A DNA stretch of 48,579 nucleotides from Myxococcales bacterium (lineage in GTDB: Bacteria > Myxococcota_A > Polyangia > Polyangiales > Houyiibacteriaceae): the NCBI GenBank assembly GCA_029861865.1, contig JAOTYL010000017.1, positions 1-48,579 of the forward strand, read 5' to 3'. The translations under genes were made by a program, and so were the position numbers. Under the pieces are notes generated by a model. It made no database searches, had not been told where the DNA came from, and saw only the letters and a program-made list of their open reading frames with translations. This document shows positions 1 to 48,579 of this stretch, one piece after another (within the stretch, counting starts at the first letter, position 1; every line of letters starts with the position of its first letter).

Positions 1-45
1 CCCTGCCACCCCCGGTGCCAGTCCCCGTGCCACGGACAGTGCCAC

Positions 46-123
46 TGCCAGTGCCAGTGCCAGTGCCAGTGCCAGTGCCAGTGCCAGTGCCAGTGCCAGT
101 GCCAGTGCCAGTGCCAGTGCCAG
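46..123. repeat. Hexanucleotide tandem repeat (GCCAGT)n, array 1
   Basis: About 13 perfect tandem copies of the 6-bp unit GCCAGT. Positions 1-45 hold degenerate relatives of the same unit. The array ends about 45 bp upstream of the NADH dehydrogenase start, and a second array with the same unit in the same orientation lies just after that gene. A 6-bp unit does not shift a reading frame when copy number changes, so any effect would be on promoter spacing, DNA structure or recombination. No gene is evident in 1-168. Confidence 0.95.
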
Positions 124-168
124 GTTCCGTATGACACTGCGGGGCGGACGGGATATCGTCCGAGCTCA

Positions 169-1536
169 GTGAGCAAGCAAACACGAGAAAGGCCACGTGT
201 CGCCATCGTTGGCGGCGGATTCGGGGGTCTCGCGGCCGCCAAGGCGCTGAAGCACGCCGATGCCGAGGTCGCCATCATCGACCGGGACAACCACCATTTG
301 TTTCAGCCGTTGCTTTATCAAGTTGCGACTGCCGCTCTCTCCCCGGGGAACATCGCCGCGCCGATTCGGAAAATCGTCCGCCGACAGGCCAACTGCGAAG
401 TGATCATGGCGTCGGTCACCAGCGTCGATCTCGAATCACAAACCATTTATTTGGAGGACGAGCCTTACAGCTACGACTACTTGGTCTTGGCCACGGGCGC
501 GGAGACCAACTACTTTGGCAATGAGGACTGGGCGAATCATGCGCCCGGAATGAAAACGATCGACGAGGCGATCAATGTGCGCGCACGATTCTTGTTGGCC
601 TTTGAGCAAGCAGAGCTCGAACAAGACGCCGACGCCCAACGTGCTGCGCTAACGTTCGCAATCGTGGGAGCAGGTCCAACCGGGGTCGAGACAGCTGGTG
701 CACTCGCCGAGATCGTCGAGTCGGTACGAAAAGACTTCCGGCATATCGACACTACTACGTCGCGTATCATCCTGCTCGATTACGCCAACCGTATTCTGCT
801 GGCGTTTGATCCAAAGCTTTCGGCCAAGGCGCAAAAACAGCTCGAAAGCCTGGGAGTGACAGTCATGCTTGGGGCTCGCGTGACCGAAGTGGACGACAAA
901 GGTCTCACGGCGGAGACACCCGACGGTGAGATCCGAATCGATGCGAACAACGTCATCTGGGCTGCAGGCGTCAAGGCCACTCCAATAGGGGGGACCTTGG
1001 GTGTCGAGCTCGATCGCTCGGGCCGCGTCATGGTCGAGGATGATCTCACCGTTCCGGGGCATCCCAATGTTTTCGTGGTGGGCGATCTGGCTCATCGGGT
1101 CGACCCCAAGACCGGCAAGCCGGTTCCGGGCGTCGCGCAGGGCGCGCTTCAAATGGGTCACTTCGCGGGTAAGAAGATCGCCGAGGAGCTCCGCGCCGCA
1201 TCGATTGGCGTGCCGCCGCCGAGCCGCGGCGTGTTCGTCTACAACGACCGAGGCGAGATGGCGATCATCGGGCGCAATCGAGCGATCGCCCAAATCCGAA
1301 AGCTCCGCTTCTCGGGCTATTTTGCGTTCCTCTTGTGGGCCTTCATCCACATCCTCTTTCTGATCGGCTTCCGGCGAAAGCTCACCGTCTTCACCGAATG
1401 GATCTGGCAGTATTTCTTCGGCACGCGGGGGGTGCGATTGATCACAGGACGCAACCGCCTGCCGCGGCCCGTAAAACCGCCTCCCGATCCCAGGATCTCG
1501 CGCGGTCGCCCAGCGCTACCGGCGGCTCCCTCTTAG
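169..1536 (+). CDS. ndh: Type II NADH dehydrogenase (NDH-2), FAD-dependent
   Basis: Predicted NDH-2, a single-subunit membrane-associated flavoenzyme passing electrons from NADH to quinone without pumping protons. The 455-residue protein has a Rossmann FAD motif GGGFGG at about residues 15-20, a second dinucleotide motif GAGPTGVETAG at about 166-176 for NADH, and the C-terminal flavin-contact motif VFVVGDLA near 303-310. After the catalytic part is a hydrophobic stretch (about 382-402) and an amphipathic segment, which fits the membrane anchor of the family. The start is GTG at 169; the ATG at 131 is out of frame. The tail (about 435-455) is Pro/Arg-rich and low in complexity. The gene stands alone between two GCCAGT arrays. 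Other pyridine nucleotide-disulfide oxidoreductases are possible but fit less well. Confidence 0.92.
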   Translation: MSKQTRERPRVAIVGGGFGGLAAAKALKHADAEVAIIDRDNHHLFQPLLYQVATAALSPGNIAAPIRKIVRRQANCEVIMASVTSVDLESQTIYLEDEPYSYDYLVLATGAETNYFGNEDWANHAPGMKTIDEAINVRARFLLAFEQAELEQDADAQRAALTFAIVGAGPTGVETAGALAEIVESVRKDFRHIDTTTSRIILLDYANRILLAFDPKLSAKAQKQLESLGVTVMLGARVTEVDDKGLTAETPDGEIRIDANNVIWAAGVKATPIGGTLGVELDRSGRVMVEDDLTVPGHPNVFVVGDLAHRVDPKTGKPVPGVAQGALQMGHFAGKKIAEELRAASIGVPPPSRGVFVYNDRGEMAIIGRNRAIAQIRKLRFSGYFAFLLWAFIHILFLIGFRRKLTVFTEWIWQYFFGTRGVRLITGRNRLPRPVKPPPDPRISRGRPALPAAPS

Positions 1537-1537
1537 T

Positions 1538-1590
1538 ATCAGTGCCAGTGCCAGTGCCAGTGCCAGTGTCAGTGCCAGCGCCAGTGTCAC
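1538..1590. repeat. Hexanucleotide tandem repeat, array 2 (partly degenerate)
   Basis: About nine copies of the unit found at 46-123, three of them carrying single substitutions (GTC or GCG variants). The array begins 2 bp after the ndh stop and its far edge contains the stop codon of the convergent pabB gene (TCA at 1587-1589 on the plus strand). Both arrays lie in the same orientation about 1.4 kb apart and bracket ndh exactly. Confidence 0.93.
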
Positions 1591-2897
1591 CGTTCCCGGA
1601 GGCTGGCGATCGCGTCGATGAACACACGGGCCTTCAGGTCGGTCTCGGCCACTTCTCGGTCCGGGTCGCTCGCTTCGACGATGCCTCCGCCCGCCCAGTA
1701 GTGGACCTCTTTGGATCGTACGATCGCAGTTCGAATCGCGACCGCCAGCGAAAGCCCTCCGTCCCGATCGATGAACCCGACCGCTCCGCAGTACACGCCC
1801 CGTGGATGCTGCTCGAGCTCCTCGATGATTTCGAGTGCCCGGATCTTCGGCGCCCCGGTGACACTCCCGGGTGGAAAGGTCGCTTGAAGGATCGACGGCA
1901 AGGTGACCCCGGGGCGAGTGACACAACTCACGGTGCTCACGAGATGATAGAGACCGGTGAAAGGCTCGACAGAGAGCGGGGCGTCTACCCTCACCGACCC
2001 AGTCTCTGCCACTCGTCCTAGGTCGTTTCGCATCAGGTCGACGATCATCGAATGCTCAGCGCGCTCCTTCGGGTCGGCGAGCAGCCGCTTGGGCGCGTCG
2101 TCATCTCCGAGCTCCCTTCGAATCGTGCCCTTGATTGGACGTGTGACGAGGGTTCTGCTCTCGGCATACCAGCGGACGAAGCGTTCCATCGTGCACGCCA
2201 GAACTGCGTGCCCTCCTGCGTCGAGGAACATGCCGAGCGGGACGCGGCTCGCCTCGCGCATCGCTTGCCAAAGCCTGAATGAGCTCCCCTCGAAGCGAGC
2301 CGTCCAACGGCGCGCGAGGTTAACCTCGTAGACGTCGCCCCGCGCAATGTAGTCGAGCGCCCGTACGATCGCGGACCGGTGCTGAGCTGCATCGTCGACG
2401 CGCAACGGGCCTACCATGGGTTGCGTCGTTGCCCCTTCCTGACTTCGTTGGAGCCGTGTCCGGAAGCCCCTGCAGGCGCTTTCGTCGTCTCCTACTATCC
2501 ACGCCGTCTCGTCCAAGTGATCGATCGCCAGTAACGCCGGGTAGCGTCTGAAAAACACGATCGGCTCTGTCGATCGCTCGAAACGAGGAGTCCCGCGCAC
2601 GGGCGCAGACCAAAACGCGTCATAGGCGATGTAGCCGATCCACAGCGGCACCGCGTTCGGCTTTGGTCCATCGAGATTGATCGTCTCGGTCGGCCGGCCG
2701 ACTTCGGCGAGCGGCGAGAACGGGGATGCTGCCCCAAACGCCACGTTGATCTCGCCTTCTGGCCACGCGGCGAGAAACGAATAGCGTCCGTCGTGAGCGT
2801 CGCTTCGGTGCGCATCGAGCCATGCGAAACCAGGCTCGGCGCTCAAGGACCGGGCGGCGGCCAGCTCATCGAAGGGAGCGATACGTTCTGCCCACAC
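1587..2897 (-). CDS. pabB: Aminodeoxychorismate synthase component I (PabB)
   Basis: Chorismate-using enzyme making 4-amino-4-deoxychorismate for the p-aminobenzoate/folate pathway, normally with a PabA glutaminase. The 436-residue protein matches the anthranilate synthase I/PabB family: an N-terminal subdomain, then the chorismate-binding domain with PIKGTIRR, where the Lys is the PabB hallmark (anthranilate synthase has Ala there), then ERAEHSMIVDLMRNDLGRV, FPPGSVTGAPKIRALEII and a terminal region with GAVGFIDRDG. The start is GTG at 2897 with no strong Shine-Dalgarno. No pabA or pabC lies nearby. It is convergent with ndh, and the stop lies in the repeat array. It is divergent from the lipoprotein gene at 2958, leaving a 60-bp shared upstream region. 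Confidence 0.93.
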   Translation of the reverse strand: MWAERIAPFDELAAARSLSAEPGFAWLDAHRSDAHDGRYSFLAAWPEGEINVAFGAASPFSPLAEVGRPTETINLDGPKPNAVPLWIGYIAYDAFWSAPVRGTPRFERSTEPIVFFRRYPALLAIDHLDETAWIVGDDESACRGFRTRLQRSQEGATTQPMVGPLRVDDAAQHRSAIVRALDYIARGDVYEVNLARRWTARFEGSSFRLWQAMREASRVPLGMFLDAGGHAVLACTMERFVRWYAESRTLVTRPIKGTIRRELGDDDAPKRLLADPKERAEHSMIVDLMRNDLGRVAETGSVRVDAPLSVEPFTGLYHLVSTVSCVTRPGVTLPSILQATFPPGSVTGAPKIRALEIIEELEQHPRGVYCGAVGFIDRDGGLSLAVAIRTAIVRSKEVHYWAGGGIVEASDPDREVAETDLKARVFIDAIASLRER

Positions 2898-2957
2898 GCT
2901 GCAGCTCTACTTGCTTGCCTACCAGCGGTAAAGCAACCTCTCCTCGTGCTCGTTAGA

Positions 2958-4346
2958 ATGGTGTCGCTCGTCTTGGTCAGCGTTTGTGTCGGGGCGTGCA
3001 AGGACGATCCCTCGCCCTTCATTTTCGAAGCGATCGTGGTCGACGGCGAAAATGCAAATCCGGTAGCGGGCACCGACGCCACCACCCTTCGGATCGGGAT
3101 CCGGGAGGGTGGCCGTCCGGCGCAGGAGCTCGAGTATCCCGTTACGGATGGCGGATTCGACGCGTTTCTCTCATTCGAGTCATTCGTCGACCCAACCCGA
3201 ATCCGCTTGGCGATAGAGGGCCCCACCATCGATCTAGTTACCGCGCCTCCGAGCTTCGTGCCTGTGCTGACGGCTGGTCTCATGCGGGTGGTGACGACGG
3301 CCCCCGGATCTTGTGCGCGTATTGCCTTCGACTTCATGGAAGCGCCGCGGGCTTCATTCGGGATGGTGCAATCCGACACTTTTGCGCTGCTGGTCGGGGG
3401 CACCGAGCCGACGCAGGAGCAAGTCGAGTTCCTCGATGTGCTCGAATGGGAATCGCAGCTCTTCCAGGAAGACCTGTGCTTCGAGGAATTCGAGGAACCC
3501 AAGTGCTTGTCGGAGTTGAACTTGGGCCCGACACGCGCCGCATCGATCGACGACAGCCAGATCCTCGTGCTCCCACGGATCCTCGTGCTCCCAAATGATG
3601 CATCGGCCTTCATCTTCAACATGGACGATCCCCGCAAACGAATTCGTTCGGTCGTCCTGCACGCGGGTGCAGGGCCCCGCTCAGCGTTGGTGTCAATTCC
3701 TGGGGCCGGCGCGATGGTGATCGGTGGCGAGCTCGGGGGTGAGCCCCAGGCCGCCGCGTCACTGGTTGAGTCTGGCGGCGCGGTGACGTCACTTCAATTG
3801 AGCGAAGCACGCTCGGGCCCGGCGGCGACCCCTCTAGGGAGCGACGTGTTGGTCGTCGGCGGCGACCTGGTGGGCACCGCCGAGATTCTCCGAGCGGGCA
3901 GTTCGACAGGCGAGCCGGTGGCTTCCCTGAGCGACGGGATCCGCGAAGCTGCTGTCCTGGTCGGCGACGGACAAGCACGCGCGCTCCTCATCGGTGGTAC
4001 CGACGGGACGGGGACGATACGCCAAGATACGGTCCGGTTCGATGATTGCATACAAGGCTGTGTCGCGACGCCGGGACCGACGTGGACGACCGCCCGCCTC
4101 GAGGTGCTTCAGCCAGCTCGAAGTATCCTTGTCGTAGGTGGCACCGACTCGCGCCTGGTCGAAGAGGTTCGCTGGTCGGCCTCGGCCGTGGAGATAGCCT
4201 CGCTCTTGGAGCTCAATACGCCGCGAGCTGCGGCTGGCGGAATCGTTCTCGAGAGCGGGGCGTTCATCGTAGGCGGAGGCGCCGACGGGGGGAGCGCCCA
4301 GCAGGATTTCGAGTTCTGCGCGCCAGAGCGGCTCACACCGCTTTGA
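2958..4346 (+). CDS. Predicted lipoprotein with Kelch-like beta-propeller repeats
   Basis: The 462-residue protein has a short hydrophobic signal followed by a lipobox-like VGAC, so it is probably an exported lipoprotein. From about residue 130 it carries repeated strands ending in a double or triple glycine: LLVGGTEP, MVIGGELGG, VLVVGGDLVG, LLIGGTDGTG, ILVVGGTDSR and FIVGGGADGG. These resemble Kelch/galactose-oxidase propeller blades, which usually bind proteins or sugars. A GTG at 2946 is an alternative start. The frame stays open upstream to 2793, but that extension lacks a signal and overlaps pabB. It is followed 53 bp downstream by a Ser/Thr kinase gene on the same strand. The function is unknown. 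Confidence 0.75.
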   Translation: MVSLVLVSVCVGACKDDPSPFIFEAIVVDGENANPVAGTDATTLRIGIREGGRPAQELEYPVTDGGFDAFLSFESFVDPTRIRLAIEGPTIDLVTAPPSFVPVLTAGLMRVVTTAPGSCARIAFDFMEAPRASFGMVQSDTFALLVGGTEPTQEQVEFLDVLEWESQLFQEDLCFEEFEEPKCLSELNLGPTRAASIDDSQILVLPRILVLPNDASAFIFNMDDPRKRIRSVVLHAGAGPRSALVSIPGAGAMVIGGELGGEPQAAASLVESGGAVTSLQLSEARSGPAATPLGSDVLVVGGDLVGTAEILRAGSSTGEPVASLSDGIREAAVLVGDGQARALLIGGTDGTGTIRQDTVRFDDCIQGCVATPGPTWTTARLEVLQPARSILVVGGTDSRLVEEVRWSASAVEIASLLELNTPRAAAGGIVLESGAFIVGGGADGGSAQQDFEFCAPERLTPL

Positions 4347-4399
4347 ATAGGCTGGGGCGACGGCTCCTGAACCCTGATATCCTGAGAGTTCCCGCGCAT

Positions 4400-6163
4400 A
4401 TGTTACGCAAGCTGGAGAAGTACGAGGTCCTCGACGAGATCGGCCACGGCGGTATGGCTACGGTTTACCGCGCGCGAGACAGCTCGCTCGATCGCTTGGT
4501 GGCCCTGAAGGTGCTCCATCCGCATCTCCAGAGGACCAGCGAAGCCCGTGCGCGGTTCACCCGCGAGGCGAAGAGCGTTGCGAAGCTGCATCATCCACAC
4601 ATTCTCGAAATCTACGACTACAGCGGCGAAGCTTCCAACGAAACGTACATCGCCGCCGAGCTGTTGACCGGGCCGACCCTCAAAGCCTTCGTACCGGAGT
4701 GGAAACAAACTCCTCCCGAGATCGCAGCATGTATCGCGCTACAGCTGGCGAACGCGTTGAGCGAAGCTCACGAAAAGGGAATCATTCATCGTGACGTGAA
4801 GCCGGAGAACGTGCTCATTCACGAAGACCGATGTGTGAAGCTGACGGACTTCGGGATCGCGCATATGGTAGACACCCACACCTTCACCGCAACCGGGCAA
4901 ATCCTCGGTTCGCCGGGCCACATGGCGCCGGAGCAGATCGAAAGTGGCGAATGCGATGTCCGAAGCGACGTTTTCTCCCTGGGCACCGTTCTCTACTTCT
5001 GCGCAACCGGGCGGCTGCCCTTCGTCGGTCGAAACGCGCACCATCTTCTGAAATTGCTTCTCGAGGGGGACTATCCGGATCCCCTACGCCTTCGACCCGA
5101 GATCGGCGCGGACCTCGCAGGGATCATGAAGAAGGCGCTTTCCCGAAGCCCCACCGACCGATACCAGAGCGCGCACGCAATGGCCTCGGATCTGAGCGCA
5201 TTCCTCGCCGAAATGGGCATCGATGATCCGGACGAGCTGCTGGCGCGTTACCTAAGCAATCCGACCGAAGTCGCCCTGCAGCTCGAGACCCAGGCGCTCC
5301 GCCGGCTGCTGAGCATCGGCGCGGAGGCTGCCAAAGCCGATGACATCGCGAAAGCCCAGGCGGCCTTGAGCCGGGCTCTCGCGATCGATGAGGGGAACGA
5401 GCGGGCATTGAGATTGCTCGGCTCCTTGGGGCGACGGCGTCGCCGATTGGCGCTCGGCCTCTTAGCGGTCGGCGCGATCGTCCTGGTGGTGGGGACTGCA
5501 GGCTACGCGACCTGGCGACGAAACATCGAGCCAGCCACCGACATCGCGGCACTCGGAACACCTCTCGAAAGTGAAACCCAGGCGCCGCCTGAGGAAGCGA
5601 TCGCCGACCTGCCGCCCGAAGGCGCTTCCAAAGATGGCACTGCTCCTGCCACCAAATCGACCGAGCCCTCCGTCGCGACCGGTGGCCGTCGTTGGGTGGT
5701 CTTCAAGCCTACGCCACCCAATGTGTCGATTAGCGTCGACGGTGATCCCCCGCGCGCTTATGGCCCCGACTTTCAGCGCATTCGTCTCAAAGCGGGCCGG
5801 CACGTGTTTCGTTTTGTCGGTGCCGAGGACTGCTGCGAGGAGCGGGTGATCCGCCGTCAAATTTCCGCGGGCTCTAAAGATCTCGAGCTAGCGGTGAGGC
5901 TTCGGTATAAACCCGCACGCTTGTATCTGAAAGGACCTGCACCAGCGGACGCATCCGTTCAAATCACGCTTCCGGGCAACCGAACCGTGTCCGGAAGAAT
6001 TCGTGAGATCCTTCGCATTCCGATGAGGGCGCTCAACGCGTCGGCGCAGGTCAAAATTCGGGCGCCCGGCTACGTCACCTACAAGAGCGTGGTAAATCTT
6101 CGTGCGGGCGGCGACCTCACCGAGCACAGCTTCACCCTTGAGAGGCGTCCCAAAACCCCGTAG
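4400..6163 (+). CDS. Transmembrane Ser/Thr protein kinase with C-terminal PEGA-like region
   Basis: Eukaryotic-type (Hanks) kinase of 587 residues. The catalytic domain is at about 8-270: glycine loop GHGGMATVYRA, ATP-anchoring Lys37 in VALKVL, Glu56, catalytic HRDVKPEN with Asp132, DFG at 150-152 and the activation-segment APE at 176-178. Next come a helical TPR-like stretch (about 295-342), an Arg-rich stop-transfer and a membrane helix (about 349-371), a Pro/Ala/Glu-rich linker, and a beta-rich C-terminal part (about 420-587) that looks like PEGA domains and probably lies outside the cytoplasmic membrane. The ATG at 4400 puts the kinase fold directly at the N-terminus. The upstream open frame overlaps the preceding gene and is rejected. 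The secreted protein at 6175 starts 11 bp after the stop and is probably co-transcribed. Confidence 0.92.
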   Translation: MLRKLEKYEVLDEIGHGGMATVYRARDSSLDRLVALKVLHPHLQRTSEARARFTREAKSVAKLHHPHILEIYDYSGEASNETYIAAELLTGPTLKAFVPEWKQTPPEIAACIALQLANALSEAHEKGIIHRDVKPENVLIHEDRCVKLTDFGIAHMVDTHTFTATGQILGSPGHMAPEQIESGECDVRSDVFSLGTVLYFCATGRLPFVGRNAHHLLKLLLEGDYPDPLRLRPEIGADLAGIMKKALSRSPTDRYQSAHAMASDLSAFLAEMGIDDPDELLARYLSNPTEVALQLETQALRRLLSIGAEAAKADDIAKAQAALSRALAIDEGNERALRLLGSLGRRRRRLALGLLAVGAIVLVVGTAGYATWRRNIEPATDIAALGTPLESETQAPPEEAIADLPPEGASKDGTAPATKSTEPSVATGGRRWVVFKPTPPNVSISVDGDPPRAYGPDFQRIRLKAGRHVFRFVGAEDCCEERVIRRQISAGSKDLELAVRLRYKPARLYLKGPAPADASVQITLPGNRTVSGRIREILRIPMRALNASAQVKIRAPGYVTYKSVVNLRAGGDLTEHSFTLERRPKTP

Positions 6164-6174
6164 AACGCCGGAGT

Positions 6175-7086
6175 ATGCGGCGCATCGCGCTTTTCGGCCT
6201 AGCGTATCTTCTGGTTGCCGCATTTACCGTGCCGGCCGCAGCCGATGAGCTTTCGGACTTCGAGTCCGCACGGCGTGCGTACGACAGGCAGAGCTACGCC
6301 AAAGCGGCCAGAGAGCTCGAATCCCTAGTGGGCGGGGTGGTGCCACGTGCTCGCAATCCGGTCGTACGCCTCGAGGCCCGAAAGTACCTCGGGGCCACCT
6401 ATTTATTCCTCGGCGACGAGGTCGCTGCGCGCGAGCAGTTCCGGCTGCTTCTCGAAGAGGACGATGAATACGACATCGACCCGGTCGCCTTTCCAGAAGC
6501 TGTCGTGCAGACCTTTCAGCAAGTCAAGAGTCAAGTCGAGACCGAGCGTGCCCGGGAGAAGGCGCTCGAGGCAACACGGCAAGCGCAAGAACGAACCGAC
6601 GAGGTCGAGCAGCTGATCATGCAGCAACAACGCATTGCGGCGCTCGAGGAGCTAGCCGGCAGCGAAACGGTCGAGCGCGTGAACTCCCGCTGGATCGCGG
6701 CGCTACCGTTTGGTGTCGGTCAGTTCCAGAATCAGAACAGAAGGTTGGGCATCATGTTCGCGGTCATGGAGTCAGCGTTTCTGGCGGCTTCGATCGCAAC
6801 CTTCGTGGGCCACAATTCTTTGCGCAATGAGAACCCAAACCCCGATGAGGTTGGTCGTGCGGAGCGGGTCGAGCGTGCGCTGCGAATCGGAAACTGGGTC
6901 AGCGTCGGCGGCCTCGTCAGCTTTTACGTCGCAGGCGTGATCGAGGCCGAGGTCCGATTCAAGCCCGTCATCCGGAGCACGCGTAAGCGCGACTTGCCAG
7001 ATGACCTGCCGATGACCGATGACGAGCGCACCGAGATTCGGTTCGAGCTAGGCCTGACCGGTGGAAAGCTGAAGCTCGACTTCTGA
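6175..7086 (+). CDS. Secreted/membrane-associated TPR-like protein of unknown function
   Basis: The 303-residue protein starts with a clear signal peptide (hydrophobic residues 4-21, AAA-type cleavage before Asp-Glu). A helical region at about 28-110 has the spacing of tetratricopeptide repeats (pattern SARRAYDRQSYAKAARELE). A Glu/Arg/Gln-rich coiled-coil segment follows at about 118-160. The motif ALPFGVGQFQNQNRRLG then leads into hydrophobic segments at about 195-213 and 243-258, resembling the small-protein membrane motif seen in DUF5683-like proteins. The gene follows the kinase by 11 bp, so it may act in the same signalling pathway or be its substrate; this is inference from position only. 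Confidence 0.7.
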   Translation: MRRIALFGLAYLLVAAFTVPAAADELSDFESARRAYDRQSYAKAARELESLVGGVVPRARNPVVRLEARKYLGATYLFLGDEVAAREQFRLLLEEDDEYDIDPVAFPEAVVQTFQQVKSQVETERAREKALEATRQAQERTDEVEQLIMQQQRIAALEELAGSETVERVNSRWIAALPFGVGQFQNQNRRLGIMFAVMESAFLAASIATFVGHNSLRNENPNPDEVGRAERVERALRIGNWVSVGGLVSFYVAGVIEAEVRFKPVIRSTRKRDLPDDLPMTDDERTEIRFELGLTGGKLKLDF

Positions 7087-7169
7087 CGGGGAGCACATCG
7101 CCCTGGTAGGGTAAAAACTCAATATTTTCATAAGTTTATGGCACCGGCCCATTTGACCAGCTACTTCGC

Positions 7170-7197
7170 TTGACAGGAGGGCGTTGACGCCTATCCT
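7170..7197 (+). promoter_or_regulatory. Candidate housekeeping promoter upstream of rpsL
   Basis: A perfect -35 TTGACA (7170-7175), a 16-bp spacer and TATCCT (7192-7197) lie about 65 bp upstream of the rpsL start, in the gap after the kinase operon. This is the best-matching vegetative promoter I saw in the window and would drive the str cluster. Overlapping TTGACG at 7184 was also seen but has no partner -10. Confidence 0.55.
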
Positions 7198-7262
7198 TCG
7201 CTCCCTTTGCCGCGCGGGAACGTGACCGGCCGGCGAAGAAATGCACGCTTTTTCGGGTAGTT

Positions 7263-7661
7263 ATGCCAACGATCAATCAACTCGTCCGCAAAGGTCGAAA
7301 ACAGATCAAAACGAAGACGGATTCCCCGGCTCTTCAGCAATGCCCGCAAAAGCGAGGTGTTTGCGTTCGCGTGTACACCACCACTCCCAAGAAGCCGAAC
7401 TCCGCGCTTCGCAAAGTTGCTCGTGTCCGCTTGTCGAACGGGATCGAGGCCACGACGTACATCCCGGGTGAGGGACACAATCTTCAGGAGCACTCAGTGG
7501 TGCTCATTCGCGGCGGCCGAGTTAAGGATCTTCCCGGCGTCCGTTACCACGTGGTCCGCGGCACACTCGACGCGACCGGGGCAATGGGTCCGTCGAACAC
7601 GAACAAGGCAAACCGGGTCAACAAGCGATCCAAGTACGGCGTTAAGCGCCCCAAGAACTAA
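7263..7661 (+). CDS. rpsL: 30S ribosomal protein S12
   Basis: Decoding-centre protein of the small subunit. It starts with the standard [12 protein letters not shown] and contains [12 protein letters not shown], with the lysine linked to streptomycin binding in its usual state, and [13 protein letters not shown], the second hot spot, also wild-type. At 132 residues it is slightly longer than the common 123-125 because of a basic C-terminal tail (about 115-132, Lys/Arg/Asn-rich). First gene of the rpsL-rpsG-fusA-tuf series; rpsG follows after 24 bp. Confidence 0.98.
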
Positions 7662-7685
7662 CCGGGTCTAAAACGAGCTAACATC

Positions 7686-8156
7686 ATGAGTCGCCGAGTC
7701 GGAGCACCCAAGAGAGAGATCATTCCTGACGCGAAGTACGGCGACCGGTTGGTAGCGAAGTTCGTCAACTCTTTGATGCTTGCCGGTAAGCGATCGACGG
7801 CCGAAAAGTGCCTTTACGGCGCCTTCGGCATCATCGAGGAGCGCTACAAGGAAGAGCCCCTCGACGTCTTCAAGAAAGCGCTCGATTCAGTGAAGCCTCG
7901 CGTCGAAGTGAAGAGTCGGCGCGTGGGTGGCGCAACGTATCAGGTTCCGGTCGAGGTGCGGTCGGACCGTCGAAACGCGCTCGCGATGCGTTGGCTCGTT
8001 CAGTATTCGCGGGCTCGTGGCGAGAAGTCGATGCAGGAGCGTCTCGCCGCAGAGCTGATGGAAGCTTCGCAGGGCCGGGGTAACGCGGTGAAGAAGCGCG
8101 AAGACACACACAAGATGGCGGACGCGAACAAAGCTTTCGCCCACTATCGGTGGTAA
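7686..8156 (+). CDS. rpsG: 30S ribosomal protein S7
   Basis: Primary 16S rRNA-binding protein of the 30S head. It has 156 residues, the normal length, beginning [12 protein letters not shown], with the conserved [27 protein letters not shown] core and an [26 protein letters not shown]-type end. It lies 24 bp after rpsL. In other bacteria S7 represses its own str operon translation; no equivalent site could be recognised by eye. A 224-bp spacer separates it from fusA. Confidence 0.98.
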
Positions 8157-8380
8157 GGATTTTTCAACGTCTGGGAAGGTCTACGGAAACCACTCGGACA
8201 AGGAGCAGCAGCTGAACTCATGATTTCGAGCACATAGAGAGAGTCGCCGGGAAGACCGAGGCAAATGCCCCAACCGAAGCGCCTCTCGAAACCCTCTCTG
8301 AGATGACGAAGCCCGACGGCGGCTTCCGGGTCGGAGGGGGTTTTGTGCATGAAGAGATCGAGTCGAGCTCAAAGAATCCA

Positions 8381-10495
8381 ATGGCCAGGCAGTTCCCACT
8401 CGATAAGACCCGCAACATCGGCATCATGGCCCACATCGATGCGGGCAAGACGACGACTACCGAGCGCATCCTCTACTACACCGGGGTCAGCTACAAGATG
8501 GGCGAGGTGCACGACGGCGCCGCCACCATGGACTACATGGAGCAGGAGCAGGAGCGCGGCATCACGATCACATCGGCTGCGACGACGTGTTTCTGGCGTC
8601 CCGAAGCCGGTCCCTACGGAGGGAATCAGTTCCGCATCAACATCATCGACACGCCGGGCCACGTGGACTTCACCATCGAGGTCGAGCGTTCCCTTCGCGT
8701 GCTCGATGGCGCCGTTGCAGTGTTCGATGGCAAAGAGGGAGTAGAACCGCAGTCCGAGACAGTATGGCGGCAGGCCGACCGATATGGGGTCCCGAGGATC
8801 TGCTTCATCAACAAGATGGACAAGGCTGGAGCCGACTTTCCGAGCGCCTTTCAGTCGATCAAAGACCGCCTTGGCGCACCGGCAGTCGCCGTACAACTCC
8901 CCCTCGGCCAGGAGGCTGAGCTTCAGGGCGTCATCGATTTGGTCCGGATGAAAGCGAACCGGTTCAAAGACGACACGCTCGGCGCCGAGTGGGAGGTCGA
9001 GGACATTCCTGAAGAGTTCGAGGCACAGGCCGCGGAGGCGCGGGCGACCCTCATCGAAGCGGTTGCAGAGGTCGACGATGCGCTCATGGAGCGCTACCTC
9101 GAGGGCGACACCAACTTCAGCGAGGAAGAGATCATCAAGGGTATTCGAAAGGGCTGCCTCGAACAGAGCATCATCCCGGTGCTCACCGGCTCGGCATTCA
9201 AGAACAAGGGAGTCCAGCAGCTGATGGACGCGGTGGTGAACTTCCTTCCGTCGCCGCTCGATGTGCCCCCTATTCAAGGTGTCGACCCGGATGACACGGA
9301 GAAGAAGCTCGAGCGCCCAGCCTCGGACGACGCGCCATTTAGCGCGCTCGCATTCAAGATCGTCAACGATCCTTTCGTCGGTCAGTTGACCTTCTTCCGG
9401 GTTTACTCCGGCGTGCTCGAGGCGGGCACGGGCGTCCTCAACTCGACCAAGGGTCGGAAAGAGCGCATTGGGCGCATCCTTCAGATGCACGCCAACAACC
9501 GCGAAGAGCTCAAAGAGATTCACGCCGGGAACATCGCCGCGGCGGTAGGGCTCAAAACCGCAACCACGGGTGACACCCTCTGCGATGAGAAAGCGCCGGT
9601 CATCCTCGAGCGGATGGATTTCCCCGAGCCGGTCATCTCAGTCGCCATCGAGCCGAAAACCAAGGCCGATCAGGACAAGCTCGGGGTCGGTCTTTCCAAG
9701 TTGGCCGCCGAGGACCCGAGCTTCCGTGCGCACACCGACGAAGAGTCCGGCCAGACGATCATAAGCGGCATGGGTGAGCTCCACCTCGAAATCATCGTCG
9801 ACCGGTTGAAGCGCGAGTTCAAAGTCGCCTCGAACGTCGGTGCGCCGCAGGTGGCGTATCGCGAAACGATCACCAAGGAGATCGAAGCCGAAGGCCGCTA
9901 TGTCAAGCAGAGCGGCGGCCGTGGCATGTACGGCCACGTCTGGATAAAGCTCGAGCCGCTCGAGCCCGGCAGCGGTTTCGAGTTCGAGAACAAGATCGTC
10001 GGTGGTGTCGTGCCAAAGGAATTCATCCCGGCGGTTTCCAAAGGCATCAGAGATGCGATGACTCGCGGGGTAATGGCCGGTTATCCAGTGATCGACATCA
10101 AGGCGATGCTCTACGACGGCTCTTACCACGACGTCGACTCGAGTCAGGCTGCTTTTGAGGTGGCAGGCTCGCTGGCGTTTCAGGAAGGAGCGAGGCGAGC
10201 GGGCATCCATCTCCTCGAGCCGGTCATGGATGTCGAGGTCCGGGTACCCGAGGATTACATGGGCGAGGTGATCGGCGATTTGAACTCTCGTCGCGGCCAC
10301 GTCGGTGGGATGGATTCCGTAGGCGGGCTTCAGGTGATTCGGGCCGAGGTACCACTTGCAAACATGTTTGGTTACGTGAACGACTTGCGCTCCAAAACTC
10401 AGGGGCGTGCGATCTATACGATGCAGTTCAAGGAGTATCAGGCGGTGCCAGGAAGCATCGCTGATGAAATTGTCGCCAAGGCGAAGGGCGGATGA
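8381..10495 (+). CDS. fusA: Elongation factor G
   Basis: Translocation GTPase acting on the ribosome. The 704-residue protein has the full domain order: G domain with [15 protein letters not shown], the standard effector-loop motif [14 protein letters not shown] and [10 protein letters not shown]; domain II; domains III-V with GMGELHLEI and a VSKGIRDAM-type region, ending in a [13 protein letters not shown] tail. The ATG at 8381 gives the normal N-terminus ([15 protein letters not shown]). An open extension to 8303 lacks family similarity and is rejected. The effector loop here is canonical, unlike that of the neighbouring EF-Tu. tuf begins 10 bp after the stop. Confidence 0.97.
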
Positions 10496-10505
10496 GGAGC
10501 TAACG

Positions 10506-11696
10506 ATGGCTAAAGAAAAGTTTGTCCGAGACAAACCACACATCAACGTAGGCACGATCGGTCACATCGACCACGGTAAGACGACGCTGACGGCCGCGAT
10601 CATGAAGGTGATGGCGGACAAGCACGGCGGCGAGGTCAAGAGCTACAAAGACATCGCCAAAGGCGGAACAGTGCGTGACGATACCAAGACGGTCACGATC
10701 GCGACGAGCCACGTGGAATACCAGACCGGCAATCGGCACTACGCGCACGTCGATTGCCCCGGCCACGCGGACTACGTCAAGAACATGATCACAGGCGCGG
10801 CGCAGATGGACGGAGCGATCCTGGTGGTGAGCGGGGTGGACGGTCCGATGCCGCAGACCAAAGAGCACGTGCTGTTGGCGCGCCAGGTCGGGGTTCCGAC
10901 GATGGTGGTGTTCATGAACAAGTGCGACTCGGTCGACGACCCAGACCTCTTGGAGCTGGTGGAGCTCGAGGTGCGGGAGCTGTTGAGCAAGTACGACTAC
11001 GACGGAGACAACATCCCGGTGATCAAGGGCTCGGCGCTCGGCGCGCTCAACGGTGAAGAGCAGTGGGTGAGCTCGGTGATCGAGCTGATGGAAGCGGTCG
11101 ACACCCACATCCCCGAGCCGCAACGTGACATCGACAAGCCGTTCTTGATGGCGGTCGAAGACGTGTTCTCGATCAAGGGCCGCGGCACGGTGGTGACGGG
11201 TCGAATCGAGCGGGGGATCATCAAGGTCGGGGACGAAGTGGAGATCCTCGGGATCAAAGACCCACGCAAGACGACGGTGACTGGGGTGGAGATGTTCCGT
11301 AAGCTCCTGGACCAGGGGCAAGCGGGGGACAACGTGGGGTGCCTTCTTCGAGGGGTGGAAAAAGACCAGGTGGAGCGCGGTCAGGTGTTGGCAGCGCCCG
11401 GGTCGGTGAACACGCACACGCAGTTCGAGTGCGAGGTGTACATCTTGACGAAAGAAGAGGGGGGCCGACACAAGCCTTTCTTTTCGAACTACACGCCGCA
11501 GTTCTACATCCGGACGCTCGATGTGACGGGCAAGATCGAGCTTCCCGACGACGTGAAGATGGTGATGCCCGGCGACAACGTGAAGATGAAGGTCAACCTC
11601 ATCACCCCTGCGGCGATGGAAGAAAAGCAGCGCTTCGCGATTCGTGAAGGTGGCCGCACCATCGGCGCCGGCGTCATTTCCAAGATCATTGAATAA
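10506..11696 (+). CDS. tuf: Elongation factor Tu (variant switch I)
   Basis: GTPase delivering aminoacyl-tRNA to the ribosome. It has 396 residues with GHIDHGKTT (P-loop), [12 protein letters not shown] with the catalytic His, NKCD, and intact domains II and III. The switch I region is atypical: instead of the usual EExxRGITI, residues 51-65 read [15 protein letters not shown], two residues longer than E. coli, with Lys-Thr in place of Arg-Gly. The magnesium-coordinating Thr (T64) is kept. A strong Shine-Dalgarno (GAGGAG, 10495-10500) precedes the ATG at 10506. The gene lies between fusA and rpmG-tRNA-Trp-secE and so joins what are usually two separate tuf loci. The last codons overlap the rpmG start. 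Confidence 0.96.
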
Positions 11697-11847
11697 GAGG
11701 GTTAAGGTCACGCTCGTTTGCGAGGATTGCGGCGCGCGCAACTATCAGACCAGCAAGGCGAAGAAGACGGGCCCCCAGGAGCGGCTTGCGTTGAGAAAAT
11801 TTTGTCGTAACTGCAACCGACACACGGAACATAAGGAAAGTAAGTAG
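11689..11847 (+). CDS. rpmG: 50S ribosomal protein L33
   Basis: Small large-subunit protein of 52 residues with [11 protein letters not shown] and [15 protein letters not shown]. The two CxxC pairs make it the zinc-ribbon (four-Cys) type. The frame reads back into tuf. The only plausible local start is TTG at 11689, which overlaps the last eight bases of tuf, including its stop, so translation is probably coupled. Length and the Met-Asn-Lys-Arg-Val start fit the family. An earlier ATG at 11644 would add 15 residues from inside tuf and is unlikely. Confidence 0.9.
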
Positions 11848-11942
11848 AGCGAACAAAGCAAAATGGGCGGTGGCCCTAGAGATGATGCGCGGTAGGGCGT
11901 TGTTGCTGATTGGCATGTTTGGCAGCGTTTCGGAATCCCGGT

Positions 11943-11957
11943 CGAGCCTTCGGCTCG
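11943..11957 (+). other. Hairpin between rpmG and tRNA-Trp
   Basis: CGAGCC-TTC-GGCTCG forms a perfect 6-bp stem followed by TTAGTTT. It could be a weak intrinsic terminator or a processing signal upstream of the tRNA. The T run is short, so termination would be partial. Nothing else is recognisable in 11848-11995. Confidence 0.4.
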
Positions 11958-11995
11958 TTAGTTTGTCCCGCCCCACCACCCCCACACTATCTCCT

Positions 11996-12069
11996 AGGCC
12001 AGTAGCTCCAATTGGTAGAGCAGCGGATTCCAAATCCGCGGGTTGTGGGTTCGAATCCCTCCTGGCCTG
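11996..12069 (+). tRNA. trnW: tRNA-Trp (anticodon CCA)
   Basis: A complete cloverleaf: acceptor stem AGGCCAG/CTGGCCT, D-loop with TTGGTAGAG, anticodon stem GCGGA/TCCGC with loop TTCCAAA giving anticodon CCA, T-arm with GGTTCGAATCC, and discriminator G at 12069. The CCA end is not encoded (CCG follows), so it is added post-transcriptionally. Its position just upstream of secE-nusG is the standard one in many proteobacteria and myxobacteria, and it must be processed from the same transcript or from a local promoter. Confidence 0.98.
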
Positions 12070-12086
12070 CCGCGAGGAACAGCACG

Positions 12087-12512
12087 ATGGCGATCACGAA
12101 AGAACAAGAAAAGGCGAGACCCACCGGCACTCTCGGTGTCGAGCGCTGGGTGCAATTCTCATACTTTGGTATCGCCATCACGCTCGCCTGGTTTCTCATC
12201 AAGAGCAGCACCGCGGTTTGGACGATTCTCGCGGACACGGTGGACGCCGTTCCGGAGCCGAACAGTACCTACATCGCTGTGGCTGCGGGTCTCGTATCGC
12301 TGATCGCAGCCGTGATCGCGTATCGCTCGGCGAAGGTCCATACCTTCGTTACCGAAGTGTGCGTCGAGCTTTCCAAGGTCACTTGGCCGACGCGCAAAGA
12401 GACTTGGAGGCAGACCATCGTGGTTTTGATCGTCTCCGTCATTGCGGCGGTGATCCTCGGGGTGTTTGATACGATTTGGTCTACGATTACAGACCTAATT
12501 TACAACGTGTGA
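12087..12512 (+). CDS. secE: Preprotein translocase subunit SecE
   Basis: Essential clamp subunit of the SecYEG channel. The 141-residue protein is of the longer three-helix type as in E. coli: membrane helices at about 22-42 and 58-78, then the conserved cytoplasmic amphipathic helix and hinge with ELSKVTWPTRKETW, and the essential third helix at about 111-130. The ATG at 12087 is preceded by GAGGAAC and begins 18 bp after the tRNA. An open extension to 12012 runs through the tRNA gene and is rejected. nusG follows after 5 bp. Confidence 0.95.
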   Translation: MAITKEQEKARPTGTLGVERWVQFSYFGIAITLAWFLIKSSTAVWTILADTVDAVPEPNSTYIAVAAGLVSLIAAVIAYRSAKVHTFVTEVCVELSKVTWPTRKETWRQTIVVLIVSVIAAVILGVFDTIWSTITDLIYNV

Positions 12513-12517
12513 GCGCG

Positions 12518-13042
12518 ATGAAGTGGTATGTCGTTCAGGCCTATTCGGGCTACGAAAACAAGGTGAAGCTCTCGCTCGAGGAGCGCATCAAGCAAGCCGG
12601 GATGGAAAGCCATTTCGGGGACATCCTTATTCCGAAGGAAAACGTGCAGGAGAGCCGTGGTGGCAAACGTCGCCTAAGCTCGCGCAACTTTTACCCGGGC
12701 TACATCTTCGTGCAGATGGATCTCAATGACGAGACCTGGCACCTGATCAAGGACACCCCTAAGGTCAACGGCTTCGTCGGGGGACGGCACCCATCACCAG
12801 TCCCCGCGCGGGAGATCGCCGCAATCGAACAGCAGGTCGAGGAGGGCGCAGCGAAGCCCAAGCCGCGAGTACAATTCGAGAAGGGCGACCACGTACGGGT
12901 CACCGACGGTGCCTTTGCAAACTTCACGGGAGCCATCGAGGAGGTGAACCACGAGAAGCACAAGGTTCGAGTCCTCGTCTCGATCTTCGGCCGCGCGACT
13001 CCCGTCGAGCTGGGCTACGCCCAGGTCGAAAAAACAAACTGA
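12518..13042 (+). CDS. nusG: Transcription elongation/antitermination factor NusG
   Basis: RNA polymerase-associated factor coupling transcription to Rho and to the ribosome. The 174-residue protein has an N-terminal NGN domain ([16 protein letters not shown], then the conserved [11 protein letters not shown]) and a C-terminal KOW domain ([19 protein letters not shown]). The ATG at 12518 gives the canonical N-terminus; the earlier TTG at 12476 lies inside secE. The stop overlaps the first bases of a large inverted repeat that occupies the gap before rplK. Confidence 0.97.
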
Positions 13043-13166
13043 GTGTGCGGATCTTTTCGCTTGTGGTCGGCTTTTTTCCTCGTTCGCTCCCTGCGAGGTA
13101 CGGACGTACCTCTCAGTCGCTCTCTGCGGGGGCGCTCGACCACAAACGAAAATCTCTCGCACACTC
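13041..13166. repeat. Large imperfect inverted repeat in the nusG-rplK gap
   Basis: Arm 1 (13041-13069) and arm 2 (13137-13166) are reverse complements over 24 of 29 positions: a 9-bp GAGTGTGCG block, an internal loop, TTTTCG and a TTGTGGTCG block. Between them at 13094-13111 sits a perfect nested hairpin, GAGGTAC-GGAC-GTACCTC. Flanking it are two related stretches (about 13081-13097 and 13115-13131) sharing a TCGCTC(C/T)CTGCG core. Transcribed, this gives a long branched stem directly after the nusG stop. It could be an RNase processing site, an autoregulatory leader of rplK-rplA, or a small palindromic mobile repeat. Confidence 0.8.
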
Positions 13167-13186
13167 CGTTCGGGCTATCGTGGCGA

Positions 13187-13231
13187 AATACCTACAGTAT
13201 TCCTCGCTCATACCGGTTTCGCCGAAATCGG
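13187..13231 (+). other. Two further short hairpins before rplK
   Basis: AATAC-ctaca-GTATT (13187-13201) and CCGGTTTC-gcc-GAAATCGG (13213-13231, one G-T wobble), the latter followed by a short T-rich run at about 13237-13241. Together with the large inverted repeat upstream they leave almost no unstructured RNA between nusG and rplK. The second could act as a partial terminator or as an L1-type leader structure. Confidence 0.5.
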
Positions 13232-13286
13232 CTTGCATTTTTCGTGCCTTGAGGCAGAACTCGCCGCTCCGGAGAACCCCGCGCCC

Positions 13287-13709
13287 ATGAAAAAGGTCAT
13301 CGGACAGATCAAGCTTCAGCTTCCTGCAGGCAAGGCGAATCCTTCGCCCCCGGTCGGTCCTGCGCTTGGCCAGCACGGCGTCAACATCATGGGGTTTTGC
13401 AAGGAGTTCAACGCAAAGACGCAAAAGGACGCCGGCCTGATCATCCCCGTAGTGATCTCGGTCTATCAGGATCGCTCCTTCAGCTTCATCATGAAGACGC
13501 CGCCGGCAGCGGTGTTGATCAAGAAGGCCATCAATCTGAAGTCTGGCTCTGCGCGTCCCAACAAGGACAAGGTCGGCAAGATCACGATGGCGCAGGTCAA
13601 GGAGATCGCCCAGACGAAGTTACAGGACACCAACGCGGGCTCGCTGGAGACATGCATGCAGAGCATCATAGGCACGGCGCGTTCCATGGGGGTAGAGCTA
13701 GCCGACTAG
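13287..13709 (+). CDS. rplK: 50S ribosomal protein L11
   Basis: GTPase-associated-centre protein of the large subunit, needed for the stringent response. It has 140 residues with the usual [34 protein letters not shown]-terminal half and an RNA-binding C-terminal half ([14 protein letters not shown], then the [12 protein letters not shown] end). The ATG at 13287 gives the family N-terminus; extension to 13233 is not supported. It opens the L11 operon after a highly structured gap; rplA follows after 83 bp. Confidence 0.98.
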
Positions 13710-13792
13710 CCCACGAGTGAGCGTTCGCTCTCCTGGACCACCCAGGATCCCACCGGTGGTAGGCGGCTTCGAGTCGTCGCAAGGAGCAAAGA

Positions 13793-14491
13793 ATGAAACC
13801 CGGCAGAAAGCGCACGGCTGCAGTTCAGAAGCCCAATAGCAACCAACGCTACAACTTGGCTGAGGCGGTTTCGCTCGTGAAAGAGCTGGCGTTCGCCAAC
13901 TTTGACGAGTCGGTAGACGTTGCGGTGCGGCTCGGAGTCGATCCGAAGCATGCCGACCAGATGGTCCGCGGTGCGGTAGTTCTGCCGCACGGCACGGGTA
14001 AGACCAACCGCGTTCTCGTCTTCGCCAAGGGAGAGAAGGTCGCCGAGGCTGAAGAGGCTGGTGCGGACTACGTCGGCGCAGACGATTTCGTCACCAAGAT
14101 CAACGAAGGCTGGCTGGAGTTCGACACGGTAATCGCCACCCCCGACATGATGGGTCAGGTCGGCCGCCTCGGTCGCGTTCTAGGTCCGCGAGGCTTGATG
14201 CCGAATCCGAAGGTAGGGACCGTCACTTTCGACGTCAGCAAGGCGGTGCGCGAGGCCAAAGCCGGCAAGGTCGAGTTCCGCGTGGAAAAGGCCGGTATCG
14301 TGCACGCGCAGGTGGGCAAGAAGTCGTTTGGCAAGTCGGAGCTCGCTGGCAACGTGAGGTCCTTGGTGGGCGCCTTGGTAAAGGCCAAGCCCGCAGCAGC
14401 GAAAGGCACTTATCTCCGCAGCATTACCCTGAGCTCGACCATGGGCCCCGGCATCAAGGTTGACCCCGGCACTATAGACGTGGAGGCATAG
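13793..14491 (+). CDS. rplA: 50S ribosomal protein L1
   Basis: L1-stalk protein and, in many bacteria, translational repressor of the rplK-rplA mRNA. It has 232 residues with [43 protein letters not shown] and a C-terminal [18 protein letters not shown] good Shine-Dalgarno (AAGGAG, ten bases upstream) supports the ATG at 13793. rplJ follows after 2 bp, so the two are probably translationally coupled. Confidence 0.98.
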
Positions 14492-14493
14492 TC

Positions 14494-15063
14494 ATGGGCC
14501 TCACTCGAGAACAAAAAGCAGCGCAGGTTGATTCGGTTCGCCAGAGCTTCGACACCGCCACCGCAACGGTGCTGGTCGACTTTCGAGGCGTCAACGTGGA
14601 GATGATCACGAACCTGCGCGCACGCTTCCGGGAGGCAGGCGTCGAATACAAGGTCGTCAAGAACAATGTCATTCGCAAGGCGATCGCAGGCTCGGACCTT
14701 GCAAAAAACGAGGAGTTCGCCGCCAACCTGATCGGCCCGACCGCGATCGCTTGGAGCTTCGAAGACCCTTCGGTTGCGGCTAAGGTCATCAGGAGTTTCC
14801 GTAAGGAGTTCGCAGATGAGCTCCAGCCGAAGGACAAGCCTGAAAAGCTTCTCGTCAAGTGTGGTCTCCTCGAAGGTCAGGTCCTCGATGCGAAGCGCGT
14901 CGAGAAGGAGCTGGCGACGCTTCCCAGCAAGGACGAAATTCGCGCATCGCTTTTGGCGCAGTTGATGGCGCCCATGCAGAACCTGGTCGCTCAGGTCAAC
15001 GCACCAGCCCAGAACCTCGCACTGGTTCTCGACGCGTATCGGCGCAAGGAAGCTGGCGAGTAA
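14494..15063 (+). CDS. rplJ: 50S ribosomal protein L10
   Basis: Base of the L7/L12 stalk and, with L12, a feedback regulator of its own operon. It has 189 residues: an N-terminal rRNA-binding domain with LVDFRGVNVEMITNLR and YKVVKNNVIRKAI, and a C-terminal helix (about 150-187) that docks L12 dimers. It starts 2 bp after the rplA stop, leaving no room for the long leader found in E. coli. Confidence 0.97.
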   Translation: MGLTREQKAAQVDSVRQSFDTATATVLVDFRGVNVEMITNLRARFREAGVEYKVVKNNVIRKAIAGSDLAKNEEFAANLIGPTAIAWSFEDPSVAAKVIRSFRKEFADELQPKDKPEKLLVKCGLLEGQVLDAKRVEKELATLPSKDEIRASLLAQLMAPMQNLVAQVNAPAQNLALVLDAYRRKEAGE

Positions 15064-15114
15064 CCCAAACCCAGATTTAGCCGTGTGGCACGCACGGTTA
15101 GCGGAGAGTCAACG

Positions 15115-15498
15115 ATGGCAAATATGAACGTAGAACAGATGGTCGAGGAACTCAGCTCCTGGACAGTCATGGAAGTCGCGAACTTGGTCAAGGAGCTCGA
15201 GGAAAAGTGGGGCGTTTCGGCAGCACCGGCAGCGGTGGCCGTGGCCGGTCCTGCGGTGGGTGGCGAAGCGGCGGCAGCCGAGGAGCAGACCGAATTCGAC
15301 GTCGAGCTGAGCGAGGCAGGTGGCAAGAAGATCAACGTGATCAAGGCCATACGCGAGATCACCCAGCTTGGCCTGGCAGACGCAAAGGCCCTGGTGGAGG
15401 CAGCTCCCAAGGTCGTCAAAGAGGCAATTTCCAAGGAAGAAGCCGAGGAAATTAAGAAGAAGCTCGAAGAGGCCGGCGCCAAGGTCACCGTTAAGTAA
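15115..15498 (+). CDS. rplL: 50S ribosomal protein L7/L12
   Basis: Multicopy stalk protein that recruits translation GTPases. It has 127 residues: an N-terminal dimerisation helix pair ([20 protein letters not shown]), an Ala/Gly-rich hinge at about 38-60, and the C-terminal factor-binding domain with [32 protein letters not shown]. The ATG at 15115 is preceded by GGAGAG; an upstream GTG at 15085 would add ten non-family residues. A small hairpin (CCGTG-N7-CACGG, 15081-15097) lies between rplJ and rplL. Confidence 0.97.
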
Positions 15499-15546
15499 CC
15501 CTATGGGGCTACGACTCGAGCCCGGTGCCGGGACTTGGCACACGGG

Positions 15547-15573
15547 CCCGACCGGGTTAATCTCCCGGCCGGG
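15547..15573 (+). other. Stable hairpin in the rplL-rpoB gap
   Basis: A GC-rich stem of nine pairs with one mismatch (15547-15556 with 15564-15573) and a 7-base loop TTAATCT. A tighter CCCGG-TG-CCGGG hairpin precedes it at 15521-15532. No T run follows, so it is not a standard terminator. In E. coli the same gap holds an attenuator and an RNase III site, and a similar role in balancing L12 against RNA polymerase is plausible. The rest of 15499-15711 shows only the rpoB ribosome-binding site (AGGAG near 15700). Confidence 0.5.
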
Positions 15574-15711
15574 GCGGTCCCGGTACGCGCAGCACAACGA
15601 TCCACGACTTTCCGCGAAGCGGTGGGAGGCCGAACGGTCTCCTTGTCGCATCTTTGTCTCTAAACACTTGGCTTTAAGGTTCCGGATGCCAGTTCGGCAG
15701 GAGTCTCTCTA

Positions 15712-18700
15712 ATGGCGGCGACGATTCAGACGAACTTTCGAATGCGACACTCCTTCGGAAAGATCGAGCACATCCTCGAGATTCCGAACTTGATCGACAT
15801 TCAAAAGCGGTCCTACGACAAGTTCCTTCAGACGGAACTGCCGAGGGACGACCGGGGCAACAGCGGTCTTCAAGGTGTGTTCAACAGCGTGTTCCCGATT
15901 CGCGACTTCAACGGCACGAGTGAGTTGGTGTTCAGCGGCTACACGCTCGAGCGGCCGAAGTACGACGTAGACGAGTGTCGGCAGCGCGGGATGACTTACG
16001 CGGCTCCGATCAAGGTCACGATCCAGCTGATCATCTACGACAGTGGCGGCGATAGCACCGAGCGGGCCGTCCGTGACATCAAGGAGCAAGAGGTTTACTT
16101 CGGCGAGATTCCGCTGATGACCGTCAACGGGACATTCATCATCAACGGGACCGAACGCGTCGTCGTCAGCCAGCTCCATCGTAGCCCGGGTGTCTTTTTC
16201 GACCACGACCGAGGCAAGACGCATTCGTCGGGCAAATTGCTGTACCAGGCCCGCATCATTCCCTACCGCGGCTCATGGCTCGACTTCGAGTTCGACCCCA
16301 AGGACCTCCTTTACGTCAGAATCGACAGGCGCCGAAAAATGCCGGCGACGGTCCTTTTGAAGGCGCTCGGGTACAACACCCAGAAGCTCCTCAACTACTA
16401 CTACGACACCGAGACGATCTACATCCTGTCGAAGGACCAGTACGCCAAGTCGATCGAGTACGACCTCTTGCCGGGGCAGCGCGCCACGCACGACATCTCT
16501 GTCGGTGAAGACGTTTTGGTCCGTAAGAACCGTAAGTTCACCCGCGCTGCAATTCGCAAGCTTAAGTCCGCGGGGCTCGATTACCTGCCGATCGACTTTT
16601 CGGAGGTCATTGGGAAGGTCGCAGCCGAAGATGTCATCGACGAAGACACGGGTGAAATTCTCCTCGCGGTCAACGAGGAGGTCAACGAAGCTCGCATCGA
16701 CGCCCTTCGTGAGGCCGGGATCAACGAGTTCAAGGTGCTCTTCATCGATGGTCTGAACGTCGGCTCATACCTTCGCGATACGCTCTTGGCCGACAAGGTT
16801 CAGTCGCAGGACGAGGCCATCCTCGAGATCTACCGGCGCCTTCGCCCCGGCGACCCGCCGACGCTCGACACCGCGCGCAATCTCTTCAACAATCTCTTCT
16901 TCAATCCGGAGCGCTATGACCTGAGCCAAGTGGGCCGTCTCAAGCTGAACTACAAGTTCTATCGAGACGCCGAGCAAGAGGAAACGCCAGCTCTCGACCA
17001 CACAGTGCTCACCAACACTGACATCTTGGATACGGTGAAAAACCTCATCGAGCTCAAGAACGGGCGTGGCTCGGTCGACGACATCGATCATTTGGGCAAC
17101 CGTCGTGTTCGTGCGGTTGGCGAGTTGATGGAGAACCAGTATCGCATCGGCCTCGTCCGGATGGAGCGCGCGATCAAAGAGCGCATGAATATGTCTCAAG
17201 AGATCGAGACGCTCATGCCGCACGACTTGATCAATGCGAAGCCCGTCAGTGCCGTCGTCAAAGAGTACTTCGGCTCGAGCCAACTCTCGCAGTTCATGGA
17301 CCAGACCAACCCGCTGAGCGAGGTGACGCACAAGCGGCGTCTGTCGGCGCTCGGTCCCGGTGGTTTGACGCGCGAGCGTGCGGGCTTCGAGGTTCGCGAC
17401 GTTCACACGACGCACTACGGTCGCATCTGTCCGATCGAAACGCCGGAAGGGCCAAATATCGGGCTCATCGCTTCACTTTCGACGTATGCGCGAGTGAACG
17501 AATACGGCTTTGTCGAGACGCCTTACCGTAAGGTCGAGGATGGCATCGTCCTCGATGAGCACGTGCGTTGGTATTCCGCTCTCGAGGAAGAGGGGCACTA
17601 CATCGCGCAAGCGAACGCGATCATCGACAAGATGAGCCGCCAGCTCGAAGGGCAGCTCATCAGCGCGCGCTACAACGGCGAGTTCGTGATGGTGCCGCCG
17701 AGTAGTGTGCAGTTGATGGACGTCTCGCCGAACCAGTTGGTGTCGGTTGCTGCGTCGCTGATTCCGTTCCTCGAACACGATGACGCCAACCGTGCGTTGA
17801 TGGGTTCTAACATGCAGCGACAGGCTGTTCCTTGTGTGCGCACACATGCTCCGATCGCCGGCACTGGCATCGAGGCCCGGGTCGCAAGGGACTCCGGTGT
17901 TTGCGTGGTGGCGCAGCAGGATGGTGTCGTCGAGTCGGTCGATGCAACGCGCATCGTCGTCAAGGCCGAGGGCCTGGCGGGAGCATTCCCGGACATCTAC
18001 CGCCTCAACAAGTTCCAGCGTTCGAACCAGAACACCGCATACAACCAGACGCCGATAGTGCGACCTGGTGATCGCGTGAAGGCAGGCGATGTCATCGCCG
18101 ACGGGCCGAGCACCGACCGCGGAGAGCTCGCGCTTGGCCAGAATGTGATCGTCGCCTTCATGCCATGGGGCGGGTACAACTTCGAAGACTCAATCCTGCT
18201 TTCCGAGCGAATCGCGAAGGACGACGTCTACACGTCAGTTCACATCGAGGAGTTCGAATGCGTTGCGCGGGACACCAAGCTCGGCAAGGAAGAGATCACC
18301 CGCGACATCCCGAATGTCGGCGAAGAGGCACTCAAAGACCTCGACGAGTCCGGGATCGTGCGGATTGGCGCCGAGGTGAACTCCGGCGACATCTTGGTCG
18401 GCAAGATCACGCCGAAGGGCGAGACTCAGCTCTCTCCCGAAGAGAAGCTTCTCCGCGCGATTTTCGGGGAGAAGGCCGGCGATGTTCGCGACACTTCGCT
18501 CAAAGTGCCACCCGGGGTGACCGGCATGGTCATCGATGCCCGTGTCTTCGCACGCAAGGGTACCGAAAAGGACGAGCGCTCCCTGCAAATCGAAGAGGCA
18601 GAGCGCGCCAAGCTCGAAAAAGACATGGCGGACGAGATCAAGATCGTTCTCGACTCCGCGCACGCCCGCGTTCGAAAGTACTTCGTCGGCAACATGACCA

Positions 18701-19866
18701 CTGCGAAGCTCGTGGGTGACAAGGGCAAAGAGCTCCTCGCCAAAGGTCAAAAGATCGCTGATGCGGACCTGGACGAGATTCCCCACAAGTATTGGGCCCA
18801 CATCGAGGTCGAGAAGGACAAAGACAAAACCGACGCGATTCTCGAGCAGGTCGATGACCAAGTCGACGCCGTGAAGATGCTCTTCCAAGAGAAGATCGAC
18901 AAGCTCGGCAAGGGCGATGAGCTTCCTCCCGGCGTGATCAAGATGGTCAAGGTCTACGTCGCGATCAAGCGCAAGCTGCAGGTCGGCGATAAAATGGCGG
19001 GCCGCCACGGAAACAAGGGTGTCGTCAGCCGGATCCTTCCAGAAGAGGACATGCCGTACCTGCCCAACGGCAAGCCGGTCGACATCGTGCTGAACCCTCT
19101 CGGTGTTCCGAGCCGAATGAACGTCGGACAGATTCTCGAAACGCATCTAGGCTGGGCCGGCTATCTATTGGGCAATCAGCTCCAAGAGATGATCGAGCAC
19201 AAGGCTTCGGCCGAGCAGCTCCGCGAGCGCATTCGCGCCATCTTCAAGACCGGGGACATCGTCAAGGTATTGGATGCACTCCCCGACGACGAAGTCACCG
19301 AGCTAGCCAAGACCTGGGAGCATGGTCTTCAGCTTGCGACGCCTGTTTTCGACGGTGCGAGCGAGGACGAGATCAAAGAGCTGTTGAACCTCGCCGGGGT
19401 ACAGGACAACGGCCAAACGGTGCTGTTCGACGGACGTACAGGCGAGGCTTTCCACGAGGACGTCACGGTGGGCATCATGTACATGCTCAAGCTCCACCAT
19501 CTGGTGGACGACAAGATCCACGCTCGGAGCATCGGCCCTTACTCGCTGGTCACCCAGCAGCCCCTCGGCGGTAAAGCGCAGTTCGGTGGGCAGCGGCTCG
19601 GAGAGATGGAGGTCTGGGCCATGGAGGCGTACGGTGCCGCATACGCGCTTCAGGAGTTCCTGACCGTCAAGTCCGACGATGTGCAGGGCCGCACACGCAT
19701 GTACGAATCGATTGTCAAGGGGGACTACACGCTCGAAGCCGGCCTACCGGAGAGCTTCAACGTCCTCATGAAGGAACTTCAGGCGCTGTGCCTGAACGTC
19801 GAGTTGGTAGAGACGAGTCAACTGGGGCGCAGATCAGACGACGTCCTTGCTGCGGAGGAAGAGTAA
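15712..19866 (+). CDS. rpoB: DNA-directed RNA polymerase subunit beta
   Basis: Second-largest RNA polymerase subunit, 1384 residues, full length for this group. The rifampicin-binding region (about 521-548) is fully conserved at the classic resistance sites: Asp530, His540 and Ser545 match E. coli 516, 526 and 531, so the allele looks rifampicin-sensitive. Other landmarks are [13 protein letters not shown], the [14 protein letters not shown] block near 822, the [21 protein letters not shown] block near 1085-1105 and a C-terminal [27 protein letters not shown] lies nine bases before the ATG. rpoC begins 3 bp after the stop. Confidence 0.99.
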
Positions 19867-19869
19867 GTC

Positions 19870-24060
<4,191 letters not shown>

Positions 24061-24091
24061 GCGCGCCGGGGTTTCGGTGTAGAGTCCTCGA

Positions 24092-25249
24092 ATGGAAGCT
24101 CCAACGAAGGGTTATCTGTTCGAGACCGATGAGCATCGGGCACTCCGAGAGCAGGTGCGTCGATTCGCTGCAGCGGAGATCGCCCCAAACGCCCACGCCT
24201 GGGAAGAAGCGAACGAATTTCCGAGGGAGCTCTACTCGCGAGCTGCGAAAGCTGGTTTTCTCGGCGTCGGATATCCCGAAGAGCTCGGTGGTGACGGTGG
24301 AGATCTCGGCCATGTGCTCTGCGCTTCGGAGGAAGTAGTCCTGGCGGGCAAGTCGGTGGGCACTTGTGTGGGTCTCGGTAGCCACGGAATCGCGCTGCCA
24401 CCCATCGTGAGGTTCGGTAATGACGATCAGAAAGAGCGCTTCGTCAGGCCAACGCTCGCTGGGGACAAGATCGCCGCACTGGCCATTACCGAGCCCGGCG
24501 GTGGAAGCGACGTAGCCGCCGTCCGGACCAAGGCGGTTCGAGACGGTGACCACTACGTCGTGAACGGGGCGAAGACCTTCATCACCTCCGGCTGTCGCGG
24601 AGATTACATCACCACGGCGGTACGCACCGGTGGGGAGGGCCATGGCGGCATCTCGATGCTCGTGGTCGAGAGCGGCACTCCAGGCTTCAGCGTCTCCAGC
24701 AAGCTCAAGAAGACAGGTTGGTGGGCGAGCGACACCGCCGAGCTCATCTTCGAAGATTGCCGCGTTCCGGCCACCAATCTCATCGGTCAGGAGGGCACCG
24801 GCTTTCTGATGATCATGATGAACTTCGTCACCGAGCGCCTTTTCCTCGCCGGTCAATGTGTTGCGATTGCGGAGCTCGCGTATCGAGAGTCGGTGGCCTA
24901 TGCCAAGCAGCGACAAGCCTTTGGCAAGAACCTCGCGGGCTTTCAGGTCATCCGCCACAAGCTCGCCGACATGGCGACGCAGATCGCCGCGGCACGCGCC
25001 CTCACTGGCGAATGCGTCACCCGCTATTTGAACGGCGAAGAGACTCCATCTCTTGCTGCGATGGCGAAGAACGCCGCGACCGATATGTGCTCTGCGGTGT
25101 GCGACCAGGCCGTTCAGATTCACGGGGGTTACGGCTACATGCGCGAGTATGTGGTCGAGCGCCTTTACCGCGATGCCCGCCTGTACCCCATCGGCGGCGG
25201 TACGCGCGAAATCATGAACGAAATCATCAGCAAAGTAGAGGGTTACTGA
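24092..25249 (+). CDS. Acyl-CoA dehydrogenase (IVD/long-chain-type active site)
   Basis: FAD enzyme introducing the trans-2 double bond in an acyl-CoA and passing electrons to ETF. It has 385 residues with ITEPGGGSDVAAV, GAKTFITSG, the FAD/ETF-side RQAFGKNLAGFQ and a GGYGYMREYVVERLYRDAR end. The usual catalytic Glu of medium- and short-chain enzymes (YEGT) is replaced by Gly in PIGGGTREIM. Instead Glu238 in VTERLFLAG aligns with the base used by isovaleryl-CoA and long-chain dehydrogenases, so substrate is probably branched or long. It starts 31 bp after rpoC on the same strand, with no obvious promoter. Its stop overlaps the convergent hvfC-like gene by 7 bp. Confidence 0.9.
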   Translation: MEAPTKGYLFETDEHRALREQVRRFAAAEIAPNAHAWEEANEFPRELYSRAAKAGFLGVGYPEELGGDGGDLGHVLCASEEVVLAGKSVGTCVGLGSHGIALPPIVRFGNDDQKERFVRPTLAGDKIAALAITEPGGGSDVAAVRTKAVRDGDHYVVNGAKTFITSGCRGDYITTAVRTGGEGHGGISMLVVESGTPGFSVSSKLKKTGWWASDTAELIFEDCRVPATNLIGQEGTGFLMIMMNFVTERLFLAGQCVAIAELAYRESVAYAKQRQAFGKNLAGFQVIRHKLADMATQIAAARALTGECVTRYLNGEETPSLAAMAKNAATDMCSAVCDQAVQIHGGYGYMREYVVERLYRDARLYPIGGGTREIMNEIISKVEGY

Positions 25250-25980
25250 GAGTCAGCTCTCCCGCCTAGGACGATGCCACGTTCTAATGCATCCGCGATC
25301 ATGGCGGAGAGCTTCTCGACGAAGGCCGGGCCGATTTCGGTGCCGTGTACAGCTGCGACCTCGTGGACGGTCTCGGTGACCGACTTCGCGGCCCCTGTCC
25401 AGGCTTCGACGAGGCTCGCGGCGAGCGGGTTTAGCTTCCACGGGATCGGATTGTGGTGCTTGTCGCGGTAGACGCAGATGATGTTGGGTTCTTCTTCATA
25501 CCCGGAGGCGGGGGTTGGCTCGCGATGCACGGGATACGATAGCCGCAGCACCTGCAAAGCCGGGTTGAGGACCGGGATGCGGTCGAACGCAAACTCGCTC
25601 GTAGCGACTCGATTCGGTGGCGCGTACCGCACGTCCCATTTGGCGATTTCGTACCGCGCTAAATCCGAGAGCCATACGGGGTCCTGGTCGCGCCAGCTCG
25701 GAAGTGCAAACTCGAACAGCTCGCGGGGGAGATGACGGAAGTATCGAGTCTTAGGGCCACCCGTGGCAAGCCACTCGTCGATCGCGCGCTGAAAAGCCTG
25801 GTCTCCCGCCACGCGCTTGGTGCGGGCCAACGCAACACCGATGACGTTGATCAATCTGCTGCGTACCAGGTCTCTGTAGACGAGCCAACGTTCTCTCGAC
25901 CCCAAGGCAGTCAGGTCGGCTTCGCTCGGTTCGAGGTCGAAGCAAACGTGCTGCATCGCTCTGAGTCGGTCAGCTAGCAC
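25243..25980 (-). CDS. HvfC/DUF2063-like RiPP maturation partner protein
   Basis: A 245-residue protein placed after a DUF692/MNIO gene. The N-terminal half is helical, with RERWLVYRDLVRSRLINVI, a diverged form of the RxxVYRxN start of the DUF2063 family. The middle has a DLARYEIAKWDVRYA-type helix and a beta-strand part ending in LSYPVH. The C-terminal 75 residues (about 168-242: WKLNPLAASLVEAW, then a TVHEVAAVHG helix and DALERGIVLG) look like a PqqD-type winged-helix RiPP recognition element. It probably presents the peptide at 26891-27121 to the MNIO enzyme. The start is GTG at 25980, overlapping the MNIO stop by 11 bp; ATG at 25956 is an alternative. Fold calls are by eye. Confidence 0.75.
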   Translation of the reverse strand: MLADRLRAMQHVCFDLEPSEADLTALGSRERWLVYRDLVRSRLINVIGVALARTKRVAGDQAFQRAIDEWLATGGPKTRYFRHLPRELFEFALPSWRDQDPVWLSDLARYEIAKWDVRYAPPNRVATSEFAFDRIPVLNPALQVLRLSYPVHREPTPASGYEEEPNIICVYRDKHHNPIPWKLNPLAASLVEAWTGAAKSVTETVHEVAAVHGTEIGPAFVEKLSAMIADALERGIVLGGRADSQ

Positions 25981-26812
25981 GCTTCTCTCCCGTTGCGCCC
26001 TCGTAGATCGACCACAGCTGATCGATCTCCGCCAACAGCTCTTCCAGCGCCGGCACGTTGTTGTCGCGCTCGAGCAACACCGGCACTGGTCCTACCTTTC
26101 GTAATGCATACTCGAGCAGTCGGTACACATCGTTGGGAACCGGCTCACCATGGGTGTCGATTCGAATCCCGTCATCCCGCACCAAGTGGCCGGCCACGTG
26201 GATCTGGACGACTCGGTCGATCGGGATCTTATCGATGTAGGCCTCGGGATCAAAGCCGAAATTTCGTGCATTCACATAGATGTTGTTGACGTCGAGCAAG
26301 AGCTTGGCATCGGCTCGTTCGAGGACTTCGAGTACAAAGTCGGCCTCATCCAAACCATTGGCGGCCTGTGGCGCGTAGTAGCTGACGTTTTCCAGGGCGA
26401 TAGGCACGTCGAGGGCGTCGCGCATTTCACAGATACGCTGCGCCGACGTTGCTACCGCCTCGTCGGTAAAGGGTAGCGGTAGGAGGTCATGGAAGAAGTG
26501 AGTATTCACCGCACCAATGCAAAGGTGCTCGCTGTGCCACGGCACCTCGAGGTCGTTCAGAAGACCTCGCAGATCGTTTGCGTAATCCTCATCCAACGGC
26601 TCGAGCGCGCCAAAGCAAGTGCTAAGCCCATGAGTGACTACCGGCCAATCCTCTCTCGCGAGGTCGAGAATCTCTGCGTAGCGCCCGCCGCGGCCTAGGT
26701 AGTTTTCGGGATGAATCTCGACCCACGAAACGCCCTTCGGTCGTCGTTCGAGAAGCTCCGTCGCCAAATCGTAACGAAGGCCGAGCCCAATTCCATTTAT
26801 TTCATTGGTCAC
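25970..26812 (-). CDS. DUF692/MNIO (HvfB-like) peptide-modifying iron oxygenase
   Basis: Multinuclear non-heme iron enzyme of the DUF692 family, TIM-barrel fold. Known relatives (MbnB, HvfB) oxidise peptide cysteines using oxygen. Of 280 residues, the conserved polar set is visible: HPEN at 34-37, THGLS with His61, HSEH at 93-96, EN at 141-142, LLLDVNNIYVNA with Asp174, QIHVAGH with His205 and His209, DTH at 219-221 and LLERD with Glu248. The preferred start is GTG at 26812. The frame is open to an ATG at 26857, but those 15 extra codons coincide with a strong terminator-like hairpin and add no family sequence. It lies between the candidate precursor peptide gene and its partner gene. Confidence 0.92.
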   Translation of the reverse strand: MTNEINGIGLGLRYDLATELLERRPKGVSWVEIHPENYLGRGGRYAEILDLAREDWPVVTHGLSTCFGALEPLDEDYANDLRGLLNDLEVPWHSEHLCIGAVNTHFFHDLLPLPFTDEAVATSAQRICEMRDALDVPIALENVSYYAPQAANGLDEADFVLEVLERADAKLLLDVNNIYVNARNFGFDPEAYIDKIPIDRVVQIHVAGHLVRDDGIRIDTHGEPVPNDVYRLLEYALRKVGPVPVLLERDNNVPALEELLAEIDQLWSIYEGATGEKRAS

Positions 26813-26821
26813 TTGGAAGAC

Positions 26822-26853
26822 AAAGCCGCGACGACCATTGTCGCCGCGGCTTT
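26822..26853 (-). terminator. Attenuator-like hairpin between peptide gene and MNIO gene
   Basis: A 14-bp stem with a single G-U wobble (26853-26840 with 26835-26822) and a 4-base loop, ending GGCTTT and followed in the minus-strand transcript by GTCTTCC. It lies 38 bp after the stop of the small peptide gene and ends 10 bp before the GTG proposed as the MNIO start. Form and place fit partial termination that would give a high ratio of precursor to enzyme. Confidence 0.7.
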
Positions 26854-26890
26854 CCATATCATGCCGCTCGAGAAGCAGCGCAAGCTTTCG

Positions 26891-27121
26891 TTACTTGGCG
26901 CCGCAGCTACCTTCGCCGCACGAAGCCTCAGATGCTTCGTCCATGGCTTCGCCCGCCGCCTCTTCAGCGTCGGCTGCAGCTGCTTCTGCGTCAGCCGCGG
27001 CCTCTTCGGCACCGGCTGTAACCTCAGCCGCGTCCGGACCATCATCCGACTTGCATGCTGCAGTCACGCTCAGCGCCGCCGTCGCCATTGCGATGATCGT
27101 GTGCTTGAGTGCTGAATTCAT
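26891..27121 (-). CDS. Candidate bufferin/HvfA-like RiPP precursor, lipoprotein type
   Basis: A 76-residue peptide. Residues 1-22 form a signal sequence with a hydrophobic core (IIAMATAALSV). Cys23 follows Ala-Ala in a lipobox-like context, so it may be lipidated. Residues 28-66 are almost only Ala, Glu, Asp and Gly in a helical pattern. The C-terminus is SCGEGSCGAK, with Cys68 and Cys73 in a C-G-E-G-x-C-G arrangement that matches the EGKCG-type core repeats of HvfA/bufferin peptides, whose cysteines are converted by MNIO enzymes. It is first in a minus-strand run with the MNIO and partner genes. ATG at 27121 is preceded by AGAGGGTAGAGAAC. Composition differs sharply from its neighbours. Only the operon and the motif support the function; there are just two core cysteines. 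Confidence 0.8.
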   Translation of the reverse strand: MNSALKHTIIAMATAALSVTAACKSDDGPDAAEVTAGAEEAAADAEAAAADAEEAAGEAMDEASEASCGEGSCGAK

Positions 27122-27138
27122 AGTTCTCTACCCTCTTT

Positions 27139-27167
27139 CATATAAGCGCATCACTCGGGACTGTCTT
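27139..27167 (-). promoter_or_regulatory. Candidate promoter of the peptide-MNIO operon
   Basis: On the minus strand AAGACA (27167-27162), a 17-bp spacer and TATATG (27144-27139) lie just upstream of the peptide start. The match is partial (GACA in the -35, TATA in the -10) and the leader would be only about a dozen bases. I found no ECF-sigma-type element, although related operons are often under ECF control. The rest of 27168-27381 shows nothing clear except TATATT at 27367-27372 just before the plus-strand gene. Confidence 0.35.
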
Positions 27168-27381
27168 TCGCCCGCGATGCAATGCGGTGATAGGGACCAA
27201 TCCCGCACCCCCGCTTCTCAAGGACGCACGCTAGCCAAACGGTTGGCGCGTCGCAAACCGAAAGCGTGATGCGCGTGACGAACGAGGATACGCCCCTCCG
27301 GGGTCGATGTTTCGCAGAGCTTCGAGATCGCCCCTGGTCATCCGCGAATAATACCCCATAGATTCCATATATTTACGCGTG

Positions 27382-28764
27382 ATGCATAAGAGCTGGAAAT
27401 TCACGGTGCTTGCCGTCTCGGTCGGGTGCGCCCACGCGGCTCCCGCGCCTGCCGCGCTCAGCGGCCCGCCGGAGGCTCGCTACAAGGTTACAATCTTTGA
27501 CAACTTCGACGGCGCGACAGTCGAGGCATGCTTCGACGGATTCGCACCGAGCCACCTCTCCTCCATGGACGCCGATGCGACTCGCGGCCTGGTTCGCGCC
27601 TGGTCCGAGAGCGGTACGCTCGACCTTCACGAAGGCCGGATCGAGCTCCCGAGTATTGCAAATGGGGTGTGCATCTCGTACGAGACGCGCTTCGTCGACG
27701 AAGTCTTTCGCGCCCGTGACTCGCGCGCCGTCGTCGTATCGCAGGCGGAATGGCTCTGGCGTCCCGAGCCCTTTCCCTCTGAGCTCGACGCCTTCGTTTC
27801 GATCGCCATGCCTTCCGGTGCTCGCGCTTCCCTTCCTTGGACCTATGACGGCACGGTCTACCATCTCGACCGTGGCGCATTCTACCGTAGTGGCTACAAC
27901 GTCTTGGGGGTGTTCTTGGAGGAACGCTTCGCCGTGGCTGGCACGGATGTCACCGTCGCACGCTTGGGGCCTCAGCCCACGGCCGAGGTCACTCGCCAGT
28001 GGCTCACACGCGCGATCGGTGCAGTGGCCTCGGTCGGGGGCGAGTTCCCGGTGGAACGGCTGCACTTCGTCATCGTTCCCGTAGATGGGATGAGTCGCCC
28101 AGTCGCGTTTGGAATGGTTCGCCGTGGCGGGGGTGTATCGGTCTTACTGATTCCTTCCAGCACCGCGACGGCCCGACAGCTCGAGGCGGACTGGGTTGCG
28201 ATTCACGAGCTCTCTCATATCTGGCTCCCCCGAGTTCAGCGCAAAGATCGCTGGCTCACGGAGGGTATCGCGACCTATCTTCAAGAGGTTTTGCGCGCGC
28301 GGTGCGGTCTGCAGAGCGCGAAGGTCTCTTGGAATCGCATTCGCGACGGCCTCAAACGCGGTCGTCGATCGGGCACTGGCCGAATCTTGACCAGTGAGAG
28401 TCGCGACATGAATCGCACCGGAGCATATTATCGAGTCTACTGGGCAGGAACCGCATTTGCATTGGAGGCCGACCTGCAACTAAGACGCCAAAGCGACGGA
28501 GCAATGACGCTACTCCGCGCGCTCGAGCTCGCACATCCTCGATTGTCGAGACTCCGAGGTTTCGTCGATGCAGAGGTGGTTCTCACCGCGCTCGATGAGG
28601 TAAGCGGTTCAGATTTCTTGATCGAGCTCGGTGCGCGCTACGCGTCGAGCGCGCGCTTCCCTGCAACGCGTCTTCTCGATGACCCAGCCAACAAACCAAT
28701 CCGCACAAAGATCATGCAGGTCGAACCCGGCCGATGTGTGCTCAGCGTCGAATCGTCCCAATGA
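27382..28764 (+). CDS. Exported gluzincin-like zinc metallopeptidase
   Basis: A 460-residue protein with a hydrophobic N-terminal signal ending VSVGC (Cys16), so probably a lipoprotein. The zinc site is HELSH at 275-279 with a downstream WLTEGIATY, whose Glu294 is the likely third ligand. This spacing (14 residues) is shorter than in M1 aminopeptidases and closer to the peptidase-MA/M61-like group. The first 230 residues are beta-rich and resemble no domain I can name. The ATG at 27382 is used; GTG directly before it is possible. It is divergent from the peptide operon with 260 bp between. Its last 23 bp overlap the convergent phosphorylase gene. Substrate unknown. Confidence 0.75.
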   Translation: MHKSWKFTVLAVSVGCAHAAPAPAALSGPPEARYKVTIFDNFDGATVEACFDGFAPSHLSSMDADATRGLVRAWSESGTLDLHEGRIELPSIANGVCISYETRFVDEVFRARDSRAVVVSQAEWLWRPEPFPSELDAFVSIAMPSGARASLPWTYDGTVYHLDRGAFYRSGYNVLGVFLEERFAVAGTDVTVARLGPQPTAEVTRQWLTRAIGAVASVGGEFPVERLHFVIVPVDGMSRPVAFGMVRRGGGVSVLLIPSSTATARQLEADWVAIHELSHIWLPRVQRKDRWLTEGIATYLQEVLRARCGLQSAKVSWNRIRDGLKRGRRSGTGRILTSESRDMNRTGAYYRVYWAGTAFALEADLQLRRQSDGAMTLLRALELAHPRLSRLRGFVDAEVVLTALDEVSGSDFLIELGARYASSARFPATRLLDDPANKPIRTKIMQVEPGRCVLSVESSQ

Positions 28765-30070
28765 TTCGGTCGCGTGGCTCAGGCTTCCTCTTGCCGATCT
28801 CGAAGCACTTGCCTACGCGTTTGGCCCCGGCTTCCAGGCGCGATCGTTTAGAAGAGTAGAGCGTTGCGAGCTCCTGGCCGGCCTTGATCCGATCGCCTCG
28901 GCGTCGGTGCAGCCGAATGCCTGCCCCTGGGTCCACCGGATCCTCGGCCCTTGTTCGTCCCGCACCCAACCCCATCGATGCGTAGCCGAGCTCGAGTGCA
29001 TCGACATCGCGGATGTAGCCGTCCTTCTGCGCGATCACCGTCGACCTATTGCGGGCCACCGGGAGGCGATCCGGCTCGTCGACTATCCGAATGTCTCCTC
29101 CTTGAGCGCTGACGATGGCCTGCATCTTGCGGAGCGCCGTGCCATCTCTCAGGACGGCTTGCTGCCGTCGCACCGCTTCGGCTTTCGACTTCGTCAGGCC
29201 CGCGATCCGAAGCATTTCTGCGCCGAGGGCGAATGTGACCTCCCTTAAGTCGTCGGGACCGTCATCGTGCAGTACCTCGAAGGCTTCGATCGTCTCCAGC
29301 GAATTGCCGATCGCGTACCCGATCGGACTGCTCATGTCGGTCAGCAAAGCGGAAACGCGTTTGCCCGCGAGCTGGCCGACGCGTACCAAGCTTCGCGCGA
29401 GCTCTTTGGCCGCCGACAGACTCTTCATGAAAGCGCCCCGTCCCACTTTGACGTCGAGCACCAGGCCGTCGATGCCCTCCGCTAGCTTTTTCGACAGGAT
29501 GCTCGCGGTGATCAACGGAATCGACTCGATTGTACCCGTGACGTCCCGAAGGGCGTAGAGACGCCGATCTGCCGGCGCGAGGTCGCCTGTTTGTCCGATG
29601 AGGGCACACCCAATCGATCGTAACTGCGCTCTGAACTCCTTCACGGACAGGTTGACGCGGAAGCCAGGAATCGCTTCGAGCTTGTCCAGCGTGCCACCCG
29701 TGTGCCCGAGCCCCCGGCCGCTCATCATTGGAACCGCCACGCCGCACGAAGCAATGATCGGGGCCAGGCAGATGCTGACTTTGTCACCGACCCCTCCTGT
29801 CGAGTGTTTGTCGACCTTGGGAGCGGTCACGTCGGTCAAGCTCAGCACCTTGCCGCTGTCGCGCATGGCAAGCGTGAGTGCAACGGTTTCTTCGAAGCTC
29901 ATGCCCTCGAAGTAGACGGCCATCGCAAGCGCGCTCATTTGGTAGTCGGTAACCGACCCGTCCATGAAGCCCGAGATGAGTGCAGCGATTTCTTCTTTCG
30001 CGAGGCTGCCACCATCCCGCTTCCGTACGATGAGCTCCGGTACCGATAACGATGTGTGCCTATGCGGCAT
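28742..30070 (-). CDS. deoA: Pyrimidine-nucleoside/thymidine phosphorylase
   Basis: Salvage enzyme splitting thymidine or other pyrimidine nucleosides with phosphate into base and (deoxy)ribose 1-phosphate. The 442-residue protein carries the family signatures VDKHSTGGVGDKVS (phosphate site), SGRGLGHTGGTLDKLE, YALRDVTGTIESIPLI and the SILSKKLAEGIDGLVLDVKVG block. The C-terminal domain (about 335-442) is present. The ATG at 30070 shares one base with the RNase R stop (TAATG), so translation is coupled, and this pairs RNA decay with nucleoside salvage. Thymidine versus broad pyrimidine specificity cannot be decided by eye. Confidence 0.93.
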   Translation of the reverse strand: MPHRHTSLSVPELIVRKRDGGSLAKEEIAALISGFMDGSVTDYQMSALAMAVYFEGMSFEETVALTLAMRDSGKVLSLTDVTAPKVDKHSTGGVGDKVSICLAPIIASCGVAVPMMSGRGLGHTGGTLDKLEAIPGFRVNLSVKEFRAQLRSIGCALIGQTGDLAPADRRLYALRDVTGTIESIPLITASILSKKLAEGIDGLVLDVKVGRGAFMKSLSAAKELARSLVRVGQLAGKRVSALLTDMSSPIGYAIGNSLETIEAFEVLHDDGPDDLREVTFALGAEMLRIAGLTKSKAEAVRRQQAVLRDGTALRKMQAIVSAQGGDIRIVDEPDRLPVARNRSTVIAQKDGYIRDVDALELGYASMGLGAGRTRAEDPVDPGAGIRLHRRRGDRIKAGQELATLYSSKRSRLEAGAKRVGKCFEIGKRKPEPRDRIIGTIRR

Positions 30071-32379
30071 TACGACTTGCGCCGGGGCCGCCGGGCCTCT
30101 CTCTTCGTCCGTCGAGAACGTTGCCCCTTACGTGCCTTTGATGGTGCTTCCGCGACGTCGTGGCGGACTAGCGAGCCGATGACTTCCCGTCCCTGCACTG
30201 TCGCTTCTTCGACCTTCACCGTCACCGGATCGTTCATCGTGAAAATTTTCGATGTTCGGGCGCCGATCAGGCGAATGCCTAAGTCATCTGGCTCGAAAGT
30301 ATCATCGAGCTGTTCGAATGTAAGCAGCACGTTCACGAAAGGTTCTTCGATCTGCACGTAGATTCCGTAGGGCGCAAAACCGCCTATTCGCCCTTCGAAA
30401 GTCTCGCCGATGTGTTGCTGCATGTAGATCGCGCGATAGACGTCCACTACGTCTCTTTCGACGATCATCGCTCTTCGTTCGAGCTCGCTTGCCTGTGCCG
30501 CGAATCGCTGTAGACGTGGCCGGAGTGAGGCAGCGTCCAGGCTTCGGTCATGAATCATGTCCCGCAAGATTCGGTGCACCAACAGATCCGGGTACCGACG
30601 GATCGGTGATGTGAAATGCAGGTAGTCTTTCGCTGCCAACGCAAAGTGACCTGCGGTCGGGTCGGTGTCGTAAATCGCCTGCTGCATTGCCCTGAGCAGG
30701 AGGTATCGTAGCAGCGGAGCTTCGTTGGTTCCGTCGATCCGATGCAGAAATTTGCTGAGCTGTTTGGGGGTCGCCGCGGCCTCTTCGTCTAGCTCGTAGC
30801 CGAACGACCTGGCCACTTGGCAAAACATGGAGATGCGCTCGGGGTCCGGTTCGCCGTGAACTCGAAACACCCCTGGAGCCGCATGGCGTTTGAGATGCGC
30901 CGCAACGACCTCGTTCGTGATCAACATCATGTCTTCGACGATCTGGTAAGCTTGGCGAATCCCCGGATCCTTGCGGGATTGGACGATCGCGTCCGGCTCT
31001 CCGTCGGCATCTAGGACGATCTTCGGCTCGGGGAGGTCGAAATCGAGCGAGCCCCGCTTCAGACGACGTTGGCGTAGACGTTGCGACAGGTCGAGGAGAA
31101 CCTCGAGCGTCCCCGCCCGCTTTTCCGCCGCCGGCTCCCGAGCGCCGTGGCTCGTGAGCCTAAGAGCGCGCGCGACACCATCGTAGGTGAGCTTGCCATG
31201 CGACCTCATCACACCTTCGAAAATTCGGTGTGACGTCACATGGGCCTTCGCGTCGAGCCGCATCTCGACCGCCATGCACAAGCGGTCGCGATTGGGAAGT
31301 AGGGAGGCTAGGTCCGTGGACAGCTCGGGCGGTAGCATCGGAATCGCTCGATCGGGCAAGTAGATGCTGGTGGATCGGGCGATCGCCTCGCGGTCCATGG
31401 CGCTTCCCTCGGTTACGTAATGCGACACGTCGGCGATTGCGACGAGCAGTCGAAATCCATCGCGGTCACGCTCGACCCAAATCGCGTCATCATGGTCGCG
31501 TGCGGTCTCCGGGTCGATGGTGACCAGGTCAATCTCCCGGAGATCGACACGGCGTTTCGAGACGCTCCTCTCGACACGTGCGGGAAGCGCAGCTGCTTCG
31601 AGCAGTACGTCTTTTGGGAACTCCTCTCGGATCCCTTCTCGAATTTTGATCTTCTCGACCTCGACTCGTGCGATGCCCTCGGCCCCGAGCAACTCCAGAA
31701 TGCGAACCTCGGGCCTGTCTTCTCGCTTTTGCGGGAACCTGACGATTTCCGCCAATGCGACCTTGCCCTTCGTGCCATGCTTGGGAGCCTTCCCGACCAC
31801 TCGCATCGGACTACGGAGACGTTCATCATCGGGCTCGAAAACCACGCCGCGACCGCGCGGGTGCAGAGTCCCTGTCACTCGCGCCGGACGTCGTTCGGCG
31901 ACCCCTACGATGTGACCTTCACGACCCTTTGCAGAAGGTTTCGCGCGCACTTGGACTTGATCCCCGTGAAGAGCGGGGCCCATCGCATCCACCGGGATAA
32001 AGACATCGGGGTTTCCGTCGAACACCTTCACAAAGCCGTAGCCCTGGCGAGTGATCGTGAGCCGACCTTCGAGCATCGGGGCCATTGCAGCGGCCTCCGC
32101 TAACCGCTCTTGTGCGCGCCGTCCGCGCCCACGGCTCGCCTTTTGCTTCTCTCGCCCGCGCTTCTTGTTCTTGGAGCTAGCAAGTGCGCGGAATCGCAAC
32201 CCGGGCATCTCGCCCACGACGTTGTCGTCGGCGAGCAGCAGCAGCTGCCGGATGACTTCGTCCTTGGCCGCCCTCGAGACTTCGAGTCGCCCGCATAGCT
32301 CTCCGACGTGCATCGCACGCGGGGCATGTGCCTGCAGGACGCGCAGGATTTCGTCTTTCTCAGGAATCTGTTCTTTCAT
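30070..32379 (-). CDS. rnr: Ribonuclease R
   Basis: Processive 3'-5' exoribonuclease able to degrade structured RNA. It has 769 residues: an N-terminal winged-helix, a Lys/Arg-rich stretch near 68-90, cold-shock domain (GRLTITRQGYGFVKVF), the RNB catalytic domain with TIDPETARDHDDA supplying the metal-binding aspartates (His replaces the common Phe), a SPIRRYPDLLVHR motif, a C-terminal S1 domain (GETFEGRIGGFAPYGIYV) and a very basic tail. It starts 5 bp after the PQQ-propeller lipoprotein gene and is coupled to the phosphorylase gene. Confidence 0.96.
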   Translation of the reverse strand: MKEQIPEKDEILRVLQAHAPRAMHVGELCGRLEVSRAAKDEVIRQLLLLADDNVVGEMPGLRFRALASSKNKKRGREKQKASRGRGRRAQERLAEAAAMAPMLEGRLTITRQGYGFVKVFDGNPDVFIPVDAMGPALHGDQVQVRAKPSAKGREGHIVGVAERRPARVTGTLHPRGRGVVFEPDDERLRSPMRVVGKAPKHGTKGKVALAEIVRFPQKREDRPEVRILELLGAEGIARVEVEKIKIREGIREEFPKDVLLEAAALPARVERSVSKRRVDLREIDLVTIDPETARDHDDAIWVERDRDGFRLLVAIADVSHYVTEGSAMDREAIARSTSIYLPDRAIPMLPPELSTDLASLLPNRDRLCMAVEMRLDAKAHVTSHRIFEGVMRSHGKLTYDGVARALRLTSHGAREPAAEKRAGTLEVLLDLSQRLRQRRLKRGSLDFDLPEPKIVLDADGEPDAIVQSRKDPGIRQAYQIVEDMMLITNEVVAAHLKRHAAPGVFRVHGEPDPERISMFCQVARSFGYELDEEAAATPKQLSKFLHRIDGTNEAPLLRYLLLRAMQQAIYDTDPTAGHFALAAKDYLHFTSPIRRYPDLLVHRILRDMIHDRSLDAASLRPRLQRFAAQASELERRAMIVERDVVDVYRAIYMQQHIGETFEGRIGGFAPYGIYVQIEEPFVNVLLTFEQLDDTFEPDDLGIRLIGARTSKIFTMNDPVTVKVEEATVQGREVIGSLVRHDVAEAPSKARKGQRSRRTKREARRPRRKS

Positions 32380-32384
32380 CGTGT

Positions 32385-33662
32385 TTACCGCAGGGCGTGA
32401 ACCCCTCCGTCATCTGATCCGACGTAGAGTGTTCCGTCCGGTGCGATTTCCACCGAGGAGTCGACGTCTTGGCCGATGTTGTAGCGCCAGAGAACCGAGC
32501 CGTTCGGATCGATGCAATAGAGCAAGTTGTCTTGTGAGCCTACGTAAATGCGCCCGTCAGCATCGATTCGGGCCGATGCCCGTACCCTCCCGCCGGTGGC
32601 TACCTTCCATCGGAGCGCGCCTGTCGGCGCGATTGCGTAGACGTTTCCATCATAAGAGCCCGCAACGATAGTGCCATCCCGGCCGATCGCAGGCGTGGCG
32701 CGTACCTCGTCGCCTGTCTTGAATCGCCAGAGAATCGCTCCGGATTGGTCGACCTGCACGATCTCGCCGCGGCCGGTCCCAACGTAGATGCGGCCCTCGT
32801 CATCGACGGACGCAGCGCCTTCGATCGCTCCACCAAGCGGCGTCTCCCAGGCTACCGAGCCGTCGGGCCGAAGCCCGATCAGCGAGCCTTCACTCGTCCC
32901 GATGACGATGAGCTCTGCCGGATGGATGGCCGGGGCGCTTCGGACGTGGTTCGCCGTCGGTTTTTGCCAGTACAGTCGACCCAGCAGATCCACCGCAAGC
33001 ACTCCATTGGCGACCACGTAGATCCGTCCGTCGGGGCCGAGCGTTGCCGAGGCGTCGATGACATCTTGAAGTGGAAGCTTCCACCTCGGTTGCCCGTGCA
33101 GCGAAAGCGATACCAATTCGCCTTGGTGTGTTCCGAAGATCACCGAGCTTCCGACCACGAGGGCCGTCGGATAGATTCTCTCTCCTGCCGCGTATCGCCA
33201 CTTCAGCGTTCCGTCGGGATTGAGCGCGACGAATTGCCCGTCGAGAGAACCCACATAGATGGTTCCGTCGTGTCCCGTGACGGGTGACGCGAAGACTCGC
33301 GCGCCGGTCTTGTAGATCCAGACGGAAGACGGGGATGCTACGGGACCTCGATTCTCGCTTCGGCCTGTATGCGCCGCGTCGCCCATGAATCCGTTGGCGC
33401 TCCTCGGAAATGCTCCGGCATCCGCGTCTCCCGCTGTTGGATCGACAGGTGGTATCGCCAGCTCGGCCAGGACTTCCTCGACGAAGCGACACCGCCCTTC
33501 GTGACAAATTCGATCTGCCCGGCACTCCGTATCGGACATACAGGGAGTCGAAGGACGCGAACGCGCACCACTGCACGCGGACGCTACGAGAAGCAGGCCG
33601 AGAGCCCCGAGAAGGCGGAAGCGAGAGCGCAAAGCGCCCGACTTATACCATCGCCAATCCAT
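32385..33662 (-). CDS. PQQ-type beta-propeller lipoprotein
   Basis: 425 residues with a hydrophobic signal and lipobox VASAC (Cys30), then a small Cys-rich segment (CMSDTECRADRICHEGRC, about 41-58) like those of myxobacterial surface proteins, then a propeller from about residue 105 to the end. Repeats have the form DGTIYVGSLDG..LNPDGTLKWRY, recurring at about 40-residue intervals and ending in [14 protein letters not shown]. The fold is that of BamB and PQQ-binding propellers, but the Cys-rich insert and the lack of bam genes nearby make BamB unlikely. The gene is in a minus-strand run 5 bp before rnr. Confidence 0.85.
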   Translation of the reverse strand: MDWRWYKSGALRSRFRLLGALGLLLVASACSGARSRPSTPCMSDTECRADRICHEGRCRFVEEVLAELAIPPVDPTAGDADAGAFPRSANGFMGDAAHTGRSENRGPVASPSSVWIYKTGARVFASPVTGHDGTIYVGSLDGQFVALNPDGTLKWRYAAGERIYPTALVVGSSVIFGTHQGELVSLSLHGQPRWKLPLQDVIDASATLGPDGRIYVVANGVLAVDLLGRLYWQKPTANHVRSAPAIHPAELIVIGTSEGSLIGLRPDGSVAWETPLGGAIEGAASVDDEGRIYVGTGRGEIVQVDQSGAILWRFKTGDEVRATPAIGRDGTIVAGSYDGNVYAIAPTGALRWKVATGGRVRASARIDADGRIYVGSQDNLLYCIDPNGSVLWRYNIGQDVDSSVEIAPDGTLYVGSDDGGVHALR

Positions 33663-33680
33663 GCTGAAACTCTACCCGGC

Positions 33681-35417
33681 CTACCAACTGAAGAGCCGAA
33701 TCTCAGTGCCTTTCTGTACCGCGACGCGCCGACCGTCGGGGCTGATCGCGACGCTTCGGACCTCGCCGGGAACGGTGTCCCAGTCTGATGGCCTCAGCCA
33801 TAGCCCAGTCGCTCCGTTTTTCCAGTCTCGGACGACGATGCCCTGTGAGTGCGGAATTACGTAGCGTGAGCCATCCGGCGTGATCCGCGCCCCTCGAATT
33901 GGCGCCGGTAGTGGGCTTCCGGGAGCCAGGTCGATCGGACGGCCGGCGGGCTTGGCCAACGCATCGAGCGGCACGATCCGAAGTCGATCGCCGGTCGCAG
34001 CGAGAAGACCTTGGGGCGCCCACCCAAGCACCGCCCAATCGAGTGCTGACGCCGGCCGATCGATCGGTGTCTTGCAGGGTGTGCCGACAGCCGCCCTGTC
34101 TATCGGAACCCGGTGAGTGCGCTTTCCACGCACGGGTCCCACTTTCGCTTCGAAGCCTGCGCACGTGACTTGCACCCCTTCTACCCGGAAACGACTGTCT
34201 GGATCACGGATTGCGGGAAGCACCTCCAACTCGGAAAGCTTGGAACGCGTCCCCGTGCTGATCTGGATCTTGCGTGGCTCGCGCCCCCCGACTACGAGGG
34301 TGTCCGAATCGAGGAAGTGAAGCGGCACAGGACTCGGTTCGCTGTCGAGTCGCTGCCAGGTGGCAGCGCTTCTCGCCCTCGTGCGTTGCCAGGCTGCGTC
34401 AACTCGCTTTCGGTCTTCGGGGAGTGGTTGCGTGGCCGACTGGTTCCACCATCGCTGAAGCTCGAGGGCGCGAACGAAATCGCCCCGCTTTATGGCGGCA
34501 GCCGCGGCGACTGTCGATGCCCGTGCAGCGCCAGGTGACCGTTGGCACTGAAGGCCCTGGGTACCCGACAAACCGAGTCGGGCCACCCCGCCCTCGCGAC
34601 AAAACGCGCGAAACGCATCGAGCACTTGCGCCGCGAGCTTCTCCGCCCCTGAAGGGTCGGAGCCGAGTATGGCTGCTGCTTGATCGGCGAGCTGTTGAAA
34701 CGTGGCTTCGGGCTGTGACGGGTCTCTGGCGAAACCACCGGGCCTGTTCAGCCAGGTCAGCGGCACCACTGTCTCCCCGATCCGAGTGTCCGCAATCACG
34801 TCGTCGTATCCGTCGGAGTCGTGATCCTCGATGCGAAGGGACAACTCGATCGGAACCGCAGAGTCGCCGTTGGGTGGCAAGATTGTGATCCGTTCCCGTA
34901 CCCGGGGTTCAGCCTCCACCGAGAGAAGCCACAAATTTTGACGTGGGCCGGTTTCGCACCTGTGCTCGACTTTGACGACGACCAGCGACTCGGAGAGTTG
35001 ACGTATCTCGGCCTTCGGCTCCAAGCAATGACCTGGCACCATGAAGGAATCGATCCTGCGAGAGCTCGCCGTCATCCCGCGTGGATAACCGGCCTGCAGC
35101 CGAATTCCTTCCGGACTGGCCGATGCGACCAGGGCGTCGATCACTTCGTTGCCATCCAAGTCCAAACGCAGCACCGCCAGGGCGTAACCCGCCTCGAGGA
35201 CCATTGTCGACTCCTCGATGGGGACCTCCACCTGGCCAGCCTCGAACACCTCTCCAACAGGCCACTCTGGGGCGTCCTTCGCGTTTTCTTCAGCCGCCTC
35301 GGTCGTGCTGGTCTCTACGTCCTCGAGACCGAACGGCACTTGTTTGCGGCCCGTGCAGCTGAGCACCAGCAACATGACCAGTGCGGTGAGAAACCGCGTC
35401 GTTTGACGCCCGTTCAT
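33681..35417 (-). CDS. Large predicted lipoprotein with a C-terminal propeller-like part
   Basis: 578 residues; N-terminal signal with lipobox VLSC (Cys21). I do not recognise the family. The N-terminal part has strands like those of integrin/FG-GAP-type repeats (LRLDLDGNEVIDALVASASPEG near 75-95; IEDHDSDGYDDVIADTRIG near 198-216, with Ca-loop-like Asp spacing). A helical Ala/Arg-rich segment follows near 235-350. The last 200 residues are WD-like blades (VVRDWKNGATGLW, then VRSVAISPDGRRVAVQKGTEIRLFSW at the end). It lies 18 bp upstream of the PQQ lipoprotein gene on the same strand; probable co-operonic surface or periplasmic protein. Confidence 0.65.
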   Translation of the reverse strand: MNGRQTTRFLTALVMLLVLSCTGRKQVPFGLEDVETSTTEAAEENAKDAPEWPVGEVFEAGQVEVPIEESTMVLEAGYALAVLRLDLDGNEVIDALVASASPEGIRLQAGYPRGMTASSRRIDSFMVPGHCLEPKAEIRQLSESLVVVKVEHRCETGPRQNLWLLSVEAEPRVRERITILPPNGDSAVPIELSLRIEDHDSDGYDDVIADTRIGETVVPLTWLNRPGGFARDPSQPEATFQQLADQAAAILGSDPSGAEKLAAQVLDAFRAFCREGGVARLGLSGTQGLQCQRSPGAARASTVAAAAAIKRGDFVRALELQRWWNQSATQPLPEDRKRVDAAWQRTRARSAATWQRLDSEPSPVPLHFLDSDTLVVGGREPRKIQISTGTRSKLSELEVLPAIRDPDSRFRVEGVQVTCAGFEAKVGPVRGKRTHRVPIDRAAVGTPCKTPIDRPASALDWAVLGWAPQGLLAATGDRLRIVPLDALAKPAGRPIDLAPGSPLPAPIRGARITPDGSRYVIPHSQGIVVRDWKNGATGLWLRPSDWDTVPGEVRSVAISPDGRRVAVQKGTEIRLFSW

Positions 35418-35451
35418 GACCGAGGGTTAGCACGCGGCTGTGCGAGGAGCC

Positions 35452-35907
35452 TCAAAAGAAACAGTCGTTGGGTCCAGGCACGCATATCGCGTCGCCATCT
35501 GCGATCGGGCACGGAAGGCCGGAAGCAGGGCACAGGTCACCGGCGTCGAGGCATCGAAAACCACATAGACAATCTCCGTCGATGTCGCACGGCTCGAAAC
35601 AGACCAAGGTGTCGTCGACACCTCCCGCGACGCTCGACGGATAGCAGCTTCCGTTTCGACCGATCAGGGCTCTTGGGCAACCCGGTGCCGTGGGGCCTTC
35701 AGCGGCGCAGGTCACGGTGCAAATTCCGTTTGTGTAGGAGATGCCCGCAAAGTCGACGGTCAGCTCCTCGCAGAGCTCGGCCGTCGGGACACAGTTCTCC
35801 AGGTTGAAACAGGTGTCGTAGATCGGCGATATGAGATCGTTCCGACAACCTTGGACGACGCAGAGTCCGAGGCACATAATGGTCAGTGGAAGCAAGCGGG
35901 AAACCAT
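35452..35907 (-). CDS. Small Cys-rich lipoprotein
   Basis: 151 residues: signal peptide and lipobox VVQGC (Cys21), then a mature part with about 17 cysteines, many in paired spacing (CEPCDIDGDCLCGFRC-like, and CPASGLPCP near the end). The pattern suggests a disulfide-stapled extracytoplasmic domain of the type common in myxobacterial genomes. No known enzyme motif. The start is ATG at 35907, 3 bp after the rhomboid-like gene, so the two are tightly linked. Confidence 0.7.
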   Translation of the reverse strand: MVSRLLPLTIMCLGLCVVQGCRNDLISPIYDTCFNLENCVPTAELCEELTVDFAGISYTNGICTVTCAAEGPTAPGCPRALIGRNGSCYPSSVAGGVDDTLVCFEPCDIDGDCLCGFRCLDAGDLCPASGLPCPIADGDAICVPGPNDCFF

Positions 35908-35910
35908 GGC

Positions 35911-36609
35911 CTAGTTTAGCCAGCGCGGCTCGTCGGTGCGACCCCCGGCAATCACGTCGAGGGAGCCCTTCTTCTTCTTGCGTTTACGGCGCCGGCGCCT
36001 GGTCGGAGGCCTTCGCAGCCACTCGATGAAACCCATGCCGCCACCGATCGCGCCGAGGTCTGCCGCGAAGGAGACGCCATTGCCCGACGTGATGAACATC
36101 AGGGTGCTCAAGGCCAACACGAGGTAAATGATGTGGACTGGTTTCATGTCGATCACGCCAAAGAAGCTCATTCGACCCTGGCCGCGGTAAGACCATGCAA
36201 ACGCCGCAATCGATCCGAGCAGGATCGCTTGGGCGCCAAACAAAGGCTGTGGCTTCGCCAAGAACAAGCCGACCAGGATGCCGAGGGTAGCCGACGAAAG
36301 AGCCGCGATGACGCACAATTGAATCGTCCGCTTTTGACCGAAACGTTGCTCGAAAGGCGCGAGCATCCACCACAAAAAGAGCAGCGTAATCAGCATCGAA
36401 AACACATATTGCGGCCCGGTCGGCGCGGCGAAGACGTGCGTCCCAATCTGCCAGAGCGTGTGCACACCGAGCCCTGCAGTATGGAGGGCCAGGGCTTCGA
36501 AGACTGGGACGCCCAACCAGTTCTGCAGAAGGATCTGCGCAATCCAGGCACCGAACAGAGCGATCAAGAGCTTTTTGACGAACGGAGTGAGTGGCGGAAA
36601 ACGAAACAC
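35911..36609 (-). CDS. Rhomboid-like membrane protein without catalytic residues
   Basis: 232 residues with about six membrane helices and a Lys/Arg-rich cytoplasmic tail (about 202-217). The architecture and spacing resemble rhomboid proteases. However, the place of the catalytic GxSG motif reads FGAQAILLG (Ser replaced by Gln), and the helix that should carry the catalytic His reads DLGAIGGGMGF (Asp at the His position). It is therefore most likely an inactive rhomboid (iRhom/Derlin-like pseudoenzyme). It is followed after 3 bp by the Cys-rich lipoprotein gene, which could be its client. Rhomboid assignment is from topology and motif position only. Confidence 0.6.
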   Translation of the reverse strand: MFRFPPLTPFVKKLLIALFGAWIAQILLQNWLGVPVFEALALHTAGLGVHTLWQIGTHVFAAPTGPQYVFSMLITLLFLWWMLAPFEQRFGQKRTIQLCVIAALSSATLGILVGLFLAKPQPLFGAQAILLGSIAAFAWSYRGQGRMSFFGVIDMKPVHIIYLVLALSTLMFITSGNGVSFAADLGAIGGGMGFIEWLRRPPTRRRRRKRKKKKGSLDVIAGGRTDEPRWLN

Positions 36610-36625
36610 GTGTGGCTCCGGCTAA

Positions 36626-37162
36626 CTACGGTATGATACCAAGCGGACACTCGACGCCGCCATCTGCGGTTTGGAAATTGACCGTCGGGAGGTCCAGCAA
36701 GAGCTGCGTTCCACCATCGATCGGCATGATGCCTTGAGACAAGATGGGGGAGCAGTCAACGATGAAGTTCTGACTCGTGGTGGCCCGCCAGCGATATTTA
36801 TAGTCCCCCTCGCGGTCTTTGAGAATGGCGCCCGTCCCGCCGCACCGACCTCGAGTGACGGTCAACGTGTCGAGAAAAGCCCCGCCATCTATCACCGTAG
36901 CGTTGGAATCGGTCGCCGCATCGCACTTGAGGGTGAACTCCGGAGCGGACCAGAATTCCGTCTCCAGATCGTCGATGATCGCAAGCTCGACCAGAGCGAT
37001 GTTCTGGCAGGTGGTCATGTTGGGGTTCTGTGTTTCGACAAGCCACTGACCGCGTACTTGGACATCGCAGCCCGAGGGGTCGAAGCGCTCATCTCGTACG
37101 CAGCCGGCCTCTAGCGCGCTCCCCGTCAGGGCCATCAGGAGCACGAGCTTCGAAACCCTCAT
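36626..37162 (-). CDS. Predicted lipoprotein of unknown function
   Basis: 178 residues; signal peptide and lipobox LEAGC (Cys21), then a mature part with five or six cysteines and mostly beta-strand composition (VRGQWLVETQNPNMTTCQNI, ILSQGIMPIDGG). No family recognised. The gene is the first of a seven-gene minus-strand run with small gaps reaching the phosphorylase gene at 28742, and it is divergent from the small heat-shock protein gene. Confidence 0.65.
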   Translation of the reverse strand: MRVSKLVLLMALTGSALEAGCVRDERFDPSGCDVQVRGQWLVETQNPNMTTCQNIALVELAIIDDLETEFWSAPEFTLKCDAATDSNATVIDGGAFLDTLTVTRGRCGGTGAILKDREGDYKYRWRATTSQNFIVDCSPILSQGIMPIDGGTQLLLDLPTVNFQTADGGVECPLGIIP

Positions 37163-37169
37163 TGCCGAC

Positions 37170-37197
37170 AGCCTATCGCGCCAAGAAAAGCAGTCAA
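37170..37197 (-). promoter_or_regulatory. Candidate promoter of the seven-gene minus-strand run
   Basis: On the minus strand TTGACT (37197-37192), a 16-bp spacer and TAGGCT (37175-37170) lie just upstream of the first lipoprotein start. The -35 is good and the -10 is weak. Confidence 0.35.
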
Positions 37198-37205
37198 TTC
37201 GGAAG

Positions 37206-37233
37206 TTGACAGCGCTATTTCCGTGCTTAGTTT
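37206..37233 (+). promoter_or_regulatory. Candidate promoter of the small heat-shock gene
   Basis: TTGACA (37206-37211), a 16-bp spacer and TAGTTT (37228-37233) lie about 100 bp upstream of the Hsp20 start and face away from the other promoter. The -10 is weak. No CIRCE element (TTAGCACTC-N9-GAGTGCTAA) and no clear sigma-32 consensus was seen. Confidence 0.4.
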
Positions 37234-37331
37234 GCTAGAACGTCGGAAGGCGAGTTTGGCCCAATGGTGGAGCCGAGCTGGCTTGGACGAACTGGCGGGC
37301 CTGTGTGTGCAGGTCCACGGAGGAGTGCATC

Positions 37332-37739
37332 ATGCTTGTTCGATGGGATCCATTTGAAGAGATGAATCGCCTCCATGACCACTTCTTTGGTGGCAGGGGG
37401 GCCAACACGCAGCCGTTCCAAGTCGCGGTCGACATCCGCGAAGAAAACGATGCGTATTTCGTCGATGCGGAAGTACCAGGCCTCGCGGCCAAGGACGTCC
37501 AAGTCGATGTAGAGAAAAATGTGCTCACCATCCGCGGCGAGCGGAAGGTAGAGAAGGAAGAGGGCGAGGGTAAGTACAAGCGTATTGAGCGGCGTTACGG
37601 GAGCTTTTCGCGCTCGTTCACCCTGCCCGAAACAGTCGACGCAGACAACATCAGCGCCGATCTGAAAGATGGCGTGCTTGCCCTGCGGCTTCCCAAAAAG
37701 GAAGCCCCCAGCCCGCGCACCATCGCGGTCAAATCTTAG
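37332..37739 (+). CDS. Small heat-shock protein, Hsp20/alpha-crystallin family
   Basis: ATP-independent holdase chaperone of 135 residues. It has a short N-terminal arm (MLVRWDPFEEMNRLHDHFF), the alpha-crystallin domain (about 30-120: VAVDIREENDAYFVDAEVPGL, NVLTIRGERK, YGSFSRSFTLPETVD) with the A/S-x-LKDGVLALRLPK consensus, and a short C-terminal tail with TIAVKS. A strong Shine-Dalgarno GGAGGAG (37319-37325) sets the ATG at 37332. Two hairpins follow the stop. Confidence 0.95.
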   Translation: MLVRWDPFEEMNRLHDHFFGGRGANTQPFQVAVDIREENDAYFVDAEVPGLAAKDVQVDVEKNVLTIRGERKVEKEEGEGKYKRIERRYGSFSRSFTLPETVDADNISADLKDGVLALRLPKKEAPSPRTIAVKS

Positions 37740-37761
37740 AGGCTTCTCGTAATAGCCTGTC

Positions 37762-37787
37762 ACGACCCCGTTCGCGGGGTCGTTTCC
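37762..37787 (+). terminator. Rho-independent terminator of the hsp20 gene
   Basis: A perfect 9-bp stem ACGACCCCG/CGGGGTCGT closed by a TTCG tetraloop (37771-37774) and followed by TTCC. It lies 22 bp after the Hsp20 stop. Confidence 0.75.
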
Positions 37788-37791
37788 ATTT

Positions 37792-37810
37792 AAAGGGGAC
37801 AGTCCCCTTT

Positions 37811-37812
<2 letters not shown>
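37792..37812. terminator. Bidirectional terminator-like palindrome between hsp20 and sucA
   Basis: AAAGGGG-acagt-CCCCTTT followed by TT on the plus strand, with A-rich sequence on the other side so that it can act in both directions. It touches the sucA stop codon (TTA at 37811-37813). A GGGGACAGTCCCC-type palindrome is common as an intergenic repeat in environmental genomes, so a REP-like element is possible. Confidence 0.6.
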
Positions 37813-40747
<2,935 letters not shown>

Positions 40748-40861
40748 CTCCGAGTCGTCGCCTCACTCACGCTGGTCGTCCATCTATCGTAGCCGGTTCG
40801 TTTGCGTGGTGCTAGCAACACCGCTGGTGGCTCTGGGAGACTTGGCGCATCATCGACGGCC

Positions 40862-41260
40862 ATGACGCGGATCTTCATTGTTCTCTCGGGTTTGCTGGGG
40901 TTCGTGGCCGTCGCTCTCGGCGCGTTCGGTGCACATGGCCTCAGGTCGCGCCTCGAGTCGCTTCCAGACGGCGCAAGGCGGCTCGAGTGGTGGAATACCG
41001 CCGCCCACTACAACCTGACCCACGCTCTCGCGATCGCCCTCGCAGCGTGGCTCGTTCACCGGGGTAGAGGCGTTCCAGGAACGATTGCGGGGTGGTCGTT
41101 CACCGCAGGCGTCGCGCTCTTCAGCGGAAGCCTCTATGCGATGACGCTCACCGGGGAGACCAAGCTCGGCGCCATCACGCCTTTTGGTGGGTTGTTGCTG
41201 CTCGTCGGCTGGGCCGCCGTCATCGTGGCGGGGCTGCGCCTCGGAGCGGGTGACAGCTGA
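40862..41260 (+). CDS. DUF423 family inner-membrane protein
   Basis: 132 residues with four membrane helices: LSGLLGFVAVALGAFGAHGL, a second at about 55-72 (LTHALAIALAAW), a third near 78-95 and a fourth near 105-126. The ALGAFGAHGL motif is the family hallmark (E. coli YgdD). Function unknown. The ATG at 40862 is chosen because the 20 residues before it are not family-like. It ends 2 bp from the convergent DUF4340 gene with no terminator between. Confidence 0.88.
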   Translation: MTRIFIVLSGLLGFVAVALGAFGAHGLRSRLESLPDGARRLEWWNTAAHYNLTHALAIALAAWLVHRGRGVPGTIAGWSFTAGVALFSGSLYAMTLTGETKLGAITPFGGLLLLVGWAAVIVAGLRLGAGDS

Positions 41261-41262
41261 GA

Positions 41263-42411
41263 TCAACGGGCCTGCCGCTCCTGCTGTTGTTGCTGTTGTC
41301 GGATCTGCTCCTGCAGCTGCTTCATCACTTCCGGCGGGAGCTGCGGCTGCTGCTGGCCTTGCGGCATTCCCTGCATTGGGGGAGTCGGTGGGGTCGGTGG
41401 CGGCGCTTCTTCGGATTTCACGAACGCTTTTGCATCCGGTCGAAGTCGATCCGCGAGATACTTGGACACCACGTAGATCGTTTCGCCATCGTTTCGGCGC
41501 AAGTAGAGCTCCGTGTCCTTGTCGGTCTGATCGCCGATCTCGAGCATGATGACCACGGGCTCCGTCGCGGCGGGCGCTGGGTCTGCCTCGTCGGACGCTT
41601 CTTTCACAGGTGTGGCAACCCGCAGGGTAATGGTCGCGTCGGGTTCGTTTAAGCCAGCACGCGCGGCGGAGACCTCACTCGGCGCGAAATCCGAGGCGGT
41701 AAGACGCGCCGCGGTCGAAACGAGACCCTCGACTTTCTTGGAATCGAAGTTCTTGATGGGCCGCTGCTTCTCCGCAGGGACCCAGAAGCCCTGCTCGCGC
41801 CTGAATCGGAAGGACCCGTTGCCACTATCGAATGCGATTTCCTGCACGGTGTCCGCCTGAACGTCGGTGACCCGGCGGTTGCGCCAGGTCTTCAGGTCGC
41901 GGTCGAAGGGGAACCGGACCGACCCGCTTACCGAAAACACCTCCGGCCGGTCACCGATCCGAACCATCGTCACACCATTGCTGTACTTGCCAAGGCGAAG
42001 TTGCACCGGCGTTGCTTCACCCGAGTGCACGACCACTTTGACCGCTTTAGCGTCGTCGACCTCGAGGCGCGCATAGTTTTCTGGTCGGGTGGCCACCACG
42101 CCCTTTGGTGTCATCTCGGTCAAGCGATTGAGAGCCGACTGAACGTTGTTCCGATCGGCGTCGGCCTCGAGAGGCACCGAGACCCGCCACTCGCCGTCCA
42201 CCTTCGAAAGGACCACCACTTCGCTCCCGTCGCCTTTGGGACGCGTGATCTCGAGTGAGGTGACGGTCTCCTCGTCGATCTCGATCGACGGAAGCTCAGC
42301 CGCCTCGTCGGTGCTTGCGTCGTCTCTCGTTCGCACCGCCCAGATCGTTGCGGCGAGCAGCGCTACGAAGGCCACGGCTCCGATCGCGACACGGTTCTTT
42401 CGCAATTGCAT
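41263..42411 (-). CDS. DUF4340 domain protein of the Gld-like ABC operon
   Basis: 382 residues: one N-terminal membrane anchor (about 8-26), then an extracytoplasmic region rich in beta strands that fits DUF4340 (SLEITRPKG, VVVHSGEATPVQLRLGKYSNG, WRNRRVTDV). It ends in a low-complexity Pro/Gln-rich tail (about 330-382; TPPTPPMQGMPQGQQQ and a Gln run), probably disordered. It is last of four minus-strand genes with the GldG-like protein, permease and ATPase and follows by 18 bp. Proteins of this family regularly accompany such ABC systems; the substrate is unknown. Confidence 0.85.
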   Translation of the reverse strand: MQLRKNRVAIGAVAFVALLAATIWAVRTRDDASTDEAAELPSIEIDEETVTSLEITRPKGDGSEVVVLSKVDGEWRVSVPLEADADRNNVQSALNRLTEMTPKGVVATRPENYARLEVDDAKAVKVVVHSGEATPVQLRLGKYSNGVTMVRIGDRPEVFSVSGSVRFPFDRDLKTWRNRRVTDVQADTVQEIAFDSGNGSFRFRREQGFWVPAEKQRPIKNFDSKKVEGLVSTAARLTASDFAPSEVSAARAGLNEPDATITLRVATPVKEASDEADPAPAATEPVVIMLEIGDQTDKDTELYLRRNDGETIYVVSKYLADRLRPDAKAFVKSEEAPPPTPPTPPMQGMPQGQQQPQLPPEVMKQLQEQIRQQQQQQERQAR

Positions 42412-42429
42412 CTCGAGCTTGCCCCTTGG

Positions 42430-44133
42430 TTAGAGTTTGAGCGTCCTCTTCTTGTTCGTGCGCTGGCGCCAACGAAGCAGACCGAACAGCGCCACGAAGA
42501 AGGGAATGCCGAGCGTGTTCAGCCATCGATAGGCGAGCTTCTTGGATTCCCATGATTCGATGGCAGCCTTGCGTTCTTCGAGGGCGCCCTCGACGCCAGC
42601 TTTGTCACCCTCTTCAGCCGCCGTCAGCACGGTATCCTCCGCCGCTAACACGGAATCGGGGATGTCGAGGGCGGGTTCCTCTACCGTCTTTGCGCGAATC
42701 GCGATCAGGTCCGAGTCTGCGGCCAACCAGTCGATCGCGTTGAGGGCCAGCGCGAGGGCCGCGTTCATTTGCACTTCACCACCTTGCGGGGGCGGCATGA
42801 AAGTGTCCTCGAGGAAGGTGCTCGTGCCAGTGACCAAGACCCGCACATCGGCTTCCGACACGGGCGGCGCCTGAATTTGCGCTGCTCCTTCTTCGCTTGC
42901 GGGTGCTGTGTAGGCGGACGCTAGCTTCCCCTCGATCGCCGCCATCAATGCAAACGGACCCAAGTCCGAAGTCATCTGCCACTCACGTGGGTCTCGCGGC
43001 TCGAGCGCGATCGATGGGCCGTCCATCGTCCACGAGTCGTCGGAGGAGCTCGCCAGTACGGTGAGCGTTGCGCCTTCTGGGGCTTCACCGACAGCGAGTG
43101 GCGCCACAAATGGCAGCATTGGGGCGGCGAGACGGAACATGACCGGGTGCTCGCGTTGTTCGTCGGTCAGCTGGAGCACGGGGATCGGCGGGTAGGGGAC
43201 GAGGACCTGCAGTCCGAGCGGTCCACGCATCGGTGCACGACTGCATTGGGCGTCGAGCACTATCCGCGATTGCAACTCGACGCCCCATGCGCTGACGAGA
43301 CGCCCAATTTCCGAGCTGACGGGTTGGGCAGTTGGAGAGGCGCCGGTCAGATCGATGGAAAGCGATCCACCAAAGATGCCGAGCGAGCCCCCCCGCATGA
43401 CGTATTGATCGATGCGGCGAAGCTCATCGGTCGTGAACGGTTCCTTTGGCCCGATGATGAGCAACGCCGCGAGGCCCGGGTCGACCTCTTGAGAAGCATC
43501 CACGGGCCTCAAGTCGTAGAGTCGAAGCACCGAGCCCAAGCTAGAGAGGCCCTGCTCGAGCGTCGGGCTCCCGTGTCCCGAGACGATTCCAACGGGCTTT
43601 CGCTCTCCGACCAGCTCTTTGATCGCCGAAGTGAGAATGTACTCGAGCCCAGTCGTGTCTTGCACGACGGGGATGGTCTTTCTCCCGTCTAGATACTTGA
43701 GGACGATCCCCCGGTAGCCTTCGACGACGGCAACCTGGTCCTCCTCGATCTTCTGGTGAGCCACCCGTTGGACCCCATCAGCCTGCGCAGCTTGCTGCTC
43801 GTCGGCGTCGTCGGGGTTTACGAAATTGACCACGATGTCACCGTTGGACGCCGCGGCGTACTCCGCCAACAGGTCGCGAACGTGACGCTCGGTCGCGTTG
43901 AAAGGTGGGGGCAGGTTCTCCGTGAAATACGCGGTGATCTCGAGACGGTCGTCGAGACTCGACGCAAGCCGCTTCGACCCCTCGGCGAGCGAAAACAATC
44001 GGTTGCCGGTGAGGTCCACGCGTGGCGAGGGGAAATAGGCCGCCAACACATTCAGTAAAACCAGGATGCCGCCCACGATCAGGAGGAAGAAGAGCGATTC
44101 GGTGGCGGCGCGTTGTTGAACCTTAGACGACAT
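42430..44133 (-). CDS. GldG-like ABC transporter auxiliary protein
   Basis: 567 residues: an N-terminal membrane helix (LLIVGGILVLLNVLAAYFP), a large outside region with the GldG/ABC-transp-aux pattern (LFSLAEGSKRL, LEITAYFTENLPPPF, VNPDDADEQ, GIVSGHGSPTLEQGLSSLG, a YVMRGGSLGIFGG strand), and a C-terminal helix near 540-555 with a basic tail. GldG is a partner of the GldA/GldF transporter, first known from gliding in Bacteroidetes, but homologues in myxobacteria have no proven role. It follows the permease by 3 bp. Confidence 0.85.
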   Translation of the reverse strand: MSSKVQQRAATESLFFLLIVGGILVLLNVLAAYFPSPRVDLTGNRLFSLAEGSKRLASSLDDRLEITAYFTENLPPPFNATERHVRDLLAEYAAASNGDIVVNFVNPDDADEQQAAQADGVQRVAHQKIEEDQVAVVEGYRGIVLKYLDGRKTIPVVQDTTGLEYILTSAIKELVGERKPVGIVSGHGSPTLEQGLSSLGSVLRLYDLRPVDASQEVDPGLAALLIIGPKEPFTTDELRRIDQYVMRGGSLGIFGGSLSIDLTGASPTAQPVSSEIGRLVSAWGVELQSRIVLDAQCSRAPMRGPLGLQVLVPYPPIPVLQLTDEQREHPVMFRLAAPMLPFVAPLAVGEAPEGATLTVLASSSDDSWTMDGPSIALEPRDPREWQMTSDLGPFALMAAIEGKLASAYTAPASEEGAAQIQAPPVSEADVRVLVTGTSTFLEDTFMPPPQGGEVQMNAALALALNAIDWLAADSDLIAIRAKTVEEPALDIPDSVLAAEDTVLTAAEEGDKAGVEGALEERKAAIESWESKKLAYRWLNTLGIPFFVALFGLLRWRQRTNKKRTLKL

Positions 44134-44136
44134 TCA

Positions 44137-44847
44137 TCAACTCCAGCGACGCGATTCCAAAGCGCGAAACGCCAACGCTAGTGCGAAGACGGTGACGGAG
44201 ACGAAGAACAAGACGTCGCGCAGGTCGATCACTCCGCGTGCCATGCTCTGAAAGTGGTAGTCGAAGGAGAGCCACTCGAGCACCGATGCGGCATTCGTCG
44301 GGAGAAGCGGCAGGAACTTATCCAGCACCCAAAAGAAGACGCTCAAGGTGAGTGCCACGAAGAGCGCGATCAATTGGTTGTTGGTCCAACTCGATGCCAT
44401 CAAACCGATTGCGAGGATCGCCGAGCCTTGCAAGAGCAACCCGACGTACCCGCTGAGCACGGGACCCCAATCCAGGTCGCCAAGCGTCGAAACACTGATT
44501 GGGTAGAAGATCGTCATGGCGAGCAGCACTGCGTAGAGCCCGAAGACCCCGAGGAACTTTCCTACAATCACCTGTGCCTCGGTGACCGGCATGGTGATGA
44601 GAAGCTCAATCGTGCCCGTGCGCTTTTCCTCCGCGAGAAGCCCCATGGTGAGGGCAGGTAGCGCAAAGACCAGGATCAATCCGAGCCAGCGAAACATCTC
44701 GCGCGCGCTTGCCCGACCAAAGAGAAAGAAGGTCTTCCAAAAGAAGAAGCCCAATGTCAGCATGACGATGCAGATGACAATATAGGCGACCGGGCCGTTG
44801 AAGTAGCTCCGAAACTGGCGGGCACCGATGGTGACGACGTGTCTCAC
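44137..44847 (-). CDS. ABC-2 type permease, GldF-like
   Basis: 236 residues with six predicted membrane helices. It begins MRHVVTIGARQFRSYFNGPVAYIV, a typical GldF/ABC-2 start, and contains LLAEEKRTGTIELLITMPVTE, the ABC-2 EKR motif that contacts the ATPase. It probably forms a homodimer with the ATPase encoded upstream. The start overlaps the ATPase stop by 4 bp, so translation is coupled. Substrate unknown. Confidence 0.92.
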   Translation of the reverse strand: MRHVVTIGARQFRSYFNGPVAYIVICIVMLTLGFFFWKTFFLFGRASAREMFRWLGLILVFALPALTMGLLAEEKRTGTIELLITMPVTEAQVIVGKFLGVFGLYAVLLAMTIFYPISVSTLGDLDWGPVLSGYVGLLLQGSAILAIGLMASSWTNNQLIALFVALTLSVFFWVLDKFLPLLPTNAASVLEWLSFDYHFQSMARGVIDLRDVLFFVSVTVFALALAFRALESRRWS

Positions 44848-45812
44848 GAGACCCCCTCTCCGTTGCCTGTGGTGAGCTGCCGGAAAATGTCTTCGAGGTT
44901 CTCCCCGCGCTGCTCGAGCCCGAGCAACACCAAGTCTGCTGCGACTGCCGCCCGAAAGATGGCCGCGCGCAGGTCTTGGTTACCTTTGGGAATGAGCTCG
45001 ATGACTATTTCCTTTGCTGTCGGTCCAACGTGCCCATCGATGCTTTGAACGCTTTCGATGGAGGAGAACGCATCGCGTACCTGCGCAGGGCTGTGGCCGT
45101 TCTTCTGAAGCGTAGCGATGAAACGGGGCTTGCCCGCGCGCGCTGCCAATTCCTCAGGAGTGTCATCCGCGACGATGCGGCCTTGCGAAATGATCAACAC
45201 CCGGCCGCAGGTCACCTGCACCTCGGCGAGGTTGTGGGTCGACAAGATGATGGTGCGTTCGCGGCCGATCTCACGGATGAGCTCGCGAATTTCGACGGCT
45301 TGGTTCGGATCTAGGCCGCTCATTGGCTCGTCTAGGATGAGAACCGGTGGTTCGTGAATGAGCGCCTGGGCCAACCCGACGCGTTGACGAAAGCCCTTCG
45401 AGAGCTCGCCGATGCTCTTTCCAATGACATCGCCGAGCGCGGCTTCCTCGACGACCGTGCGAATACGGGAGTTGGTCTGCGCGCCGCGGAGCCCGCGCAT
45501 TCGTGCAACGTACTCGAGGTATTCGAGGACGAGCATTTCGGTGTAGAGGGGCGTGTTCTCGGGCAGGTACCCGATGGCTTGTCGAACTGCGATGGGGTCA
45601 TCGAATATGTCTGCTCCGCTCACACGAGCCGACCCGCTCGACGGCGCGATGAAACAGGTCAAGATCTTCATGGTCGTCGTCTTCCCCGCGCCATTTGGGC
45701 CTAGGAAACCGACGACTTCTCCACGTTTCACTTCAAATGTTGCGTTTTCGAGTGCGGTTACCGAACCGTAATGCTTGGTCAGTCCCTGCGCCTCGATCAT
45801 CACATCGCTCAT
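44844..45812 (-). CDS. ABC transporter ATPase, GldA/CcmA-like
   Basis: 322 residues: Walker A GPNGAGKTTTM (about 39-49), Q-loop, signature LSKGFRQRVG, Walker B LILDEPMSGLDP, and the H-loop His (STHNLAEV). The C-terminal 100 residues form the extra domain of GldA/NatA-type exporters. It opens a four-gene operon (ATPase, permease, GldG-like, DUF4340). The ATG at 45812 has a good Shine-Dalgarno (GAGGGAGAC). It is divergent from the DUF58 gene with 184 bp between, in which I saw no clear promoter. Confidence 0.94.
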   Translation of the reverse strand: MSDVMIEAQGLTKHYGSVTALENATFEVKRGEVVGFLGPNGAGKTTTMKILTCFIAPSSGSARVSGADIFDDPIAVRQAIGYLPENTPLYTEMLVLEYLEYVARMRGLRGAQTNSRIRTVVEEAALGDVIGKSIGELSKGFRQRVGLAQALIHEPPVLILDEPMSGLDPNQAVEIRELIREIGRERTIILSTHNLAEVQVTCGRVLIISQGRIVADDTPEELAARAGKPRFIATLQKNGHSPAQVRDAFSSIESVQSIDGHVGPTAKEIVIELIPKGNQDLRAAIFRAAVAADLVLLGLEQRGENLEDIFRQLTTGNGEGVS

Positions 45813-45996
45813 AGTCTCCCTCGCGTGTGATCTCCGGGTTTTGTCTAGGGCTGGCGGATGGTAGCCCCGGCTTTAGGCATGTCAAGAGAGCTCCGGGACC
45901 CAAACCGCCGAGTGCCGAGGGTTATTCCGGGGTCTCGGAATGGCGCGATTCTTCCGCGTGTTTGAGCTTGCAGACACTCATGGCACGATCCCTGGT

Positions 45997-47319
45997 ATGA
46001 AACCCGATATGGCACTTCGGGGGGCCATTGCGCGGGCGTTGCCACGAGCACGCACCGTTCTGCGTCGGGGAGCAGACCTGTGGCCGTGGACGGCGCTCGG
46101 AGTGGCGCTCGCCGTGGTGGCTTTCGTGGCCTTATTCAGCTTCGGTTACGAAAAGCTCGATCTGGTTCTGCTCGTCCTCGGCTACGGCGGCGCTGGCCTC
46201 TTGGCGATTTCGACTTCTGCCGTCGTGCTGACGGCTCTCGTGCTCAAGCTGCGACGTCGCCGGGCAGTGCAGCCTTGGTCGGCGTCTGTGTTCGAAACCG
46301 AACGGCTTTCGCCGACGGGTTTCGTGGTGCCTTCGCTCCGGTGGTTGCCCTTGGTGCGTGTGCGCTGGCAGTGGTTTTCGCCTCCCGCAGTCGAGGTGGA
46401 GGGGCGTCGGGACGGCGGTCGACTCCGCGAGCAGGTCGTGATCCACGAAAGAGGGATCTTCGAGGTCGTGACCCGGAGGATCCTCGTCGAAGATGCGTTT
46501 GGGCTGGCGCGGTTGGCGTTTCGCGAGCAACAGGCTGGCCCCATCGAAGTGCTTCCCCATCTTGGGGGCATTCGGCGATTGCCGGTGCTGACATCGCTGA
46601 CGGGGGGTGAGGACTACCCTCATCCGATGGGGCTCGAAGACGGCGACCGTGTCGAGCTTCGGCGATATGTCACGGGCGATCCTGCTCGATTCATCCACTG
46701 GAAGGCCTTCAGCCGTACGCGCAAGCTGATGGTGCGAATGCCAGAGCGTTCGCTGAGCCGAGCGCGGAGGACCGTGGCGTATCTGGTTACGGGCCCGCAC
46801 GACGAAGCCGCGGCTGCAGCGGCGCGTGCGGCCATCGAGGAAGAAGCACTCGGCAGTGACTGGCAGTTTGCCGCGGATGGAGCGCCCGAGCCCACTTCGG
46901 ATCGCGCCGAAGCACTTCACAAAGTGATGAAATCTGCGCACTTCACGGGTGATAGCGGAAGTGGTTTGCGCCGTTTCCTGGCCGAGGTCGATCGACAAGG
47001 TCCGGCCGCGTTGGTGGTGTTCGCGCCGCCTTCCGTGGGAACGTGGATCGCCGAGATCGCCGCGATTGCTCGACGTCGTGTCGGACGGGTGCGCGCGGTG
47101 ATCGCGATCGATGCAGTTAACGAAGGGAAGCCGCGTCCGCGCTGGCGGCGCTGGGTCTTTTCCCCGGTGGCCGAGCCCGGCGTCACGCGCGTCGAGCTCG
47201 AACAGATCGGCCGAGCGCTTGGCCAGTTGCACTGCGAGGTCGTGATCATTGACAGAGTCACCGGAAGAGTTCTCGGCGACGCAGCTCGCGTCACGACTTG
47301 GACGCGAAGGGCCGCATGA
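45997..47319 (+). CDS. DUF58 domain membrane protein
   Basis: 440 residues; two N-terminal membrane helices (about 33-55 and 61-85), a beta-rich middle (about 90-190), and the DUF58 motif GDRVELRRYVTGDPARFIHWKAFSRTRKLMVR near 225-257, followed by a von Willebrand-like region (YLVTGPHDEAA, ALVVFAPPSVGTWI). DUF58 proteins usually work with a MoxR-type ATPase and a transglutaminase-like membrane protein; the latter follows with an ATGA overlap, and no MoxR gene is in the window. The chosen start is ATG at 45997; 45940 and 46009 are alternatives. Confidence 0.85.
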   Translation: MKPDMALRGAIARALPRARTVLRRGADLWPWTALGVALAVVAFVALFSFGYEKLDLVLLVLGYGGAGLLAISTSAVVLTALVLKLRRRRAVQPWSASVFETERLSPTGFVVPSLRWLPLVRVRWQWFSPPAVEVEGRRDGGRLREQVVIHERGIFEVVTRRILVEDAFGLARLAFREQQAGPIEVLPHLGGIRRLPVLTSLTGGEDYPHPMGLEDGDRVELRRYVTGDPARFIHWKAFSRTRKLMVRMPERSLSRARRTVAYLVTGPHDEAAAAAARAAIEEEALGSDWQFAADGAPEPTSDRAEALHKVMKSAHFTGDSGSGLRRFLAEVDRQGPAALVVFAPPSVGTWIAEIAAIARRRVGRVRAVIAIDAVNEGKPRPRWRRWVFSPVAEPGVTRVELEQIGRALGQLHCEVVIIDRVTGRVLGDAARVTTWTRRAA

Positions 47320-48579
47320 CGACTCGTGCACCATCAGTGTCACTCATCGTTGGCGCTGTCACCGAGGCGGGACGAGCAGCCATTCACGGCCTGGCCTGGG
47401 CAGTGCTTGTTGCGACGATGGCACCGCCAGCCGCAGCGGTGGCGGCTTTCGGGGGTGGTTTCATCGGGAACGTGCTCGGGGCCACGCTCGCTCGAACTCG
47501 GCTTCGCACCTCGGTCGTGATGCTCGGAGCCGTCGTCGCGATCGGGTTGGTCGTCTGGTTGCGCTGGGCTCTCACCGGCGGTTCGATCTTGGCGACAGTG
47601 ATCGGCCCGGTTGGCGCTATGCGAGCGTCTGCCATTCTCACGGCCTTGCTGTGCCCGGCGATCGTAAGCGCGGCGTTACGAACGTCATCTTCGCGACGGG
47701 CGATCTTCGCGGTGCTCGAGCTATTGCTCGTCGCCGTCGCGTTCACTCAGCTGTTCATCCCGCATCGTAACGGCGCTATCAACCGACCCTTCTACTTGGC
47801 AGATTGGATCATCGCTCTCGGATGGGATCCCACCTGGCTCTTCCTCTTCATGGGAGGCACGGCGACGGTGTTTGGATTGGTGCTCTTGTTGCAGGAGCAG
47901 CGGTTCGGCCGAGCATTGTTGAATCTTGGCGTGGTGGGGCTCTTGTTGGCGCTCATCGTCATCGCGACACCCATGGTCGGGATGCCGCCGCCCCCTCCTG
48001 GAGGTGGCGGGCTCGGTCTTCGACCCGACGAAGCGCAGGGAAAGAACGAAGACAAGGGTCAACGGCAACAGCAGCAGGGGCCCTCTAACAGCGAGCTCGA
48101 GTTCCGGAACAAGTACAGCGAAGGCGGTGCGCGCGTGCCGGTGGCCGTGGTCCTGTTCCACGACGACTATTCTCCTCCGAGCGGGGTTTACTACTTTCGC
48201 CAGGGCGCTTTCAGTCAATACAACGGGCGCAAGCTGGTCGTCTCGGCGCGGCGTGATGTCGACCGTGATCTGATTCCGCACTTCCCGGCGCGGCCGTTCG
48301 AAATCACCGACGCGCCCCCCGCGAACGAGAACCGGGGTCCGCTCGAAACCACCATCGCCCTGATGGCGGATCACACCCAGCCCTTTGCCCTCGAAGCGCC
48401 CGTCGAAGTCGAGCCGATGCAGAACCCTTACCCGAATAGGTTCCGGCGGGTCTATCGCGCCATCTCGGGAGTTCTGACCTCCGACTATGCGGCGATGCTC
48501 GACGGCGAGCTCGGTTCTCCAAAGTGGTCGAAAGATCAGTGGGCTCACTACACCGAGACGCCTCCCGATCCGCGCTACG
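47316..48579 (+). CDS. TgpA/transglutaminase-like membrane protein, N-terminal part (runs off the end)
   Basis: An open frame of 421 codons still running at the window edge. It begins ATGACGACTCG, overlapping the DUF58 stop by 4 bp. The first 230 residues contain about six membrane helices (VAIGLVVWLRWAL, VLELLLVAVAFTQLFIP, FLFMGGTATVFGLVLLL, GVVGLLLALIVIATPMV), then a Pro/Gly/Gln-rich linker (about 228-250) and an outside part with VAVVLFHDDYSPPSGVYYFRQ. This is the layout of DUF3488/TgpA proteins, which carry a transglutaminase-like domain further downstream. That domain lies outside the window, so the call rests on layout and on the DUF58 neighbour. Confidence 0.75.
   Translation, partial: MTTRAPSVSLIVGAVTEAGRAAIHGLAWAVLVATMAPPAAAVAAFGGGFIGNVLGATLARTRLRTSVVMLGAVVAIGLVVWLRWALTGGSILATVIGPVGAMRASAILTALLCPAIVSAALRTSSSRRAIFAVLELLLVAVAFTQLFIPHRNGAINRPFYLADWIIALGWDPTWLFLFMGGTATVFGLVLLLQEQRFGRALLNLGVVGLLLALIVIATPMVGMPPPPPGGGGLGLRPDEAQGKNEDKGQRQQQQGPSNSELEFRNKYSEGGARVPVAVVLFHDDYSPPSGVYYFRQGAFSQYNGRKLVVSARRDVDRDLIPHFPARPFEITDAPPANENRGPLETTIALMADHTQPFALEAPVEVEPMQNPYPNRFRRVYRAISGVLTSDYAAMLDGELGSPKWSKDQWAHYTETPPDPRY

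Follow-up and report, generated by a model that had tools for sequence, protein, structure and literature searches.

What kind of product does a myxobacterium make from a short, cysteine-bearing lipoprotein gene placed directly in front of a MNIO gene? The window, that is, the whole stretch of 48,579 nucleotides that we analyzed, carries a precursor, a MNIO and a DUF2063-RRE partner on its minus strand between 25243 and 27121, and all three genes were located where a first-pass annotation of the sequence had placed them:

26891..27121, minus strand: precursor, 76 aa, lipoprotein type (open reading frame and homologue alignment; NCBIfam HvfA domain NF050137 at 17.4 bits against a cut-off of 19.5)
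25970..26812, minus strand: MNIO (MbnB_TglH_ChrH/HvfB-like), 280 aa, with a probable GTG start taken from the alignment (PF05114, 310 bits; 3BWW homologue, 4e-53)
25243..25980, minus strand: partner of PME type 1 (DUF2063 plus RRE/NGO1945_C), overlapping the end of the MNIO gene (Pfam; AlphaFold2; 3DEE match)

The domains and the precursor bear out the class that the annotation had proposed, a MNIO with a DUF2063/RRE partner and a peptide of HvfA/bufferin type with a Cys core. The system is an oxazolin/bufferin, for which captophorin is now a further name, and it has the arrangement of a MNIO-PME1 RiPP cluster: a PF05114 protein with its metal-ligand residues, an NGO1945-fold partner right after it and a signal-bearing Cys precursor right before it. 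Taken as a whole, the locus is in our judgment likely to be an oxazolin/captophorin-type, lipid-anchored, copper-binding RiPP operon of a Polyangiales-level myxobacterium. It is an undescribed version of a known kind, with a core sequence and a promoter of its own and a further peptide gene on another contig.

The trio is conserved throughout a myxobacterial order (Polyangiales level). Chance is not its explanation, because the order precursor-MNIO-partner recurs in relatives, 52 of 58 related genomes have a MNIO match, and selection on the codons of the precursor is purifying (pN/pS 0.16 in the signal and 0.11 in the last core). Across 33 genomes of the family, the precursor and the orthologous MNIO were both present in 28, both absent from 3 and found singly in 2 (Fisher p 0.003).

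The MNIO scored far above the PF05114 cut-off of 25 bits and has TglH as well as 3BWW among its homologues; its ligand-type residues (H76, H111, E156, D189, H220, D234, H236, E263 and D265) are invariant in 19 relatives. The MNIO probably does not start at the listed ATG (26857), as judged from the alignment, in which the relatives' proteins begin at the GTG at 26812; the ATG is further in doubt because a conserved hairpin (26822-26853) falls between the two. The partner matched DUF2063 (36 bits) and NGO1945_C/RRE (38 bits), each against a cut-off of 27, and its AlphaFold2 model (pLDDT 95.7) had NGO1945/3DEE as top PDB match (E 9.3e-08, TM 0.80 on target). Precursor, MNIO and partner each scored below the NCBIfam HvfA, HvfB and HvfC equivalog cut-offs; 13 of 23 precursor homologues match NF050137, the best at 2.9e-06.

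Two segments of the precursor stand out in the alignment of its 23 homologues:

27053..27121, minus strand: signal peptide with lipobox TAAC and the predicted lipid-attachment Cys23, invariant in the 23 aligned homologues (pN/pS 0.16)
26900..26929, minus strand: core EASCGEGSCG with Cys68 and Cys73, two 5-mer repeats; S67, C68, G69, C73 and G74 invariant in the 23 homologues

The lipoprotein-type signal that the annotation had recognized is thus upheld by its invariant cysteine, and the canonical lipobox after the signal is what DAG-RiPP precursors display. Its reading of the core needs amendment: the peptide does not end in CGEGSCG but in CGEGSCGAK, and what was described as a single core is a pair of 5-mers, EASCG-EGSCG, with 2-6 core cysteines of this kind in each relative's precursor. 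The replacement of the core Lys by Ser was read correctly, since no Lys precedes a Cys in the core; in place of the repeated E-G-K-C-G motifs of HvfA and the EGKCG oxazolins, ExSCG occurs twice. One core Cys is always preceded by Ser and the other nearly always, and the exchange is, on this alignment, a clade-wide trait. It leaves a strongly acidic mature peptide (16 D/E versus 2 K in 54 residues). The segment C68-GEGS-C73 has the CxxxxC spacing of a described family (PMC12452194), a spacing that EGKCGEGKCG has inherently. Loss of the peptide or of a CGEGxCG end from homologous loci, the observation that the annotation had named as fatal to its proposal, was looked for in the relatives, and the proposal stands.

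Upstream of and within the operon we found three further elements:

27289..27314, minus strand: ECF-sigma-type promoter CGAAAC-N16-CGTA (-35 GAAAC, -10 CGTA), conserved in the genus while the spacer letters vary
27122..27288, minus strand: long 5' leader of the precursor transcript, kept within the genus (alignment) and absent from the orphan precursor described below
26822..26853, minus strand: intergenic hairpin between precursor and enzyme, 14-bp stem and 4-nt loop, -25.1 kcal/mol

This promoter, the hairpin, the changes in the enzyme that accompany the Ser and the second precursor go beyond the annotation. Of 25 precursor upstreams from outside the genus, 6 have the strict, genus-derived form of the promoter, with 0.014 expected; a degenerate form (YGAAAC-N16-CGTA) was found in 16 of the 25, versus 2 of 466 control stretches, and only at a spacing of 16. 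No sigma or anti-sigma gene lies beside the operon, and the motif precedes 0 of 14 Sigma70_r2 genes, so that an autoregulated sigma factor was not found among them. The third genomic match to YGAAACAT-N14-CGTA (C18:63421) was rejected as a regulon member, being inside a phosphatase coding sequence (LKHFNRG). A structured RNA in the 5' leader was likewise rejected (one compensatory pair in 24, covariation term +0.29), and Rfam gave no match there. The hairpin stem reaches at least 12 bp in 21 of 22 loci whose sequences differ, while 11 bp was reached by 15 of 1552 control windows. The element is attenuator- or processing-like.

A second, orphan precursor lies on another contig, and the genome has a single MNIO, which probably modifies this peptide in trans. 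It would be an instance in which precursors encoded at separate loci share one enzyme. The genus also has a Cys-less paralogous lipoprotein with a signal and linker very similar to those of the precursor; its pN/pS is 0.32, versus 0.16 in the precursor leader. The low leader value agrees with the poor modification of HvfA that lacks its signal peptide (PMC13419390).

From these elements the following course can be proposed. An ECF-type sigma factor would transcribe the operon, and the hairpin after the precursor gene would cause more precursor than enzyme to be made. The partner's RRE would hold the precursor by a leader made up of the signal peptide and the first mature residues, and the MNIO would carry out a four-electron oxidation of Cys68 and Cys73, each within E-x-S-C-G, to 5-thiooxazoles with free thiols, groups that in captophorins go with a loss of 4 Da per Cys and absorbance at about 302-305 nm; the second precursor would be modified by the same enzyme. 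The modified peptide would then be exported by Sec, lipidated at Cys23 and cut by signal peptidase II, and would stay anchored facing the periplasm, where its pair of modified cysteines, carried on an acidic stalk rich in Ala and Glu, would bind copper(I). The product is most likely a membrane-tethered periplasmic peptide that bears 5-thiooxazoles at Cys68 and Cys73 and binds copper; the copper, the modification and the lipidation we infer from the family, and the location, too, is an inference. The surface display suggested by the annotation is unlikely in this genus because residue +2 after the lipobox Cys is Lys and residue +7 is not Ala: in Myxococcus xanthus, +2 Lys marks inner-membrane lipoproteins and +7 Ala is typical of extracellular-matrix ones (PMC3222651). 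The peptide would most likely face the periplasm, tethered to the membrane, and such anchoring in social, predatory bacteria raises the question of where the metal is held.

Four known systems are close enough for comparison. HvfABC(X), the oxazolin system of nontypeable Haemophilus influenzae, shares the signal-bearing Cys-repeat precursor, the HvfB-type MNIO, the DUF2063-RRE partner and the order ABC (PMC13419390); HvfA has three AEGKCGEGKCG motifs and an ordinary Sec signal peptide, with a DoxX gene in the system (PMC13419390), whereas the operon described here has ExSCG twice, a lipobox, an ECF-type promoter and no DoxX. NedABC of Neisseria dentiae, a lipidated oxazolin (DAG-RiPP), combines a lipoprotein signal with MNIO-modified Cys repeats, and the NedA product was shown to be tri-acylated, with -12 Da and modification at three EGKCG motifs (PMC12636315). 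The lipid anchor therefore does not make our system atypical, as the annotation had held; NedABC differs in its three EGKCG motifs and its phylum, and the parts of that report available to us mention no orphan precursor or ECF-type promoter (PMC12636315). Fontiphorin FonABC of Fontimonas thermophila, of the Lys-Cys group of captophorins, has a MNIO, a PME1 partner and a 5-thiooxazole modification (PMC13097082). Our core is the FonBC minimal substrate EAKCGEGKCG with Lys replaced by Ser, and in place of that Lys FonBC tolerates Ala, Arg and Thr, with a preference for Gly after Cys (PMC13097082); fontiphorin, Lys-Cys rather than Ser-Cys, is not described as lipidated, and FonB Arg16/Phe250 are Tyr/Asn in our enzyme. 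Bufferins Buf1 and Buf2 (Caulobacter, Legionella and others) share the MNIO, the DUF2063-RRE partner and peptides that are exported by Sec and chelate copper; a lipoprotein is predicted for about 16% of Buf2, and Buf1 clusters contain sigma-factor genes (PMC12452194). They differ from our precursor in family, Cys number and motif, and our operon has no sigma or anti-sigma gene. No MNIO paper with EGSCG or CGEGSCG turned up among the top 6 of 17 literature matches. The literature on EGKCG-type copper RiPPs is centred on Pseudomonadota, and the texts of its three main papers contain no description of this myxobacterial branch.

Several observations count against the whole reading: the sub-cut-off NCBIfam scores, the absence of a DoxX or copper gene adjoining either precursor, the orphan included, the changed Arg16/Phe250, and the mmr system of Microbulbifer, a close EGKCG system that showed no copper response and whose authors were hesitant about copper protection (PMC12538549). 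A bolder version, for which we see some but not much chance, is a Ser-Cys branch of MNIO RiPPs that is ancestral and lipid-anchored throughout Polyangiales, with a Ser-reshaped pocket, possibly another product or metal, several precursor loci under the control of an ECF sigma, and a single MNIO serving all as an envelope metal buffer. It is unlikely that the same kind of system answers to zinc, cadmium, mercury, or redox or envelope stress instead of copper. In favor of this alternative, the promoter is close to the consensus of the stress sigma factor SigW, TGAAAC-N16,17-CGTA (PMC2375139), copper genes are absent nearby, the acidity of the mature peptide follows from Lys to Ser, and MerC fusions occur among some bufferins (PMC12452194); against it, copper is bound by every thiooxazole peptide characterized from a MNIO-PME1 cluster (PMC13097082). 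The promoter motif is testable and may help to find the sensing sigma factor, which would settle which stress the peptides answer.

Returning to the proposed copper-binding 5-thiooxazole peptide, its enzyme differs from the Lys-Cys enzymes in the substrate-contacting residues of FonB, Arg16 and Phe250 (PMC13097082). The Lys-Cys signature Arg15-Arg16 and Phe250 is represented by R28-Y29 and D265-N266, and across the clade Phe250 is replaced by N (as here), G, Q, S or D, and Arg16 by Tyr and others. The loss of both contacts alongside Lys to Ser is no more than suggestive of co-variation: Phe250 changes only twice in the MNIO tree (at the clade split and in L086, where Lys to Thr goes with Phe to Asn), too few for statistical proof, and some Phe250 or Tyr250 enzymes, too, have Ser-rich repeats next to them. 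Together with the near-invariant Ser, these replacements could mean that the clade makes another modification, such as an oxazolone-thioamide or one involving Ser67/Ser72, which we regard as improbable: FonB F250A, F250D and R16A still yield 5-thiooxazole (PMC13097082), the catalytic Asp is retained, and Gammaproteobacterial EGSCG repeats sit by Phe250 enzymes (L045, L052). The myxobacterial branch is a natural test of the role of the residue before the modified Cys and of how the enzyme adapts to it. The Cys-less paralogue is a point in favor of a small lipoprotein of the ordinary kind that lies beside the MNIO pair by chance, with the true substrate elsewhere. This is very improbable, given that the core does not vary and is kept by purifying selection, that the precursor gene stands immediately before the MNIO in almost all loci read and tracks MNIO presence, that relatives match the HvfA models, and that the paralogue lacks the promoter motif.

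The minus-strand trio is genuine and conserved: it is a RiPP operon whose class is known, in an undescribed variant that combines a Ser-Cys core, a lipoprotein-type precursor and an ECF-type promoter. Its genes are arranged as follows:

26891-27121, minus strand: precursor peptide, 76 aa
down to 25970, minus strand: MNIO enzyme ORF, second gene in the row
25243-25980, minus strand: partner protein, 245 aa, overlapping the end of the MNIO gene

Housekeeping genes surround it; named from sequence, they encode RpoC, an acyl-CoA dehydrogenase, a thymidine phosphorylase-like protein and an RNase R-like protein. Neither DoxX nor any copper or sigma-factor gene adjoins the trio. The enzyme matches PF05114 with 310 bits, and among curated families it comes closest to HvfB (292 bits, cut-off 360) and BufB (278 bits, cut-off 310), scores that place it by sequence in the right group, yet as a divergent member. 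The catalytic Asp and candidate metal ligands are invariant in an alignment of 19 relatives. In the partner, the DUF2063 and NGO1945_C domains both score above cut-off, and an AlphaFold2 model built from 41 sequences (pLDDT 95.7) is matched best in the PDB by NGO1945 (3DEE; E 9.3e-08, TM 0.80 on target) and next by TglI; the partner is PME type 1 as defined in PMC12452194.

The precursor, MNSALKHTIIAMATAALSVTAACKSDDGPDAAEVTAGAEEAAADAEAAAADAEEAAGEAMDEASEASCGEGSCGAK, combines a signal carrying the lipobox TAAC with Cys23, a stalk that is acidic and rich in Ala, Glu and Asp (16 acidic versus 2 basic residues in the mature 54 aa) and the core EASCGEGSCG. FonBC, the enzyme-partner pair of fontiphorin biosynthesis, modifies EAKCGEGKCG, not one repeat alone, converts each Cys to 5-thiooxazole with a loss of 4 Da, and tolerates Ala, Arg or Thr before Cys (PMC13097082). 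The core of the window's precursor is identical to this substrate save that both Lys read Ser, so the "single core" of the first-pass annotation is in fact the minimal double repeat; its Lys-to-Ser replacement holds. Ser before Cys is not exclusive to myxobacteria: EGKCG and EGSCG are mixed in some Gammaproteobacterial precursors (L045, L048, L052). The myxobacterial set, clade-wide, has Ser (or Asn, Gly), with Lys almost absent, together with a lipobox. At one locus (L022, genome G027), SPGKCAAGKCAG and QASCGENSCG put Lys-Cys and Ser-Cys units into a single precursor.

An MNIO match is present in 52 of 58 related genomes, and a lipoprotein precursor of the same kind precedes the enzyme in nearly all loci read. 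Relatives with names are uncultured Myxococcales, "Deltaproteobacteria" and Polyangiaceae, including Myxococcales bacterium SG8_38. The lipobox Cys, S67, C68, G69, C73 and G74 are invariant in 23 aligned precursors, and pN/pS values of 0.16 (signal), 0.15 (mature N-terminus) and 0.11 (last core) indicate that the peptide is translated and under selection. Within the window's family (33 genomes, one ambiguous genome omitted), precursor and orthologous MNIO occur together in 28, neither in 3 and one alone in 2 (Fisher p 0.003). Genome G030 carries a precursor with four GGCG/GSCG units near RNase R (L180:4543-4779, plus strand); no MNIO was detected in this 93% complete draft.

FonB Arg16 and Phe250 touch substrate Glu1 and Lys3/Gly5 and are kept in Lys-Cys MNIOs (PMC13097082). 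Their equivalents were located by alignment (R28-Y29; ERD-N266), assuming that FonB Asp249 is the Asp of the ERD motif. Gammaproteobacterial and Bacteroidota enzymes of the collected set carry Arg or Lys at position 16, and at position 250 almost every one has Phe or Tyr. In the Ser-Cys clade, which the MNIO tree splits from them with 99% support, position 16 is occupied by Tyr, Val, Met, His, Ile and others, and position 250 by Asn, Gly, Gln, Ser or Asp. One further change on the tree runs in the same direction (L086, Lys to Thr with Phe to Asn), making two in total, too few to test. This locus, from Gammaproteobacteria (CSSed165cm_31), has QCGEGTCGEGTCG repeats, in which Thr replaces Lys, next to an MNIO that carries Asn instead of Phe250, an independent instance of a non-Lys core paired with loss of Phe250. 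Because FonB with Phe250 or Arg16 replaced still forms 5-thiooxazole (PMC13097082), a different product is not implied for the Ser-Cys clade.

Alignment of the genus upstream regions revealed an invariant GAAACAT and a nearly invariant CGTA 16 bases past GAAAC, the letters between being unconserved. YGAAACAT-N14-CGTA has three matches in the 4.2-Mb genome versus zero in the control: upstream of the window precursor, upstream of a second, orphan precursor, and within a coding sequence. Outside the genus, strict YGAAAC-N16-CGTA occurs in 6 of 25 precursor upstreams versus 0.014 expected, and a degenerate form, picked after the data were seen, in 16 of 25 versus 2 of 466 control stretches, with none or one at other spacings. 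Judged by its sequence, the motif has the architecture of an ECF-sigma promoter, the published SigW consensus being TGAAAC-N16,17-CGTA (PMC2375139), and such control fits the RiPP class, since bufferin Buf1 clusters contain sigma and anti-sigma genes (PMC12452194). The ~165-nt 5' leader (window 27122-27288) is conserved in the genus, with GGGATTGGTCCC, GCTAGCGTG and TTGCATC...GATGC; covariation support was not found for it, and it is absent from the orphan gene.

A strong hairpin, mostly a 14-20 bp stem with a 4-nt loop, lies between precursor stop and MNIO in all 22 loci examined. A perfect stem of at least 12 bp occurs in 21 of the 22, while 15 of 1552 control windows reach 11 bp; stem sequences vary among genera with pairing kept. 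The hairpin would serve as an attenuator or processing element, leaving precursor in excess, and its position places the MNIO start at GTG 26812, not ATG 26857.

The orphan precursor and that of a close relative are:

L164:6010-6240 (G000:C6:408509-408739, contig 6 of the window's genome), minus strand: orphan precursor, cores EASCGEGNCG and EASCGEGSCG
L165:5113-5343, plus strand: orphan precursor of the relative, two cores, same ECF-type promoter, MNIO not nearby

The former has the same promoter type 41 nt upstream of its first ORF start, no MNIO near it, and a counterpart in genome G018. It is probably modified in trans, because the genome has one MNIO only, with no second found elsewhere. 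Tandem precursors precede the MNIO in two relatives (L017, L020). A genus-wide Cys-less paralogous lipoprotein (L167:4995-5234, minus strand; L168, L171-L176), MSSILKYLVIGTAMLALSLSAACKEDASPAAQEVTAGAEAG...AAASEVVN, shares signal and linker with the precursor, without core or promoter.

In Myxococcus xanthus, +2 Lys marks inner-membrane lipoproteins (8/12) and +7 Ala extracellular-matrix ones (PMC3222651). Because the window's genus has +2 Lys and +7 Pro, a periplasm-facing inner-membrane anchor is predicted there, by a sorting rule from another family of the phylum; in other genera, with +2 Gly or Asn, the location may differ. Lipidation of such a RiPP is not new, since RiPP-lipoprotein hybrids have been demonstrated, including the oxazolin NedA (tri-acylated, -12 Da; PMC12636315). 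By analogy with the family, copper would be the metal of the modified peptide; expression of mmr, a close system, did not respond to copper (PMC12538549). The groups described in PMC13097082 are Lys-Cys, Cys-Lys and DUF2282. In the text of PMC12452194 this branch is not connected with Myxococcota, and PMC12636315 names the phylum for ChrH-type enzymes only; supplementary tables may list individual members.

At three other myxobacterial loci (L128, L129, L136), the MNIO is preceded by lipoprotein-type peptides of GCAGCP/DAGC arrays, unlike Buf1, Buf2 and EGKCG and possibly a further precursor family. Four loci of the same order (L134, L135, L130, L143) pair the enzyme with lipoprotein-type CKGQNxCKGQGGCK-like precursors resembling the Buf2/Cys-Lys type.
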